DNA of 64,000 nucleotides, from contig NZ_CP041146.1 in NCBI RefSeq assembly GCF_006494775.1, forward strand, positions 4,154,001-4,218,000. Reading direction: 5' to 3'. Shown here one piece after another: positions 1-64,000 of the stretch. This DNA comes from Nocardioides humi. GTDB taxonomy: Bacteria; Actinomycetota; Actinomycetes; Propionibacteriales; Nocardioidaceae. Below the pieces are notes generated by a model. The model was not told the origin of the DNA and searched no databases. It saw only the letters and a program-made list of their open reading frames with translations. How positions within the stretch are numbered: the stretch's first letter is position 1; every line of letters begins with the position of its first letter. A program made the translations under genes and the position numbers.

Positions 1-49
1 ACTGTGGAGAACGCGACGACCGGTCCGGGTCCGGTGGCAGAGTGGCGCC

Positions 50-409
50 ATGGCTGAGTCCGCCGAACAGGTCCATGCCCGGGTGATGGCCGCCGCCGAC
101 GAGCACGGGCGGCTGCCGCTGCCGTCCGTCGCGGCGTGGGACGTCTTCCCGTGGGAGGTCGTCGACGGGGCGCTGGCGGCCAAGCCGCTGGCCGCGCCCG
201 CGCCCGAGGAGCCGCGCGAGGGCGAGGGCGGCGTGGACTGCCGGATCTGCACGCCCGAGCCCCGCGTCCAGCGGATCGGCGACGGCGCCGAGCACCTGCA
301 CGTCTGGTTCATGGCGCGCACGGCCGGCCTGCCCTCGATGACTGAGCCAGGAGCGCGCCGGGAACACCGCGAGCGACGTGGGGGTATAATGGGGGTATGC
401 CGAAGGTGA
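50..409 (+). pseudogene. Truncated HIT-like hypothetical protein remnant
   Basis: Residues 1 to about 66 look like a real actinobacterial protein start (acidic, ending in a Cys-x-x-Cys, DCRIC). They are followed directly by a histidine-rich stretch, GAEHLHVWFMAR, of the kind that lies late in HIT-like proteins. From memory such proteins are about 180-200 residues; this one is 119 and ends in a basic tail (REHRERRGG) that overlaps the promoter of the next gene. I read it as a gene that has lost a middle block and its C-terminus. The ATG at 50 is the first in frame. The family assignment is recollection, not a search, and it could instead be an unrelated short protein. Confidence 0.4.
385..390 (+). 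promoter_or_regulatory. -10 box (TATAAT) of a leaderless toxin-antitoxin promoter
   Basis: A perfect TATAAT ends six bases before the antitoxin ATG at 397. A start site at the usual distance falls on or next to that ATG, so the mRNA should lack a leader and ribosome binding site, as is common in Actinobacteria. The -35 position (about 362-367) matches poorly. Confidence 0.6.
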
Positions 410-618
410 ACATCTACGTGCCGGACGCGCTGTACGACGAGATCCGCCGGACCGACCTGCCGATCTCGTCGATCGCGCAGCAGGCCTTCCGGGATGCGTT
501 GAGCGCGCGTGCCAACGCGGACTGGATCGCCGCGGCGCGCACGCGCCCGACGCGCACCACCCGGCGGATCGACACCGCGGCCCTCATGGACGACGTCCGC
601 GACGAGTTCGGCGCATGA
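397..618 (+). CDS. VapB-like antitoxin
   Basis: This 73-residue protein has the layout of a type II antitoxin: an N-terminal ribbon-helix-helix-like DNA-binding half (VNIYVPDALYDEIRR followed by a helix) and an acidic C-terminal tail (AALMDDVRDEF) likely to wrap the toxin. Its stop overlaps the PIN toxin start by four bases (ATGA), so the two are translationally coupled. In this family the antitoxin-toxin complex usually represses its own promoter. No ribosome binding site precedes the ATG, which fits the leaderless promoter at 385-390. Assignment rests on size, fold-like pattern and position; the exact subfamily is not determined. Confidence 0.75.
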   Translation: MPKVNIYVPDALYDEIRRTDLPISSIAQQAFRDALSARANADWIAAARTRPTRTTRRIDTAALMDDVRDEFGA

Positions 619-1019
619 TCGTGCTCGACGCCTCGGCCCTGGTCGACGTCGTGACCGACCAGCCCGCGAAGCCGGCCGTGCTGGAGCACCTCGAGCAGCC
701 GATCGCCGCCCCGGGCCATCAGCTCGCCGAGGTGCTCTCGGCCGTCGCGCGGATGGCGCGCGGTGGCCTGCTCGATGCGGCCGCCGCCGCGGCGGCGATG
801 GCGGATGCGGCCGCGCTGTCGCAGGACCAGGTGCCCCTCGACGACGAGCTGCTGGCGAGGGCGCTGGCGCTCAACGATCGAGTGCGTGCGCTGGACGGGC
901 TCTACGTCGCTCTCGCCGAACGGCTGGCCTGCCCGCTGCTGACCACGGACGCGCGGCTGAAGCGCTCCGATCCGCCGTGCGAGGTCATCGTGGCAGCGGC
1001 GGAGGACCTCGATGACTGA
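615..1019 (+). CDS. PIN-domain ribonuclease toxin (VapC-like)
   Basis: At 134 residues this matches the VapC size. The PIN-domain acidic residues that bind Mg are all present: Asp5 (IVLDASALVD), Glu39 (HQLAEVLSA), Asp94 (VRALDGLYVALAE) and Asp112 (LLTTDARL). VapC toxins cut specific tRNA or rRNA when freed from the antitoxin. The start overlaps the antitoxin stop (ATGA), and the 3' end overlaps the next gene by eight bases, so all three are probably co-transcribed. The catalytic set is complete, so the toxin is likely active and dependent on its partner. The RNA target cannot be read from the sequence. Confidence 0.85.
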   Translation: MIVLDASALVDVVTDQPAKPAVLEHLEQPIAAPGHQLAEVLSAVARMARGGLLDAAAAAAAMADAAALSQDQVPLDDELLARALALNDRVRALDGLYVALAERLACPLLTTDARLKRSDPPCEVIVAAAEDLDD

Positions 1020-1524
1020 GCCGAGCACCCAGCCGGACACCCAGCCGGCGGGCGTGGTGACCGAGCGGCTCCGGCTGGTGCTGTGGGACGAGCCCACGGT
1101 GACGGCGATCCGCGACGGCGGGCGGCTGCCCGGCTGGCACCCGGAGTTCCCGCGCGAGGACGACCGCGGCGCCGCGACCCTGTGGCGCGACGGCGACCCG
1201 TGGGGGCCGCGGTCGATCGTGTCCGTCAAGCAGCAGGTCGTGATCGGCTCCATCGGCTTCTTCGGGCCGCCCGAGCCGGCGGACGACGACGTGCCCGAGG
1301 TCGAGGTCGGCTACGGGCTGGTGGGGCCGGCGCGCGGCTACGGCCTGGCCACCGAGGCGCTCGGTGCGCTGCTCGCCCGCGCCGACGCGGCCGGCGTACG
1401 GGTCCGGGCGTCGATCGCCCCCGACAACACCGCGAGCCTGCGGGTCGCGGCCAAGGCCGGGTTCACCGGTGTCCGCGGCAGCAACGAGGACGGTGAGCTG
1501 GTCCTGGTGCGCCCGGCGCGCTGA
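1012..1524 (+). CDS. GNAT-family N-acetyltransferase
   Basis: This 170-residue protein follows the RimJ/RimL-like GNAT layout. It opens with a VTERLRLVLWDEP strand, has a central strand VVIGSIGFFGPPE and an acetyl-CoA pyrophosphate loop, GPARGYGLATEAL (R-x-x-G-x-G/A type). It ends with DNTASLRVAAKAGFTGV, the usual C-terminal helix and strand. It would transfer acetyl from acetyl-CoA to an amine; the acceptor is unknown. It starts within the 3' end of the toxin gene. GNATs beside toxin-antitoxin pairs can themselves be toxins, but nothing here shows that, and the PIN pair looks self-contained. Confidence 0.85.
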   Translation: MTEPSTQPDTQPAGVVTERLRLVLWDEPTVTAIRDGGRLPGWHPEFPREDDRGAATLWRDGDPWGPRSIVSVKQQVVIGSIGFFGPPEPADDDVPEVEVGYGLVGPARGYGLATEALGALLARADAAGVRVRASIAPDNTASLRVAAKAGFTGVRGSNEDGELVLVRPAR

Positions 1525-1578
1525 CCCGGCTGTGGATGACGCCGACTCGATGTTTCCCGCCACCGGAGAAGTCGGCAA

Positions 1579-1617
1579 CCTTCCTTCGCTCCGCCCCGGA
1601 GCGCAGAATGGAAGGAG
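1579..1617 (+). promoter_or_regulatory. Hairpin overlapping the Uma2 ribosome binding site
   Basis: CGCTCC (1587-1592) pairs with GGAGCG (1598-1603), and outside it CCTTCC (1579-1584) pairs with GGAAGG (1610-1615). The outer arm covers most of the Shine-Dalgarno sequence GAAGGAG (1611-1617) in front of the GTG at 1625, so folding would hide it. Confidence 0.4.
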
Positions 1618-1624
1618 CGTCGAT

Positions 1625-2203
1625 GTGTCCCCAGCAGCAGGAGCAGTCGTGTCCGAGGTCCGCGTGCCCGCCTTCGAGCGGATCCGCATGTCGTACGACG
1701 AGTGGTGGGCGCTGCCCGAGAAGCCCAAGTCGGAATGGGTCGACGGTGAGGTCGTCATCGTGAACGTCCCGCCGAACCTCGATCACAGCGACTCCGGTCT
1801 TGGTCTCTACAGCGTGTTGAGGCGGACGTTCCCGGACCTCAAGATCTACACCGACGTGCCGCTGCGACTCCCGCGCAACCGGGTCCGCCGCCCCGACCTG
1901 ATGGTGTTCGACCACCGGCCGGAGAAGGAGCCGGTCGAGGAGACGCCGATCCTCGTGGTCGAGGTCCTCTCCCCGGGCACTCACCTCATCGATGCCTTCG
2001 AGAAGGCGCCGGAGTACGCCGAGGCCGGCATCGGTCAGTTCTGGATCGTCGACCCCGAGGCGCGCAGCCTCGACATCTATGAACTGGTCGACGGTCGCTG
2101 GGAGTCGTTGCTGCGGCTGGACGACGTCCGGCCCACCGGCGAGGTCACCGTGCCCGGTCACGGCACCATGGCCGTGGACCTCCCCGTCATCCTCGCCGGC
2201 TGA
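1625..2203 (+). CDS. Uma2-family (DUF820) putative endonuclease
   Basis: The 192-residue protein carries the Uma2 restriction-endonuclease-like core: SEWVDGEVVIV near the start, RRPDLMVFDHRP (catalytic Asp), ILVVEVLSPGT (catalytic Glu) and a downstream Lys/Tyr helix (DAFEKAPEYAEAGIGQFWIVD). This family has a PD-(D/E)xK nuclease fold, but its biological role is poorly known; most members are orphan genes. The frame stays open well upstream, to 1364. I chose GTG 1625 because GAAGGAG lies seven bases before it and the family-like sequence begins shortly after; GTG 1649 is an alternative. All expected catalytic positions are present. Confidence 0.8.
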   Translation: MSPAAGAVVSEVRVPAFERIRMSYDEWWALPEKPKSEWVDGEVVIVNVPPNLDHSDSGLGLYSVLRRTFPDLKIYTDVPLRLPRNRVRRPDLMVFDHRPEKEPVEETPILVVEVLSPGTHLIDAFEKAPEYAEAGIGQFWIVDPEARSLDIYELVDGRWESLLRLDDVRPTGEVTVPGHGTMAVDLPVILAG

Positions 2204-2215
2204 CCCGGTTGTCCG

Positions 2216-2923
2216 ATGACCCGAGACGCGGAGCCGTTGCGGCTGCCCGAGCCGGACCCGCCGGCCCACCCGATGAACCAGCAGCCGGAGGGATTCCGGC
2301 TCCCGGCCGAGCTCGGTCTCGCACCGGACACCGAGGCCAGGCTCCGGGCGTTCCTCTGGGACCAGGTGCTCACCAGCGCCGAGCCCGACATCCTCGACAT
2401 CTGGGACGAGGAGATCGCGGCTGAGGGGATCGGCGACGAGCAGGCCGACCGTGCGTTCGACGCGGTGCTGGCGGCGCGCCGGGCTCAGCAGGCGGACTGG
2501 GGGCCCGACGACGTGCTGCCGTTGACGGCGGCGTTCGCGGCGCTGGCCGATGCCGGAATCGTGGCCCGGGAGAACTTCTCCTGCTGCGGCACCTGCGCCT
2601 CGGCCGAGATCGCCGACGAGCGTGACGACTCCCGCAGCTGGCGCGGCTATGTCTACTACCACCAGCAGGACACCGAGAGCCTGATCGGCTCGCGGTCGAC
2701 GTACGTCGGCTACGGGGCGTTCCTGGACGCGTTCATGGACGAGCAGGAGTGGTTGGCGCTCAGTGACGAGCAGAAGGACGAGACGTACGAGCGGCTCACC
2801 GTCGACCTGATGGTCGGCGAGGTCATCCCGGTCCTGGAGCGGCACGGCGTCACGGTCGAGTGGAACCGCGAGCTCCACACCCGGATCCTGCTCGACGACG
2901 TCGACACCGTCGTCCGGGTCTGA
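2216..2923 (+). CDS. DUF6891-like hypothetical protein
   Basis: This 235-residue soluble protein has no signal peptide or membrane segment. The second half has a distinctive block: NFSCCGTCASAEI, then YVYYHQQDTE and YVGYGAFLDAF, which I recognise as like DUF6891. The paired cysteines (CCGTC) could bind metal, but no function is established. It lies between the Uma2 gene and purB on the same strand with short gaps. The ATG at 2216 has a weak ribosome binding site, and ATG 2273 is an alternative that would remove a proline-rich leader. The family name is from memory of the motif. Confidence 0.65.
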   Translation: MTRDAEPLRLPEPDPPAHPMNQQPEGFRLPAELGLAPDTEARLRAFLWDQVLTSAEPDILDIWDEEIAAEGIGDEQADRAFDAVLAARRAQQADWGPDDVLPLTAAFAALADAGIVARENFSCCGTCASAEIADERDDSRSWRGYVYYHQQDTESLIGSRSTYVGYGAFLDAFMDEQEWLALSDEQKDETYERLTVDLMVGEVIPVLERHGVTVEWNRELHTRILLDDVDTVVRV

Positions 2924-2950
2924 GACGGTGACGTGGGAGAATCAGCACCC

Positions 2951-4381
2951 GTGACCGTGCCGAACGTCCTCGCCACCCGCTACGCCGCCGCCGACCTGAC
3001 CGCGATCTGGTCGCCGGAGCACAAGATCGTCCTCGAGCGCCGGCTCTGGATCGCCGTGCTGAAGGCGCAGCGCGACCTCGGGATCGACGTACCCGACGGT
3101 GTCGTGGAGGCCTACGAGAAGGTGGTCGCCCAGGGTGAGCAGGGCGTCGACCTGGCGAGCATCGCCGACCGCGAGCGGATCACCCGGCACGACGTGAAGG
3201 CGCGGATCGAGGAGTTCGCGGCGCTCGCAGGGCACGAGCACATCCACAAGGGCATGACGAGCCGCGACCTCACCGAGAACGTCGAGCAGCTCCAGGTCAA
3301 GCAGTCCCTCACCCTCCTGCGGGACCGTGCGATCGCCACCCTCGCCCGGCTCGCCCGGCTCGCCGCCGAGCACGAGGCCACCGTCATGGCCGGCCGGAGC
3401 CACAATGTCGCCGCGCAGGCGACCACGCTCGGCAAGCGGTTCGCGACGGCGGCCGACGAGCTGATGATCGCGGTGGAGCGGATCGAGGACCTGCTGGGCC
3501 GGTACCCGCTGCGCGGCATCAAGGGCCCGATGGGCACGGCACAGGACATGCTCGACCTGCTCGGCGGGGACGCCGGGAAGCTCGCCGATCTCGAGCAGCG
3601 CGTCGCGCAGCACCTCGGCTTCGACCGGGTGCTCACCAGCGTCGGCCAGGTCTACCCGCGCAGCCTCGACTTCGATGTCCTCTCCGCGCTGGTGCAGCTG
3701 ACCGCGGCGCCGTCCAACCTCGCCACCACGATCCGGCTGATGGCCGGCAACGAGCTGGTGACCGAGGGCTTCAAGGAGGGCCAGGTCGGCTCCTCGGCGA
3801 TGCCCCACAAGATGAACACCCGCTCCTGCGAGCGGGTCAACGGCCTGGCCGTCGTGACCCGCGGCTACCTGTCGATGGTGGGCGAGCTCGCCGGCGACCA
3901 GTGGAACGAGGGCGACGTCTCCTGCTCCGTCGTACGACGGGTGGCGCTCCCCGACGCCTTCTTCGCCGTCGACGGGCTGTTCCAGACCTTCCTCACCGTG
4001 CTCGACGAGTTCGGCGCCTTCCCGGCGGTGATCCAGCGCGAGCTGGACCGCTACCTGCCCTATCTCGCCACCACCAAGGTGCTGATGGCCGCGGTCCGCA
4101 ACGGCGTCGGCCGCGAGAGCGCGCACGAGGCGATCAAGGAGGCCGCCGTCGGCACCGCGCTCGCCATGCGCCAGGGCCAGGCCGAGAACGACGTCTTCGC
4201 CAAGCTCGCCGCCGACGACCGGCTCGGCCTCACGACCGACCAGCTGCAGTCGCTGGTCGCCGAGCCGATCACCTTCACCGGCGCCGCCGTCGCGCAGACC
4301 CAGGAGGTCTGCCGTCAGGTCGAGGCCCTCGTCGCCGCGCACCCCGCGGCCGCCGGCTACAGCCCGGGCGCGATCCTCTGA
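2951..4381 (+). CDS. purB: Adenylosuccinate lyase
   Basis: PurB catalyses two fumarate-releasing steps of purine synthesis: SAICAR to AICAR, and adenylosuccinate to AMP. The 476-residue protein has the fumarase/aspartase superfamily signature GSSAMPHKMN at about residues 280-289, which carries the flexible catalytic serine loop. It also has HKGMTSRDLTEN early on, where the substrate-binding histidine and TS pair sit. The length is normal. I chose GTG 2951 (MTVPNVLATRY), with GGGAGA about ten bases upstream; GTG 2933 would add six residues. The partner gene purC, which makes its SAICAR substrate, is 40.5 kb downstream on the same strand. Confidence 0.96.
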   Translation: MTVPNVLATRYAAADLTAIWSPEHKIVLERRLWIAVLKAQRDLGIDVPDGVVEAYEKVVAQGEQGVDLASIADRERITRHDVKARIEEFAALAGHEHIHKGMTSRDLTENVEQLQVKQSLTLLRDRAIATLARLARLAAEHEATVMAGRSHNVAAQATTLGKRFATAADELMIAVERIEDLLGRYPLRGIKGPMGTAQDMLDLLGGDAGKLADLEQRVAQHLGFDRVLTSVGQVYPRSLDFDVLSALVQLTAAPSNLATTIRLMAGNELVTEGFKEGQVGSSAMPHKMNTRSCERVNGLAVVTRGYLSMVGELAGDQWNEGDVSCSVVRRVALPDAFFAVDGLFQTFLTVLDEFGAFPAVIQRELDRYLPYLATTKVLMAAVRNGVGRESAHEAIKEAAVGTALAMRQGQAENDVFAKLAADDRLGLTTDQLQSLVAEPITFTGAAVAQTQEVCRQVEALVAAHPAAAGYSPGAIL

Positions 4382-4416
4382 CCGCTGCCCCGGTCTCGGG
4401 TTTGGGCGCCGGATCG

Positions 4417-4435
4417 GCCGGGGAGGAGCCCCGGC
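4417..4435 (+). promoter_or_regulatory. Ribosome-binding-site hairpin
   Basis: GCCGGGG (4417-4423) and CCCCGGC (4429-4435) form a perfect 7-bp stem whose five-base loop is the Shine-Dalgarno AGGAG. The GTG start at 4436 follows the stem directly. Such a stable stem could restrict initiation of the exported protein. Confidence 0.45.
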
Positions 4436-5617
4436 GTGACAGCGTCGACGACCCCACGAGATACCACGCTGACGATCCGGGGCCGCCGCCGCCTCGCGGC
4501 CGCGACGGCGGCCGTCCTCGCCGCGGCCTCGCTGCCGGTGCTGCTGACACCGCCCGCCGGTGCCGACGCGCTGGTCCGGCAGACGGCGACCCTGACCACG
4601 AGCATCCCGGGCAAGCCGGCCGCGGGAACGCCGGCGTACCGGCAGATCCAGCAGGCGAGTGTCGTGGTCGAGTACCCGGCGGGCGGCTCGTACGCGATGG
4701 TCACCGCCAACATCACGCTCAAGGCGGCACCGCCGTCGACCGGGGACAATATCGTCCAGATCGGACTCGGGCGCCAGTCGGGTGGCAACTGCGTCATCTC
4801 GAACCGGCGGAGCGACACGGGCACGAAGGTGTCCTACGACCTGACCGGCGTCGAGACGCCGCCGAGCGGATCGTGGGACTGCGTGGTGGCGCGGGTGGGT
4901 CCCGACTACGTGGGGAGCACGGCCGCCGACTACGACGTGATGATCGGTCCGCTCACCAACACGTACGTCGCGCCGCAGGTGTCCGTGGGCGAGGTGGAGC
5001 TGTTCGGAGCCAGCCAGGGCAAGCTGAAGCTGGTGCCCAAGGTCGCGCGGCGCTACTGGGTGACCGTGCGCAATCCGGGCGAGGTCGATGCCACCGGCGT
5101 GGTCCTGCGGGCCACGGGCAAGCGGATCAAGTCCTCCGAGGTCGTCGTCGGCACGCTCGCGGCGGGGAAGGAGACGCGGGTGTCGGTGCCGATCAAGCTG
5201 ACCAGGAAGCAGCGGACCACGGTCGAGCTGACGGTCGTCAGCGGCAGCGCGAGCGCCTCCCGCAAGCTGAAGGTCAAGCCGGTGGCCGCGCCCGCCAGGC
5301 CGCGGCCGGGGATCTACCGCAGCAAGAACGGCGTCACCTTCTCGGTCAAGAAGGGTCGCATCGTCGGCTGGAACGGCCGCATGCAGACCCGGTGCGGCGG
5401 GTATCCCGACCCGCTGACCTATACGCAGAACGCCTATGACTTCCCCAGCACCAAGATCCCGCGCGACGGCGTCGTCGACGCCCACCACACCGGCGCGAAC
5501 TACGGCACCACGCTGCGGATGCGCATCGTGGGCGGGAAGGCCACCAAGGGGAGCTTCACCTACTCCGGACCAGGTCGCTGCTTCGCCAGCGTGAGCTTCA
5601 AGGCCAAGCGGAGGTAG
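4436..5617 (+). CDS. Exported protein with Ig-like segment, function unknown
   Basis: I do not recognise this 393-residue protein as a named family. It opens with a signal peptide: basic RGRRR near residue 15-19, then a hydrophobic Ala/Leu stretch and a likely cleavage near AGA-DA (about residue 45). The middle (about 180-280) is a lysine-rich Ig-like fold with the RVSVPIKL and VELTVVSG strand pattern. The last 100 residues (from GIYRSKNGVTFSV) form a separate domain with one Cys pair (TRCGG and GRCFAS) and end in basic FKAKRR. No membrane anchor follows, so it is probably secreted. The GTG start has its Shine-Dalgarno inside a hairpin loop. Confidence 0.7.
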   Translation: MTASTTPRDTTLTIRGRRRLAAATAAVLAAASLPVLLTPPAGADALVRQTATLTTSIPGKPAAGTPAYRQIQQASVVVEYPAGGSYAMVTANITLKAAPPSTGDNIVQIGLGRQSGGNCVISNRRSDTGTKVSYDLTGVETPPSGSWDCVVARVGPDYVGSTAADYDVMIGPLTNTYVAPQVSVGEVELFGASQGKLKLVPKVARRYWVTVRNPGEVDATGVVLRATGKRIKSSEVVVGTLAAGKETRVSVPIKLTRKQRTTVELTVVSGSASASRKLKVKPVAAPARPRPGIYRSKNGVTFSVKKGRIVGWNGRMQTRCGGYPDPLTYTQNAYDFPSTKIPRDGVVDAHHTGANYGTTLRMRIVGGKATKGSFTYSGPGRCFASVSFKAKRR

Positions 5618-5636
5618 GGACCGGGCGGTCGACTCC

Positions 5637-6044
5637 ATGCGGATCGTCGTCGACTTCCCGGTCCCCACGGACCGGGCGTTCGACTACCTCGCCGACCCGC
5701 GCAACCGGCCGGCCTGGCAGTCCAGCCTCCGCGCCGTCGCCGACGTCCGCGATGAAGGCGCGGCCTGGACCGACGTCACGGTGGTGCCGGGTGTCCGGCC
5801 CCGGATGCGTACGACGCTCGCCGACCGGCCGCGCCGCTGGGTCGAGGAGGGCCGATGGGGCCCGTTCCGGGCCCGGCTGGAGCTGGTCTTCGAGCCCGAC
5901 TCCACCGATCCGGCGGGGTGCCGGGTGGTGGCGGACTTCGCCGTCCGCGGCCTCGGGCTGGGGCGGGCGATCACCGTCGCCGGCCGGTCGACCGTCGCCG
6001 CCGATCTGCGCCGGGCGGCCGCCGCTGTCCGCGACCGTCGGTAA
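5637..6044 (+). CDS. SRPBCC-family (START-like) protein
   Basis: At 135 residues this fits a polyketide-cyclase/START-like helix-grip protein. It begins RIVVDFPVPTDRAFDYLADPRN-type sequence (strand, then the helix lining the ligand cavity) followed by PAWQSSL. It then has alternating strands (TTLADRPRRWVEEG, ARLELVFEP, CRVVADFAV) and a C-terminal helix (STVAADLRRAAAAVRDR). Members bind small hydrophobic ligands; neither ligand nor reaction can be inferred. It lies 19 bases after the exported protein and convergent with the monooxygenase gene. No ribosome binding site is obvious, so the start could be slightly different. Confidence 0.75.
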   Translation: MRIVVDFPVPTDRAFDYLADPRNRPAWQSSLRAVADVRDEGAAWTDVTVVPGVRPRMRTTLADRPRRWVEEGRWGPFRARLELVFEPDSTDPAGCRVVADFAVRGLGLGRAITVAGRSTVAADLRRAAAAVRDRR

Positions 6045-6091
6045 CCTTCCGGATCTACTCGCCCGCCGGTACGACGGGGAGCCCGGACAGG

Positions 6092-6409
6092 TCAGGCCGG
6101 CCTGACGTCCAGCACGACCTCGAACTCCAGCAGGTCCGCGCCGGTGGCGACCGGCTTGCGCGGCGCCTCGCCCGGCTTCTCGGCGTGCGCGGCGCGGGCG
6201 GGGCCGTCGCGCCACGCGGCGAAGGACTCTTCGTCGGCCCAGTGGGTCACGACGAAGTAGCGGTCCTCGCCGGCGGTGGGCCGCAGCAGCTGGAAGCCGA
6301 GGAACCCGGGGGAGCCCTCGACCGCGCCGGCGCGGGCGGCGAACCGCTGCTCCAGCTCCGGGCCGGCATTCTCGGGGACCTGGATGGCGTTGATCTTGAC
6401 GACGGACAT
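6092..6409 (-). CDS. ABM-fold monooxygenase, likely haem-degrading type (MhuD/HmoA-like)
   Basis: This 105-residue protein has the short antibiotic-biosynthesis-monooxygenase fold. It begins SVVKINAIQVPENAGPELE, then a helix with RFAARAGAVEGSPGFLGFQLL, the strand YFVVTHWADEESFAAW and a C-terminal EFEVVLDV strand. Such dimeric barrels include the haem-degrading MhuD/IsdG enzymes; the FQLL and HWADEESF pattern is typical. The ATG at 6409 is preferred over one at 6424 because GGAGGAG lies just before it. It is divergent from an ABC transporter, and the gap holds an iron box, so haem-iron release is a reasonable inference. General quinol-oxidase activity is the alternative. Confidence 0.75.
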   Translation of the reverse strand: MSVVKINAIQVPENAGPELEQRFAARAGAVEGSPGFLGFQLLRPTAGEDRYFVVTHWADEESFAAWRDGPARAAHAEKPGEAPRKPVATGADLLEFEVVLDVRPA

Positions 6410-6510
6410 GGGTGACTCCTCCACTGCTCTCGGTGTCGCGCACGATAGCGGTCGGCGTCTCCCGGAGCGCCGTGGGAGGAGACGTCCCTCACGGCCGGTA
6501 ACGCGAACCC

Positions 6511-6560
6511 GCCCTCCTCGTTGGAGATGAAGTTAGCCTAACCAAACCTTCGAGGAGGGC
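6511..6560 (+). repeat. Perfect 10-bp inverted repeat around the iron box
   Basis: GCCCTCCTCG (6511-6520) and CGAGGAGGGC (6551-6560) are exact reverse complements separated by 30 bases. The iron box lies in the loop, and the right arm contains the Shine-Dalgarno of the ABC transporter gene starting at 6563. Confidence 0.7.
6528..6546. promoter_or_regulatory. DtxR/IdeR-type iron box
   Basis: TGAAGTTAGCCTAACCAAA matches 16 of 19 positions of the DtxR/IdeR consensus TTAGGTTAGSCTAACCTAA, including the whole central GTTAGCCTAACC. It sits between the divergent monooxygenase and ABC transporter genes, 17 bases before the transporter GTG, so iron-loaded IdeR should repress the transporter and perhaps both. 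Confidence 0.75.
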
Positions 6561-6562
6561 TC

Positions 6563-7252
6563 GTGCTGCCCGTCGTGCGCGCCTCCGGCCTCCGCAAGAC
6601 CCACCCCGCCGCGGGTGGGGAGCGGGTCGTCGCCCTGGACGACGTCGACCTCGCCGTGCTGCCCGGCGAGATCAGCGTGATCACCGGCCCGTCGGGGTCC
6701 GGTAAGTCGACCCTGCTGCAGATCGTCGCCGGTCTCGACCGGCCCGACGCCGGCACGGTGCATCTCGGCGACGTCGAGATCACCGGCCTCGGCGACCGGC
6801 GGCTCGCCGAGCTGCGCCGGCGCCGGATGGGCTTCGTGTTCCAGTCGTTCAACCTGATCGACAGCCTGTCCGTGCGGGACAACATCGTGCTGCCCCTCGA
6901 GCTCGACGGTCGTACGGCGGCACCGGACGTGCTGACCCGCCTGGTCGAGGAGCTCGGGATCGGCGACCTCCTCGACCGGCTGCCCCACCAGCTCTCGGGC
7001 GGCCAGCAGCAGCGGGTGGCGGTCGCGCGGGCGCTGCTCGTCGACCCCGACGTGCTCTTCGCCGACGAGCCCACGGGCGCGCTCGACCCGGACGCCGCCG
7101 CGCAGCTGGCCGACCTGCTCGTCGCCCTGGCCCACGAGCGCGGGCACGCGGTCGTCGTGGTGAGCCACGACCCGGCCGTGGCCGCGCGCGCCGACCGCCT
7201 GCACCGGATGGTGGCGGGGCGCCTGTACGCCGTCGACCCGGAGCGGGTCTGA
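6563..7252 (+). CDS. ABC transporter ATP-binding protein (MacB/LolD type)
   Basis: This 229-residue ATPase has Walker A GPSGSGKST at residues 42-50, a Q-loop (FVFQSFNLID), the signature LSGGQQQR, Walker B VLFADEP and the switch histidine VVSHD. The sequence is of the MacB/LolD/FtsE class that powers FtsX-type permeases working on envelope substrates rather than ordinary importers. It is followed four bases later by its permease. The GTG start has GAGGAGGG just upstream; that element is one arm of a perfect inverted repeat flanking an iron box. Iron-responsive control is therefore likely. The substrate is unknown. Confidence 0.93.
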   Translation: MLPVVRASGLRKTHPAAGGERVVALDDVDLAVLPGEISVITGPSGSGKSTLLQIVAGLDRPDAGTVHLGDVEITGLGDRRLAELRRRRMGFVFQSFNLIDSLSVRDNIVLPLELDGRTAAPDVLTRLVEELGIGDLLDRLPHQLSGGQQQRVAVARALLVDPDVLFADEPTGALDPDAAAQLADLLVALAHERGHAVVVVSHDPAVAARADRLHRMVAGRLYAVDPERV

Positions 7253-7255
7253 GCC

Positions 7256-9802
7256 GTGCGCGTGCCCGTGCCCCGGCGTGCCCGCCCCCTGCTCCGGCTG
7301 GCGGCCGCCGAACGCCGCGCCCGTCCCGGCCGCGCCCGCGCCGTCGTCGTCATCGTCGCCCTCGGCGCCGCCCTGCTGACCGCGGCGCTGGTCCTCGGCG
7401 ACACCCTGCGCGCGTCGGTGGAGCAGGGCCTCGCCGTCGAGTACCGCGGCGCCGACATCGTGGTCCGCTCCGACCTCGACCCGGCGGGCACGGAGCCCGC
7501 GCGGGGCGACGGGATCCCGTCGGCCGCCGTACGCCGGATCGAGCGCCTCGACGGCGTCGCGGAGGTGGCGACCTCGGTGCGCGCCACCGCGGTCGCGCAG
7601 ACCCGGGGCACCGCCCGCGGGATCGCGCTCGAGTCGCTGCCCGACGCCGGGCGGTTCGTCTGGCAGGGGTGGAGCGCCGGCCGGCCGCCGGCCGACGGCA
7701 CCGAGATCGCGCTGACCGCGCACACCCTGCGCGACCTCGGCATCGGCCTCGGCGACCAGGTCGCCGTCGGCAGCCCGCGGGTCGGGCGGGCCCTGTTCCG
7801 GGTGGTCGGCGTGGTCGACGTCCGCGGATCGCTGGGCCGCGAGGGATCGGCGTACGGCGTCGTCACGGCGCCGGTCGCGCAGTCGCTCGCGGGCGGCAGC
7901 GGCCCCAACGTGCTGCTCGTCGACGCCGAGCCGGGCGCCGACCTCGACGCGATCGTCGCGGCGATCAACGAGCGCGCGCCGGTCGGCTGGCCGCAGCTGA
8001 CCCGCGATCTCGAGCGCGCGGCCGAGGACGTCCACGGCGTCCGGGCCGGTGCGCTCGGACTGGTGGCCGCCGCGCTGGCCGGGGTCACCCTCGGCATCGG
8101 CGTCGTCGCGCTCGCCACGACGTCCGGGGCGGCGACCCGGTCGCGGCGCCGCTCCCTGGCCCTGGCCCGCTGCCTCGGCGCCACCCGGCGGCAGGTCGTC
8201 GGCCTGACCCTCGCGGAGGTGCTGCTGCCGAGCGCGCTCGGCGCGGTGCTCGGCGTCGTGCTCGGCGCACTGGTCGCCCGGCTGCTGCTGCCGGTGCTGG
8301 ACCTGGTGCCCGGCCTCTACCCGCTGCGCGCCGACGCGTTCACCCTGCGCCCGCTCGCCCTGCTCGGACCGTTGCTGGTCATGGTCCTGCTGGCGGCGGT
8401 CGCGGCGCTCGTCCCGGCCGTGCTCGCGGCCCGGGTCGCGCCCTGGACGGCGCTCGGCGGCGCGACGGGCGCCGACGCCGCCCGCCCCCGGCGCTGGCCG
8501 GTCGTGGCCGGCGCGGTCGCCGTCGTCGCCGGGCCGGCACTGGCCGGGCTCGCGGTCGACCGCGGGACGCCGCGCCTGCTGGCGCCGGCCGTGCTGTTGA
8601 CCGTCGCCGGGACGCTCCTGCTCGTCGCGCCGGTGCTGTCCGCGGTGGCGCGCCTCGCCCGACGCCGTACGACGACCCCGGCCGTGCGGCTGGCGCTGGC
8701 CGACATCGTCCGCCGCCCGGTGGCCGCCGCCACGGAGGCGGTCGCCGTCCTGCTCGCCGTGGCGGTCCTCGCCCTCACCTGGGTCACTGCCGCGGGCGTG
8801 GCCGCCTCCACCTCGGCGCGGCTCGACGCGACCGTCGCGCCCGACCTGACCATCGGCGCGCCGGCCGGCGCCGCGGTCGTCGGCGACGAGACGCTCGCCG
8901 GCCTGGCCGACGTCGACGGGGTCGCGACGGTCGTCCCGGTGCCCTACGGCGCCGGCGTGCGGGTGGTCGGCCGCAGCGGCGGCGAGCGCGTGGAGCTCTC
9001 CGTCGGCACGGTGGCCCTCGACGCCGGCGACCTGCGCTCGGTGCTGCCCGCGGGCGACGCGATCCCGGAGATCCGCGGCGACGCGGTCTACCTCCCGGAG
9101 ACCGCCTTCCCGCCCTTCCCGCGCGACTCCACGCTCAGCCTGGCCGGACCCGACGGCCGGGTACGGGATCTCGCCGTGGTCTACGTGCCCGACCTGCCGG
9201 TCCCGTCCGCGGTCGCGCCCGACACGCTGCGCGCGGCCGCGCACGCCTGCGAGGTACGCGAGGCCTGGCTGCGCCTGGACGCGGGCGTCGACCGCGCCCG
9301 GGTCGTCGACGAGGTCACCGGCGTCGCCGTGCTCGGGGGCGAGCTCCCGGTGGCGGGCCCGGTGATCGCGGACGTCCGCGCCGACCGGGCGATCCGCACC
9401 GCCCGCTCGGCCGGGATCGCGGTGCTCGCCGTCGGCGTCCTCGTGGCGATCGTCGGCGCGGTCGCGACCGCCGCGGTGACGATCAGCGAGCGCACCCGGG
9501 AGTACGCCGTCCTCCGCGCCCTCGGCCTCGAGCGGCGTGCCCTCGCCCGGATGCTGGTGACCCGCGTCGCGCTGGTCGGGCTGGTCGCCGCCGTCGGCGG
9601 CATCCTGCTCGGCAGCGCCGTCGGTGTCCTGCTCACCCGGGCGATCGCCGACGGGATCGACCTGACGCCGGTCGTGCGGGTCCCCCTCCTGCCGGTGGTC
9701 GCGATCGCGGTGCTCACCGTGCTGGTCGTGCGCGCCGCGGCGACGGCCGCGCTGGAGCAGGTGTCCTTCGTCCCGCCGGCCCGTGTGCTGGCCCGGCGAT
9801 GA
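7256..9802 (+). CDS. ABC transporter permease with two FtsX domains
   Basis: The 848-residue protein has the duplicated FtsX/MacB-like permease layout. An N-terminal membrane helix (about 25-45) is followed by an extracytoplasmic domain (about 60-260) and three helices with an arginine-rich turn (SRRRSLALARCLGATRRQV). A second set follows a central helix near 490, with the matching cytoplasmic motif REYAVLRALGLERRALARM near the C-terminus. The two motifs mark the ATPase contact sites. It pairs with the ATPase four bases upstream and is followed by two paralogous exported proteins, which may be its partners or cargo. The GTG start is the first in frame. Confidence 0.9.
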   Translation: MRVPVPRRARPLLRLAAAERRARPGRARAVVVIVALGAALLTAALVLGDTLRASVEQGLAVEYRGADIVVRSDLDPAGTEPARGDGIPSAAVRRIERLDGVAEVATSVRATAVAQTRGTARGIALESLPDAGRFVWQGWSAGRPPADGTEIALTAHTLRDLGIGLGDQVAVGSPRVGRALFRVVGVVDVRGSLGREGSAYGVVTAPVAQSLAGGSGPNVLLVDAEPGADLDAIVAAINERAPVGWPQLTRDLERAAEDVHGVRAGALGLVAAALAGVTLGIGVVALATTSGAATRSRRRSLALARCLGATRRQVVGLTLAEVLLPSALGAVLGVVLGALVARLLLPVLDLVPGLYPLRADAFTLRPLALLGPLLVMVLLAAVAALVPAVLAARVAPWTALGGATGADAARPRRWPVVAGAVAVVAGPALAGLAVDRGTPRLLAPAVLLTVAGTLLLVAPVLSAVARLARRRTTTPAVRLALADIVRRPVAAATEAVAVLLAVAVLALTWVTAAGVAASTSARLDATVAPDLTIGAPAGAAVVGDETLAGLADVDGVATVVPVPYGAGVRVVGRSGGERVELSVGTVALDAGDLRSVLPAGDAIPEIRGDAVYLPETAFPPFPRDSTLSLAGPDGRVRDLAVVYVPDLPVPSAVAPDTLRAAAHACEVREAWLRLDAGVDRARVVDEVTGVAVLGGELPVAGPVIADVRADRAIRTARSAGIAVLAVGVLVAIVGAVATAAVTISERTREYAVLRALGLERRALARMLVTRVALVGLVAAVGGILLGSAVGVLLTRAIADGIDLTPVVRVPLLPVVAIAVLTVLVVRAAATAALEQVSFVPPARVLARR

Positions 9803-9825
9803 GGACGTCGATGAGGAGGTGGAGG

Positions 9826-10812
9826 ATGCGTGCCCGGACCGTGCTCGCCGCCCTGACCGTGGCGGGCGCCGCCCTGACCTCCGGCGCGGCCCCGCCCGGG
9901 CCGACGACACCGGCCCCACCGCGGCGATGAGCTACGACTGCCGGCTCAGCGCCGGCTGGGGCGCGCAGGCCGGCGAGCTCGAGGTCCACCTGGACGCCGT
10001 ACCGGCGGCGGTGGCTCCCGGCGAGGAGGTGAGCCTCGCGGGCCACCTCGTCCTCCGGTTCCCCGACAGCGCCGCGCTCCAGTCGCAGCTGACGCTCGCG
10101 CGCACCGTCGAGCTCACCGCGACCTCCTTCGGCCTCACCGCCTCCGCCGGCGCCAGCACCCGGCTGCTGGCGCCGACCCGGATCGACGGCGACCGGGTGA
10201 AGGTCGGCGCCCCGCTCACCGTCGAGGCCGACTTCACGCTGCCCGGCTTCGTCGTGCCCACCGGCGCGACCGGCGACCTCGTGGTCTCCCTCCCGGTCGG
10301 GGCCGCGACGCCCAACACGGTGACCGCCTCCCCGGCCGACGTCGCCTTCAGCGGCGTGCTGGCCCACGACGGCCTGGTGACCACCCGCAACCTGTCGTGC
10401 TGGACCACCGGCGACGTCGCGCTCCCGGTCCTGGCCCGGATCCCCGTGCGGCGCGCGGCCGCCGTCCCCGCCCCGGGGCTGCGCAGCCCGGCGCCGACGC
10501 CACGCCCGCCCCTCCGCGGCGGCCGCCGCGCCCCCGCCCGCGGCCGCCCCACTCGCGGTCGCGCCGGCCGTCGACCCGGCCGCCGCCCCGCAGCCGGCCG
10601 ACGCCGTCCCGGCCGCGGCCGTCCCCGGCCAGGAGGCCCGGCCGGAGGCCGCGATCCCGCCCCGCACCCGCGACGGCCGGATCTTCGTCCCCGCCTGGGC
10701 GCTCGCCCTCGCCGGGCTGCCCCTGCCGGCGCTGGCCGTGGGCTACGCACTCGTCCTCCGCGGCCGGCTGCGCCGCGCCCGGACGGCCGCCGCCACCGTC
10801 GCGGCCGCCTGA
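9826..10812 (+). pseudogene. Exported membrane-anchored protein, paralogue of the next gene, frame-disrupted
   Basis: Three in-order pieces of one gene lie in two frames. The signal peptide (MRARTVLAALTVAGAALTSG, from ATG 9826) reads in one frame. The mature domain (MSYDCRLSAGWG to LARIPVRRAAAV, about 9928-10465) reads in the next. The Ala/Pro linker, membrane helix (PAWALALAGLPLPALAVGY) and basic end (LRGRLRRAR, stop 10810-10812) are back in the first. All pieces align in order with the intact neighbour at 10827, so this is the ancestral reading. The breaks fall in G/C runs near 9889-9900 and 10460-10495. Either the gene is dead or bases are missing from the sequence. Confidence 0.7.
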
Positions 10813-10826
10813 ACGAAAGGTCACCC

Positions 10827-11864
10827 ATGCTCCGCCCCATCGCTGCCGCCACCGCCGCGGTCCTCACCCTGCTCGCGACCACCGCCGCGGCGACGCCCGG
10901 TGAACGCGCCGCCGCGACCCGCACCGCCACGGCGCAGGCGGCGTACGCCTGCCAGATGAAGTACGAGGGCCAGGCCGCCAACGCCGAGGAGTACGCCGAC
11001 CCGACGACCCTCTCCCTGCAGCTCGACGTCCCCACCGAGGTCAGCGCGGGCGAGAGCGTCTCGCTGCGCGGCACCCTGGCGCTGCAGTTTTCGGAGTACC
11101 TCAGCTCGATCAGCAAGGGCTACTTCGACACCTTCGAGGGCTACTCGGACAGCTTCTCCGTCGCGCTCACCATCGGCGGCCGGACGACGGTGCTCGAGGC
11201 CGACCGGTGGCAGTCGCCGAAGACCCAGCGCAGCAACCCGCTCGTCGTCCGGGCTCCGGTCACCTTCCCCACCTTCGTCGTCCCCGCCGGCACCAGCGGC
11301 AGCGTCCGGATCGGGCTGCCGCAGAACAACGTCGTCAAGAACTCCACCTATCCCGCGCCGGCGACCGTCGCCTTCAACGGCCGGGCACAGGCCTCCGGTA
11401 GCTTCGGCACCTACAAGTACGACCTCTCCTGCTACCTGCCGCAGGCCTCCGAGGGCGTGGTCGCCGACATCCCGGTCGCCCGGGCCGCGAGCGCGGCCAA
11501 GACGGGCGGCAAGACCGGTGGCAAGGCCGGCGACAAGGCCGGTGGTGAGGCCGGTGGCGGGGCGACGTCGCAGGCGACCGCGGCCCCCGCGCCCGCCGGC
11601 GCCGCCCCGGCACCCGACGTGCCGACCGAGCCGGTCGCGGACCCCTTCGCCACCGCGACCGCCGTGGCCGCTCCCGGGGCGCCCGCGGCCACGACGCCGG
11701 CCGCGGCCGGCGTGGCGACCGGACCGGCGCGGGACGAGAACGGCGTCTACGTCCCGACCGGTGCCCTCGTCGGCGGCGGGCTGGCCGTCTGCATGCTCGC
11801 GCTGGCGTACGCCGCCTGGGCGCACCTGCGACTGCGCCGGCTGCGCGCCACCCTCGACGGGTAG
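10827..11864 (+). CDS. Exported, C-terminally membrane-anchored surface protein (DUF6801-like?)
   Basis: This 345-residue protein has a signal peptide (residues 1 to about 24), then a beta-rich domain framed by two cysteines (YACQMKYEG and DLSCYLPQ) with the strand pattern LQLDVPTEVSAGESVSLRG. A Lys/Gly then Ala/Pro linker of about 100 residues leads to a C-terminal membrane helix (GALVGGGLAVCMLALAYAAW) and the basic tail LRLRRLRA. It faces outward, anchored by its C-terminus. Its paralogue lies directly upstream, and both follow the iron-box ABC transporter. The DUF6801-like label rests on the Cys...Cys beta-domain pattern from memory and is weak. ATG 10827 follows GAAAGG. Confidence 0.7.
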   Translation: MLRPIAAATAAVLTLLATTAAATPGERAAATRTATAQAAYACQMKYEGQAANAEEYADPTTLSLQLDVPTEVSAGESVSLRGTLALQFSEYLSSISKGYFDTFEGYSDSFSVALTIGGRTTVLEADRWQSPKTQRSNPLVVRAPVTFPTFVVPAGTSGSVRIGLPQNNVVKNSTYPAPATVAFNGRAQASGSFGTYKYDLSCYLPQASEGVVADIPVARAASAAKTGGKTGGKAGDKAGGEAGGGATSQATAAPAPAGAAPAPDVPTEPVADPFATATAVAAPGAPAATTPAAAGVATGPARDENGVYVPTGALVGGGLAVCMLALAYAAWAHLRLRRLRATLDG

Positions 11865-11898
11865 CGGGCAGCTCCGGAGGTCTGTCGAGGCCGCCGGC

Positions 11899-13179
11899 CT
11901 ATGTCCGTCGGTGGAAGCGGACGTCGCCGCTCGACAGGAGTCGATGCTCGTAGGAGCGGTCGTGGATGCGATGGTGATGGTGGGCGCAGAGGTTGATGGC
12001 GTTGGCGAGATCGGTTGGGCCTCCCTCCGACCAGGGCCGGAGGTGGTGGGCCTCGGTCCACGTGGCGGGGACGGTGCAGCCCTCGGCCCGGCACCGTCGG
12101 TCGCGCAGCCGCAGCGCCCGGCGTTGGGCGCGGGTGAACAGCCGCTGGGCCCGCCCGACGTCGAGGATCTCTGCGTCTCCGCCGAGTACGACGGGGATGA
12201 TCGATGCCTGACAGGCCACTCGGCGGGCTTGGGCGGCGGAGACGGACTCGTCTCCCCCGGGTGTGAGGATCCCGGCGGTGGCGAGCTCGGCGCGGAGCTG
12301 CTCCAGGCTGATGGTGACCATGACCGTGGTGGCGTCTCCGCCGTGCTCGGGTAGCCCGTCGGGGTCGAGATTCTCCAGCAACGCGGCGAAGGCGCGGGCA
12401 TAGGCACGATGCTGTGGCATCCGCTCGAACGGCCCGCCCGAAGGGGTGCCTGCCGGTTCGCCCGGGCAGCTGTGGCTGTGATGGCGTGGCGAGGTGTAGG
12501 CCTGCAGGTAGGTCTTCAGCCGTTCCGTGACCGAGGTGGGCAGGATCCCGGCGATCCGGGCCCGGCCGTCGCCGAGATCGCGGAACCGCAGCGACGACTT
12601 CTCCCGGGCACGGCGTTCCTCGTCCTCCAGTCGCCTGCTCTCCTCGGCCTCGGCGACCTCGGGTGCGACGACCTCGAGGATCCGCCGTCCGAGGTGCCGC
12701 AGCTCCCGCGGCGGGTGGTGGGCGGCGTACCCCACCAGCGTCTGCTCAGCCTCGCACGCCAATGTTGGGCCGAGGTGGGCGGGCAGCGCCTCGAGGCTGG
12801 CGGTGATGACCCGCGCCTGGGTGGGGGACACCCGGCCCTCGCGCATTCCCACCGCCACGGTTTGACGCTGCTCCAACGCCTTCGCCAGATGCCAGTCGGC
12901 ACGCGCGGTTCGGGCGTCGGTCCGGGTCTCGTGTGCCACCCACGCGGCGGCGTCCCGTGCACCCGACTGCTCGCCGACCTCGCCCGAGGCCGCGAGCACC
13001 CGCAGCCGCAGCTCGGCCAGCCGGGCTTCCACAACTGCCAGGCGGCGTAGTGCCTGCTGCTTCTCCGCGGTCGACATGAAGACGGGCTGCAGGTCGGCCA
13101 CGTCCTTGACCGCAGCCTCGACCGCATCGGCGCAAGCCAGCACGGGATGTGTCGCGATCACCATCGCAACAGACACCAT
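11899..13179 (-). CDS. DUF222/HNH endonuclease (13E12-repeat type)
   Basis: The 426-residue protein is the two-part actinobacterial 13E12 family. An N-terminal DUF222 region (about 1-300) is rich in coiled-coil helices (RRLAVVEARLAELRLRVLA, ARTARADWHLAKALEQRQ). The C-terminal HNH nuclease has the zinc-type frame RCRAEGC, the WTEAHHLRPWSEGG active-site histidines and NLCAHHHHRIH. Such genes occur in many copies in Actinobacteria and behave like repeat or mobile sequence; their role is not settled. I chose ATG 13179 because GGAGG lies five bases before it; an open frame to 13335 is probably not translated. It lies directly beside an IS cluster. Confidence 0.88.
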   Translation of the reverse strand: MVSVAMVIATHPVLACADAVEAAVKDVADLQPVFMSTAEKQQALRRLAVVEARLAELRLRVLAASGEVGEQSGARDAAAWVAHETRTDARTARADWHLAKALEQRQTVAVGMREGRVSPTQARVITASLEALPAHLGPTLACEAEQTLVGYAAHHPPRELRHLGRRILEVVAPEVAEAEESRRLEDEERRAREKSSLRFRDLGDGRARIAGILPTSVTERLKTYLQAYTSPRHHSHSCPGEPAGTPSGGPFERMPQHRAYARAFAALLENLDPDGLPEHGGDATTVMVTISLEQLRAELATAGILTPGGDESVSAAQARRVACQASIIPVVLGGDAEILDVGRAQRLFTRAQRRALRLRDRRCRAEGCTVPATWTEAHHLRPWSEGGPTDLANAINLCAHHHHRIHDRSYEHRLLSSGDVRFHRRT

Positions 13180-13359
13180 GACCACCTCCGAGCGCAGCGG
13201 ACCCACGAACCAGCAACGGGTCCTCACGTCTCGGGGCAGACACCTGTGAGGGGAGGCGGCCCACCGCACGTTGCGACGGACCGAGCCGGAGCCATCAGCC
13301 ACCGAGGAGTATTGCGCCGACCTGTCGCTATTCAAACATATGTTCGAGTGTGATGCAAG
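13180..13359. other. Upstream region of the HNH gene
   Basis: This non-coding stretch should carry the HNH promoter. It holds the only clearly AT-rich patch nearby (CTATTCAAACATATGTTCGA, 13328-13347), which contains the short palindrome GAACATATGTTC-like core AACATATGTT; a regulator site there is possible. It ends where the first IS481-type element and its direct repeat begin. Confidence 0.4.
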
Positions 13360-13376
13360 TCCTCGCTCGGTGTTGT
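13360..13376 (+). repeat. 17-bp direct repeat, copy 1 (left of IS element A)
   Basis: TCCTCGCTCGGTGTTGT occurs identically at 13360-13376, 14800-14816 and 16304-16320, so one copy flanks each side of both elements. The first 11 bases (TCCTCGCTCGG) are the likely target duplication; TGTTGT may belong to the element ends. Confidence 0.8.
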
Positions 13377-14799
13377 GATGTCTCGGGACATCCCTGACAG
13401 TTCTGTATCAAGACATCCCTGACAGAAGGTGTCTCAGGACTTCCCTGACACTTCTTCGGGTCCGCGTCCTCCGGGTGGTCGGCCGTTGCCGACGTATCGG
13501 ACGCCGGCGGGGGCGCGTTGGTGCTCGATGAGGATCTCGCCTTCGAGGTCGGCGACGGTGATGGTGTCGCCCTCGACGATGACCAGGACTTGCGGGAAGC
13601 CGTAGCGTCCGTCGACCTTGTAGTTGACTCCGGCCAGCATGAAGGTGCCCGCGGTGCTCAACCTCCTGAGACTGGTGCCGGCCGGCAGGTCCTGCGGCGC
13701 TGGTACGGGCTGAAGTCGCTTGGTGGCGGCCTGGACGAGGAAGGGCTCCTCGGGCTTGGGGCGTGGCGCTTCGGCTTTCTCGGTGGCCTCCCAAGCGGTC
13801 TGGGGCGTGATGCGGCCTGGCAGTCCCTGGTGGGGGCGCTCGGTGTTGTAGATCAGGTCGAATGCGTCGACTTGTGCCTGGAGTTCGGCGAGCGTGGCGG
13901 CCAGGGGCTGCTTGTCGAGGTAGCGGAACAGGGTCTGGTGGAAGCGCTCGTTCTTGCCCTGAGTGGTGGGCTTGTAGGGCTTGCCGGTGATCGCTTCGAC
14001 GCCCAAGGACGACACGTGCTCGACAAGCTGGCCCACGAATCCGCGTCGGGAGGGGTTGAGCGCTGTCCCGTTGTCAGACAGCAGCCGTTGTGGGACTCCG
14101 TGCGCGGCCACGGCCTTGTCGAAGACCACGATCGCGGCCGCGGATGTCTCGCCCCACGCGACGTGAGAGGCGACGGCGTAGCGCGAGTGGTCGTCGATGA
14201 GCTGGAAGATCACGCACTTCCTGCCGCCGGTGAGCACGTATTCGGTGGCGTCCATCTGCCAGCACGCGTTCGGGGCCGGATACACAAACCTGCGCCAGGC
14301 CGAACGCGGCTTCTTGCGAGGCTCCTTGCGCGCCACACCTTCCTCGCGGAAGATCCGCGCCAGCGTCGCGACCGACGGGACGGGCTCGAGGCCCATCGTG
14401 ATCATCTTGTCGTGGACGCTGATCGGCCCGTGATCCAAGCCGGAAGACTCCAGCGCTGCCCGCACGCCCAGGGCCTGCTCACGCGCATCGTCGCCGACCT
14501 TGTTGGGACTGGTCCGCGGACGCCTCGATCGCGGCTCCAGAGCCGCCGCTGGTCCGTCGGCGGCCGCACGCCGCCTGAGCATGTAGAACGTTTCCCTCGA
14601 CACCCCGTGTTCGGCACAGAAGGTGGACACCGCTCCGCGGGGAGCGTCATCAGGCCACAGTGCGATAGCGAGTCGGACACGGGGATCAACAGGTTCATTC
14701 GACACTGCTCAACAGAGCCAGAAGTGTCAGGACCCAACGCCGCCCAAACGTCAGGAATCTACTGATACAGAACTGTCAGGGATGTCCTGATACATGACA
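13371..14799 (-). mobile_element. IS481-type insertion sequence A (intact)
   Basis: The element is bounded by terminal repeats that share the block GGACATCCCTGACAGTTC with its exact complement near the right end (about 14769-14787). The direct repeat TCCTCGCTCGG lies outside both ends. It holds one full-length transposase. The left end carries three iterated copies of a GGACATCCCTGACA motif spaced 25-26 bp (13386, 13411 and 13437), probably transposase binding sites. End positions are good to a few bases. Confidence 0.75.
13434..14705 (-). CDS. IS481-type DDE transposase (element A)
   Basis: The 423-residue protein has an N-terminal helix-turn-helix (AVSTFCAEHGVSRETFYML) and then an rve-type DDE core. 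The metal ligands are in QMDATEY (Asp), RLLSDNGTAL (Asp) and TTQGKNERFHQTL (Glu), followed by YNTERPHQGL. A C-terminal beta-rich domain (LRRLSTAGTFMLAGVNYKV) is the usual tail of this group. The catalytic triad is complete and the frame open, so it could be active. The reading strand is opposite to most neighbouring chromosomal genes upstream. Elements B and C just to the right encode the same family. Confidence 0.92.
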   Translation of the reverse strand: MSNEPVDPRVRLAIALWPDDAPRGAVSTFCAEHGVSRETFYMLRRRAAADGPAAALEPRSRRPRTSPNKVGDDAREQALGVRAALESSGLDHGPISVHDKMITMGLEPVPSVATLARIFREEGVARKEPRKKPRSAWRRFVYPAPNACWQMDATEYVLTGGRKCVIFQLIDDHSRYAVASHVAWGETSAAAIVVFDKAVAAHGVPQRLLSDNGTALNPSRRGFVGQLVEHVSSLGVEAITGKPYKPTTQGKNERFHQTLFRYLDKQPLAATLAELQAQVDAFDLIYNTERPHQGLPGRITPQTAWEATEKAEAPRPKPEEPFLVQAATKRLQPVPAPQDLPAGTSLRRLSTAGTFMLAGVNYKVDGRYGFPQVLVIVEGDTITVADLEGEILIEHQRAPAGVRYVGNGRPPGGRGPEEVSGKS

Positions 14800-14816
14800 T
14801 CCTCGCTCGGTGTTGT
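14800..14816 (+). repeat. 17-bp direct repeat, copy 2 (between IS elements A and B)
   Basis: This is the shared middle copy of TCCTCGCTCGGTGTTGT. It serves as right flank of element A and left flank of element B, so the two elements are in tandem at one target. Confidence 0.8.
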
Positions 14817-14827
14817 GTGATGTCTCA

Positions 14828-14918
14828 GGACATCGGTGACACTTGCTGTCTCAGGACATCGGTGACAGTTCTGCATCAGGGCATCGGTGACACTTGCTGT
14901 GTCAGGACATCGGTGACA
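14828..14918 (+). repeat. Four iterons in the left end of IS element B
   Basis: GGACATCGGTGACA is repeated at 14828-14841, 14854-14867, 14879-14892 (one mismatch) and 14905-14918, one every 25-26 bp. Two more copies in reverse lie at the right end (16253-16266 and 16278-16291). They look like transposase binding sites. Confidence 0.75.
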
Positions 14919-14920
14919 CT

Positions 14921-16206
14921 TCAGTCGTGGGGTGCGGCTCCTCGACCTCCACGAGGTCTTCCGTTGCCGACGTAGGTGATGCCGGGTGCGGGTCGTTGGT
15001 GTTCGATGAGGATCTCGCCGTCGAGGTCGGCGACGGTGATGTTGTCGCCCTCGACGATGACCAGAACGTCCTGGAAGCCGTAGCGTCCGTCGACCTTGTA
15101 GTTGACCCCGGCCAGCATGAAGGTGCCGGCGGTGCTCAACCTCCTGACGCTGGTGCCAGCGGGCAGGTCCTGCGGCACGGGCGCGGGTCGAAGGCGCTTC
15201 GCGGCGGTCTGGACGAAGAACGGCTCCTCGGGCTTGGGTCGCGGCGCCTCGGCTTTCTCGGTGGTCTGCCAGGCGGTCTGTGGTGTGAACCGACCGGGGA
15301 GGCCTTGGTGGGGGCGTTGGGTGTTGTAGAGGTGGTCGAACGCGTCGACCTGGGCCTGCAACTCGGCCAGGCTGGCGGCAAGGGGCTGCTTGTCGAGATA
15401 CCGAAACAGCGTTTGGTGGAAGCGCTCGTTCTTACCCTGGGTGGTGGGCTTGTACGGCTTGCCGGTGATCGTCTCGACACCCAGCGAGGAGACATGCTCC
15501 ACGAGCTGGCCCAGATAGCCACGCCGGGAGGGGTCGAGCGCGAGCCCGTTGTCGGACAGCAGCCGCTGCGGCACACCGTGCGCGGTGACTGCCTTGTCGA
15601 AGACCACGATCGCGGCGTCAGCGGTCTCGCCTTCCGCGACGTGAGAGGCGACCGCGTAGCGGGAGTGGTCATCGATGAGCTGGAAGATCACACACTTGCG
15701 GCCGCCCGTGAGGACGTACCCATATCGGCTCGGTGGCGTCGAGCTGCCAGCAGGCGTTCGGGGCGGGATAGACGAACCGCCGCCATATTGTGGCGGGCCG
15801 AGCGGGGCTTCTTCCTCGACTCCAGACGAGCCACGCCGGCCTCGCGGAAGATCCTCGACAGCGACGCCGTCGACGGCACGGCCTCGAACCCCATCGCCTT
15901 CATCTTGTCGTGCACGCTGATCGGCCCGCAGTCCAGACCGGAGGACTCCAGCGCCGCGCGGACCTGCAGGGCCGAGGCCTTGGCCTCCTCGCTCAACCGC
16001 GACGGGCTCGACCGCGGTCGCCTCGAACGTGGTTCAAGCACCGCCGCCGGCCCGTCGACCTGGGCGTGTTTGCGGAGCTCGTAGAACGACTTGCGCGAGA
16101 TGCCGTGCTCAGCACAGAACGTCGACACCGCCCCGCGCGGGGCGTCATCGGGCCACTGAGCGATCGCGAGACGGACACGAGGATCGATGAGTTCATTCGC
16201 AGCCAC
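14921..16206 (-). pseudogene. IS481-type transposase (element B), disrupted by two 10-bp insertions
   Basis: The N-terminal part (start 16206, AVSTFCAEHGISRKSFYEL helix-turn-helix to KKPRSAR) and the C-terminal part (from IFQLIDDHSRYAVASHVAE, with LLSDNGLALD and TTQGKNERFHQTL) are in different frames. Base-by-base comparison with element A across 15695-15810 shows B is exactly 20 bases longer, as two separate 10-base insertions: one near 15719-15731, the other at 15785-15794 inside the palindrome CGCCATATTGTGGCG. The first catalytic Asp region lies between them, so no active enzyme should be made unless the frame is restored. Confidence 0.85.
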
Positions 16207-16303
16207 CGCCCGAGATTCGAGGCAGAAGTGTCACCACCACGAACCCTCAAAGTGTCACCGATGTCCTGATGCAGAACTGTCACCGATGTCCTGCGACACA
16301 ACA

Positions 16304-16320
16304 TCCTCGCTCGGTGTTGT
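16304..16320 (+). repeat. 17-bp direct repeat, copy 3 (right of IS element B)
   Basis: The third identical copy of TCCTCGCTCGGTGTTGT runs straight into remnant C. There CGCTCGGTGTTGTAG is also the complement of the transposase YNTER codons, so element B appears to have landed inside an older transposase gene. Confidence 0.75.
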
Positions 16321-16892
16321 AGGTGCGGTCGAACGCATCGACTTGTGCCTGGAGTCCGGCGAGCGTGGCGGCGAGGGGTTGCTTGTCGAGAGAGCGGGAC
16401 AGGGTCTGGTGGAAGCGCTCGTTCTTGCCCTGAGTCGTGGGATTGTAGGGCCTTGTAGGGCTTGCCGGTGATCGCCTCGACACCCAAGGACGACACGTGC
16501 TCGACGAGTTGGCCCACGAACCCGCGGCGCGATGGGTCGGGAGGGGTTGAGCGCGGTCCCCCTTGATCTGGTTGTCGGACAGCAGCCGTTGTGGCACGCC
16601 GTGGGCGGCCACGGCCTTGTCGAAGACCACGATCGCGGCCGCGGAGGTCTCGCCGTCCGCGACGTGCGAGGCGACGTGGGAGGCGACCAGCGCTGCTCGC
16701 ACGCCCAGGGCCTGCTCGCGCATATGGTCGCCGACCTTGTTGGGGCTGGTCCGCGGACGTCTCGATCGCGGTTCCAGGGCCGCTGCCGGACCGTCGGCGG
16801 CTGCACGCCGCCTGAGCATGTAGAACGTTTCCCTCGACGACCCGTGTTCGGCACAGAAGGTGGACACCGCTCCGCGGGGAGCGTCATCAGGC
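16310..16892 (-). pseudogene. IS481-type transposase remnant (element C)
   Basis: Pieces of a third transposase are recognisable: the N-terminus (RGAVSTFCAEHGSSRETFYML), then a jump from LGVRAAL straight to ASHVADGETSAAAIVVFD (about 110 residues missing), then RLLSDN and TTQGKNERFHQTL in shifted frames. The missing Asp region makes it inactive. Besides the deletion it carries three 10-bp insertions relative to element A: a tandem copy at 16442-16461, an insertion at 16527-16536 and another at 16561-16570. It is most similar to element A. Confidence 0.85.
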
Positions 16893-16901
16893 AGCAGCGC
16901 T

Positions 16902-16930
16902 CTAGTCGCGTCGCCGCGACACACTACTAG
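16902..16930. repeat. Abutting inverted-repeat ends of a MITE-like element
   Basis: CTAGTCGCGTCGC (16902-16914) and GCGACACACTACTAG (16916-16930) are inverted copies almost touching each other. They resemble the ends of the element at 40615-40736 (CTAGTGGTCCGTCGCAG and CTGCGACGCGCTACTAG), so this may be a copy whose interior was deleted. Confidence 0.5.
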
Positions 16931-16956
16931 CGAGGCGGACACCCTGCTCGGACGGG

Positions 16957-17520
16957 TCAGGGCGCGGCCGGCTCCGCGGGCAGTCGGCCGACCTGGCGTC
17001 GTACGACGAAGCCGGTCGCGAGGAACACGACCCCCCAGGCGAAGGCCACCAGCCCGAGCACGAAGGCGATGGTCACCGCCCCGCGGCCGGGGTTGGCGGC
17101 GAACAGCACGCCGAGCAGGATGTCGAGGGCGCCGCTGGCGAGGAGCAGCCCGCGCGCACCGGCGGCCGACGCCGAGACGGCGCCGAGGGCCTCGGACAGG
17201 CCGCGGATGATCAGCCAGATGCCGAGGATCCAGGTCAGCGTGACCGCGGTGACCGCGGGGCTGAAGATCGCGAAGAAGGCCGCGGCCAGCGCGATCAGGC
17301 CCAGGATCGTCATCAGCACGCGCACCTGGGTCGGGGCACCCGCCTCGAAGGCGTGGTAGAAGGACGTGATCGCGTCGAACAGCGCCCAGAACCCCCACAG
17401 GAGGGCGAGGGCGATGGCCGTGCTGATCGGCCAGACCATCGCCAGGATGCCGAAGATGACGCCGATCACGCCGCGCGCGACCAGCAGCTGCCAGGAGAGA
17501 TTGAGCCAGTCCCGGGGCAT
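16957..17520 (-). CDS. HdeD-family (DUF308) membrane protein
   Basis: This 187-residue protein is six closely spaced hydrophobic helices with short loops. It starts WLNLSWQLLVARGVIGVIFG and has the repeated AxxxxxxGxxLLxxG pattern (ARGLLLASGALDILLGVLF) of the HdeD/DUF308 family. In enteric bacteria HdeD is linked to acid resistance, but the molecular function is not known and most family members are uncharacterised. It is probably monocistronic: the remnant of an IS element lies downstream and an exported lipase-like gene upstream on the same strand. ATG 17520 is preceded by GGAGGA. Confidence 0.85.
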   Translation of the reverse strand: MPRDWLNLSWQLLVARGVIGVIFGILAMVWPISTAIALALLWGFWALFDAITSFYHAFEAGAPTQVRVLMTILGLIALAAAFFAIFSPAVTAVTLTWILGIWLIIRGLSEALGAVSASAAGARGLLLASGALDILLGVLFAANPGRGAVTIAFVLGLVAFAWGVVFLATGFVVRRQVGRLPAEPAAP

Positions 17521-17619
17521 GGGGTCCTCCTAGGTCATGGTTCCTGCTGCGATCATGCCAGACCTGGCCCCCGGCGGTCTCGTGACCGGCCGCGCCGCCG
17601 TCCCCCACTCGTGAGCTGC

Positions 17620-19689
17620 CTATCTCTTCACCTTGATCACGACGGTCTTGTCCTGGGGCCGCGCCTTCGCGCTGCCGAGGTAGCGAACCGTCACCTTGTG
17701 CCTGCCCGGCCCCAGCACGGGCAGCTTGACGGTCCTCCTGCCCTTCTTCAACGTTGCCTGCGCGAGCTGGGCCGTGCCCTCGCAGAGCACGACGATGCCG
17801 GTCGCCTTCCCTGCCCTCTTCCGGCCGCCGGCCTTCTTGTACGTCGCCGCGACGACGACCTTGCCCCGGCTCTTCTTCCGGATCGTCTTGTTCGCGGGCT
17901 TGGCCGAGACCTTCGTCGGCATCGCTCCCGCCGCGGCCGCGACCGGCGAGGCGCAGACGTCGAACGGCGGTGGTGTCGGACCTGCCGGTGGCTTCGGGTC
18001 GGCCGACCCGATCGTGACCGTGGGCGTGGCGCCTCCCGCTCCGTCGGCCACGACGTAGAGCGGCCCGGCGTTCGCAACGGGGGCGGCGAGAGGCGTTGTC
18101 ACGGACCCGTCCACCACCGAGGTGGAGACCCGCAGGGTCTGCCCCGGAGCCGGATCGAGTCGCAGCCTCAGCTCGCTGCCGGGGTCGAGCAGGACCAGCG
18201 CCCGGCCGGTGGACCGGAGAACGGTGACCAGGCCGGCCTCCTCGGCCTCCTTGACGGTGAGGACCGATGAGCCGGACGCCGCGCGCACGGACGGCGCCGC
18301 GGAGGACCCGGGCACGGGGACGGTGGCGCGGGCCGAACGCGGCGACCCGGTGGAGGCGAACGGGTCCGGCACGACCGGGTCCTCGTCGTCCTCCTCCTCG
18401 GTGAGGTTGAGGGTGCTGCCGATCGCGTCGATCACGATCGCCTTGTCGGCGCGGCAGGCCGTGCCGGACTCGGGGCTCGTTCCGTCGAGCAGCCAGTCCT
18501 CGATCTGCGCGTACAGTCCCGGCGCGGCCATCTGGGATCCGTGCTCGACCGCGCAGAGCTCCCCGACGGTCAGCTTCGGGTGGACCCCGCCGATCGTGCC
18601 GGTGCTCACGCCGCTTCCGGTCGCCCCGAGCATCGTCTGCGAGGGGAGCGGCACGGTGCCGTCCCCGGCGGACAGCTCGATCCCGATCGTCAACGGGGTA
18701 CCGGTGCCGGCGCCACTCGGATCGAACCTGACCCGGCTGATCGTCGGCACGCCGCCGCTGACGACCATGTGCCAGGGCAGGTCGCCGATGTCGAGCCTGT
18801 CCCACAGTGCTGCGTGCTTGGCCTGCGCGGCCTCCCACAAGGCAGGGACGCCCCCGGCCGCGGTGATCAGGTCGCGGATCTGGGCGTCGTCCATCGGCGA
18901 GCCGACTCCGGCGACGTCGAGGAACCGCCCGTAGCTCGCGGCGGGCCACAGGTTGTAGAGGCCGCGCGCGGTGGTGGCGAAGCTGCGTACGTCGTTGGTG
19001 CCGCCGAAGATCGTCTGCATGGAGGTGAATCGGGACCAGCCGTTGGCGACCGCGCTCTCGGTGCCGGTGAGCAGGGAGAAGGCGGTCTTCGGCGCACCGA
19101 GGTACGGCGTGCCGACGGTCGTGACCCGTTCGAGCTTGGCGCGACGCGAGGAGTCGCTGGCGTAGTCGAGAGCGAGGAGGCCGCCGTAGGAGTGCGCGAC
19201 GAGCTGGACCTTCGGGTCCTCGCCGTCGGGGTAGTCCTGGTTCTCGCGCGCGTCCTCGATCGCCTGGTCGATCAGGGAGTCGAGGCGATCCAGCGACGCC
19301 GAGGTGTCCTTGCGCCAGTCCCAGCCGAAGGCGTAGAAGCTCTCCGGGCCGACGAGCCGGGTGAGCTCGCCCATGCCGGACCCGTAGGCGTCCACCGGCC
19401 CGACACTCTCGACCACGCCCGACGTGCCCGGAACCAGGTGGTGCTCCGCGTCGTACTCGGCATCGCGCGGGCCTGCTTGCGGGCACTCCGACGAGGCGTT
19501 GGCGTTACCGTCCGGGCCCAGCAGCATCAGCCGCTCCTGCACCGGCAACGCGAAGGTGGCCGGGCTCTCGAGCGGCCCCGGGAAAGGCGGCCAGATCCGG
19601 TCCAAGGGGGCCGCGGGAGCGCACCAGATCTCCGACCCGAGCACCCCGGGCAGGAAGATGACCGGCGCGACGACCTGTCCGGCCTTCAC
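17620..19689 (-). CDS. LCAT-like acyltransferase/lipase with C-terminal Ig-like domain
   Basis: The 689-residue protein starts in an alpha/beta hydrolase fold (VVAPVIFLPGVLGSEIW, oxyanion strand). The nucleophile elbow is QLVAHSYGGLLAL, with likely acid SAGDGTVPLPS and histidine in GGVHPKL or EHGSQM. That order is typical of the lecithin:cholesterol acyltransferase (LCAT) family. From about 590 a lysine-rich beta domain ends in the strand pattern KVTVRYLGSAKAR. It has no signal peptide although such enzymes act outside the cell. Its GTG overlaps the stop of the upstream exported gene (GTGA), and the frame change is -1, so the two may be one exported protein of about 1,032 residues. Confidence 0.8.
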   Translation of the reverse strand: MKAGQVVAPVIFLPGVLGSEIWCAPAAPLDRIWPPFPGPLESPATFALPVQERLMLLGPDGNANASSECPQAGPRDAEYDAEHHLVPGTSGVVESVGPVDAYGSGMGELTRLVGPESFYAFGWDWRKDTSASLDRLDSLIDQAIEDARENQDYPDGEDPKVQLVAHSYGGLLALDYASDSSRRAKLERVTTVGTPYLGAPKTAFSLLTGTESAVANGWSRFTSMQTIFGGTNDVRSFATTARGLYNLWPAASYGRFLDVAGVGSPMDDAQIRDLITAAGGVPALWEAAQAKHAALWDRLDIGDLPWHMVVSGGVPTISRVRFDPSGAGTGTPLTIGIELSAGDGTVPLPSQTMLGATGSGVSTGTIGGVHPKLTVGELCAVEHGSQMAAPGLYAQIEDWLLDGTSPESGTACRADKAIVIDAIGSTLNLTEEEDDEDPVVPDPFASTGSPRSARATVPVPGSSAAPSVRAASGSSVLTVKEAEEAGLVTVLRSTGRALVLLDPGSELRLRLDPAPGQTLRVSTSVVDGSVTTPLAAPVANAGPLYVVADGAGGATPTVTIGSADPKPPAGPTPPPFDVCASPVAAAAGAMPTKVSAKPANKTIRKKSRGKVVVAATYKKAGGRKRAGKATGIVVLCEGTAQLAQATLKKGRRTVKLPVLGPGRHKVTVRYLGSAKARPQDKTVVIKVKR

Positions 19690-20717
19690 CGTCCCCGTCC
19701 CTGCTCGGTCACCGTCGACCCGTTCCGGCGCCCTTGCACGGTGACCTTCGCCTCGGCGTCCACCTGCCCCGTCACCCGGTAGCGGCGGACGAGCGTCGCC
19801 CGCTGCCCGGGCTGCAAGGTGCCGAACGCCGTCGCGACCGGATCGTCGTCGATCGGCTCCAGCGCGTCCTCGAGATCGGGCCTCTGGGTGATCTCCACCG
19901 GACCGACCGCCTCGACGTCCTCGATCACCGTGTCCGAGATGTTCGCGACCGTGACTCGCAGGTCGAGGATCGCGTCGTCGTCGTCCACGTCACCGTCGTC
20001 GTCGTTGTCCTTGCCGAGGGTCAGCCTCTCCGGTGACTGCGCGATGGTGACTGCCAAGCCGCTCGTGAGAGAGACGGTCCGGCTCCAGGTCGCGGTGCTG
20101 TAGCCCGTCGAGCAGGGCCGGCTCGGGTTGATCTCGCTGGCCGCGACGTACGCCACCGGCCGGGCGGTGTCCGAGGGCGCGGTGGCGGTGATGCTGAACG
20201 TGCCGGGACCGAAGTGGCCGTCGTTGTACAGACCGCCGTTCTTGGTCGACCAGCTGTAGAGCGAGTAGCTCGGGTACGGGTTCTCGTGCCACTCGTACCT
20301 CTCGAACTCGGGCTCGGCGGGCTGGCCGGGCGAGCTGAACGTCGTGGGCGCGCCGTGCCAGCCGAGCCGGATGACCTGGCCGCCGAAATAGGTGTCGTTG
20401 AACGCCTGGTCGGGTGCGGTGCAGCCGGTGTGGCTGGTCGTGGGCAGCGTGTAGTGCAGGCTGAGCCGGACCGGGTCCCCCGCCTTCCACGTGGCGGGCG
20501 ACACGCTCAACGTGGCGATCACCGCGGCCTCGTCGGTCCGGTCCTGCCAGTACACCTTGCCGACGATCCGCGACCCGCCGTCCTCCGCCGTGGCGGCAGG
20601 CACCGGCAGCAGGGCGAGCAGCCCTACCACCAGTGCGCCGACGGCGAGTGCCACGATCGCGCGCGGCGACCGTCCCCACAGAGCTCCCACAGGGCCATTA
20701 GATCCGCCGAGCGCCAA
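19686..20717 (-). CDS. Exported beta-rich protein, possible N-terminal half of the LCAT-like enzyme
   Basis: This 343-residue protein has a signal peptide (RSPRAIVALAVGALVVGLLALL and likely cleavage after ATA near 45). Two beta-sandwich-like regions follow: one with a Cys pair (TGCTAPDQ and RPCSTGY), then one from about 225 with an acidic calcium-like loop (GKDNDDDGDVDDDD) and CARDB/DUF11-like strands (DLRVTVANISDTVIEDVEAV). It ends at VTEQGRGR. I do not recognise a named family. One extra G near 19690-19700 would continue it into the LCAT-like gene as EQGTGTVKAG. The TTG at 20717 is the first possible start; GTG 20690 also keeps the signal peptide. Confidence 0.65.
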   Translation of the reverse strand: MALGGSNGPVGALWGRSPRAIVALAVGALVVGLLALLPVPAATAEDGGSRIVGKVYWQDRTDEAAVIATLSVSPATWKAGDPVRLSLHYTLPTTSHTGCTAPDQAFNDTYFGGQVIRLGWHGAPTTFSSPGQPAEPEFERYEWHENPYPSYSLYSWSTKNGGLYNDGHFGPGTFSITATAPSDTARPVAYVAASEINPSRPCSTGYSTATWSRTVSLTSGLAVTIAQSPERLTLGKDNDDDGDVDDDDAILDLRVTVANISDTVIEDVEAVGPVEITQRPDLEDALEPIDDDPVATAFGTLQPGQRATLVRRYRVTGQVDAEAKVTVQGRRNGSTVTEQGRGR

Positions 20718-20750
20718 CAGATCGCTAACAGCTGCGCCGGCGGCTCCGGA

Positions 20751-22472
20751 TCAGACCAGGCTCCACCCGGCCGCCTGCTCACGCAGTCGCCAGTAGTCGG
20801 CGAACCGGCCACCGGCGGCGAGCAGCTCGTCGAGGGTGCCGCACTCGACGATCCGGCCGTCCTCGAGGAAGGCGATCTGGTCCGCGCGGGCGATGGTGGA
20901 GAGCCGGTGGGCGACGACGAGGACCGTGGAGTCGTCGGCGCGGCGCTCGAGGGTGGAGACCAGGCCCTGCTCGGTGAGGACGTCGAGGGCGCTGGTCGCC
21001 TCGTCGAGGAGGAGCAGGGGCGCGCGGCGGAGGATGGCGCGGGCGATGCTGACCCGCTGCCGCTCGCCGCCGGAGAGCCGGGCGCCGTCCTCGCCGACCC
21101 GGCTGTCCCAGCCGTCGGGGAGCCGCTCGACCACGCCGTCGAGCTGGGCCGCGGCGCAGGCCGCCCGCAGCTCGTCCTCGGTCGCGCCGGGGCGGCCGGC
21201 GGCGACGTTCTCGCGGAGCGTGCCGTCGAACAGGTAGACGTCCTGGTGGACCATCGCGACGCCTCCGAGCAGGTCGTCGAGGCGCAGCTGGCGTACGTCG
21301 ACGCCGTCGACGAGCACCGTGCCCTCGTCGACGTCCGCGACCCGCGTGACCAGGTCCAGCAGCGTCGACTTGCCCGATCCGGAGGGCCCGACGACGGCGG
21401 TGGTCGATCCGCGGGGGACGACGAGGTCGATGCCGGCGAGCACGTCCGGCCCGCCCGGGTAGGCGAAGCGGACGCCGCGCAGCTCCACCGCAGGGGCGGA
21501 CAGGTCGCGGGCGGCGCTGGACGACGGCTCGGCCAGCACCTCGGCGTCGAAGAAGGTGCGGATCCGGCGCAGCGCGGCCTGGAGCAGCTCGACGGCGGGG
21601 GCCAGCTCGGAGAGCGTCACGAACGGCTCGAGGAAGCGCACCAGCACGACCAGCAGTGCCACCACCTCGGCCGCGTCGAGCGCGCCGTCGAGGAACAGGT
21701 GGACCGTGGTGGCGGCGACCGCCAGCAGCATCAGCTGGTAGGCGACGGTGAAGAGCAGGTTGCCGGGGACCGTCCACCCGAGCAGGCGTACGGCCGCGCG
21801 CCGCTGCCGCTGCAGGGCGGTGCCCAGCTCCGACTCGGCCGACCCGGCCCGCCCGGACGCGCGCAGCAGTCGCTGCGAGCGGCTGAACTCCACGATCCGG
21901 GAGCCGGCCTCGTTCGAGGCGGCCGCGAAGGAGGCGTCCGAGGCGCGGAGCAGCCGGCCGCCCACCAGCAGCGCGATCGCGACGACCAGCGAGCCGGCCA
22001 GCGCCACGGCACCGAGCAGCGGGTCGACGAGGAGCAGGCCCACGCCGACCGCGAAGGAGGCGCCGATCGCGCTGACGGTCGGGGTGACGACGTACGCGAA
22101 GGACGTGCAGAGCTCCTGGCCCGCGGTGGTGAGCGTCCGCTGCACCTCGGCGCGGCGCCGGGCGTCGAACCAGCCCGGCGGCAGCTGCTCCAGGCGCTCG
22201 CGGATCCGCCGCTCCACGCCGGTCAGCAGGTCGAAGCCGATGCCGTACCCGGCGGCGAACAGGCGCTGCTCGGCCCACCAGTTCGCGACCACGGCCGCGA
22301 TGAGCGCGCCCAGCCAGGGCCACGCGTCGGCGGGGAAGCCGGAGAACAGCGCGGACAGCAGGGGGAACAGCAGCAGGAGCACGCCGGCGCGCAGCAGGAT
22401 CGCCACGACGGCGCTGCCCACGAACCGGCGGACGGCGGTCCGGTCGCCGACCAGGTCGAGGAAGGTCCTCAT
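20751..22472 (-). CDS. irtB: IrtB-like siderophore ABC transporter half
   Basis: The 573-residue half-transporter has six N-terminal helices (about 20-300) and a nucleotide-binding domain with Walker A VGPSGSGKST, signature LSGGERQRVS, Walker B LLLLDEATSALD and a switch histidine (VVAHRLST). It starts at an ATG overlapping the irtA stop (ATGA), so the two are coupled and should form a heterodimer. In mycobacteria IrtAB imports iron-loaded carboxymycobactin. The iron box upstream of irtA and its fused reductase domain support siderophore import rather than drug export. The cognate siderophore is not encoded nearby. Confidence 0.85.
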   Translation of the reverse strand: MRTFLDLVGDRTAVRRFVGSAVVAILLRAGVLLLLFPLLSALFSGFPADAWPWLGALIAAVVANWWAEQRLFAAGYGIGFDLLTGVERRIRERLEQLPPGWFDARRRAEVQRTLTTAGQELCTSFAYVVTPTVSAIGASFAVGVGLLLVDPLLGAVALAGSLVVAIALLVGGRLLRASDASFAAASNEAGSRIVEFSRSQRLLRASGRAGSAESELGTALQRQRRAAVRLLGWTVPGNLLFTVAYQLMLLAVAATTVHLFLDGALDAAEVVALLVVLVRFLEPFVTLSELAPAVELLQAALRRIRTFFDAEVLAEPSSSAARDLSAPAVELRGVRFAYPGGPDVLAGIDLVVPRGSTTAVVGPSGSGKSTLLDLVTRVADVDEGTVLVDGVDVRQLRLDDLLGGVAMVHQDVYLFDGTLRENVAAGRPGATEDELRAACAAAQLDGVVERLPDGWDSRVGEDGARLSGGERQRVSIARAILRRAPLLLLDEATSALDVLTEQGLVSTLERRADDSTVLVVAHRLSTIARADQIAFLEDGRIVECGTLDELLAAGGRFADYWRLREQAAGWSLV

Positions 22473-25083
22473 CGCGCCGCCACCTCCGGGGTCTCGATCT
22501 CGCTGTCGGCGCTGTCGGCGGTCGCGTCCGCCAGCCACAGCGACCGGTAGAGGCCGTCGGAGGCGAGCAGGTCGTCGTGCCCTCCGTGCTGCACGACCCG
22601 TCCCCGGTCGAGGACGACGATCCGGTCGGCCCCGGTGAGGGTGTGCAGCCGGTGGGAGACCACCAGCACCGTGCGGCCGCGGACCAGGGTGCTGAGGGCG
22701 GCCTGGACGGCGTGCTCGGACTCGGGGTCGGCGTGCGCGGTGGCCTCGTCGAGGACGAGCACGGCCGGGTCGGCGAGGATCGCCCGCGCGATCGCGACCC
22801 GTTGCGCCTCGCCGCCCGAGAGCCCGCCGCCATCGCCGACGACGGTGTCGTAGCCGTGCTCGAGCCGGGCGATCCGGTCGTGGACCTGGGCCGCCCGCGC
22901 GGCCTGCTCGACCTCCTCGCGGGTGGCGTCGGGCCGGGCCAGCGCGATGTTGTCGTGCACGCTGCCGCGCACCACCGACTGGCCCTGGAAGACGAAGGCG
23001 ACGCAGCGGTACAGCTCGGCGGTCGCGATCTCCCGCACGTCGACGCCGTCGATCGTGATCCGGCCGGAGTCGACGTCGTGGAAGCGCGCGAGCAGCGCCG
23101 CGAGCGTGGACTTGCCGGCGCCGCTCGGCCCGACCAGGGCGGTGACGGTGCCGGGGGCGAGCTCCAGGTCGACGTCCTGCAGCACGTCATGCCCGGCGTT
23201 CCCGGCGTCGTAGGAGAAGGAGACGCCCTCGAAGCGCACCGTGCGCCCGGTCCCCGCGACGGCATCGGGCAGGGACGCCGGCCGGACCGCCTCGTCGAGC
23301 AGCGGCTCGGCGAGGGTGTCGGCGATCCGCTTGGCCGCGGCGGCGCCCTCGCGGAGCGGGGTCAGGCCCCAGGCGATGGCGAGCAGGCGGGCGGTGAAGG
23401 TCGTGCCGATGAGCAGGAAGACCAGCAGGTCGCCCGGGGAGATCCAGCCGGCGACCCGCATCGGGACGCCGACCAGCAGCAGGAACGCGAGCATGCTCGT
23501 GGGCCGGGTGACCAGGTCGGTCGTCGTCTTCAGCCCGGTCAGCGGGCGCTGCCAGGAGTCGAGGAAGACCGCGCGCTCGGCGAGGGTGCGGCCCAGCCGG
23601 GCGTCGGGACCGCGGTCGTAGATGCGGGCGGTGCCGAGGCCCTCGACGTGGGAGCCGGCTGCCGCCCCGACCTCGGCCTTGAAGCGCTCGTAGGGCTCCA
23701 GCCCGTACGACGACGCGTTGTAGACCCGCATCGAGATGATGTAGACCGCGATGACCGGGACGAGCAGGAACGCCGCCATCCCGGCGTGGGTGACGAAGAG
23801 GTAGACCAGCACGGCCAGCGGCGTGACGACCGCCGCGACCACGTCGATGACGGCGTGCGTGGTGAGGTGGTGGATGCCGGCGACGTCGTCCTGCACCTCG
23901 CCGCGCACGGTCGCCGAGTTGCGGTCGGTGAACCAGCCGAGCGGGACCCGCGCCACCCGGTCGACCAGCGCTCGTCGTACGGCGTGCCCGAACCGGGCGT
24001 CCATCAGGTGGAGCGCGAACAGGAGGACGGCGCTCGTGGTCGCGGCGGCCCCCAGCAGGATGAGCGCCCACCAGCCGAGCGCCCAGAACCGGTCGGTGTC
24101 ACGGCTGCCGTCGAGCAGGTCGGAGCCGAGCTCGGCGAGCAGGAGGAAGGGCACCAGCTCCGCGATGCTGACCAGCGCCTGGACGATGCCGGCGATGGTC
24201 AGCGGGCGGCGCAGCGGGGCCAGGAGCCGGGAGCCGGAGGCGGCCTTCCACCGTGCCGGCGCGGCGGCCTCCACCGCTGCGGCCGTTCCGCCGACCGTCT
24301 CCGTGGCCGTCTCCGCGACCGCCTCGGTGACGGGCGCGTCGTCACGGGTGGTGCCCATCTCCTTGCCCTGCGTCCAGTAGGCCTGCGACTTCAGGTGCGA
24401 GCGCGGGAAGCCCCACTCCTTGAGCCGGGCGCGGACGGCCTTGGTCGCGCCCGCCTCCGCGGTGACCCAGGCGAACCAGTCCGACCAGTCGCGGGGCCGG
24501 ATCGCCCGCAGCAGCGCCTCCGGGTCGCCGGTGCGGCGTACCCAGGTCAGGTCCAGGCCGTCGCGCTCGACCACCGGCAGCGACCGGTCGTCGTCGTGGA
24601 CGTACTCGAGGTAGAGCGCGATCGGCACGTCGTCGGGCAGCACGGACAGGATGCCGTTGATGCCCGGCAGCGCGGCGATGTCGCCGACGAGCAGGTAGCC
24701 GGCCGGGCGGGGGACGGCGGGACGAAGCGCGGCGCGCCCCAGCGGGTCGCGGCGATCCCGTCGCCGGGCTGCGCGTCGGCGGCCCACCGGCAGGCCGGCC
24801 CGGCTGGCTCGTGCATCACGAACTCCAGCGTCATCTGCTCGCTCGCCTCGTCGCAGGAGGCGATCGTGTAGCCGCGCTGGTACTCCTTCGCGGGGTCCTC
24901 CGGATCCGGCGCCCAGAGCCGGATGTACGACGCCGGGCCGTACGGCGTCCCGTCGAACATGCCGGGAGCGTGGACCACGATCCGCCGGTAGTGCTCGGTG
25001 ACGTCCTCGGTCGAGAGGACCGTCAGGACCCACTCGCCGGCGCCGAATGCGCGCATCATCGCGCCCTGGTATCCGCGGCTCAC
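22469..25083 (-). CDS. irtA: IrtA-like siderophore transporter with N-terminal ferric-reductase domain, frame-disrupted
   Basis: The gene encodes a siderophore-interacting protein (SIP, FAD-binding) domain of about 260 residues fused to an ABC half-transporter. The SIP domain shows HYRRIVVHAPGMF, GPASYIRLWAP, the FAD motif YQRGYTIASCDE and, after the break, PRPAGYLLVGDIAALPGING. The transporter has six helices, Walker A VGPSGAGKST, LSGGEAQRVA and VLVLDEATAHAD. IrtA reduces Fe(III)-siderophore as it enters the cytoplasm. The reading frame breaks once, by -1, at a G/C run near 24708-24720. With one base restored the protein is 871 residues, close to mycobacterial IrtA. GTG 25083 follows GAGGAGG. 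Confidence 0.85.
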
Positions 25084-25102
25084 CGGACCTCCTCATGTCG
25101 TA

Positions 25103-25121
25103 TTAGGCAAGCCTAACCAAC
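25103..25121. promoter_or_regulatory. DtxR/IdeR-type iron box upstream of irtA
   Basis: TTAGGCAAGCCTAACCAAC matches 15 of 19 positions of the DtxR/IdeR consensus, with a strong right half (GCCTAACC). It ends 20 bases before the irtA GTG on the minus strand, the normal position for repression of irtAB by iron-loaded IdeR. Confidence 0.75.
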
Positions 25122-25369
25122 AACGAGGATCGGTGGTGGCGCGTCCACGGTCGAGTCGTGCGGAGGTGGCCCGGGCGGACCTGGGGGTTGGGCCGCCCGG
25201 GCCACCGCTCAGGGGCGGAGACGGTCCGCCGGGACCGGCGGGCTCCGCGGAGCAGGGCGGCGCCGCCGGCGAGCAGCAGGACGCCCGCCAGGCCGTGCCA
25301 CCAGTCCACGGCGGACCCGGTGGCGGGCAGGGCGCCGGGCTCCCCGGCCCCGCGCCCTGCCCGCCGGCA

Positions 25370-25401
<32 letters not shown>

Positions 25402-27754
25402 CCCGCCCGAGCCGCCCGAGCCGCCGGACCCGGGAGTGCCCGCCCCGGGATCGGTGGTCCCCGGGGTCCCCGTGCCCGGGGAGCCGGCGGTGGAGACGGT
25501 GAGCACGGCCGTGCCGGTCACCGTGTCGCCCGGTGCGGCGGCGAGCAGGGCGCCGAACCGGCCGGAGACGAGCCGCTCCCGCAGGCTCGGCCCGGGCACG
25601 ACGTACGACCCGGTGACGGTCAGCTCGCCGGCCTCGGCCGAGCCGCAGGCGTTCGCCGTGCAGGAGCCGGGCTCGGAGATGGAGAAGGTCGCGGCGCCGG
25701 TGAGGTCGCCGACCTCGTTGCCGTACTCGTCGAGCCCCGCGGCCGTGAACGCCTGGGTCTGCCCGGCGGTGATCGTGGCGGTCCCCGGGGCGAGGACGAC
25801 GCGGTCGACCGGCCCCGGCACCACGCTCAGCTGCGCGGTGGCGGACATCCCGGACCGGCTGCCCGTGATCGGGTACGACGCCGCGACGGTGCTCGTGCAC
25901 CGGTTGGCCGCGCAGGTGGCCCCCGCCGGCGCCGTGAACGTGGTCTCGTCGGTGACGTCGCCGATGAGGTTGTCGTACGCGTCGTAGGCCCGGGCGGTGA
26001 GGTCGGCGCTCTCGCCCGCGGCGATCGTCGAGACGGGCGGGTCGAGCGCGATGTGGTCGCTCGGGCCGGGGACCACGGTCAGGAAGCCGACCAGCGGCAG
26101 CCCGGAGCCGACATCCTCCCCGTTGACGGACCTGATCGTGACGACGTACATGCCGACCGTCGTCGACCCGCAGACCTGGCCCGTGCAGCTGGCCCCGGCG
26201 CTGGCTTCCAGCTCGAGGTCGACGGGCACCTGTGAGGGCTCCGCGAGATTGCCGTACCGGTCCATGACCCCCGGCGTGAAGGCCTGCGTCGTGCCGGCCT
26301 GGATGACGGCGTTGCCGGGGCGAGCCCGCTGACCGCCAGGTCACCGGGCGCCACCACCAGCGTGCTGGTCGCGGTGAGCCCGTCGAGGTGCGCGGTGACG
26401 GTGTGCTCGCCCGCGACGGTGGACGTGCACGTGTCGCCGGTGCAGCTCAGGGTGCGGGGGCCGTACGGCGAGCTCCAGCTGCCCGCCCCCTCGATCTCGA
26501 GCGTCGCCGCGTCGGTGGCCGTGCCGAGCGGGCGGTCGTCGGCGTCGTAGGCGTAGACCACGAAGGTCCCGGGCTCCCCGGCGGTCACGCTCGGCGCGGT
26601 CGCCTGGAGCTCGATCCGGGCAATGCCGTCGGTGGGCCGGGCGTCGGCGTGCACGTCCAGCCGTGCCGTGGCCCGGCGCCCGCCGGAGGTCGCGGTGACG
26701 GTGTAGGTCCCGGGTGTGGCCGAGGTGCAGGCGTTCGCCGTGCAGGTGCCGGGATCCTCGATCGTGTACGTCGCGGAGTCGGCCGGCGTCCGGTTGCCGA
26801 ACGCGTCGACGTCCTCGGCCTGGAAGGTCCGGGTCTCGCCGACGGTGACGGCCGCGCCGTCCGGCGAGATCGCGAACCCGGTCGGGGCGCCGGGGACGAC
26901 CCGGACCGCGGTGCCGGTGGCGAGCTGGTCGACCCGTGCGGTGATGAGGTGGTCGCCGGCCCGGGCCGTGGCGCAGCTGCCGCCGGGGCAGGGCGTCGGG
27001 GTCGCCGGACCCGCGTCGCCGCTGTCGCCCGGCCGGATCCACACGGCGGCCCGGTCCGTGACGTCGAGGGTGCGACCACCGGCGGTGTACCCGGTGAGGG
27101 TGACGACGATCGGCTCGCCGGCGGTGACGGTGGACTGCTGCACGCTGATGTCGATGCCGGTCAGGGCGAGGTTCTCCTCGACGACGGTCGGGGTCGCCGC
27201 GGCCGTCCGGGAGGGGTCGCCGGGCAGGGCCGCGGTGACGGTGTAGGTGCCCGTCGCGGTCGCCGAGCACTGGGCGCGGCCGGGTTCGCTGCCGGTGCAG
27301 TCGAGCCCGGCGTCGCTGGTGAAGTCGGCGTCGCCGGCCACGGTGAGCTGGTTGCCGTACGCGTCGACCAGGAGCGCGGTGAACAGCTGCTGCTGGCCCA
27401 CGCCCGCCGTCGCGCTCGCCGGGTTCAGTGAGACTCCCGCGGGCGCGCCGGGGCGGGAGCTCACGCCGGCGACGGCCGTGAACCCGCCCCACGTCACCTT
27501 GACGACGTGGTAGCCGGCGACGGTGGTCGTGCAGGCTCCCGCGGCGCACGACCCCCTGCCGCCCACGAACTCGAAGGCCGCCTCGCCGGTCACGTCGGCC
27601 AGGTGCGTGTCGGTGTCGTCGACGGTCCACACCGTGAAGGTCGCGGGATCGCCCACGGTGACCTCCGCGGCGGTCGGGGTGATCGCGATGCCGGCGGGCT
27701 CGACCGCCGCGGGGGCGGCCTCCGCGGCCCGGTCCTCCGGGAGCTCGGCGGGCT

Positions 27755-27900
27755 GTGGTGCGGGCTCGGGTGTGGGCTCGGGTGTGGGCTCGGGTGTGGG
27801 CTCGGGCGTGGGCTCGGGCGTGGGCTCGGGCGTGGGCTCGGGCTCCGGCGTGGGCTCCGCCTCCGGTTCCGGGGTCGGCTCGGGCTCCGCCTCCGACGGC
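27755..27900 (-). repeat. Proline-glutamate stalk repeats
   Basis: A 12-bp unit encoding Glu-Pro-Thr-Pro (CGGGTGTGGGCT on the plus strand) is repeated about eight times with drift. It codes for the extended stalk of the LPATG protein; such tracts vary in length between strains. Confidence 0.8.
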
Positions 27901-28031
27901 ACGTCCGTGGGCACGGCGGCGGGCGGGTCCTCGGGCGGGTCGTCGGCGACGGCCGGCGCCATGCCGGTGAGCAGCAGCAGGGCGGCCGCGCCGAGGGCGA
28001 CGGCGAGGGCCGGACGACGACGTGGGCGCAT

Positions 28032-28173
28032 GGGGAGACTCCGATCGGGGACGCCGCAGGCCGAGCACGCTGCGGGCGACTCCACCGAACCCCCGGGCCT
28101 CCATCCCCGGCAACGTCTCAGGGCCCGATGTCGCCCCGAAAGTCACCCAATCCCCACCACGGCTCGCGACGGC
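28032..28173. other. Gap between LuxR regulator 1 and the LPATG gene
   Basis: This 142-bp region should carry the promoter and 5' leader of the LPATG gene, which reads away from it. I see GGAG close to its start codon but no clear -10/-35 pair and no terminator hairpin for the regulator upstream. Confidence 0.4.
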
Positions 28174-30758
28174 TCACAGCAGGTCCAGCTCGATCGCCCG
28201 CTCGAGCACCGCCTTGCGCGACCGCACGCCGAGCTTGCGGTAGATCCGCTGGAGGTGGGTCTTGACCGTGTTCTCCGACAGGTGCATCGCGGCGGCCAGC
28301 TCGCTGCGGCTGGTGTGGTGCACGAGGGCCGCGAGCACCGCCCGCTCCTGGCGGGTCAGCGCGACGGCGGTGCGGGCGGCGACGAAGCAGGCGGGGACGG
28401 GAGCGGCGAGGTGCGCGCGGACCGCGGCGGTGCCCCGCTCGGCGGCGGTACGACGCAGCGCGGCGAGGTCCTCGGGCGGGAGGTACAGGAGGTGCAGCCG
28501 GGCGCCGTCGGCCCCGGCCTGGGCGAGGACCCGCTCCAGCAGTGCCGCCGCGGCCTCCTCCTGGCCGGTGCGCGCCGCGGCGGCGGCGCCGAGGACGAGC
28601 AGCGTGGCCAGGGACCGGGGCGTGTGCCCGGGACGCGCCTCCAGGTCGGGCAGCGCGGCCAGGGCGCCGGCGGCGTCACCGGCGAGCAGGCTGGCGAGCG
28701 CGGTCGCGGGAGCGAGCTGGGCGGCGTACCTCGTCCGCGAGCGCAGCAGCGTCGTCGCGCGGGCGCGGTCGCCGGTGGCGAGCCAGGCCGCGGCGAGCGC
28801 GCCGCGGACCGCCGCCGCGGCCACGCTGTCGCCCATCACCGGCGGTGCCGGACGGCGGCGGAGCTGCTCCTCGACCCGGCGGGCCTCGGCCGCGGCCGAT
28901 CCGAGGCCGACGTGCGCGTGCAGCAGCGTCCAGGTCAGCAGCGGCCAGAACTCCGTGGTGTCGCGGAAGGTGGTGTCGTCGAAGGCGGCCGCGGCACCGG
29001 CGAAGTCGAAGTCGTCGAGCCGCAGGACGGCGTCCCCGATCCGGCCCAGCGCGTTGGCGTAGGAGCGGTCCTCCCCGGGACGCCATGCGTCCGGCGCGAG
29101 GAGGGCCTGCGCCGATCGCGCCTCCACGGTCCGGCCCTCGACGGCGCCCAGCCCGACGGCGTACACGGCCGTGTGGTTGCGCACCACCGGGTCGGTCGCC
29201 ATCGCGACCGCCCGGGAGATGGTGGCGCGCGCCCCCGCCAGGTCGCCGGCCAGGAACTGGGAGTACCCGAGATGGCGCAGCGCCATCGGCCCCAGGAAGC
29301 TCAGCCGCTCGCGGTCGGCGTCGGGCATCCGGTCGTGGAACGCGAGCGCCTCCGCCGCGGCCCGGCCGGACTCGCCGACCCGGCCGAGGAGGCGCAGGCT
29401 GACGACCTTCGCGACGTGCCCGAGGAGGTACTCGCCGGCGGTCGGGTTCGGGAACCGGGGCCGGTTCCAGCGCGCGGAGATCTCGAAGTAGCCGGCGGCG
29501 GCGCCGCGCAGGGAGGGGTCGCGGAAGCAGGCGAGCCCGCGCCCGAAGGCGAGCGCGGGGAACTGGGTGAGCGCCTGGCTCGGGACGGAGGCGAGGTGGC
29601 GATCCACGAGGCTCGTGGAGTGGGCGTCCTGGGTGGTGACCACGACGGCGGCGTACACCCGGGCCGCGATGCCGAACAGGCCCGCCCCGACGGCCATCTC
29701 GAGCGCGGCCTCGTAGCTGCCGTGGCGGTGCAGCCACGCCGCGCTGAGCTCCGCGGCCCGCCGCTGCTCGGCGGGCGGGCGCAGTCGGGCCTCGGCGAGC
29801 ATCGCGTCGCGCAGCGACTCGACGTACTGGAAGACCTGATGGCCCGGCGCGAACGGGATCCAGCGCCCGAAGCCGTTCCACTCCAGCTCGTCGAGCATCT
29901 CCTTCACCTCGGCCGGCCCGGAGACCTGGTCGGACAGCTCCACCGCCAGATCGGCGTCGAGGTACGGCGGCACGCTGGTCGCGAGCACGAAGGAGTACGA
30001 CGCGCCGCGCTCGAGCTGGATGCGCAGGTCCTCGGCCACCAGCGCCTGCCAGGCGGGGTCGTGCCGGCCCGGGCCCGCGCGCGCCTGGTCCTCCTGGGAG
30101 CGGGCGAGCATCGCGGCCCGCAGTGCGAGCGGGTAGCCGTGGGTCGCCGCGTGCAGGCCGGGGGCCGCGTCCGTCGTACCGGGCGCGCCGAAGGCGGCCA
30201 CCAGGTCGCGGGTCTCCTCCAGGGTGAAGGCGAGGTCGTCCTCGGTCAGCAGCCGCACCTCGCCGCGCAGGCTCCGGGCGGGGCGGCCAGGCCGCCCGAG
30301 GTCCGGGTGGTGACGACGACGCGCAGCTGCGGGACGAGCCGGACCAGCTGCAGCAGGTCGGCGTCGACCTGCGCCGCCGCGGCCCGGACCTTCTCGTAGG
30401 CGTCGACGACGAGCAGCGGGCGGGTGCTGCCCGCCAGGCCGCGGGCGATCACCGCGGCCGGGTCGGGACTGGACTCGACCTCGGTCAGCAGGACCGGCGC
30501 CGGCGCCGGTCCGCCCATCATGCCGAGCCGTCCGGCGCCGGCCAGCACCGTGTGCCAGAAGGCCGACCGCGACTCGAGGTCGTTCTCCAGGGTCACCCAG
30601 ACGACGTCGGTGCCGTCGAGGGTCTCCACCCACGCCCGGGCCAGGCTGGTCTTGCCGAAGCCGCTCGGTGCGGCGAGCACGGTCAGCCGCGGCTCGGTCC
30701 GGTCGAGGATGTCGTGCAGCCGGGCACGCGGCAGGAGCACAGGACCCCCACCGGCCAT
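28174..30758 (-). CDS. LuxR-family STAND ATPase regulator (MalT/LAL type) 1, frame-disrupted
   Basis: This large regulator has an N-terminal P-loop (AAPSGFGKTSLARAW), a Walker B-like LLVVDAYEK, a long helical-repeat middle and a C-terminal LuxR DNA-binding domain (LTRQERAVLAAL to LSENTVKTHLQRIYRKLG). Such LAL proteins switch on nearby genes after binding ATP and an inducer. The P-loop part (30758-30290) and the rest are offset by one -1 step at a G/C run near 30271-30286. Restoring one base gives 861 residues, almost the same as its paralogue at 37980-40574 (864), which supports a single missing base. ATG 30758 follows GAGGAGG, 81 bases after the sortase-fusion gene. Confidence 0.85.
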
Positions 30759-30839
30759 GGCTCCTCCTCGACCCGAGTCGACCGCCTCGCCGTCCCATCA
30801 TCGCGTACGACGCGCGGGCGCGCCGGTCCCGGTGGCGGG

Positions 30840-33800
30840 TCAGTCGATCGGCACGGCGGTCACGACCAGGTTCTTGGTGTAGTGGAAGCGGCCGTTGCGG
30901 TAGGTCACCCTGCCTGTGCAGGTCACCAGGGTCAGCCGGTGCTCGCCCGTGGTCGAGACTGCGGCGCCCGCGAGACCCTTCGTCCGGGGCTGGACGGTGA
31001 TCGTGGTGATCCGGTAGCGCTGGCGGCTCCCGTCCCCGGTACGGACGGTGACGACCTGGCCGGGGCGGGCCTTGCGGAGCCTGCCGAACGCGCCGGGCCG
31101 GTCCCGACGGTCGGAGACGTGGCCGGCGATGACGGTGGCGCCGACCGCCTCGCCGGGTGCGGCGGAGCCGGCGAGCCAGCCGCCGCGGGTGATGTCGGCC
31201 GGGATCGTCATGGCGCCCCTGCGCAGGCCGACGGTCCGGACCTTCGCCTCGAGGCCGACCGCGGGGACGGTGAGCCGGACCGGGCGGATCCTGCGGCCGG
31301 CCACGGAGCCCTCGGCGCGTACGCCGCGGTATCCGGTGCTGACCTCGACCCGGCCGAGGCCGGGCCGGTGGACCAGGGTGGTCGAGGCCGGCCGGCCACA
31401 GGCGGTCGTCGCGGCGAGATTGCCCGCGTCGGCTCCCGTCGAGACCACCCAGGTGTAGTAGCCGGGCCGGGTGACGGTGACCGCCGGGACGGCGGTGCTG
31501 CCGTTGGCGGGGGTGAAGGGGACGGTGCCGACGGCGGTGGCCGGGGTGCACATGCCGGCGGAGGGCTTCCGGGCCGGGCCGTAGAGCGTGGCGGTCCCGG
31601 TCGTCGTACGACGGGCGTCGAGGCCGGTGATCGTGACCGTGCCGGACAGGGGGAGCGGCTTGGTGCGGCCGGTCCTGGTGACCGCGAGCGTGGCCAGGTC
31701 CGGTGCGGTCACCGAGATCGTCGGCGACGTCGCGGGGCCGGTCCGCGGAGTGACGGCGATCTGCACGGCGGCGTCGGCGCACTGCACGGGCGCAGAGACG
31801 TCGCAGACTCGCACCGTGTAGCTGTCGGTGCCGTGGAAGCCACCGGCCGGGGTGTAGGTGACTGCGCCGGACGCCGGGTCGACCGAGATCGCGCCGTGAG
31901 CGGGATCGGTCGCCGAGGTCACCCCGGTCGGGTCCAGCGCGGCGCCGGTCGCGGTGGCGAGATCGTGCAGCGCCGTGGTGACGGGCGTGTCCTGCGGCGT
32001 CTGCACGACCGCGCCCGTCGTGAACTGGTTCTGCACGGTCACGGTGACCGTCGCGATGCCGCACGCCGGGGTCGGGGTACTGGTGTCGCAGAGCTCGTAG
32101 TCGAAGGCGTCCTCACCGGAGAACCCGGCGTCGGGGGTGTAGGTGATGCCGTCGGTGCCGACGTCCGTCGTGCCGTGCGCGGGGCGATGACGACGGTCGG
32201 GTCGCCCAGTGCCTGGCCGGTCCCGGAGCTGTCGTTCGCCGCGACGTCGACGGTCACCGGGGTCGCGACGGTGGTCGCGCCGCTGTCGTCGCCGGCGGTC
32301 ACGGTGTTGGCGCCGACCATGACCGGGACGGTGACGTCGGCGCACTGCTGGGGCTCGGACGCGTCGCACAGGTTGAGTGCGTAGCTGTCCGGTCCGCTGT
32401 AGCCGGGCTCGGGGGTGTAGACGACTCGGATCGGCCGGTCCCACGGGACGTCGTAGATCGCGATGCTGCCGTGCTGCGGGCTGCCGACCGACCAGATGTG
32501 GTTCGGGTCGAGCGGGGCGCCGCTGGTGCTGGCAAGGCCGGCGAGCGGGGTCGTGACCGGTGTGTTCTGCGGGGTGGTCACACTGCCGGGCGTGAAGACG
32601 TTCTGGACGGTGACCTCGAGCCCGGCCGCGGCGCAGACGTTCGCCGGGTCCGCGTCGTCGGTGACGCGATAGCGGACGATGTCGCGGCCGGAGAACCCGT
32701 GATCGGGAACGTAGACGATCCGGCCGTCGGCGGCGACGGACGCGCCGCCGCCGATCGGGCTGCCGGTCAGGATCGGGAGCGACATGGCCGGGCTGGCCGG
32801 GACCTTGGCGTCATTGGCCCGTACGGCGCTGGACACGGGCGTCGACACAGGAGTGGACGCCGTGTCGTCGACAGCGGTGATGCTCACCCTGCGCAGGGTG
32901 ACGAGCTGGCGGGCGTCGACGTCGGTGACGAGAAGGTCGCCGGAGGCGGTGCTGGCCAACCAGGTCGGCGAGTTGGTGCCCCAGACCGCGATGGTCTCCT
33001 GGTCGTAGCCGGTGCCGTTCGGCACCAGGCGCAGCACCCGGTCGGCCTCGGAGTCGCCGACGATCAGGCTGCCGTCGGGCCGGACGGCGACGCCGTAGGG
33101 GTTGTCGAGGCCGAGTGCGACGATCGACGCCGTGTACGAGGAGCCGGACGGGCTGAGCCTCACGATCTTGTCCTCGTCGCCCCAGTCGGCCACGAAGACG
33201 TCGCCGTCCGCGTCGACGGCGAGTCCGCGCAGGCGCTCGTAGCCCGAGCCGACCAGCGAGGTCGTGTAGCCCGCACCGGCCGGCGTCAGCCTGTGCACGT
33301 GCCCGCTGGAGTTCTCGGCGAAGTAGACGTTGCCGTCGGCGTCCACGGCGATGCCGGAGGGGCGCTGCAGGCCGCTCGCGAGCACCGCGCGGGTGTAGGT
33401 CGAGCCGGTCCGGGTCAGCTTGACGACCTCGTGGTCGCCCTCGTCGGAGTAGTAGACGTTGCCGTCGGCATCCACCGCGATGCCCTGCGGGTCGATGCCG
33501 GTGGTGCCGTCGATCGTCGTCGGTCCGTCGTCGGGGTCCCAGCGGACGATCTGCCCGACGCTGCCGGAGACCCGTTCGTTCGCGAGGAAGGCGATGCCGT
33601 CCGCGTCCACGGCCACGCCGGTCGGCCGGTCCAGGCCGGCGACGGTGTGCTCGGTCCGGGAGACGTACGCCGAGGTGGGCAGCACGCCGCAGCCGGCGTC
33701 GGCGGTCACGGTGACGGTGACCGTGGCGATCCCGCACACGCGAGCCGGGGACTCGCCGTCACGGACCTGGTAGCTGTAGGTGTCGGTGCCGTGCCAGCCG

Positions 33801-35971
33801 GCGTTGGGGGTGTAGGTGATGGTGCCGTCGGCGTTGACGGTCGTCGTACCGTGCGCGGGCGCGCTGATCACGGTCGGGACACCCAGCCGGACGTTGGCGA
33901 GGTCGTTGGCGCGGACATCGGTGGTCACCGGCCGCGGCGACGTCGTGGTGGCGGTGTCGGCGGTGGTCTGCAGCGTCGTGGGGCCGAATGTCCAGAGGCT
34001 CTCGAAGCCGTCGGCGACGAGGAGCGCGTCGTCGTCGGTGATCACGATGGTCCTGGCGTACTCCTCGCCCCAGGGCGCGTAGAGCTGCTTGGCGGCGTAG
34101 CCGGCGCCGGACGGGGCGGCTGTCCACACGCCGGGGTCCTCGGAGGTGCTGACCCAGATCGTGCCGGTGCTGTCGACGGCGACGCCCTGGCCGCTGCCGA
34201 GGCCGGTGACGGCGTTCGTCTGGGTCCAGTCGGAGCCGTTGTCGACGAGCTTCACGACCCGGGCGTAGCTGGCCAGGTAGACCGCGCCGGCGTCGTCGAC
34301 GCTCACCTGGTGCACGAACTGGAAGCCGGTTGCCACGAGCGTGGGTGCATAGCCGGACGCCTTGGCCATCCGGACCACGCTGCCGGCGCTGGACGAGGTG
34401 GCGTGGGTGCTGACGAAGACGTCACCGTCGGGAGCCACGTCGATGCCGCCGACGTTGACGAGGAGCGGGTCGGTGTAGGTGTCGGCGATCGTGTAGGTGG
34501 CCCCCGAGGGAGTGAGCCTGAGCACCTCGTTCGGATAGCGCACGACCCACAGGTCGCCGTTGGCGTTGGAGTCGTCGACCGCGATGGAGGTCACGTTGCC
34601 CACACCGGCGGCGACGACCGAGCGGTCGTAGCCCGACGCCGACGGGGTCAGCCTGACGATCTGCCCCTCCTCGGAGTCGGTCACGAGGATGCTGCCGTCG
34701 GCGTCCACGTCGAAGTTCTGTGGGTAGTCGGTGCCGGTCTCGATCGGCAGCGCGGTGTCGGCGCCGCTGGTGCCGAGCGGGTCGCAGGCGTTGCCCTGGG
34801 TGACGGTGACGGTGACCTTCGCGGTCGCGCAGACGTTGGCCGGGTCGGCGTCGTCGCGGACGGCGTAGGAGTAGCTGTCGGTGCCGGAGAAGCCGGCGTC
34901 GGGGGTGTAGGTGATGGTGCCGTCGGCGTTGACCGTCGCGGTGCCGTGCCTCGGGTTCTTCGCGACGGTCGGGGCCGCGAGGTCGGCGCCGGTGGCCGTG
35001 TCGTTGTCGCGGACGTCGGTGGTGACGGCGTTGCCGAGTGTCGTGCTCGAGGTGTCGGCCTGCGCCGTGACCGAGAGCGACGTCAGCATCACCACCCGGT
35101 TGTTGCCGGTGTCGGCGACGTAGATGTTGCCCTCGGCGTCGACAGCGACGTCCTGGGGTTGGTCGAGGCCCTCGGTCGGCAGGGTCCTCTGGTCCTCGAT
35201 CGCGCCTCCCACCCGCACCAGCCGGTCGTTGCCGGTGTCGGCCACGACGATGGGCGCCGTGGCGTGGGTCGGGTCGAGGTCGAGCCCGCCCGGGCCGGAC
35301 AGCCCGCTCGTCGGGAGCGGAGTGCCCTGGGTGTTGCCCGGGATGTTCAGGCTGCGCACCGTGTCGCCCATCGTGAAGAACAGCGTGCTGCCGACCACGG
35401 AGATGCCGCGTACCTGGGTCGGCAGCGGGAGCGAGTCGATCCCGGAGGGGGTGTAGCCGCTGCCGCCCGGTGTCAGCTTGACGATCCGCTGGTTGGGCAG
35501 GTCACCGGCGTAGACCGTGCCCGAGGGGTCGACCTCCAGCCCCGCCAAGCCGCCGCCGAAGCCCCAGGCCACGTTCTCCTGGGTGTAGCTGCCACCCGAC
35601 GGGATCAGCCGCTCCACCTTGCCGTTCGGCCCGTCCGTCACATAGATCGAGCCGTCGGGCCCCACCGCGACGCCGTACGGAGAGAAGGACCCGCCCGCGG
35701 AGCTCTGGGTGTAGGTGTCGCCCGACGGCGTCAGCTTGTCGATCTGCCCGCCGTTGCCGACGTAGACCACGCCGTCGGCGTCGACATCGATGCCGCGGGG
35801 CGTGTCCAGGCCGGTGGCGATGGTCGACTGACGATAGCCGGACGCCTCCAGGGTGTCGCAGCCCACCGTCGCCGCCTGCGCGATGGGTGAGAGCGTCGCA
35901 GTGGCGCCGGTGATCACCAGCGCGCCGCTGACGGCGAGCGCTGCGGAGAGCACGATCCGGGGGAGCTTCAT
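30840..35971 (-). CDS. Giant exported NHL-propeller/Ig-repeat protein with C-terminal class F-type sortase domain, frame-disrupted
   Basis: The two frames join into a protein of about 1,710 residues. After a signal peptide (about 1-33) come three modules, each an NHL propeller (DxPxGVAVDADGNVY repeats) followed by an Ig/cadherin-like domain (ITYTPDAGFSGTDSYSY). More Ig-like domains follow, then a C-terminal sortase of about 150 residues. The sortase shows MTIPADITRGGW, VIAGHVSD (catalytic His, 31119-31121), AFGRLRKARPGQ, LVTCTG (catalytic Cys, 30918-30920) and an Arg in RNGRFHYTKN. Class F sortases are normally small proteins with an N-terminal helix, so this arrangement is unusual. The -1 break is at 32179-32185, between Ig domains. 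GAGGA precedes ATG 35971. Confidence 0.8.
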
Positions 35972-35978
35972 GGGGTCC

Positions 35979-36491
35979 TCACTTCGCCTGATGGACGGCG
36001 CGGACGACGCAGCGCGTCCCCGCCGGAGCCTCGAATTCCCGTTCGGCGGTCCAGGTGCCGCTCCCGCCGGGAGCGACGGCGACCGTCGTCGTGGCCGAGT
36101 CGACGATCCGGGCCTGCGGGTCGGTGAAGAACACCACCACCGCGAAGGTCAGCGCCTCCGGGTCCGCGTTGTCGGCCGTGCCCTCGGCCCGCCAGCCGTC
36201 GGCCTTGGCCGCGCATCCGGTCAGCGCGACCTGCTCGTAGAGCGCTGGGACGTTGCGCAGGGCTGCTCCCTTCGGGAGCCGGTGCTGGACGCCGGCGAAC
36301 TCCTCGGGCGGCTGCCCGGGCGTCTTGCCGAGGACCACGCCTCCGGACGTGTCGATCGCCACGCCCGACGTACGGCCGGGCGGTGCCACCTGCTCCTTGC
36401 CCGCGTCAGGCCGCTGCGGGGCCGAGCACCCGCTGAGGGCGAGGACGGCAGCAGCCACGGCGCAGGCGGCCGAGAACCCGGGAGCACGCAA
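35979..36491 (-). CDS. Putative lipoprotein, function unknown
   Basis: This 170-residue protein has a lipoprotein signal: a short basic start, a hydrophobic stretch (AACAVAAAVLALSG) and the lipobox LSGC, then a flexible Pro/Gln-rich segment. The mature part ends in a beta-sandwich-like region with two cysteines (LTGCAAKADGW and GTRCVVRAV), like small exported proteins that stabilise envelope partners. No named family is recognised. It ends seven bases before the sortase-fusion gene, so the two are probably one operon. The frame is open to 36569, but TTG 36491 gives a normal-length signal peptide and leaves a 77-bp gap to the divergent MFS gene; this start is uncertain. Confidence 0.7.
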   Translation of the reverse strand: MRAPGFSAACAVAAAVLALSGCSAPQRPDAGKEQVAPPGRTSGVAIDTSGGVVLGKTPGQPPEEFAGVQHRLPKGAALRNVPALYEQVALTGCAAKADGWRAEGTADNADPEALTFAVVVFFTDPQARIVDSATTTVAVAPGGSGTWTAEREFEAPAGTRCVVRAVHQAK

Positions 36492-36568
36492 GAGGGAGCA
36501 TCTTTCGTTCCGAGGTGCGGACGCCGCACCGGCGGGACCAGCGAACCCCCACCATTGCCCGGGTGACA

Positions 36569-38023
36569 ATGCTCCGTCCCGGATGTCGCCCGCCGGGTCA
36601 CCCGCTCCTGACCGTGATCGCGCTGCTGGCCGCGGTCGAGGTGGCCAGTGGCGTCATCCAGGGCTACTACGGCCCGATCATGGTCGACATCGCCCACGAC
36701 CTCGACGTCCGGTACGCCGACCTCAACTGGCTCGAGGCCGCCCAGCTGATCTTCTCGGCGCTCGTCGTCCCGCCGCTGGCCCGGCTCGGTGACCTGGTGG
36801 GGCACCGGCGGGTGCTGGTCGTGGCGACGGCCGTGACCGCGGCGGCGACGTGGGGGATCGCGTTCGCGCCGAGCTTCCCGCTGATGCTCCTCGCCTGGAC
36901 CCTGCAGGGCACGTACGTCGTGTGGCTGCCGATCGAGGTCGCCGTGATCCATCGGCGGACGGCCGGCCGTCCCGACCAGGGCCGGGTGACCCGTCGGGTG
37001 GCGGCGATCCTGGTGGCGACCCTGGAGCTGTCGGTCATCGCGGCCGCGGTCCTCGCCGGCCAGCTGGCCGACCGCGTCTCGGTCACCACGATGCTCGTCC
37101 TGCCCGCCGTGGTGGTCACTGTGTGCCTGCCGGTGCTCGCGTTCCTCGAGGAGGTCCCGGGCGTGCGCGGCGGCCGCTTCGACTGGGGCGGGCTGGGCCT
37201 GATGACCCTCGCGGTGCTGGCGGTCCTCGGCGGCCTCGTCCTCATCCGGGTGGACGGCGCGAGCTCCGTCCCCGCCTGGCTGCTGGTGCTGCTGGGCGCC
37301 GCGCTGCTGGTGCCCTGGTGGCGCTACGAGACCCGTCACCCCGACCCGCTGGTCGACGTCCGGCTGCTCGCGCACCCGGCCCAGTGGAGCGTCCAGGCCA
37401 CGGCCTTCCTGGTCGGCATGTCGCTGCTCGGCGCGCAGGTGCCGCTGTCGACGTACTTCCGCAGCGACCCGGCCGTGCACGGCTACGGCTTCGGGCTCAC
37501 CGCCGCCGAGGGCTCGGCGCGGATCGCCCTCTACGTCGCGTGCCTGGCCGTCGGCGCCCTGTCCCTCGGCCCGGTCAGCCGACTGCTCGGCGCCCGGCGG
37601 GCGATGACCGTCGGCTGCGTCGTCTACGCCGTCGGGTACGCCGCCTGGCTGCCCCTGCACGCCAGCCCCGGCGCGGCGTGGGGCGTGATGGCGGTGGTCG
37701 GTCTCGGGACCGGCGGCCTGGTGGCGGCGATCCCCGCCGCGGCCGCCGCGGCCGCACCGCCCGGCCGGGTCGGCTCGGCGACCGGTCTCACCAACGCCGC
37801 CAAGACCATCGGCGGCGGCATCGCGTCGTCGGTCTTCGCGATCTGCCTGGCCGGCACCGGGACGCTCGAGGTGAGCGGCGGCAGCCTGGCGGGCTACTAC
37901 GCCGTGTGGTCGATCTGCGCCGTCTCCGGCCTCCTGGCCGCCCTCGTGCTGGCGCTCACCGCGCGCGCCCGCGCCGTCGTCAGCGAGGTGCCAGCAGGTC
38001 CAGAGCGATCGCCTTGTCGATGA
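36569..38023 (+). CDS. MFS transporter
   Basis: The 484-residue protein has about 12-14 hydrophobic helices. Motif-A-like sequence follows helix 2 (ARLGDLVGHRRVLVVATAVTA), with a conserved Arg/Gln-rich helix 4 start and a second GxxxR loop (RLLGARRAMTVG), all typical of drug:proton antiporter MFS proteins of the DHA2 kind. The substrate is unknown. It is divergent from the lipoprotein/sortase operon and convergent with LuxR regulator 2, whose 3' end overlaps it by 44 bases. ATG 36569 is chosen over 36515 because it directly precedes the first helix and has GGTGA upstream. Confidence 0.85.
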   Translation: MLRPGCRPPGHPLLTVIALLAAVEVASGVIQGYYGPIMVDIAHDLDVRYADLNWLEAAQLIFSALVVPPLARLGDLVGHRRVLVVATAVTAAATWGIAFAPSFPLMLLAWTLQGTYVVWLPIEVAVIHRRTAGRPDQGRVTRRVAAILVATLELSVIAAAVLAGQLADRVSVTTMLVLPAVVVTVCLPVLAFLEEVPGVRGGRFDWGGLGLMTLAVLAVLGGLVLIRVDGASSVPAWLLVLLGAALLVPWWRYETRHPDPLVDVRLLAHPAQWSVQATAFLVGMSLLGAQVPLSTYFRSDPAVHGYGFGLTAAEGSARIALYVACLAVGALSLGPVSRLLGARRAMTVGCVVYAVGYAAWLPLHASPGAAWGVMAVVGLGTGGLVAAIPAAAAAAAPPGRVGSATGLTNAAKTIGGGIASSVFAICLAGTGTLEVSGGSLAGYYAVWSICAVSGLLAALVLALTARARAVVSEVPAGPERSPCR

Positions 38024-40574
38024 CCGCGTCGCGGGAGTTGACCCCGAGCTTGCGGTAGATCCGCTGCAGGTGGGTCTTCACCGTGTTCTCCGAGAGGTGG
38101 AGCGCGGCGGCCACCGCGGCCCGCGTGGGATGGCGGGCGAAGGCGGCGATGACGACCCGTTCCTGCGGCGTCAGCGGCGCGGCCAGGATCTCGCCGGTGA
38201 TGCAGTCCGGGACCGGCGCGGCGAGGTGGTCGCGCAGCGCGGCGTCGCCCTGCTCCGCGGCCAGCGCGCGCAGGCGGGCCAGGTCGGCCGCCGGGAGGTA
38301 CATCAGGTGCACACGGGCGCCCTCCCGCCCGACGAGCGCGAGGGCGCGGTCCAGCAGGGCCGCGGCCGTCCCGGGGCGGTCCGTGCGGAGCGCCGCCGCC
38401 GCGCCCAGGGTGAGCACCGCGGCCCGCGAGCGGGTGGTGTGCCCGGCGCGGGACTCCAGGCGGGGCAGCGAGGTGAGCGCCCCGTCGGGCTCGCCGGCCA
38501 GCAGGCGGGCGAGCAGCACGGCGGGCGCCACCTGGCCGGCGTACCTGGTGCGCAGCCGCAGCAGCGGCCCCGCCTTGGTGTGGTTGCCCGCGGCCAGCCA
38601 GAGCACGGCGAGGGCGGCGCGGACCGCGGCCGAGCCGAGGCTGTCGGCCGTGCCGGGCGGGCCGGGCGTGCGGGCCAGCGCGGCCTCGACCCGGTGCGCC
38701 TCGGTGGCCGCCTGGCCGAGCCCGAGCCGGGCGTGCATCAGGGTCCAGGTGAGGAAGGGCCAGAACTCGGAGGTGGCGACGAAGGCGCAGTCGTCGTACT
38801 CCGCCACGGCGGCGGTGAGCTCGAAGTCGTCGAGCAGCAGCGCGGCCTGGCCGATCCGGCCGAGGGCGTTGACGTAGCTGTGCGTCTGCCCCGGGCGCCA
38901 GGCGGCCGGGTCGACGTGGGCCTGCGCAGCCCGCGCCTCGCCGCACCGGCCGTCGATCGCGTTGAGCCCGACGGCGTACACGGCCGTGTGGTTGAGCGAC
39001 TCCGGCCGCGAGCTCAGCGTGATCGCGCGCATCGCGGCGGTGCGGGCGGCCTCGACCTGGGCGTCCTGGAACAGCGAGTAGGCGAGATGGCGCAGGGACG
39101 TCGCGCCGAGGTCGGCGACGTGGTGCTGCTCCCCGTCGGGGATGGTGTCGACGTGGACCAGCGCCTGCTGGGCGGCGCGGCCGGACTCGCCGAAGCGGCC
39201 CAGTGCCCGCAGGCTCGCGACCTTGGCCGTGTGCAGCATCAGCACCTCGCCCGGCGTCGAGCCCGGCGCCGGCGGGCCGACCCAGGACGCCGGGATCCTG
39301 AAGTACTCCGCCGCCGCGCCGAGGGTGGCGGGATCGCGGTGACAGGCCAGGCCGCGCCCGAGGGCGAGGGCGGGGTACTGGCTGAGCGCGCGGCTCGGCA
39401 CGCTCGCCAGCTGGCGGTCGAAGCGCGCCGTGGTGATCGTCTCGGGGTTGCTCGCCACGAGGGCCGCGTAGACCCGGCCGGCGACGTCGTACTGCCGGGC
39501 GCCCACGGCGACGTCGAAGGCCGTCTCGAAGTTGCCGTTGCGGTACAGCCAGGTCGCCGCCAGCCGGGCCGCCCGTGCCTGCGTCGCGGCCGGGAGACGC
39601 GCGGCGTCGGCGAGCATCGCGGTCCGCAGCGACTCGACGTACTGGAAGACCTGACGGCCCGGCGCGAACGGGATCCAGCGGCCGAAGCCGTTCCACTCCA
39701 GCTCGGCGAGCGTCTGCTTGACGTCGGTGGTGCCGGTCAGCTCGATGGCGAGGTCGGTGTCGAAGTACGGCGGCAGGCAGGTCGCCAGCACGAGCTCGTA
39801 GGCTGCGCCGGCGGCGAGCTGGACGCGCAGGTCCTCGGCGACGAGCGACTGCCAGTCGGGGCTGCCCGGCTCCGCGCCGGTGCGCGCCAGCGAGAGCATG
39901 CCGGCCCGGATCGCGAGCGCGAAGCCGCCCGTGACCGCCTGCAGCTCGGCGGCGTGCCCGGCCGCTCCCGGCTCGCCGAAGGCCGCCAGCAGCTCGTGCG
40001 TCTCGTCCTCGGTGAAGGCGAGGTCGGCGGCGGTCAGCAGCTCCACCTCGCCGCGCAGGGTCCGGCCCGGGCTGGCCACGCCGGTGGTGGTCCGGGTCGT
40101 CACGACGACCCGGAGCCCGGGGCACAGCCGGACCAGTCGGAGCAGGTCGGCGTCGACCGCGCCGGCGTCGTCGCGCAGGCGCTCGTGGGCGTCGACCACC
40201 AGCACGAGCGGGTCGTGCCCGGTCGATGCGCCGGTCAGCGTTCCGGTCAGCGTTCCGGTCAGCGCTCCGGCCACGAGTGCGGGCAGGTCGGCGGTGCGCT
40301 CGACGTCGTCCACCAGCGCGGCGGCCTCGTCGGCGGGCAGGACCCCGAGCCGGCCGGCGTTCGTCAGCACGGCCTGCCAGAACGTCGTCCGGGGGACGTG
40401 GTCGGTCTCGAGGGTGACCCAGACGACCGAGCCGGCGGGGCGCGGGGCGACCCAGCAGCGGACCAGGCTGGTCTTGCCGGACCCGCTGGGAGCCGACAGC
40501 ACGACCAGCTGGGACTCGCCCCGGTCGAGCCGGGCGTGCAGCCGCGGGCGTGCGAGCAGGACGGGTCCCGTCAT
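37980..40574 (-). CDS. LuxR-family STAND ATPase regulator (MalT/LAL type) 2
   Basis: The 864-residue regulator is intact. It has a P-loop (SAPSGSGKTSLVRCW), Walker B-like LVLVVDAHER, a long helical-repeat middle and a LuxR DNA-binding domain (LTPQERVVIAAFARHP to LSENTVKTHLQRIYRKLG). It is clearly a paralogue of regulator 1, with long shared stretches such as ELEWNGFGRWIPFAPG and QVFQYVESLR. The two stand on either side of the sortase-fusion operon. Three in-frame 12-bp repeats (LTGT units) lie between the P-loop and Walker B. Its 3' end overlaps the MFS gene. It may control the surface-protein cluster, the MFS gene, or both. Confidence 0.9.
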   Translation of the reverse strand: MTGPVLLARPRLHARLDRGESQLVVLSAPSGSGKTSLVRCWVAPRPAGSVVWVTLETDHVPRTTFWQAVLTNAGRLGVLPADEAAALVDDVERTADLPALVAGALTGTLTGTLTGASTGHDPLVLVVDAHERLRDDAGAVDADLLRLVRLCPGLRVVVTTRTTTGVASPGRTLRGEVELLTAADLAFTEDETHELLAAFGEPGAAGHAAELQAVTGGFALAIRAGMLSLARTGAEPGSPDWQSLVAEDLRVQLAAGAAYELVLATCLPPYFDTDLAIELTGTTDVKQTLAELEWNGFGRWIPFAPGRQVFQYVESLRTAMLADAARLPAATQARAARLAATWLYRNGNFETAFDVAVGARQYDVAGRVYAALVASNPETITTARFDRQLASVPSRALSQYPALALGRGLACHRDPATLGAAAEYFRIPASWVGPPAPGSTPGEVLMLHTAKVASLRALGRFGESGRAAQQALVHVDTIPDGEQHHVADLGATSLRHLAYSLFQDAQVEAARTAAMRAITLSSRPESLNHTAVYAVGLNAIDGRCGEARAAQAHVDPAAWRPGQTHSYVNALGRIGQAALLLDDFELTAAVAEYDDCAFVATSEFWPFLTWTLMHARLGLGQAATEAHRVEAALARTPGPPGTADSLGSAAVRAALAVLWLAAGNHTKAGPLLRLRTRYAGQVAPAVLLARLLAGEPDGALTSLPRLESRAGHTTRSRAAVLTLGAAAALRTDRPGTAAALLDRALALVGREGARVHLMYLPAADLARLRALAAEQGDAALRDHLAAPVPDCITGEILAAPLTPQERVVIAAFARHPTRAAVAAALHLSENTVKTHLQRIYRKLGVNSRDAVIDKAIALDLLAPR
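40234..40269 (-). repeat. Three tandem 12-bp repeats in LuxR regulator 2
   Basis: GTCAGCGTTCCG is repeated twice exactly and once with a single change (40234-40245, 40246-40257 and 40258-40269). It adds Leu-Thr-Gly-Thr units in frame just before the Walker B region. Regulator 1 lacks the array. Confidence 0.85.
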
Positions 40575-40614
40575 GAGTCGTCCTCTCTCGGCCGTCCCCC
40601 TCCCGGCCCTGACT

Positions 40615-40736
40615 CTAGTGGTCCGTCGCAGAAATGGCTCACCACCTCACGCACCCAGGGCACGCACTTCGCCAACGCGGCGAGGTGCGTGCCTGGACGG
40701 CTCCCAGCCCGCGTTTTAGCTGCGACGCGCTACTAG
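40615..40736. mobile_element. MITE-like element with an internal hairpin
   Basis: The 122-bp segment has 17-bp inverted ends with three mismatches: CTAGTGGTCCGTCGCAG (40615-40631) and CTGCGACGCGCTACTAG (40720-40736). Inside is a strong hairpin, GGCACGCACTTCGCC (40659-40673) against GGCGAGGTGCGTGCC (40679-40693). No reading frame fits. It lies just upstream of LuxR regulator 2, and similar ends occur at 16902-16930. Confidence 0.55.
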
Positions 40737-40746
40737 GGCCTCCGGG

Positions 40747-41108
40747 TCAGATGCGGGCCTCCCCGCCCCAGTTCGCGAGCTTCACCGCGATGTCGTGGAG
40801 CCGGCTCTCCGGGACGCCCTCGGCCTCGAAGGCCAGTTGGACGTGGTCGTCGGAGGTGCGGGCGAGGCCGACCTTCCCGGACTCGGGCAGGTGCTCGATG
40901 ATCCGGATCAGCCGGTTGCCGATCCGGCCGAGCTGCGAGGCGTGCTCGTCGGAGAGCTGGCCGAGGGCCTCGGGCTCGCGGTGGTGCAGGGTCAGGCCGA
41001 GGCGGCCGCCGGCGTCGTGGCGGGCGAGGATCCAGACCTCGTCCTCCCAGACCACCTGGCCGGGGCGAAGGACGTGCTGTCGATGAGCGGCTGCGCGGAC
41101 TCCGTCAT
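40747..41108 (-). CDS. Small hypothetical protein, frame-disrupted near its start
   Basis: The first 16 codons from ATG 41108 (MTESAQPLIDSTSFAP) and the rest (VVWEDEVWILARHDAGG to LANWGGEARI) lie in different frames. One missing G/C near 41060-41067 (a CCGGGG run) would join them into a soluble protein of about 120 residues. The body has a helix-strand pattern (EHASQLGRIGNRLIRIIEHL, HVQLAFEAEGVPESRLHDI) that I do not assign to a family. There is no signal peptide or membrane segment. It lies between the MITE-like element and the divergent glycosidase-like gene. Confidence 0.65.
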
Positions 41109-41214
41109 GGCGACACTCTGCCACCCGGGCCCCGCGTGCCGACGGCCGCCCCCTGTCGGCCGGCCGGACCCGTGACCTCAAAGTCGTGTGACTTGGTGCA
41201 GTATCATGCTCGCC

Positions 41215-42108
41215 ATGACCCTGGCAGCCCTCGCCGTCCCGACGTACGACGACCCGCGGGTCGTCGTACCCGCCCCCGCCGCCGGTGCCGGCAACTGGGC
41301 CGGTGCGGCGAGCGCCGTCCTGGTCGACGGCACCTTCTGGCTGACCTATCGCGTGCGTCGCCCGCTCGACGAGGGGCGTGGAGTCTCCGTCGTCGTCGCG
41401 CGCTCCGACGACGGCGAGCGGTTCACGTCCGTCGCCGAGGTGCACCGCGAGGCCTTCGGCTGCGAGTCCTTCGAGCGACCGGTCCTGGTGCCCGTTCCCG
41501 GCGTCGGCTGGCGGCTCTACCTCTCCTGCGCGACCCCCGGCTCGAAGCACTGGTGGGTCGACAGCCTGACCGCCGCCACCCCCGAGGACCTGCCCGGCGG
41601 CCGGCGCCGGGTGGTCCTCCCCGGCGACGACGCGGTCGCGGTCAAGGACCCCGTCGTCACCCACGGCCCGGACGGCTGGGAGATGTGGCTGTGCTGCCAC
41701 CCCCTCACCGAGCCCGGCCACGAGGACCGGATGACCACGCGCCTGCTCCGCAGCGCCGACGGCCTCGCCTGGACCGACCACGGCGAGGTCCTCGCCGGCC
41801 GCCCGGGGGAGTGGGACGCCCGCGGCGCCCGGGTCACGACCGTGCTCCCGCCGGTCGCCGGCAGCCCACTGACCGTCCTGTACGACGGCCGCCCCGACGC
41901 CGCCTCCAACTGGTTCGAGACCACCGGCACCGCCACCTGGGACGGCGCCCGCCTGGTCGCCGCCGCCGGCCCGCCGATCACCTCCCCGCACAGCGACGGC
42001 GCCTGGCGCTACGCCTCCGCCGTCCCCCTGCCCGACGGCCGGACCCGCTTCTACGTCGAGGCAGCGCGCCCCGACGGCGCGCACGACCTGGTCACCGTGG
42101 TGCGCTGA
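41215..42108 (+). CDS. Glycosidase-like five-bladed beta-propeller protein (GH43/GH130-type fold)
   Basis: The 297-residue protein has the repeated blade pattern of GH43/GH68/GH130-type propellers. Examples are GAASAVLVDGTFWLTYRV, SDDGERFTSVAEV, ESFERPVLVPVPGVGWRLYLSC, VKDPVVTHGPDGWEMWLCC, ADGLAWTDHG and SNWFETTGTATWDG. The Asp at VKDPVV and the Glu at SFERP are in positions where such enzymes keep active-site acids, but the substrate is not clear and there is no signal peptide. ATG 41215 is chosen since family-like sequence begins there; ATG 41206 and 41188 are alternatives. AAGTC-GTGT-GACTT (41181-41194) upstream looks like a small operator. Confidence 0.7.
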   Translation: MTLAALAVPTYDDPRVVVPAPAAGAGNWAGAASAVLVDGTFWLTYRVRRPLDEGRGVSVVVARSDDGERFTSVAEVHREAFGCESFERPVLVPVPGVGWRLYLSCATPGSKHWWVDSLTAATPEDLPGGRRRVVLPGDDAVAVKDPVVTHGPDGWEMWLCCHPLTEPGHEDRMTTRLLRSADGLAWTDHGEVLAGRPGEWDARGARVTTVLPPVAGSPLTVLYDGRPDAASNWFETTGTATWDGARLVAAAGPPITSPHSDGAWRYASAVPLPDGRTRFYVEAARPDGAHDLVTVVR

Positions 42109-42119
42109 GGCCGCTGGTC

Positions 42120-42192
42120 GGCCGTCCGTCCGGGCGCCGCAGGCGCCGCACGGCTGCTCCCCGCGGCGATGTCGGGGCCCGGACGGACGGCC
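42120..42192. terminator. Bidirectional terminator hairpin
   Basis: GGCCGTCCGTCCGGGC (42120-42135) and GCCCGGACGGACGGCC (42177-42192) are perfect 16-bp inverted repeats with a 41-base loop. They sit between the convergent ends of the glycosidase-like and sulfotransferase genes. Confidence 0.65.
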
Positions 42193-42194
42193 CC

Positions 42195-43161
42195 TCAGCC
42201 TGTTCCGCTCCGGGTCCGCTGGGCGAACGACCCGCGGTCCCGGGTCGAGGTCCAGTCGGAGAAGTCCTCGCCGGTGATCTCGGCCAGCAGCCGGATGTCG
42301 TCGGCGAAGGCCGGCAGCAGGCGCTCGCGCTGCGCGGGCGTGAGCGAGGGCCGGTGCGCGTCGCCGGTCTGCAGCCGGGCCACGAGGGGTGCGCTGGCCC
42401 GCCGCCACAGCTCCGGGCGGGCGAACGGCCCACGCCCCGGCACGCACCGCCGGGCCGAGGACGCGGGGACGCCAGCCGGGCGCGACGTACGGCCGGGAGT
42501 TGTCGCGCGGGATCGACGTCACCTGGCCCTCGCGGATGCCGAGGAACCGGCAGGCGCGGTCGACGGTCTCCGCGGGGCGGTCGACGATGTCGCGATAGCG
42601 CACCACCAGGACCCGCGCCGGGTCGACGAGCTTGACCAGGTCGCGCAGCTGCTCGCCGTACAGGCCGAGGTCGCGGTAGCGCCAGAACGGTGCGTGCCCG
42701 GCGGCGATCCGCTCCGGCTCGAGCCGGAACGCCGTCTCGAAGTCGGCCTCCGGCTCGAGGCCGTCGGACCACAGGTGCATCCAGTTGCTGTACGCGCGGT
42801 CGATCGGGTCGCGGACGACGGCGATCAGCCGCACCTCGGGCAGCGCGTCGGCGATCCGGCGCTGCGCGCCGCGGTGCCAGAGGTAGAACGGGGTGCTCTC
42901 GCCGCGGACCGCGTCCGGCGGCGCGGGGCGGAACAGGTCGTCGTACTCCTCGGCCCGCCAGATCCACTCCTGCTGGGAGTGCCGGTCGCCGGGGCCGCGC
43001 CAGTGCGGCGGGGGAGCGCCCTCGCAGAGCCAGAACTTCGGCTCCTTGGGCGTCGTGACGAAGACGTCGGGGTGGGCGGCCAGGGCGAGGTGGAGCGCGC
43101 TGGTGCCGGCCTTGGGCGCCCCGATCAGGAGGAAGTAGGGGCGCGGCTCCCGCAAAGTCAT
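42195..43161 (-). CDS. Sulfotransferase, frame-disrupted
   Basis: The protein of about 322 residues has the PAPS-dependent sulfotransferase motifs: a 5'-phosphosulfate loop GAPKAGTSALHLAL at about residues 12-25 and a 3'-phosphate motif VVRDPIDRAYSNWMH. It also has YRDIVDRPAETVDRACRFLGI, and the usual end DIRLLAEITGEDFSDW is in a second frame. The frames are joined near 42440 by a net +1 step (one extra base or two missing). It would move sulfate from PAPS to a hydroxyl group, possibly on a lipid or sugar. The minus-strand start (43161) has TAGACT seven bases before the ATG, which suggests a leaderless transcript. Confidence 0.82.
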
Positions 43162-43259
43162 GTAGGTCAGTCTAGATACATAAATACGTCGAGCGCGAGT
43201 GTCTCGTGCGCTGGCAGCGAGCCTGCAACGATCGTCCTCCATCCGGACATGGGAGGGGC

Positions 43260-43826
43260 ATGAGGGACATCGCCGCTCGCGAGGACGATTTCCGGCGACT
43301 GTACGCCGCGCACTTCGACCCCGTCCTCGGCTTCGCGCTGCGCCGCACCGCCCGCCCGGAGGACGCCGCCGACGTCACCGCCGACACCTTCCTCGTCGCC
43401 TGGCGTCGCCTCTCCCACGTGCCGTCCGGCGAGGCCGCCGGCCCTTGGCTGTACGGCGTCGCGCGGCGCACCCTCGCCAACCAGCGCCGAGGCGAGGCCC
43501 GGCGCACTGCGCTCGGCGAGCGGCTGCGGCTCCAGCTCGCCCACGCGGTCGCGGACCTCGCCGACGACGTGGTCCACCGCGCCGACGTCACCGCCGCGAT
43601 GAAGCGGCTCAGCGCCCGCGACGAGGAGGTTCTCCAGCTGCACCTCTGGGAGGGCCTCGAGCCGCGCGAGATCGCCGAGGTGCTCGGCATCCCGGCCACC
43701 GTCGTCCGGCCGCGACTGTCGCGGGCCCGGTCCCGGCTCCGCGACCTGCTCGGCAACGATCCGGACGAGGGCGGACATTCCACCAGTGAACCCACCGCGT
43801 CGACCCGGGACGGAGGAACCCGATGA
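43260..43826 (+). CDS. ECF RNA polymerase sigma factor
   Basis: This 188-residue protein has sigma region 2 (FRRLYAAHFDPVLGFALRRT, DAADVTADTFLVAWRRL) and the following WLYGVARRTLANQRR, then region 4 (LSARDEEVLQLHLWEGLEPREIAEVLGI with a recognition helix PATVVRPRLSRARSRL). That is the standard ECF layout. It starts at ATG 43260 behind GGGAGGGG and ends in an ATGA overlap with the anti-sigma-like membrane protein. Target promoters cannot be read here; a typical ECF factor would activate its own promoter upstream of 43260. Confidence 0.93.
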   Translation: MRDIAAREDDFRRLYAAHFDPVLGFALRRTARPEDAADVTADTFLVAWRRLSHVPSGEAAGPWLYGVARRTLANQRRGEARRTALGERLRLQLAHAVADLADDVVHRADVTAAMKRLSARDEEVLQLHLWEGLEPREIAEVLGIPATVVRPRLSRARSRLRDLLGNDPDEGGHSTSEPTASTRDGGTR

Positions 43827-44890
43827 ACCGCAAGATCACCGACGCCGGCGTCGCCGGTCTCGACCTCCGCCACGGGCGCGCCGAGCTCCTGGAGGAGATC
43901 ATGTCCCAGCCCGCCCTCGCGCCCACCTCCCCCGGCGGACCGGCGCCCGCGCGCCGCCGTTGGATCCCGGTCGCCGCGGCCGCCGCCGTGCTCGCGGTCG
44001 TCGGTGGTGCCGTGTGGATCGGCCATCAGGGGCCGGGGTCCACCCCCGTCGCCCAGAGTCCTGCCGGTCAGAGCCCCGGCGGCGTCGGCACCGGCGACCG
44101 CGCGGTCCTCGACGAGCCCGGCTGGACGATCGACAATGTCAACGACGACCGCGAGGACGGCGGCGAGATCGCCTACGTCCGCGGTGAGGAGAGTCTGGAG
44201 ATCCACTGGAGGCCGGCCGACCAGTACGACGGCTACGTCGAGGACCGCGCCGACATCGGACCGTCCCGCGACGTCGTGCTGCTCGGCGAGCCTTCGTTGC
44301 TGTGGGCCTACTCCGACCTCGACCACACCGTCATCCGCCCGCCGTCGGGCGCCTTCATGATCGAGGTGCGGGGCGGGGGAATGGACGAGGCCGGCTATCT
44401 GGCGTTGCTGGATCGGCTCCGGCTGGTGGACCGGGCCGGGCTGATGGCCCACCTGCCCGACGCGTTCGTCACCGACGACGAGCGCCCGGACGCGATCGCG
44501 CAGATGCTGGCGCAGCTGCCGTTGCCCGACGGATTCGACCCCGCGACAGTGGCCAGTGACGAGCCCCAGCGCTACCACCTGATCGCCAACGTGACCGCCG
44601 CGGTCACCTGCGCCTGGATCGACTCCTACCTCGCCGCCCGCGAGTCGGGCGACGCCGTAGGGACCACCGCCGCGCAGGAGGCGCTCGGCACCGCGCGGGA
44701 CTGGGCGGTGCTCCGGGAGATCGCCGATGACGGCGGCTGGTCCGAGGCGATCTGGGACTACGCCGATCTGGTGGTCGCCGGCTCCGGCACGGACGGGCCG
44801 AAGAACGAGCTGGCGGGCTACCGGGACGGCCTCGGCTGTGCCGGGCGGGGCCCGGTCGCGGCCGAGACTCCCGAGACTCCCGCCCCCTGA
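43823..44890 (+). CDS. Membrane protein paired with the ECF sigma factor (putative anti-sigma, CU044_5270-like)
   Basis: The 355-residue protein has a short cytoplasmic N-terminus of about 46 residues (ELLEEIMSQPALAP), one membrane helix (WIPVAAAAAVLAVVGGAVWIG) and a large outer domain of about 280 residues. It overlaps the sigma gene by four bases, the usual arrangement for an anti-sigma partner. The N-terminus lacks a zinc anti-sigma His-x3-Cys-x2-Cys motif, so it is not of that class; it resembles the CU044_5270-like group seen after ECF genes. The outer domain may sense the signal. Its function as an anti-sigma factor is inferred from position. Confidence 0.7.
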   Translation: MNRKITDAGVAGLDLRHGRAELLEEIMSQPALAPTSPGGPAPARRRWIPVAAAAAVLAVVGGAVWIGHQGPGSTPVAQSPAGQSPGGVGTGDRAVLDEPGWTIDNVNDDREDGGEIAYVRGEESLEIHWRPADQYDGYVEDRADIGPSRDVVLLGEPSLLWAYSDLDHTVIRPPSGAFMIEVRGGGMDEAGYLALLDRLRLVDRAGLMAHLPDAFVTDDERPDAIAQMLAQLPLPDGFDPATVASDEPQRYHLIANVTAAVTCAWIDSYLAARESGDAVGTTAAQEALGTARDWAVLREIADDGGWSEAIWDYADLVVAGSGTDGPKNELAGYRDGLGCAGRGPVAAETPETPAP

Positions 44891-44903
44891 GCGGCACTCG
44901 CCG

Positions 44904-44936
44904 ATCCGCCCTCCGGCCCGGCGCCGGAGGGCGGAT
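44904..44936 (+). terminator. 14-bp perfect hairpin before purC
   Basis: ATCCGCCCTCCGGC (44904-44917) pairs exactly with GCCGGAGGGCGGAT (44923-44936) across a five-base loop, 13 bases after the anti-sigma-like stop. It is likely the sigma operon terminator. Its right arm ends 11 bases before the purC GTG, so it may also affect purC initiation. Confidence 0.6.
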
Positions 44937-44947
44937 AGGGTCGCGGC

Positions 44948-45853
44948 GTGACGCTCGCGAACATCCCGCCCGCCCCGCAGCTCCCCGGCGCCCGCCACCT
45001 GCACTCCGGGAAGGTGCGCGACCTCTACGAGCTCACCGAGGGCCCGTACGCCGGCAAGCTCCTCATGGTCGCCAGCGACCGGCTCTCGATCTTCGACTTC
45101 GTGCTCGAGACGACGATCCCCGACAAGGGCGAGATCCTCACCCGGATGTCGCTGTGGTGGTTCGAGCAGCTGGCGTCCCTCGTGCCCAACCACGTGGTCT
45201 CGACCGACGTCCCCGAGGCTGTGCGCGGCCGGGCCGTGATCTGCGAGCGGCTCGACATGTTCCCCGTGGAGTGCGTCGCCCGCGGCTACCTCACCGGCTC
45301 CGGACTGCTCGACTACCGCGCCACCGGCGAGGTGTGCGGCATCGCGCTGCCCGCCGGCCTCGAGGACGGCAGCCGCCTGCCGGAGCCGATCTTCACCCCC
45401 GCCACCAAGGCCGACCTCGGCGACCACGACGAGAACGTGTCCTTCGACGCCGTCGTCGCCACCGTCGGCGCGGACACCGCCGCCACGCTGCGCGACCTCA
45501 CCCTGCAGGTCTACGGCCGCGCCGAGGAGATCGCCCGCGAGCAGGGGATCATCCTGGCCGACACCAAGCTCGAGTTCGGTACGGCGGCCGGCGGCGCCGG
45601 CGACGCGATCGTGCTGGCCGACGAGGTGCTCACCCCCGACTCCTCGCGGTACTGGCCCGCCGACGACTGGCGGCCCGGCCGCGCCCAGCCGTCGTACGAC
45701 AAGCAGATCGTGCGCAACTGGGCGCTCTCCCCGGCCAGCGGCTGGGACAAGGCCTCCGGCGAGGCCCCGCCGCCGCTCCCGGCCGAGGTCGTCGCGCGGA
45801 CCCGGTCGCGCTATCTCGAGGCCTACGAGCGGCTCACCGGCGAGAGGTTCTGA
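44948..45853 (+). CDS. purC: SAICAR synthase (phosphoribosylaminoimidazole-succinocarboxamide synthase)
   Basis: PurC joins aspartate to CAIR with ATP to make SAICAR, the substrate of PurB. The 301-residue protein has the ATP-binding start HLHSGKVRDLYEL, ASDRLSIFDFVL, the family signature region ECVARGYLTGSGLLDY, PIFTPATKAD and a C-terminal ILADTKLEFG with DEVLTPDSSRYW. All are normal in the long actinobacterial or eukaryote-like type. The start is the GTG at 44948, just after a hairpin. In many Actinobacteria purB and purC lie close together; here they are 40.5 kb apart. The following acyl-CoA synthetase is about 100 bases downstream. Confidence 0.96.
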   Translation: MTLANIPPAPQLPGARHLHSGKVRDLYELTEGPYAGKLLMVASDRLSIFDFVLETTIPDKGEILTRMSLWWFEQLASLVPNHVVSTDVPEAVRGRAVICERLDMFPVECVARGYLTGSGLLDYRATGEVCGIALPAGLEDGSRLPEPIFTPATKADLGDHDENVSFDAVVATVGADTAATLRDLTLQVYGRAEEIAREQGIILADTKLEFGTAAGGAGDAIVLADEVLTPDSSRYWPADDWRPGRAQPSYDKQIVRNWALSPASGWDKASGEAPPPLPAEVVARTRSRYLEAYERLTGERF

Positions 45854-45953
45854 GTGCCGCGCCCGCGGGTTGGTCCCGGGCACAAGGCCACTCCGGCGCG
45901 ATTGGTCCCGCGACCAGTGACCCCGGTCACGACCGCCCAGTAGGTTGTGCGCC

Positions 45954-47509
45954 ATGACGAACCTCGCCGAGTTCCTCGAGAACAGCGCCCAGTCCTACCC
46001 CGACCGCACCGCCATCGTCTTCGGTGACACCCGGCTGTCGTACCCGCAGGTGAACGGCGCGGCCAACCAGGTGGCCAACCTCCTGGTCTCGCGCGGGATC
46101 CGGCCCGGGACAAGGTGGCGCTGAGCTGCCCCAACCTGCCGTACTTCACGATCATCTACTACGGCATCCTCAAGGCCGGCGCGACCGTCGTCCCGCTCAA
46201 CGTGCTGCTCAAGGGCCGCGAGGTCGCCTACCACCTCGGCGACTCCGACGCGAAGGCCTACTTCGCCTTCCAGGGCACGCCGGACCTGCCGATCGGCCAG
46301 GAGGCGTACGACGGCTTCCGGGCCGCCGACGGCTGCGAGCACTTCTTCGTGGTCACCGCCGACCCGGCGGCGCCGTCGCCGATCGAGGGCACCGAGACCT
46401 TCGGCCAGGCGCTCGCCGGCCAGGCGCCGACGTTCGACACGGTCGACGTGGCCGACGACGACACCGCGGTCATCCTCTACACCTCCGGCACCACCGGTCA
46501 GCCCAAGGGCGCCGAGCTGCGGCACCGCAACATGCGCGACAACGCGCTCATCGGCAAGGACCTGTTCGGCGCCGACGCCGAGCGCCCCGACACCTTCCTG
46601 TGCGTGCTGCCGCTGTTCCACTCCTTCGGCCAGACCGTGATCCAGAACGGCGCCTTCGCCTTCGGCGGCACCGTCGTGATGCTGCCGCGGTTCGAGGCGG
46701 CGCCCGCGATCGGGCTGATGCTGAAGGACAAGGTCAGCTTCTTCGCCGGCGTCCCCACCATGTACTGGGGCCTGCTCAACGCGCTCGACGACACCGTCGA
46801 CGTCAAGGAGCTCGCCGCCAACCTGCGCGTCGCCGTCGCCGGCGGCGCGGCGCTCCCGGTCGAGGTGCACCACCAGTTCGAGGAGCGCTTCGGCGTCACC
46901 ATCCTCGAGGGCTACGGCCTCTCGGAGACCTCGCCCGTCGCCAGCTTCTCCCGTCTCGGCTCGCCGGTGCGGGTCGGCTCGATCGGTACGCCGATCCCGG
47001 GCGTCGAGATGAAGCTGATCCAGCCCGAGACGTGGGACGAGGTCCAGGACCCGGACGGCATCGGGGAGATCGCCATCAAGGGCCACAACATCATGAAGGG
47101 CTACTACAAGCGCCCCGACGCCACGGCCGAGGCGATCAGCGAGGACGGCTGGTTCCGCTCCGGCGACCTCGGCCGGAAGGACGCCGACGGCTGGTACTAC
47201 ATCGTCGACCGGTCCAAGGACATGATCATCCGCGGCGGCTTCAACGTGTACCCGCGCGAGATCGAGGAGGTCCTCCTCACCCACCCGGCCGTCTCGCTCG
47301 CCGCCGTCATCGGCGTCCCGCACGAGAGCCACGGCGAGGAGATCAAGGCGTTCGTCATCCTCAAGCCGGGCGCCACCGCCACGCCCGAGGAGATCGTGGC
47401 GTGGGGCAAGGAGCAGATGGCGGCGTACAAGTACCCGCGCATCGTCGAGATCGTCGAGAGCCTCCCGATGACCGCGACCGGCAAGATCCTCAAGCGCGAG
47501 CTGAGCTGA
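45954..47509 (+). CDS. Long-chain fatty acid/acyl-CoA synthetase, frame-disrupted near its N-terminus
   Basis: The class I adenylate-forming enzyme activates a fatty acid as acyl-AMP, then acyl-CoA. It shows the P-loop ILYTSGTTGQPKGAEL, EGYGLSETSPVASF, the hinge-type motif GWFRSGDLGRKDADGWYYIVDR and KDMIIRGGFNVYPREIE. The end MTATGKILKREL carries the catalytic Lys. The first 52 residues (from ATG 45954, NLAEFLENSAQSYPDRTAIV) are offset from the rest by a -1 step at CGGCCCGGGA (46101-46110); one more G gives RPGDKVALSCPN and 518 residues, a normal length. It is otherwise intact and probably functional if the break is an error. Confidence 0.9.
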
Positions 47510-47532
47510 CTCCTTGGTCGAGCGTGTCGCAT

Positions 47533-47648
47533 ACGGAGCCCGGCGCACGGACCCTTCGGGCCCATGGCCGGGCTCCGTGCCGCTTCGCGGCCGTGCGCCA
47601 CGCTGCCGACCGCGCGGTCGAGGTGGGCCGAGCGCGAGCTCGCTCGGC
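47533..47648. terminator. Terminator region between convergent genes
   Basis: Two hairpins lie between the convergent acyl-CoA synthetase and PQQ-propeller genes: ACGGAGCCCGGC (47533-47544) against GCCGGGCTCCGT (47567-47578), and GCCGAGCG (47627-47634) against CGCTCGGC (47641-47648). The 14-bp palindrome CGACCGCGCGGTCG lies between them. Confidence 0.6.
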
Positions 47649-47668
47649 GGCCGGGCCCGCCGGACCCG

Positions 47669-50023
47669 TCAGCCCCGGCTGGCCCGGAGCACCTTCCGGG
47701 CCAGCCGCACCACCTCGGCCTCGGTGCCGTCGCCGAGGCCGGCGCCCCAGCGGGCGTACTCGATGTCGATGAGCAGGTTGCCGTCGCGCACCCACAGCTC
47801 GCGCCGGCTGTGGTCGTAGCCGTCCTCCGCCTCGGTGGCGTCGTCGCGGAACAGGTCGGCCCGGTCGGCCAGGTCCTTCACCCGCCGCGTGCCGCGGTGG
47901 ACGCTGGCGGCGTGGATCGCCTCGGCGGTCGCGACGGCGTCTCCGCCGGAGAGGCGGGAGCCCTCGACGGCGTACGCGTGGACGGTCAGGTCGTCGGCCC
48001 GGTCGCCGGTCTGCGACCACGCGCACGAGGACACCCGCGGCCCGTAGCCCTTGCGCGTGACGGCGGTCTTCTCGGTCAGCCCTGCGCCGCGAGCGTCGTC
48101 GTCGAGCAGCGTGCACACGTCCGGCACCTCGGTGTGGTCGCCGTCGGCCGGGAGGGTGGGGTCCGGGCCGAGATCGAGGCCGTACGACGCCAGCGTCTCG
48201 CGCGCGGCCCGGAGCAGCCCCTCCTCGACCTGGGCCAGGGGAGCGGGCGCCGCGTGCCGGTAGGGGATGTCGAACCCGCCGGCGTAGCGCGCGACCACCA
48301 CGACGTTCCGCACCCGGACGGCCAGGTAGCCGGCGGTGTCGTAGCCGGTCGAGCCGCTCAGCCGCGCGCCGGAGACGGCGTACGCCTCGTCGCCCAGCCC
48401 CGCGACCTGCTCCGCCTTGCCGAGCTCCAGCTTGGTGCGGATGCCGCCACCGCCGGGCGGGTCGTCCACCAGCTGCCGGATCGTCCGCTCGGCGTTCTCC
48501 TCCGCCGTCGTGCCGGTGTCGCCGTCCCCGGTCGGCGCGGCGATGGTGACGTTCACCCACAGGTCCCGGCTCGAGTACGACGGCTCCGCGCTCTCCGCCC
48601 AGTGACAGCTCAGCGGCGTCGGCAGGTCGCGGCTCGCGTCCAGGCCGAGCAGGTGCAGGGTGGGGTCGCCGACCGCGAGGCAGTCGGCCGGAACGGCGGG
48701 GACGTCGCCGTCCCGCCAGGCCAGGTCGGCGCGCGGCGCGGCGACCTCGGCATCGGCCGGGCGCAGCGGGACCCGGGCGACGGAGTCGCCGGTGCCGAGC
48801 AGGACGGCCTCGCCGTCGAGCCCGACCGCGGACCACTGCCGGGGCAGCACGCCGATCACGCCGCTGTCCTCGCCGGTGCGCAGGTCCCAGCGTGCGAGCC
48901 AGGTCCGGCCGCCGTCGCCGTCGCTGGCCGACGTCGCGACCACCACGCCGTCGGCGTCGACCCCGGCCACGCTGGTGCTGAGCGTGCTGACGACCGGCGG
49001 GTTGACGTCCCGGATCCACAGCTGCTCGCCGGTGGTGAGGTCGAAGGCGTACAGGCGCGGCCCCGTCAGCGGCGTGGGCCGCCCGCCCGCAACGCTGCCC
49101 ACCAGCACGCCGTCGACGACGCCGAGCGCGGTGAAGGAGGAGCCGGCGACGGCGTCGAGCTGCCAGCCGACGTACGCACCGGGAGTGGGATCGGTGCGGC
49201 TGTGGAGCCGCAGCGTGGTGTGCCCCTTCTCGGTGAGCGCGAGGACGAGGGGGTCGGAGCTGATCACCGCGCCTTCGGCCAGGTCGCCGCCGCGGCGGTT
49301 CGTCTTGCGACGCCACAGCAGCTCGCCCGAGTCGACGTCGTAGAGCTCGAAGGCGCCCTCGCCGGGGGTCTGCGGGATCCAGCCGGTGCCGTGGTCGTCG
49401 GGCGTGCTCGCGTCGACCGGGTCGTGCCAGACCGCGAGCGTGCGGCCGTCGGAGTCCGCCTCGTTCGCGCACTTGCGGTCGTGCGGCGCGATCACGCCGA
49501 GCTTCCGCCCGTCGTCGACCGCGAGGCGGGTCACCTGCCCGCAGAACTGCACCAGCGTGACGGCCTTCGCGCCGAGAGCGACCTGCATGGCGCCGCTGTC
49601 GTACTGCTTCGAGACCAGCGGGACCCGGACCGTCCAGCGCAGCTCGCCGGTGGCGCCGTCGACGACGGAGACCGAGCGGCACTTCCTCCCGTGGCTGAAC
49701 GCGACGTCGCCGGCCTCGTTGGGCGCGCTCGTCGCGCACAGGTCGGTGGGCTGCTGGCGCCAGCGCACCGAGCCGTCGGTGCCGAGGGCGGTGAGCCCGT
49801 CGTCCAGCAGGAGGTACCCGTCCGTCATCGGCGTGACCCGGGCGACCAGCCCGCTCCGGCTGGTCTCGTGCGACCAGTCGGGGCTGAGCTCGGCCGGCTC
49901 GGCCGCCGCGCTCCCGCCGCCCTTGGCGCCCGGCCCGGGCTCGGGGTCGCCGCCGTCGCATGCGCTCAGGGCCAGCAGGACGACGGCGACGGCCGCTGCG
50001 GTACGACGGAGAGCCCGGGACAC
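47669..50023 (-). CDS. Lipoprotein with PQQ-like beta-propeller and C-terminal DUF3558-like part
   Basis: This 784-residue lipoprotein has a signal with lipobox LSAC (RTAAAVAVVLLALSAC). A PQQ/WD-type propeller of about 400 residues follows, with blade repeats such as GELRWTVRVPL, GELLWRRKTN and GEQLWIRDVN, each ending in the Trp-containing strand. Two domains with paired cysteines follow (PLSCHWAESAE, and VCTLLDDDARG with SSCAWSQTGDR); the last resembles DUF3558-like lipoproteins. It is probably bound to the outer face of the membrane and may sense or scaffold. No enzyme site is seen. It is the last gene before a coupled copper operon on the same strand and ends at a terminator region. Confidence 0.8.
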   Translation of the reverse strand: MSRALRRTAAAVAVVLLALSACDGGDPEPGPGAKGGGSAAAEPAELSPDWSHETSRSGLVARVTPMTDGYLLLDDGLTALGTDGSVRWRQQPTDLCATSAPNEAGDVAFSHGRKCRSVSVVDGATGELRWTVRVPLVSKQYDSGAMQVALGAKAVTLVQFCGQVTRLAVDDGRKLGVIAPHDRKCANEADSDGRTLAVWHDPVDASTPDDHGTGWIPQTPGEGAFELYDVDSGELLWRRKTNRRGGDLAEGAVISSDPLVLALTEKGHTTLRLHSRTDPTPGAYVGWQLDAVAGSSFTALGVVDGVLVGSVAGGRPTPLTGPRLYAFDLTTGEQLWIRDVNPPVVSTLSTSVAGVDADGVVVATSASDGDGGRTWLARWDLRTGEDSGVIGVLPRQWSAVGLDGEAVLLGTGDSVARVPLRPADAEVAAPRADLAWRDGDVPAVPADCLAVGDPTLHLLGLDASRDLPTPLSCHWAESAEPSYSSRDLWVNVTIAAPTGDGDTGTTAEENAERTIRQLVDDPPGGGGIRTKLELGKAEQVAGLGDEAYAVSGARLSGSTGYDTAGYLAVRVRNVVVVARYAGGFDIPYRHAAPAPLAQVEEGLLRAARETLASYGLDLGPDPTLPADGDHTEVPDVCTLLDDDARGAGLTEKTAVTRKGYGPRVSSCAWSQTGDRADDLTVHAYAVEGSRLSGGDAVATAEAIHAASVHRGTRRVKDLADRADLFRDDATEAEDGYDHSRRELWVRDGNLLIDIEYARWGAGLGDGTEAEVVRLARKVLRASRG

Positions 50024-50077
50024 GAAGCGGGCATACCGCGGTCGCGCCCGGCTGAAACGGCGGTTCGTCGTACGACG

Positions 50078-50518
50078 TCAGCCGGGGCGGGCCATCGGGA
50101 CGTGCGGGATGCCGTCGTCGAGGTACTCGGGACCGGTCGGCGTGTAGCCGTAGCGCTCGTAGAACCGCACCAGGTGGGCCTGGGCGTCGAGCACGCTGGG
50201 CCGGTCGCCGATCTCGTCGAGCGCCGCGTCCATCAGCCGCCCGGCCGCACCGGTGCCGCGCACCTGCGGTGCGACCACCACCCGCCCGATCCGTACGACG
50301 GCCGCGGGGTCGCGCAGGAGGCGCAGGTACCCGACCGGTGCGCCGTCGTGCGCGAGCCACAGATGCCGGGTGCCGGGCTCGGTGTCGCGGCCGTCGAGCT
50401 CGGGGTAGGGGCAGGCCTGCTCCACCACGAACACGTCGACGCGCAGCCGGAGGAGGGCGTACAGCGTCGTCGTGTCGAGGTCCGCGAACGACGCGCGGTG
50501 GAGGACCGGCTCCCTCAC
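50078..50518 (-). CDS. GNAT-family N-acetyltransferase (ElaA-like)
   Basis: The 146-residue protein is the compact ElaA-like GNAT. It has LYALLRLRVDVFVVEQACPYPELDGRD near the start, the strand LRLLRDPAAVVRIGRVVVAP, the acetyl-CoA loop QVRGTGAAGRLMDAAL and the end HLVRFYERYGYTPTG. The acceptor amine is unknown. Its GTG overlaps the stop of the stress-protein gene by four bases (GTGA), making it the last member of the coupled operon running from 54495 down. Nothing in the protein links it to copper. Confidence 0.88.
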   Translation of the reverse strand: MREPVLHRASFADLDTTTLYALLRLRVDVFVVEQACPYPELDGRDTEPGTRHLWLAHDGAPVGYLRLLRDPAAVVRIGRVVVAPQVRGTGAAGRLMDAALDEIGDRPSVLDAQAHLVRFYERYGYTPTGPEYLDDGIPHVPMARPG

Positions 50519-51021
50519 GCGAACGGGTTCGGCAGTGCGCCGGGGAGCTTCGCGAGGAGCTCCCGGGCCTGCGCGGCCACCTTGTGCTCGACGAGCACCT
50601 CGTAGCGCGTGGCGACGACCGAGCTGACCGAGGAGAAGTCCCGCTGGCCGCGGGTGACGGCGTACCCGGCCAGCGCGAAGACGACGCCGAAGGCGACGCC
50701 CATCAGCGCGGTGGACACGATGATCGCGAGGGTGTCGCCGGTGCCGAAGAAGCTGAACAGGATGCCGACGAACAGGCCGAACCACAGCCCGCTCATCGCG
50801 CCACCGGCCGCGACCCGGCCGCTGCTCAGTCGGCCAGTGATCCGCTCGACCTGCTTGAGGTCGGTGCCGACGATCATGCAGTTCTGCACGGGGAAGCCCT
50901 CGTCGGAGAGGAAGTCGACGGTGCGCTGCGCGGTGGCGTAGTCGTCGTAGACCGCCAGGGACTGGGGGAACTCGAGCGCCAGCAGGGAACGGGAGAACGC
51001 GCCGGGGGTGGGGTTGCTCAT
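50515..51021 (-). CDS. General stress protein (YflT/GSP17M-like domain) with membrane segment
   Basis: The 168-residue protein has an N-terminal YflT-type general-stress domain (LAVYDDYATAQRTVDFLSDE to NCMIVGTDLKQVERIT). A glycine-rich double membrane segment follows (GAMSGLWFGLFVGILFSFFG, STALMGVAFGVVFALAGY), then a C-terminal soluble tail. Proteins of this layout are common in Actinobacteria but their role is unclear. It starts at an ATG overlapping the upstream stop (ATGA) and ends in a GTGA overlap with the GNAT gene, so it is translated in the copper operon. Its presence there may couple the operon to stress. Confidence 0.82.
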   Translation of the reverse strand: MSNPTPGAFSRSLLALEFPQSLAVYDDYATAQRTVDFLSDEGFPVQNCMIVGTDLKQVERITGRLSSGRVAAGGAMSGLWFGLFVGILFSFFGTGDTLAIIVSTALMGVAFGVVFALAGYAVTRGQRDFSSVSSVVATRYEVLVEHKVAAQARELLAKLPGALPNPFA

Positions 51022-51599
51022 GGGTCCAGTGTGCCCCGCGCCCGGCGGGAGCGGCGGACGACGGCCAGGACCGCGAGCCCCGGGAGCAGGACGACGGCCA
51101 GCGCGAGGGCGAGCGGCCCCGCGCCGCCGGGCTGCGCCGTGGCGGGCAGCGGGCGCGCGCTCGGGTCGACGGTGGCGGCGGTGGCGGTGAAGCGCGGCGC
51201 CGGGTGCTCGTCGCCCTCCGCCTCGTCGGCCCAGTCGACCCTGGTGCCGTCGGCGCAGGTCTGCTCCGCCGGCACCAGCACCGTGTCGCCCGGCTCCGCG
51301 TCGAGGCGGACGGTGACGGTGAACCGCGCCGGCTCCGCCGCGGCGATCCCCGGTCCCTCCCACTCGACCCGGCCGTCGACCACGCGGTGGCTCCAGCGCC
51401 GCGGGTCGCCGACCGCGACGACCGCCGCTCCCGTGGGCATCGTCGCGGACAGCGCGGTCGTCCCGGCGTCCCCGCACCCGCCCGACAGGGAGAGCACCAG
51501 GTCGGCGCTGCCGTCCCCGCGCGGCACGACGGACGCGATCTCCACGGCCGCCGCCGGAGCCGCGAGCTGGAGCAGGACCAGGAGTGCTGCCAGCCTCAT
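51018..51599 (-). CDS. YcnI-like exported protein with LPATA sorting-like signal
   Basis: This 193-residue protein has a signal peptide (MRLAALLVLLQLAAPAAA), a YcnI/DUF1775-like beta domain with two cysteines (SLSGGCGDAGTT and VPAEQTCADGTR) and a C-terminal LPATA motif. A membrane helix (PLALALAVVLLPGLAVLAVV) and RRSRRAR follow, so it is either a sortase substrate with a non-standard LPxTA site or a simple membrane-anchored protein. It lacks the N-terminal His of typical YcnI copper chaperones. It starts in an ATGA overlap with the CopC-CopD gene, so it belongs to the copper operon. Confidence 0.72.
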   Translation of the reverse strand: MRLAALLVLLQLAAPAAAVEIASVVPRGDGSADLVLSLSGGCGDAGTTALSATMPTGAAVVAVGDPRRWSHRVVDGRVEWEGPGIAAAEPARFTVTVRLDAEPGDTVLVPAEQTCADGTRVDWADEAEGDEHPAPRFTATAATVDPSARPLPATAQPGGAGPLALALAVVLLPGLAVLAVVRRSRRARGTLDP

Positions 51600-53230
51600 G
51601 GGACCTCGATCCTTCCGGTGACGACGGGCTGGGCGAAGCGGCTCAGCGGTACGGCGAGCGAGACCTCCCACGTCCCCGGCAGCGCCAGGTCGACGGTGGC
51701 CTCCCACACCCCGGACGCCGTGGGCGAGACCGGCCGGCGCAGCGGTCCGACATCGGCCTCCGGGAGCCGGAAGGACAGCGCCGGGACGTCGTCGAGCCCG
51801 ACCACGGCGCCCTCGGCGTCGGTGACCGTGACCCGGACGCCGTTCACGCCGCGCCGCACGGGCGCCACGACCACGGTGGCGCGGTGCGCGTCGCCCAGGG
51901 CGAGCTCGAGCCGCTGCTCGGCCGGCGCGGCCGCGGCGGCACGGGGAGCGCGGGCGGGCGGCGTGAGGTTGACGAGGACGGCGGTGACGGCGACGACGGC
52001 CGCCACGACGAGGGCCTCGGCCCCGATGGTCCGTCGGAGCATGGTCGCCGCGCGAGCGGCGTCCCGGCCCGCAGCCCGGTCCACGAGCCGGAGGCGGTTC
52101 CACGCGGCCAGCGCGAGCACCGGCAGGAGGAGGGCCGACTTGAGCAGCACCGCCCGCCCGTACGACGTGTCCCACAGGCCGCTGAGCGAGTGGCCGATCC
52201 GCCAGTAGAGGACCCCGCCCGCCACGACGAGCGCGGCGACCACGACGACCGCTGCCCCCGAGAAGCGCGCGAGGAGCTCCGCGCGTACGCCGACCCGCAG
52301 CCCGGGACGCGCGGCCAGCGCCAGGACCAGGGCGACCAGGCCGCCCCACCAGAAGGCGGCCGCGGCCAGGTGGACCAGCTCCGCGGGCAGCACCACCCAC
52401 GACGGGCCGTAGCTGCGGGTGTGCCCCACGACCGCCAGCGCCGCCAGCGCGGCGGCCGCGCCGCCCACCGCCAGCGCGTCCCGGCCCCGCCGGATGCCCA
52501 GGACGGCCGCGGCGGCGCCCACGGCGACCAGCAGGGCACCCGCACCGCTCGCGCTGCGCACCGCCGCGGTCCAGGTGTCGCCGGACAGGACCGCGCCCAG
52601 CGACCGGCCGGACTCCCACAGCGCCGTCAGCGGCGCCAGGAGCACCGCGCCGCCGGCCGCCAGGCCCGCGAACACCAGCGCCGCGCGCCGCCAGGCGAGG
52701 ACGAGTCCCGCGTGACGGCGTACGCCGGCCGGCGCGACCAGGACGACGACGCCCGCCAGCCCGGCGAGCCCCAGCGTGCCGGCGTACTGCATCCCGTTCG
52801 CGATCGCCTGGGCGAGGCGCACCTCGCGCTCCTCGGTCCCGACCGGGAGGTCGAGCACCGTCGCCGACGGTGCGCCGACCGAGAACGTGAAGCTGCCCGC
52901 CACCGGGTGCGAGTCCGTCGACACGACGCGCCAGGTCACGACCTGGGTCCCCCGCCCGAGGGGCTGCCGCGGCTCGATGGTGAGGACGTGGTCGCGCACC
53001 GAGAAGTCGGCAGGCACCTCCTCGCCGGCGGCCGTCAGCAGCCGGTTGCCCTCCGGGGCGAGCGAGACCGGCTCGTCGAAGGTGACGGTCAGCGACGCCG
53101 GTGCCTCCGCGAGGACCTGTCCGTCGGCCGGGGTGGTCCCGACCGTCCGGGCGTGGGCCGCGGCGGCCTGCGGCCAGAGGACCAGCACCAGGACGACGCC
53201 GGCCAGCAGTGCGCGCGCGGAGCCCGTCAA
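51596..53230 (-). CDS. CopC-CopD fusion copper resistance protein
   Basis: The 544-residue protein joins an exported CopC domain (signal peptide, then AHARTVGTTPADGQVL with the N-terminal copper-binding His, ending GSFTFSVGAP) to a CopD membrane domain. CopD has about eight helices (ALLAGVVLVLVLW, GTLGLAGLAGVVVLVA, YGPSWVVLPAELVHLAAAAFWWG and more) and an outer C-terminal beta domain. CopD proteins move copper across the membrane or buffer it. The TTG start at 53230 overlaps the YcnI stop (TTGA). The copper-binding His is adjacent to the predicted cleavage site, as expected. Confidence 0.9.
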   Translation of the reverse strand: MTGSARALLAGVVLVLVLWPQAAAAHARTVGTTPADGQVLAEAPASLTVTFDEPVSLAPEGNRLLTAAGEEVPADFSVRDHVLTIEPRQPLGRGTQVVTWRVVSTDSHPVAGSFTFSVGAPSATVLDLPVGTEEREVRLAQAIANGMQYAGTLGLAGLAGVVVLVAPAGVRRHAGLVLAWRRAALVFAGLAAGGAVLLAPLTALWESGRSLGAVLSGDTWTAAVRSASGAGALLVAVGAAAAVLGIRRGRDALAVGGAAAALAALAVVGHTRSYGPSWVVLPAELVHLAAAAFWWGGLVALVLALAARPGLRVGVRAELLARFSGAAVVVVAALVVAGGVLYWRIGHSLSGLWDTSYGRAVLLKSALLLPVLALAAWNRLRLVDRAAGRDAARAATMLRRTIGAEALVVAAVVAVTAVLVNLTPPARAPRAAAAAPAEQRLELALGDAHRATVVVAPVRRGVNGVRVTVTDAEGAVVGLDDVPALSFRLPEADVGPLRRPVSPTASGVWEATVDLALPGTWEVSLAVPLSRFAQPVVTGRIEVP

Positions 53231-53931
53231 CGACGCGACCGGGCCAGCGCGGTGCCGCCGGCGGCGAGGCCGAGAGCGCCGAGGACCAGGCCCAGCCAGG
53301 CGACGACGCCGGTCCCGCCGTCGCCCTCGCCCTCGATCTCGGCCTCGGCCGTCCGGTGTCCGTGCGCGTCGCTCGCGGCGGCCCCGACGGTGACGTACGG
53401 CGCGGGATGCTCCGGCTCCTCCTCGCCCTCCGCGGCGGTCTGCACCCAGGCGCTCTCCCCCTCCTCGCAGCTCTGCACGACGGGGAAGACCAGGGTGGCG
53501 CCCTCGTCCGCGGTCAGCTTCAGCGAGAGCTCGAAGGTGTCCCGGAGACCGTCGGGGAGCGGGCTCCTGGCCGTGTAGACCACCTGGGCGACGCGCTCGG
53601 TGTACTCGCCGCCGTGGCCGTCGGCGACCGGCTCGGCGAGCTCCTCCATCCTCTTCTCCACCTGCCAGCCGGGGTTGACCGTCGGCGTGACCGTGACGAT
53701 CTCCGGGGGCAGCTGCACCGTGACCGCTGTCGTCGGCGACCCGTCGCAGCCGTGGCCGACGGAGAAGGTGAGGACGGCGTACGCGCCGGCGGCGGTCGTG
53801 GACGGGGTGACGGTCACGTGCGCCCCGGCGGGGGGAGCGGCGGTGGCCAGGACGGCGACCGCGCCGAGGGCGACGGCGGCCAGACGGGCAGCGGGACGGG
53901 CAGCAGGGCGTGCGGACGTACGGACGGACAT
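53227..53931 (-). CDS. YcnI-family (DUF1775) copper chaperone
   Basis: The 234-residue protein has a signal peptide ending AGA and a mature N-terminus HVTVTPSTTAAG, whose first His is the copper ligand in YcnI, with the partner Trp in NPGWQVEK. The domain ends with a disulphide-like pair (GHGCDGSP and QSCEEGESAW). A Glu/Gly-rich linker with a His-rich patch (DAHGHRT) leads to a C-terminal membrane helix (VVAWLGLVLGALGLAAGG) and basic end. It should pass copper to CopC-CopD, whose TTG start overlaps its stop. It begins 55 bases after a small membrane protein gene. Confidence 0.9.
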   Translation of the reverse strand: MSVRTSARPAARPAARLAAVALGAVAVLATAAPPAGAHVTVTPSTTAAGAYAVLTFSVGHGCDGSPTTAVTVQLPPEIVTVTPTVNPGWQVEKRMEELAEPVADGHGGEYTERVAQVVYTARSPLPDGLRDTFELSLKLTADEGATLVFPVVQSCEEGESAWVQTAAEGEEEPEHPAPYVTVGAAASDAHGHRTAEAEIEGEGDGGTGVVAWLGLVLGALGLAAGGTALARSRR

Positions 53932-53985
53932 GCGGTTCTCCTGAGGACGAGCGCCCGGACGGGCGCCGGAACGAGTGGCGGGAGG

Positions 53986-54495
53986 TCACTCAGGAGCAGG
54001 CGGTCCCCGGCGGACGAGGACGTGGGCGAGCAGCGGGCGGAGCCCGGCCCCCAGGGGAGGACGGGCCGCGGGGCCGGCCGTGGGCAGGGGAGCACGCCAG
54101 GCGTGGACCCGCACGACCAGCGTCGCCCGGGTCCACCACGACCACCACAGCGCCTCCGCCCTGGCGATGCCGGCGGCGACGACGGCGAGACCGACCAGGT
54201 GCGCGAGCGCCATCGACGGCGACGGCGTCATCGCGTGGCCGTGGACGTAGCAGGTCAGCAGGTGGACGGCCACCTGCGCCAGGCCCAGGACCGCCAGCGT
54301 CGTGGCGAAGCCCAGCCGCCGCTTCCCGAGCCAGCCGACGACGGCGGACGTCAGCGCGACGACCGGCGCCAGCGCGACGACGGGAAGGCTCCCGCCGCCC
54401 TGCGCCGCGTGGGCGGCGACGGCGCCCACGACCACCCACGAGCCCACGAGCAGGGCGCGGCCCGAGCGGGCGACGGGCGAACCGGGGGCGAGCAC
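53986..54495 (-). CDS. Four-helix membrane protein at the head of the copper operon
   Basis: This 169-residue protein has about four hydrophobic helices (ALLVGSWVVVGAVAAHAAQG, VVALAPVVALTSAVVGWLG, LGFATTLAVLGLAQVAVHLL, MALAHLVGLAVVAAGIARAE). Several histidines near the helix ends (VHLLTCYVHGHAM) could bind metal. The C-terminus is basic and proline-rich. No named family is recognised, but its place 54 bases before YcnI suggests a role in copper handling. The open frame runs to 54576; I chose GTG 54495 because the first 27 residues lack a helix or ribosome site. The start is uncertain. Confidence 0.65.
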   Translation of the reverse strand: MLAPGSPVARSGRALLVGSWVVVGAVAAHAAQGGGSLPVVALAPVVALTSAVVGWLGKRRLGFATTLAVLGLAQVAVHLLTCYVHGHAMTPSPSMALAHLVGLAVVAAGIARAEALWWSWWTRATLVVRVHAWRAPLPTAGPAARPPLGAGLRPLLAHVLVRRGPPAPE

Positions 54496-54576
54496 GGCGC
54501 AGATGCTGGCACAGGAGAAGGGCCCCGATCCGTGGGGCAACGGGATGTTTACACGGCCGTCCCAGGACCGCCGCAT

Positions 54577-54730
54577 CCCTCTCGCGGCGTCCCATTCAGT
54601 GTCTCAATCAAGGTCGGCGGAGCTTTACGCCGAGGGCGGCTCTCGTAACACCAGCGGCGGCGAGGAGGGCGCGCCGCGAAACGCGTCGCGGCGAGATTGA
54701 GGGCCGCCCGAACGACGAGAAAGAACCCGA
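54577..54730. other. Divergent intergenic region
   Basis: This holds the promoters of the copper operon (minus strand) and the exported Ig-repeat protein (plus strand). CTCAATC (about 54603) pairs with GATTGAG about 90 bases downstream, and TCGGCG/CGCCGA forms a small stem inside. I see no known riboswitch pattern and no clear metal-regulator box. Confidence 0.4.
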
Positions 54731-56244
54731 ATGCCGCTGAAACGCACCATGACCCGCCTGGTCCCCCGACAGCGCTCGCTGCCGCCCTCGCCACCGCAAC
54801 GCTCGCCACCACGACCACACCCGCCCACGCCGACGCCGGGAGCGGGGTGATCCGCGGGACCGTGCTCGAGACCGGGTACGTCATCGCTCCCGGCATCGAC
54901 GTCTCCCTCTACACGAGCGCGGGCGCCTTCGTCGCCGCCACGGTCACCGACAGCCAGGCCGGCGCCTACCAGTTCTCCGGCCTGGAGGCGGGGTCGTACC
55001 TGCTCTGGTTCGAGAACCAGAACGAGGCGGTCAGCGAGTGGTACGACAACCAGCCGGACCAGCTGTCCGCGACGCCCGTCGCGCTCGCGGACGGTGCGAC
55101 CCGGGTCGCCGACGCCTATCTCACCCAGGTCAGCGAGAACCTGGTCCGGCCGACCGTGTCCGGGACGGCCGCGGTCGGCTCCACGCTCACCGCGACCCAG
55201 GGCACCTGGTTCCCGACGACCTCGGTGGAGTTCCGCTACCAGTGGCGCCGGGGCGGGGCGGTCATCGACGGCGCGACCCAGCCGACGTACACCCTGCGCG
55301 ACGCCGACAGCGGCTCCCGGATCGCGGTCGAGGTGATCGCGGTGCACCAGGGCGCCACCGAGTCGGCGCTCAGCGCCGAGACGGCGACCGTGACCGGCGG
55401 CCAGCCTCCCGTCTCCGCGATCGGCAACACCACGCCGCCGGCGGTCTCCGGCTCGACGACGGTCGGGTCCACGCTGACCGCCACGCCGGGCGTGTGGACG
55501 CCGTCGGACGCCACCGTGACCCTCCAGTGGCTGCGCGGTGCGACCGTGGTCGGCTCCGGCACGTCGTACACGACCACGGCCGCCGACGTCGGTGCCACCT
55601 TGCGGGTGCAGGCGTCCGCGACGAAGACCGGATGGACCGCGGCCACCGCCTCGTCGGCCGCCTTCGGCCCGATCACGGACAGCACGCCGCCGACCGTCAC
55701 CAAGCCCGTCAACACGGCGCTCCCGAGCATCACCGGCACCGCGCGCGTCGGCGACACGCTCGTCGCCGGACGCGGCGCCTGGACCGGTGACCCGACCGCG
55801 TTCGGCTACCAGTGGACCCGCGCCGGCGTGCCCATCCCCGGGGCCACCGGGGACCGGCTGCAGCTGACCGCCCTCGACGCCGGTACGGCGATCGGCGTCG
55901 CCGTGACCGCGACCAACGCCGCCGGCACCACCTCGAGCGCCTCGCCCGCCAGCGTCGTCGCCAAGGCGGCCAGCAGCATCGCCGTCGTCGCGAAGTCCCC
56001 GAAGAGGCACAAGCTCAAGCTGAAGGTCAGCGTGACGTCGGCGGGTGCCCGCAGCGGCGCCGTCGTGGTCAAGGTCAAGGTCGGCGGCAAGACCGTGACC
56101 CGGACCTACGCCCTGGCCGGCGGCACGAGGACGCTCACCCTCCGGGGCCTGCGCAGCGGCCGCGCCAAGGTCACCGTCCGCTACACCGGCGACGCCTCGA
56201 CGACCGACGCGCGGCTCGTGAAGAAGCGCGTGCCCGTGCGGTGA
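54731..56244 (+). CDS. Exported Ig-repeat protein with carboxypeptidase-regulatory-like start, frame-disrupted in the signal peptide
   Basis: The signal peptide is split. MPLKRTMTRLVP (from ATG 54731) and ALAAALATATLATTTTPAHA are in different frames, joined by a -1 step at GTCCCCCGAC (54761-54770). The mature protein starts with a SdrD_B/CarboxypepD_reg-like sandwich (GVIRGTVLETGYVIAPGIDVSLYT, SGLEAGSYLLWFENQN). Three Ig-like repeats follow, each with the frame GTAAVGSTLTATQGTW and YQWRRGG, then a Lys-rich C-terminal beta domain ending RLVKKRVPVR. With one base restored it is about 504 residues. It is likely secreted and adhesive or structural. It leads the copper amine oxidase gene pair. Confidence 0.75.
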
Positions 56245-56368
56245 CCGGCCCGCCCTCCCTGATCCGCGACCCACTCGACGCCCGCGAGTGAGTCGCGGGC
56301 CGGCCTCGGGGTCGGCCCTGGCGTCGGCTCGCCAACGCCGCCCCATCCTCAGCAAGCAAGGAGATCAT

Positions 56369-57127
56369 GTGAACGCGTCATTGCGCGTGCCCTGGACGTC
56401 ACGCAGAGCGGTCGCGGTCGCCGCGGTCGTGCTCGGCCTGTCCGGTGCCACGGCGGCCTACGTCGTGGCCCAGGAGGACGTCAGCGGCACCGACCCCGGA
56501 GTCAACACCGACTTCACCGTCGTCGGCGACGGTGAGCTGCCCACCAAGAAGCCCAAGCTCGGCGCCGACCGGGCGCCGCTCAGCGCGGCGGAGACCGGCT
56601 ACGCCATCCACCTCGCGTCCGCCGACGCGAGCATCCCGGCCGGAGCCACCGACGTGCTGGGGGAGGAGGGCCCGGAGTTCCTGTACGCCGACCTCCCCGA
56701 CGTCGGTGAGAACCTGACCGGCCGGAAGGTCGTCGTCTCGCTCTACGACTACACGAGCAACGCGGCCTACGACCAGCTCGTCGACCTCGGGACCGGCAAG
56801 GTCGTGAAGACGACCACGTCGGCCGAGGCGCAGCCGCCGACCTCGGCCACCGAGGCCGACGTCGCGATGGAGCTGGCGGTCGGGTCCGACCTCGGCCTGC
56901 TCTTCAAGGAGGAGTTCGAGGTCAACATGGGCGTCCCGCTCATCGCGACCGACCAGGTCGAGTACGTCGCCGGGGCCTGGGTCTACGACAAGACCACGAC
57001 CGCCGGCAAGGAGTGCGGCAAGGACCGCTGCGCCCAGCTCATGGTCTCCACGGCCTCCGGTGTGTACCTCAACACCTGGGACTTCGTGGTGAACCTGTCC
57101 ACCAAGACGATCGTCCCGACGCAATGA
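56369..57127 (+). CDS. Exported N2/N3-domain-like half of a copper amine oxidase
   Basis: The 252-residue protein has a signal peptide or anchor (RRAVAVAAVVLGLSGATAAYVV). Its body resembles the N-terminal N2-N3 domains of copper amine oxidases: APLSAAETGYAIHLAS, a strand pair around GRKVVVSLYDYTSNAAYDQLVDLGTGKVV and QPPTSATEADVAMELAV. These match the family pattern of a YD-containing strand, then VVDLxxGKVV and QPPxxxxE. It has no catalytic domain; that is on the next gene, 17 bases downstream, with its own signal peptide. It has one Cys pair (KECGKDRCAQL). GTG 56369 follows AAGGAG. I infer a two-subunit enzyme. Confidence 0.65.
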   Translation: MNASLRVPWTSRRAVAVAAVVLGLSGATAAYVVAQEDVSGTDPGVNTDFTVVGDGELPTKKPKLGADRAPLSAAETGYAIHLASADASIPAGATDVLGEEGPEFLYADLPDVGENLTGRKVVVSLYDYTSNAAYDQLVDLGTGKVVKTTTSAEAQPPTSATEADVAMELAVGSDLGLLFKEEFEVNMGVPLIATDQVEYVAGAWVYDKTTTAGKECGKDRCAQLMVSTASGVYLNTWDFVVNLSTKTIVPTQ

Positions 57128-57144
57128 CCGAGAAGGGAGTCTCG

Positions 57145-59277
57145 ATGCGCAAGAAGTCACTCCTGCGGATCACTGCGGCGCTCGCGCCGGCACTGGTCGC
57201 CGTCGGGCTGTTGACCGTTGTCCCCGTCGCCGCGCAGGCCGCGGAGGACACGCCGCTCGCCTGCGACGCGAGCCTGATCACCAAGGAGCTCGAGAACGGC
57301 GCCAGCTGGCGGATGTGCGGACGCATCCACCCGATCAAGGGCCTGGTGCTGGAGCAGATCGAGTTCAAGCCGGCCGTGGGCGACTACGAGTACGCCGGCT
57401 ACAAGCGGGTGCTCGACCAGCTCAACATCGCCCAGCTGAACGTGCCCTACGACACCGGCCACGTCCAGTACAACGACATCACGTCGTACGGGTTCGGCAA
57501 GCAGTACCTCATGGAGCAGGGTCCCGAGGTCTGCACCGGCGAGGCGCTCGACGTCCCGCAGTCGTTCACCTACAGCGGCAACCTGGTCGAGCGGACCATA
57601 CCGGGCATCTGCGTCCAGGAGGATCCGACGGGCATCATGACCCACGCCCAGGAGACCCAGATCGGCGGCGGCACCCTGTATGTCGACCACGGTACGGCGA
57701 TGGCGGTGTCCTCGATCTCGAAGATCAGCTGGTACGAGTACCAGCAGCGTGTGGTCTTCGACGACCACGGCCAGATCGAGGTCGGACTCGGCGCCACCGG
57801 CGACATCGCCCCAGGGTGGGCCTCGGAGAGCGCGTCCGGTGCCTTCTTCGGCACCAACCCGAAGGCGGGCTGGCCACTGTCGGGTGAATCGACGATCACG
57901 ACGACCACGGGCGGGGTGACGACCACCAAGCAGGTCCAGGCCTATGCCGCCTCGCACTGGCACAACGCGATCTTCAAGGTCGACTTCGGCATCGACAAGG
58001 GCGAGAAGCAGACCGTCGAGCAGTGGGACTTCAGCAGTCCCGGTGCGGGGACGCGGGCGCCGATCGTCGAGGGCGTCGGGACGACCAAGTCGGCGGCGTT
58101 CAGCTCGGTGGAGGGCCCCGACCACGACGAGCTCACCTGGTGGCGGGTCCTCAACCCCAACAGCAAGAACAAGGACGGCCACGCCCGCTCGTACGAGATC
58201 GTCAACAACAACACGGCGAACAAGCTGATCCCGGTGACCCAGCCGTCGGTGACGTTCACCAACTACCGCTCGTGTGAGGAGTACGCGTCGGCCAACCTGA
58301 ACGCGGGCTGCCCGAACAAGAGCATCCTCGACTATGTCGTCGAGGACACGCACGAGCTGACCGATCCGGTCGCGTGGGTCAACGTCGGGTTCCACCACAC
58401 CGACAAGGACGAGGACCAGTCGCCGATGCCGATCCACTGGCAGAAGTTCCAGCTGGTGCCCCGCGACTTCTTCGCCCAGAAGCCGACCATCCAGGAGGCG
58501 CGCAAGTGCATCAACGGCCCGTTCTCGTCGGTCAACGCGGTCACCAAGCCGTGCACCCCGGAGAACACCGCCCTGCCGAAGATCAGTGACCAGGCGGACC
58601 CGGCGGCGGTCGTCGTCCCGGCGGTGGGCAAGACGCTCACCGGCAGCGCGGGGACCTGGCGCAGTGCGGCGCAGAGCCTCACCTACGCCTACACCTGGTT
58701 CCGCAACGGGGAGGCGGTGGCGACCGGTCAGGACTACACGCTGACCGAGGCCGACGTGAACTCGGTCATCACCGTCAAGGTCACCGCCTCGGCGGCCGGC
58801 TACCCGTCGGCCACGGTGGAGTCCGCCGGGGTCACCTTCGGCACGCCGCCCGCGACGGAGGAGCCGACCGACGGCCCGACGGACGAGCCGACCGATGAGC
58901 CGACGGACGAGCCGACGGACGAGCCGACCGACGGCCCGACGGACGGCCCGACGGACGGCCCGAGCGCGGGTCCGGCACCCCAGACGCCCGCGCTGGCGGC
59001 GTCGGTGACGGCGGTCAAGGTGAAGCCGGGCAAGGTCAAGCCCGGCAAGAAGGCGACGATCGTGGTCACGGTCACCGCCGGAGGCGCCGCGGTCACGGGC
59101 TACGTCCAGGTCCGGCTGAAGAAGAAGGTCAAGACCTTCGACCTCGTGGCCGGCAAGGGCAAGGTGAAGATCAAGGTCCCGAAGAAGACCGGCAGCTTCG
59201 ACCTCGTCGCGACCTACTTCGGCAGCTCGACCGCCGAGGCGTCGACGAAGACGAAGGCCGTCAAGGTCGTCAGGTGA
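57145..59277 (+). CDS. Exported copper amine oxidase catalytic domain with Ig-like C-terminal module
   Basis: The 710-residue protein has a signal peptide (1 to about 32) and then the catalytic domain of a topaquinone copper amine oxidase. SWYEYQQRVVFDDHGQIEV aligns with the family NYDY strand, putting the topaquinone-forming Tyr at 197. HWHNAIFKVDFGID supplies two copper His, and HHTDKDEDQSPMPIHW with KFQLVPRDFF is the usual copper His region. A bacterial Ig-like domain (GSAGTWRSAAQSLTYAYTWF) follows, then an EPTDGPTD linker and a Lys-rich beta domain. The residue before Tyr is Trp instead of Asn. N-terminal domains are missing; they lie on the gene before it. Confidence 0.82.
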   Translation: MRKKSLLRITAALAPALVAVGLLTVVPVAAQAAEDTPLACDASLITKELENGASWRMCGRIHPIKGLVLEQIEFKPAVGDYEYAGYKRVLDQLNIAQLNVPYDTGHVQYNDITSYGFGKQYLMEQGPEVCTGEALDVPQSFTYSGNLVERTIPGICVQEDPTGIMTHAQETQIGGGTLYVDHGTAMAVSSISKISWYEYQQRVVFDDHGQIEVGLGATGDIAPGWASESASGAFFGTNPKAGWPLSGESTITTTTGGVTTTKQVQAYAASHWHNAIFKVDFGIDKGEKQTVEQWDFSSPGAGTRAPIVEGVGTTKSAAFSSVEGPDHDELTWWRVLNPNSKNKDGHARSYEIVNNNTANKLIPVTQPSVTFTNYRSCEEYASANLNAGCPNKSILDYVVEDTHELTDPVAWVNVGFHHTDKDEDQSPMPIHWQKFQLVPRDFFAQKPTIQEARKCINGPFSSVNAVTKPCTPENTALPKISDQADPAAVVVPAVGKTLTGSAGTWRSAAQSLTYAYTWFRNGEAVATGQDYTLTEADVNSVITVKVTASAAGYPSATVESAGVTFGTPPATEEPTDGPTDEPTDEPTDEPTDEPTDGPTDGPTDGPSAGPAPQTPALAASVTAVKVKPGKVKPGKKATIVVTVTAGGAAVTGYVQVRLKKKVKTFDLVAGKGKVKIKVPKKTGSFDLVATYFGSSTAEASTKTKAVKVVR
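58858..58970 (+). repeat. EPTD/GPTD linker repeats
   Basis: A 12-bp unit encoding Glu/Gly-Pro-Thr-Asp repeats about nine times between the Ig-like and C-terminal domains of the copper amine oxidase. It is a flexible spacer. Confidence 0.85.
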
Positions 59278-59374
59278 CCCGGTGACACCAGGAGGAGGGG
59301 GTGCCGTCGCCCGTCGGCGGCATCCCCTCCTCCCCGTCGCCGGGGACCCGTCAGGTGACTCGGGAAGGAGTCCG

Positions 59375-60067
59375 ATGGCACACCGGATCGGCCGGGGCGT
59401 CGTACCCCTGCTCGTGCTCGGCGCTCTCGTGCTCGTCGGCTGCGGCGACGCGGAGCCGGCCACGGTCACGCTGGGAGGGATGTCCGCCACCACCACGCCG
59501 ACGACGGCGGCGACGGTCGAGCGCCCCTGGGGAACGGTCAAGCGGTTCCCCGAGATGCAGAAGGCCGAGGCTCCGGGCGTCGACGACGTGGTCTTCGCCC
59601 AGGAGATGGTGATGCACCACGAGCAGGCGATCGAGCTGGGGACCAACCTGCTCGGCCACCAGGGTCTCGACGACCGGGTGGAGGCGACCGCGCGCTATAT
59701 CGTCGAGGACCAGCGCAACGAGATCGACATCATGGGCTCCTGGCTCGAGGCCTGGGAGGCATCGGCGGGCGGGCACGACTCCCACGACGGCGGCGCCATG
59801 CCCGGCATGCTCCCGCAGGACCGGGTCGACGCGATCGCCACCCTGCCCGCCAGCGACAGCCAGATCGCCTTCCTGGTGGCGATGATCGAGCACCACGAGG
59901 GCGCGATCACGATGTCGCAGGACTACCTGCCGGTCCAGGCCAACGCCTTCACCCGCAGCAGCGCGCAGCACATCATCACCGAGCAGCTGACCGAGATCCA
60001 GTACATGGAGAACGTGGTCGACGACCTCTGCGCGGCGGAGGAGGCATCGGTGTGTCCGCGCCGGTGA
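59375..60067 (+). CDS. DUF305-family lipoprotein
   Basis: The 230-residue lipoprotein has a signal with lipobox VGC (LLVLGALVLVGC). Its DUF305 four-helix bundle carries two copies of the metal-binding-like motif: VFAQEMVMHHEQAIELG and FLVAMIEHHEGAITMSQDY. DUF305 proteins often bind copper through these Met/His clusters (CopM-like), and an extra His patch (GGHDSHDGGAMPGM) lies between. Next to a copper amine oxidase and a copper operon, a copper-delivery role is a fair inference. ATG 59375 follows GGAAGGAG. The end overlaps the next gene by 16 bases. Confidence 0.88.
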   Translation: MAHRIGRGVVPLLVLGALVLVGCGDAEPATVTLGGMSATTTPTTAATVERPWGTVKRFPEMQKAEAPGVDDVVFAQEMVMHHEQAIELGTNLLGHQGLDDRVEATARYIVEDQRNEIDIMGSWLEAWEASAGGHDSHDGGAMPGMLPQDRVDAIATLPASDSQIAFLVAMIEHHEGAITMSQDYLPVQANAFTRSSAQHIITEQLTEIQYMENVVDDLCAAEEASVCPRR

Positions 60068-60612
60068 CCCGCCGCCGGCGTACCCGCGCCTGCTGGCTGC
60101 TCGCCGGCGTCGCGGTCCTCGTGGCCGCGGTGCTGGGGACCGGCACCGTCGGCGTCGCGCACGTCGTCTCGGTCTCGATGGCTCCGTCCTACGACGTCGG
60201 CAGCACCCTGCTGACGACCCGGGTGGGCTCCGCCGACCCCCGGCGCGGTGACGTGGTGGTCTTCGAGGTGCCGGCCTCCTGGCGCGCGGCCGCCGACGAG
60301 AGCGGCGCGGACCTGACCTCCGGGCTGATGGTCAAGCGGGTCCTCGCCGTGGGCGGCGACCACGTGGTCTGCTGTGCGCCCGGCGGCCTCGTCGTCGTGA
60401 ACGATGCCGTGGTCGAGGAGCCCTACCTGGCGAGCCGGCCCGAGAGCACGTCCAACGCGACGTACGACGTCACGATCCCGGCCGGCCACCTGTGGCTGGT
60501 GGGCGACAACCGCCGCCGGTCCTTCGACTCCCGGGCGATGCACGTCCGCGATCCCGGCGCCGGCTTCGTGCCCGTGGCGGCGGTGCGCGCGCTGGTGCTG
60601 CGCGGCTTCTGA
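60052..60612 (+). CDS. lepB: Type I signal peptidase
   Basis: This 186-residue S26 peptidase has one N-terminal membrane helix (WLLAGVAVLVAAVLGTGTVG), the catalytic Ser in SVSMAPSYDVG and the catalytic Lys in LMVKRVLAVGGD. The substrate-domain end is WLVGDNRRRSFDSRAMHV. It cuts signal peptides from exported proteins. It is a second-class, short signal peptidase, and its place after several exported proteins suggests it serves them, but general housekeeping is equally possible. The GTG at 60052 lies inside the end of the DUF305 gene, so the two are probably co-transcribed. Confidence 0.85.
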   Translation: MSAPVTRRRRTRACWLLAGVAVLVAAVLGTGTVGVAHVVSVSMAPSYDVGSTLLTTRVGSADPRRGDVVVFEVPASWRAAADESGADLTSGLMVKRVLAVGGDHVVCCAPGGLVVVNDAVVEEPYLASRPESTSNATYDVTIPAGHLWLVGDNRRRSFDSRAMHVRDPGAGFVPVAAVRALVLRGF

Positions 60613-60616
60613 CCGG

Positions 60617-60940
60617 TCAGCGCTGGTCGTCGTCGCCGGTCTCGGCGACCGGGCCGACGGCGATGGCGAGGTCGCGGACCCGTTGCCCCAGCGCGAACCC
60701 GGACAGGTCGGGGCTGCGCACGAGGTACTCCTGCTGCACCAGGTGCTTGAGCAGCCGGTAGGCGGTGGCGCGCGGCAGCCCGAGGTTCTCCGCGATCTCC
60801 CGCGCCGAGACGCCCGCCCCCGAGCGCGCGACCTCCTCGAGGATCGAGAAGGCGCTGTCGAGAGCGCCCGGCTCGCGCCCGCGGAACGGGGTGACGGCTC
60901 GTCCGCCCCCCGCTCCGGTCAGCTGCGTCCCGTCGCTCAC
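60617..60940 (-). CDS. IclR-type helix-turn-helix regulator, DNA-binding half only
   Basis: The 107-residue protein has the IclR DNA-binding start: ALDSAFSILEEVARSGAG, then AREIAENLGLPRATAYRLLKHLVQQEYL and the wing. It ends soon after (QRVRDLAIAV), without the effector-binding domain of about 170 residues present in full IclR regulators. It may be a natural short form or truncated; the end at 60617 shows no frame break that would restore the rest. It is convergent with the signal peptidase gene. Just upstream an IS110 element separates it from an amino-acid permease on the same strand, which could have been its operon partner. Confidence 0.8.
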   Translation of the reverse strand: MSDGTQLTGAGGGRAVTPFRGREPGALDSAFSILEEVARSGAGVSAREIAENLGLPRATAYRLLKHLVQQEYLVRSPDLSGFALGQRVRDLAIAVGPVAETGDDDQR

Positions 60941-61025
60941 TGGACTACCTTCCTGACGTCATCGCTTCCAGATGAGGCGGTGATGCACCCCGGGTGCCGC
61001 CAGGTCACTGCCCTGCTCGCTTGAC

Positions 61026-61242
61026 GCCAAGGACGTCCACGATGAGATCTGCAGGATCTGGTGGTTGCCCGGGACGTGTGGACCGTCGATAGGGCTGTGC
61101 GCCAAGACCGCTGCTGAGCATCAGCGTGGTCGCGAGCGCCGATCAGTGAGCGAACCGGCAGACACGTCCCGGCACCGTGAGATATCGCGACACCCGAAGA
61201 AATGGGTGCCTCCCCACTGATTGGAGCAGCGAGGAGGCTGAC
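61026..61242 (+). ncRNA. Possible IS110 bridge RNA region
   Basis: In IS110 elements such as IS621 the non-coding DNA upstream of the recombinase encodes a bridge RNA whose loops pair with donor and target DNA. This 217-base stretch is in that position and has no reading frame. I did not fold it, and no specific loop is claimed. Confidence 0.4.
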
Positions 61243-62528
61243 GTGAAGTCTGCCAGCAAAACCCCGACCGAATCCATGAGTAGCCAACGTTCTGTGACCC
61301 TGCCCGAGACCGCGCCCAACGACGTGACCGCGGGCATCGACTGGGCCCGTGACGACCACGCCGCCTGCATCGTCAACGGACGCGGCCGCAAGGTCGCCAC
61401 CACGACGGTCGAGCACACCGCAAGCGGCCTGCGTGAACTGGTCGGCTTCCTGCGCCGTCACGGCGTCGACGAGGTCGCGATCGAACGACCCGACGGACCC
61501 GTCATCGACACACTGCTGGCCGCCGGGCTGAGCGTGGTGGTGATCTCCCCGAACCAGGTCAAGAACCTGCGCGGCCGCTACGGATCGGCCGGCAACAAGG
61601 ACGACCGTTTCGACGCCTACGTCCTGGCCGACACCCTGCGCACCGACCGGACCCGACTGCGCCCACTGATCCCCGACCGCGACGACACGGTCGCGCTGCG
61701 ACGCGCCTGCCGTGCCCGCAAAGACCTCGTCAAACACCGCGTCGCGGTCGCCAACCAGCTCCGTGCCCACCTGCGCAACGTCTTCCCAGGCGCCATCGGC
61801 CTCTTCCGCGACATCGACTCCGAGATCTCCTTGACGTTCCTGACCCGGTTCGACACCCAAGACCGCGCCGACTGGCTCACCCCCCAACGCCTCGGCGGCT
61901 GGCTGACCAAACAGGGCTACTCCGGACGCACCGACCCTGCCGTGCTGCACGCCCGGCTCCTGGACGCGCCCAGGGGCGCCACCGGCATCCACGCCACCAC
62001 CCAGGCTGCGATCACCGCGAGCTACGTGACGCTGCTGCTGACTCTGGTCGAGCAGATCAAGATCCTCTCGACCCAGATCGACCGGCAGCTCGACGCACAC
62101 ACCGACGCGCACATCTTCACCAGCCTCCCCAAAGCCGGACGCGTCCGCGCCGCACGCCTCCTGGCCGAGATCGGCGACTGCCGAGCCAGATTCCCCACCC
62201 CGAATCGCTGACCTGCCTGGCCGGCGCCGCACCCTCGACCCGCCAGTCCGGCAAACACCGAGCCGTCGGGTTCCGCTGGTCCTGCGACAAACAACTCCGC
62301 GACGCCGTGGTCGACTTCGCCGCCGACAGCAGACACGCCAACCCCTGGGCCGCCGACTACTACAACCGCGCCAGGGCACGAGGCCACGACCACGCCCACG
62401 CCGTACGCATCCTCGCCCGAGCCTGGCTCCACATCATCTGGCACTGCTGGCAAGACAACCTCGCCTACAACCCCGAAACCCACCGCGCACTCCAACGCGT
62501 CATCACCCAACAGAACAAAGCGGCTTGA
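61243..62528 (+). CDS. IS110-family recombinase (transposase), frame-disrupted near its C-terminus
   Basis: The RuvC-like DEDD domain is clear: TAGIDWARDDHAACIV (first Asp), VDEVAIERPDGPVIDTLL (Glu), then NKDDRFDAYVLADTLR (two Asp). The C-terminal Tnp20-like part begins FTSLPKAGRVRAARLLAEIG and continues, after the break, as LTCLAGAAPSTRQSGKHRAV with the putative serine, ending in HIIWHCWQDNLAY. The break is a -1 step at 62191-62203, where one more G gives PTPESLTCLAG. Restored length is 428 residues, normal for the family. GTG 61243 follows GAGGAGG. Confidence 0.88.
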
Positions 62529-62539
62529 CATAGGGCTTC

Positions 62540-64000
62540 TCATCGGTGCAGCAGGTCCGATGCGATCGTCTCGTCGTGGATGCCCATCCGGCGCAGCACC
62601 GCGGGACGCCGCAGCCGCAGCCACGCGTACCAGCCCGCCCCGACGACCAGGGTCAGGCAGGCGAGCGCGCAGGCGAGCCACTGGCCGTGTCGGAGGTCCT
62701 CGACGACGTCGAGCGCCGACACCGTGCCGGCGAGGCCGGCGGCGGCCAGCGCGACGACGACGGGGCGCCAGGTCTCCTCCTGCAGCCGCACGAGGAAGAC
62801 GGGCACGGCCAGCGCGACCAGTGCGTAGGCGATGGCGAGGACCAGCACCGCCGCTCCGAGGAGCCGGACGGTGATCGAGCCGATCCCGGTCCCGCTCACC
62901 GTCGCCACGACGGCCGGCAGCACCGCGAGCGGCGCCACCGCCACCAGCGCGCCGTACGGCGACAGCCAGCGCGGGTGCGTCCGGCCCAGCCAGCCGGGCA
63001 GCAGGCCCTCGCGGGCGAGGGAGAAGAGCACCCGGGCGAGGGCGTTCAGGGCGCACAGCGCCAGGGTCAGGAACCCGAGGCACAGGAGACCGCTCAGCAC
63101 CGCGTCGGCGACGTGGACGTCGACGTTCGGCGGGAACCACCGCTGCGCCGGGCCGGGCATCGGGCCGTCGTCGGCGAGCACGGCGTGCATCGCGACGTAC
63201 GCGAGCGCATAGAGGACGGCCGAGATCGCGACGGTGCCGAACAGCGAGCGGGGGACGCTGAGGAACGGCCGCTCCACCTCGGCGGCCAGCGCCGCCGAGG
63301 ACTCGAAGCCGACCGTGATCGACATGATGAAGGAGGCGCCGAGCAGGATCCGGGTCGGGCTGGCGCCCTCCAGGGAGAGGATGCCGTCGAGGGCCAGCCC
63401 CTCGCGCGCGATGGTGAGGATCACCAGGACCCCGAGGCTCAGCACCAGCGTCACCTCCGCGGCGAGCGCGACCCGGGTGGACATCCCGACCCGCGCACGG
63501 CGATCGCCACGCAGACCAGCACGATCGCGACGGCCAGCGCGAGCTGGGCGGGCACGCTCGGCGTACCCCAGCCCGCGCTCGTCCCGGCCTCGGCGCCGTG
63601 GCGGACGCTCTGGGAGACGCCGAAGGCGACCAGCGTGGCGTAGCCCAGCAGCATCGAGGCGGCGATGAGCAGCCCGCAGCCCGGTCCGAGGGCGCGGGTG
63701 ACCCAGGTGTACATCGAGCCCGGCGCCGCCATCCGGGTGGCGAACTGCGAGAACACCGACGCCAGCAGGAAGGCCAGCCCGAAGCCGATCAGCGCGCTGA
63801 GCCAGGCCCCGGGACCGACCACCCGCAGCATCAGGTACGGACTGACCAGCGCGCTCGCCGACGGCGCCACGACCGCCACCGAGTGACCGATCAGGTCGAT
63901 CGGGCGCACGGTCCGGCGGGCGAGCCCCGCGAGGTCCGAGCGCTCCCGTACGTCGGGCACGCTGGGGGGATCGGCCAGGGCCTGCTCGAGGGCCGGCAGC
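62540..64000 (-). CDS. APC-family amino-acid permease, partial at the window edge and frame-disrupted
   Basis: The protein has about 12 helices of the APC superfamily. It begins IDLIGHSVAVVAPSASALVSPYL, with GPGAWLSALIGFGLAFLLA, ATRMAAPGSMYTWVTRALGP, SITVGFESSAALAAEVERP and FSLAREGLLPGWLGRTHPRW. The consensus GSMYTWV and REGLLP loops are as expected. It would import an amino acid or amine. The frame is broken by a -1 step at the GTCGGG run near 63487-63500. The frame is still open at the right edge (LPALEQALADPPS before the first GTG at 63960), so the true start lies beyond 64000. It ends at 62540, next to the IS110 right end. Confidence 0.85.
   Translation of the reverse strand, partial: AAGPRAGPGRSPQRARRTGALGPRGARPPDRAPDRPDRSLGGGRGAVGERAGQSVPDAAGGRSRGLAQRADRLRAGLPAGVGVLAVRHPDGGAGLDVHLGHPRPRTGLRAAHRRLDAAGLRHAGRLRRLPERPPRRRGRDERGLGYAERARPARAGRRDRAGLRGDRRARVGMSTRVALAAEVTLVLSLGVLVILTIAREGLALDGILSLEGASPTRILLGASFIMSITVGFESSAALAAEVERPFLSVPRSLFGTVAISAVLYALAYVAMHAVLADDGPMPGPAQRWFPPNVDVHVADAVLSGLLCLGFLTLALCALNALARVLFSLAREGLLPGWLGRTHPRWLSPYGALVAVAPLAVLPAVVATVSGTGIGSITVRLLGAAVLVLAIAYALVALAVPVFLVRLQEETWRPVVVALAAAGLAGTVSALDVVEDLRHGQWLACALACLTLVVGAGWYAWLRLRRPAVLRRMGIHDETIASDLLHR

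Follow-up and report, generated by a model that had tools for sequence, protein, structure and literature searches.

Introduction

Sortases are normally stand-alone enzymes that staple proteins to the cell wall. Class C (pilin) sortases are stand-alone, membrane-bound enzymes, and class F sortases, among them C. acnes SrtF, are small stand-alone proteins with an N-terminal membrane anchor. The accessible part of a 2026 report describes what class F sortases do physiologically as unknown; deletion of all four such enzymes in Actinoplanes missouriensis led to no phenotypic change (PMC13251363). The same source describes A. missouriensis SrtE (AMIS_500; 792 aa, sortase domain at residues 575–775), which resembles the protein considered here in carrying its sortase domain near the C terminus of a longer protein but differs in belonging to class E; stalk repeats are not mentioned in the accessible part of its description. 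Enzyme and substrate also share one chain in engineered self-cleaving sortase fusions, which, as far as the available text describes them, differ in being artificial and in having an N-terminal sortase and an LPETG linker (PMC2901362). Fibrillar adhesins offer a further likeness, being long proteins with a signal peptide and repeats of the Ig, SdrD_B, or DUF11 type. An anchor was found in just about half of a training set of adhesins, by the accessible part of that study (PMC9210967).

Here, we describe a gene from a 64,000-nucleotide stretch of the Nocardioides humi genome (the window) in which a class F-like sortase is fused to the C terminus of a giant exported protein, in the place where fibrillar adhesins have an LPXTG-helix-basic tail. 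Within a library of open-access papers, judged by titles and abstract openings and with one listing covering 15 of 971 entries, we met no account of a naturally occurring C-terminal sortase fusion like this one. Database names of such proteins are automatic ("sortase domain-bontaining protein," "Ig-like domain-containing protein"); they show that the proteins have been deposited but do not imply any study of them.

Results

Domain layout of the fused gene

The whole fused gene lies at 30840..35971 on the minus strand, as do all features given below, and spans about 1,710 codons, which the assembly splits over two frames, as judged from Pfam matches and uninterrupted relatives. It begins with a predicted signal peptide ending in AQA (35873..35971; sequence and hydrophobicity scan), followed in the first frame by NHL-propeller and Big_9/cadherin-like Ig modules (32186..35872; Pfam NHL, Vgb_lyase, Big_9, and Cadherin_5). 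Beyond a one-register frame change (32180..32185), the second frame encodes additional Big_9 domains (31623..32179), an Ig-like module (GTATLYGP ... TTLVHRP; 31362..31622) that is present in 18 of 19 alignment rows, a linker with the motif VSTGYRG (31323..31343), and a class F-like sortase domain (30843..31289), the last domain of the protein.

The two ORF parts were searched for domains separately rather than as one joined translation. ORF A (35,971–32,039; 1,310 aa) contains the signal peptide, NHL repeats (2.6e-32), Big_9 (2.1e-37), and Vgb_lyase (4.7e-27), and ORF B, which ends at 30,840, contains Big_9 in two stretches and the sortase (PF04203; 5.8e-18, 65.3 bits against a cut-off of 26.6). 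The signal peptide, the NHL/Ig modules, and intact relatives of 1,622–1,902 aa bear out the original prediction of a giant exported protein, and PF04203 as the final domain of the ORF B part does the same for its C-terminal sortase. With about 1,710 residues and repeated Big_9/cadherin-like domains, the protein has the length and the repeated stalk domains of a fibrillar adhesin, and its NHL propellers are a candidate adhesive domain. The N terminus is the sole hydrophobic stretch in either ORF part (19-residue Kyte–Doolittle scan); LPXTG and LAXTG motifs are absent from both, and the second part has no hydrophobic stretch. The expectation of a protein with no obvious anchor thus agrees with the motif and hydrophobicity scan, by which no C-terminal anchor is visible.

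Fold, active site, and class of the sortase domain

A confident predicted structure places the domain in the sortase β-barrel fold. The highest structural similarity was to the class C sortase A. oris SrtC1 (2xwg; Z = 17.6), at only ~20% identity and with alignments that extend into the linker; C. diphtheriae SrtF (5uus), also among the structures compared, has the same fold. Class C membership was not drawn from the top Z, since rows within 1 Z were counted as tied. The linker is weakly modeled (pLDDT under 50 at model residues 12–24), and an earlier, poor model from a 19-row alignment (pLDDT 62.3) was kept out of the fold comparison. A sequence search of the PDB returned weak sortase matches only (E 0.05 with the single sequence, 0.0014 with the 19-row profile).

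The catalytic His and Cys codons lie at 31119..31121 and 30918..30920, exactly where the original prediction had put them. Across an alignment of 99 rows (30 fused, 69 other), His is found in all 99 and Cys in 98, and all 30 fused rows retain both; one fused copy outside the alignment (L072) has lost both. The window protein has Thr at the position aligned with the catalytic Arg of strand β8, where 8 of the 30 fused rows and 34 of the 69 others have Arg; an Asn two residues later is conserved in 24 of the 30 and 60 of the 69, the alignment register being uncertain at both positions. Loss of the Arg was not retained as a feature peculiar to the fused group, because many stand-alone relatives lack it as well.

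The best NCBIfam sortase-class model is that of class F (NF033748), which the window protein matches at 83.5 bits, below the cut-off of 166; the other fused proteins score 63–89 bits, all under it. Among stand-alone controls, P0102 (211.6) and L084 (170.6) pass, and P0060, P0065, and P0079 (117–120) fail. In a tree limited to class F-type sequences, 36 fused rows form one set with six rows labeled stand-alone, the forks at its base being weak (SH-aLRT values of 50 and 80 only). Two of the six resemble fragments, namely P0052 with 122 residues and P0050 with 174 residues on a contig of 593 bases. The fused family thus shares with class F the best-scoring class model, the fold, the His and Cys, and a common occurrence in actinobacteria, but it falls mostly in a separate tree cluster and is fused to giant exported proteins. 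Of the class F type predicted, the fold and the best class model stand and the score does not, and by these sequence comparisons the enzyme is best termed class F-like, not an unequivocal member of class F. It departs from the stand-alone, N-anchored form as the C-terminal domain of a ~1,710-residue protein with a signal peptide.

Recurrence and modularity of the fusion

The fusion is not unique to the window; checked in relatives, it recurs as a module of the Nocardioides group. The window genome has six matches to PF04203 and seven to the class F model, the latter all below its cut-off. Four places have the shared module in large open frames (the window gene, 3,847,560, 2,395,724, and 2,403,115), and of these the window gene and 2,395,724 are frame-broken. 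The 260-residue end is matched in 170 of 196 same-genus genomes, a count that includes stand-alone sortases, and in at least 44 of the 196 the match lies in an open frame (not a gene call) of 700 aa or more. In all 24 fused genes read to the end, which were picked for large open frames, the module ends 1–10 residues ahead of the stop codon; the locus edge truncates a 25th row.

Of 64 loci retrieved from a named collection, 32 (L096–L127) have the domain in an open frame of 532–2,428 aa; their sources are Nocardioides, Pimelobacter, two Nocardioidaceae bins, and a single Janibacter indicus (L112). By a crude hydrophobicity rule, 30 of these 32 have a signal-like start (not L110 or L113), none has a C-terminal hydrophobic stretch, and L104 and L125 have an internal one. 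The other 32 loci are mostly small stand-alone enzymes, Kribbella foremost. With 296 genomes drawn from the class, the module was covered from its start only in the window's family among the matches listed. A check of codon-position G+C covered six long open frames (L187–L192). Four apparent fusions outside the window's family (L187, L188, L189, and L191) were rejected as they look like stand-alone sortases in spurious frames; L190 (same family, other genus) and L192 (same genus) look coding along their whole length.

With the C-terminal end of the Nocardioides sp. L-11A relative as query, 48 giant proteins were found. PF04203 is among the precomputed domains of 44; P0045, P0047, and P0048 also end in a sortase, and P0049 does not. 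The His lies 90–97 residues from the end in 46 of the 47 sortase-ending proteins, and the end of P0041 is alike, with GHI. NHL is present in 14 of the giant proteins, others having mainly DUF7507/DUF11/GEVED or SdrD_B domains, which indicates that the N-terminal part is exchanged while the end is constant. The C-terminal Ig-like module, linker, and sortase would accordingly form the constant unit, with an apparently interchangeable N-terminal part. In P0049, tandem units similar to the constant Ig module are followed by LPRTG, a hydrophobic stretch, and a basic (Arg) tail, and the sortase of the fused family occupies the place of this sorting signal.

The linker pattern [TGA]G[FY]x[GTS] is found 68–76 residues before the His in 41 of the 47 sortase-ending proteins. 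The motif has no Leu-Pro, and its Thr is replaced by Ala or Gly in some members. Since the Thr varies, Gly alone is near-constant, as in a structural turn; a structural turn, lid, or pseudo-substrate is therefore as likely as a cleavage site.

The frame break in the window

The reading register shifts by one at about 32,185–32,180, separating the NHL/Ig frame from the sortase frame. Relatives are uninterrupted, both as open frames of 1,902 aa (G195) and 1,890 aa (G161), with 78% identity over the last 260 residues, and as database proteins (P0002, 1,622 aa, Nocardioides sp. L-11A; P0003, 1,628 aa; P0004, 1,899 aa; P0014, 1,704 aa, Pimelobacter simplex). A fusion of ~1,710 residues is therefore the likely reading of the window locus, although the assembly holds two ORFs, as had been foreseen. 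A stop separating the sortase, named beforehand as the refutation of the fusion, was not seen in the 24 fused genes read to the end and picked for their large open frames: in every one, the sortase forms the end of a long open frame, although one of them (L008) is interrupted further upstream. The idea of a stand-alone sortase gene was rejected, as relatives read sortase and stalk in one frame.

Other genes of this genome are similarly interrupted. The two genes that follow downstream, one for a LuxR-type ATPase regulator and one for an LPATG surface protein, likewise carry frame breaks in the window assembly, and a paralog (L008) is broken further upstream in the gene. A housekeeping check of two long genes found one broken: dnaE, the replicative polymerase gene, is split over two frames near its start, and rpoC is whole. 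A frame break in the essential dnaE indicates scattered indel errors in the assembly, and the window copy is probably a working gene split by such an error. Compared with L056, pN/pS is 0.223/0.389 after the break and 0.243/0.305 before it (L057 and L058 are similar), and the gene appears at least as constrained after the break as before it; identity to L056 is 78.6% for the sortase versus 63.6% for the part before the break. A home-made codon model gave 19 frame-break flags in 119 kb of the genome's own coding sequence and 24 in 345 kb of controls, counts that are noisy and were not relied on alone: the model seems to flag overlapping genes, missed the known L008 break, and had its codon table trained on the same control loci.

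Neighboring genes

Directly downstream of the fused gene is that of the LuxR-family ATPase regulator (28174..30758), whose AAA and GerE parts lie in different frames, with the break near 30,280. Next comes the gene of the surface protein (25226..28031), a candidate partner that has Ig-type repeats and ends in an LPATG-helix-Arg tail (25,330–25,226); the gene is one open frame in L056, L057, L058, and L061. We compared the neighborhoods of 23 loci, four of which (two overlapping) are from the window's own genome. The LPATG protein family occurs at five (the window and the four loci just named), always with an NHL-type gene. It was not found within the 20 kb compared at four of nine NHL-type loci (L059, L060, L062, and L064), and the partnership is therefore not obligatory. 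The regulator family occurs at 12 of the 23 loci and directly downstream of the fused gene at seven.

Discussion

The fused proteins show a known enzyme family in a new architecture, of which the window holds a copy that is probably mis-assembled. Computation shows how these proteins are built, that the design recurs, that the domain has a sortase fold with conserved His and Cys, and that an LPXTG gene lies nearby; we infer that the enzyme is catalytic, on what substrate it might act, and where the protein might stay. In our proposal, which we consider about equally likely to be right or wrong, Nocardioides and Pimelobacter have a family of exported, modular, sortase-ending surface proteins with an active transpeptidase on a stalk and LPXTG-type partners as substrates. 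The sortase, displayed at the wall, would use its Cys to attack the LPXTG-type signal of partners such as the LPATG protein encoded two genes downstream, and these would then be passed to an amine of the wall or of the stalk. Several observations speak against this proposal: the LPATG gene is missing from the 20 kb compared at 4 of 9 NHL-type loci, Thr stands at the aligned place of the catalytic Arg, and L072 has neither His nor Cys. In addition, the protein would be soluble once its signal peptide is cleaved and would somehow have to remain near the membrane.

It is possible, but in our view unlikely, that the sortase acts in cis, cutting its own [TAG]G[YF] linker, freeing itself, and moving the N-terminal stalk to the wall; we judge in the same way the corresponding idea of a self-sorting Nocardioides wall-protein family, in which each protein's own sortase replaces the LPXTG tail and cuts a TG[YF] linker. 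The module is C-terminal in 24 of 24 genes, as a sorting signal would be, units similar to the pre-sortase Ig-like one stand in tandem before the LPRTG, helix, and Arg tail of P0049, and the window protein shows no other anchor. The linker motif also keeps a near-fixed distance from the His in the 41 proteins that have it, and engineered sortase fusions do self-cleave at an LPETG linker, according to the available part of that work (PMC2901362). The motif itself fits cleavage less well, with no Leu-Pro and an inconstant Thr, in a linker that is poorly modeled. Also against cis action, LPXTG partners are encoded close by at several loci. The missing Arg and the fused copy that has lost both His and Cys could instead suggest that the sortase fold serves as a cap, for binding or structure, and catalyzes little or nothing. 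We find this doubtful, given that His and Cys persist in every one of the 30 fused rows aligned and that conservation is higher in the sortase than in the sequence preceding the break.

The remaining alternatives concern the gene itself. Taken as given, the assembly requires a frame change, the L008 paralog is also broken, and the intact rpoC indicates that the assembly is not wrong everywhere; the strain could thus make a truncated NHL/Ig protein and keep a silent sortase remnant, or use a programmed frameshift. That frame breaks also affect the two following genes and the essential dnaE, and that constraint persists past the break, makes this improbable to us. Programmed frameshifting in particular was rejected, as no slippery heptamer was seen at the site on reading the sequence by eye. 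Long false frames are common at such G+C, and the four frames around sortases in other families proved false, but for the window a spurious frame that resembles a sortase by chance is scarcely conceivable and already refuted by the Pfam match, relatives at 78% identity, and the confident fold.

In this family, class F-like enzymes are covalently tied to identifiable stalks, often beside LPXTG genes, which names testable substrates. Were it to act in cis, the family would be a natural counterpart of the engineered self-cleaving fusions and could explain some adhesin-like proteins without a recognized anchor, a gap noted in the accessible part of the adhesin study (PMC9210967). Genes of the LPXTG type are not confined to the NHL-type loci: at the DUF7507-type loci L007 and L066, a small LPDTG protein is encoded just upstream.

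Frame breaks in the window and its genome

The replicative DNA polymerase gene dnaE of the window's own genome lies in two frames, split near its 5' end (about 4192–4114 of the dnaE locus L163; near 251,650 of G000:C1), and the assembly therefore seems to contain indel errors.

Both genes downstream of the fused sortase gene, the LuxR-family ATPase regulator gene (28,174–30,758) and the LPATG surface protein gene (25,226–28,031), are frame-broken in the window, whereas the latter is a single open frame in the comparison loci L056, L057, L058, and L061. A further frame on the minus strand (51,021–53,513) closes with LPATA, followed by a hydrophobic stretch and a tail rich in Arg, and is possibly another wall-anchored protein, itself frame-broken; taken over the whole frame, its codon-position G+C is not gene-like.

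Variants and relatives of the fused sortase

In one fused relative (L072:4226–9424), the catalytic His of the sortase is replaced by Gln and the catalytic Cys by Lys. With both catalytic residues gone, this sortase is, judged from its sequence, a natural dead copy. Nocardioides sp. L-11A and LHD-245 (L056 and L057) each have a tandem pair of fused sortase genes, spaced about 5.5 kb apart. L192:4356–7175 encodes a second type of fusion, of about 900 aa, with the sortase as the only domain that Pfam recognizes; candidate open frames of like size were seen in about 15 genomes among the matches listed in the same-genus search.

Outside the Nocardioides family, a fused copy about 680 aa long (L112) occurs in Janibacter indicus (Intrasporangiaceae); horizontal transfer is a possible origin.

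Eight stand-alone class F–like sortases, mostly from Kribbella (L128, L130, L131, L132, L134, L136, L138, and L141), have N termini that resemble lipoprotein signals with GC at their end; these enzymes look to be anchored by lipid rather than by a helix.
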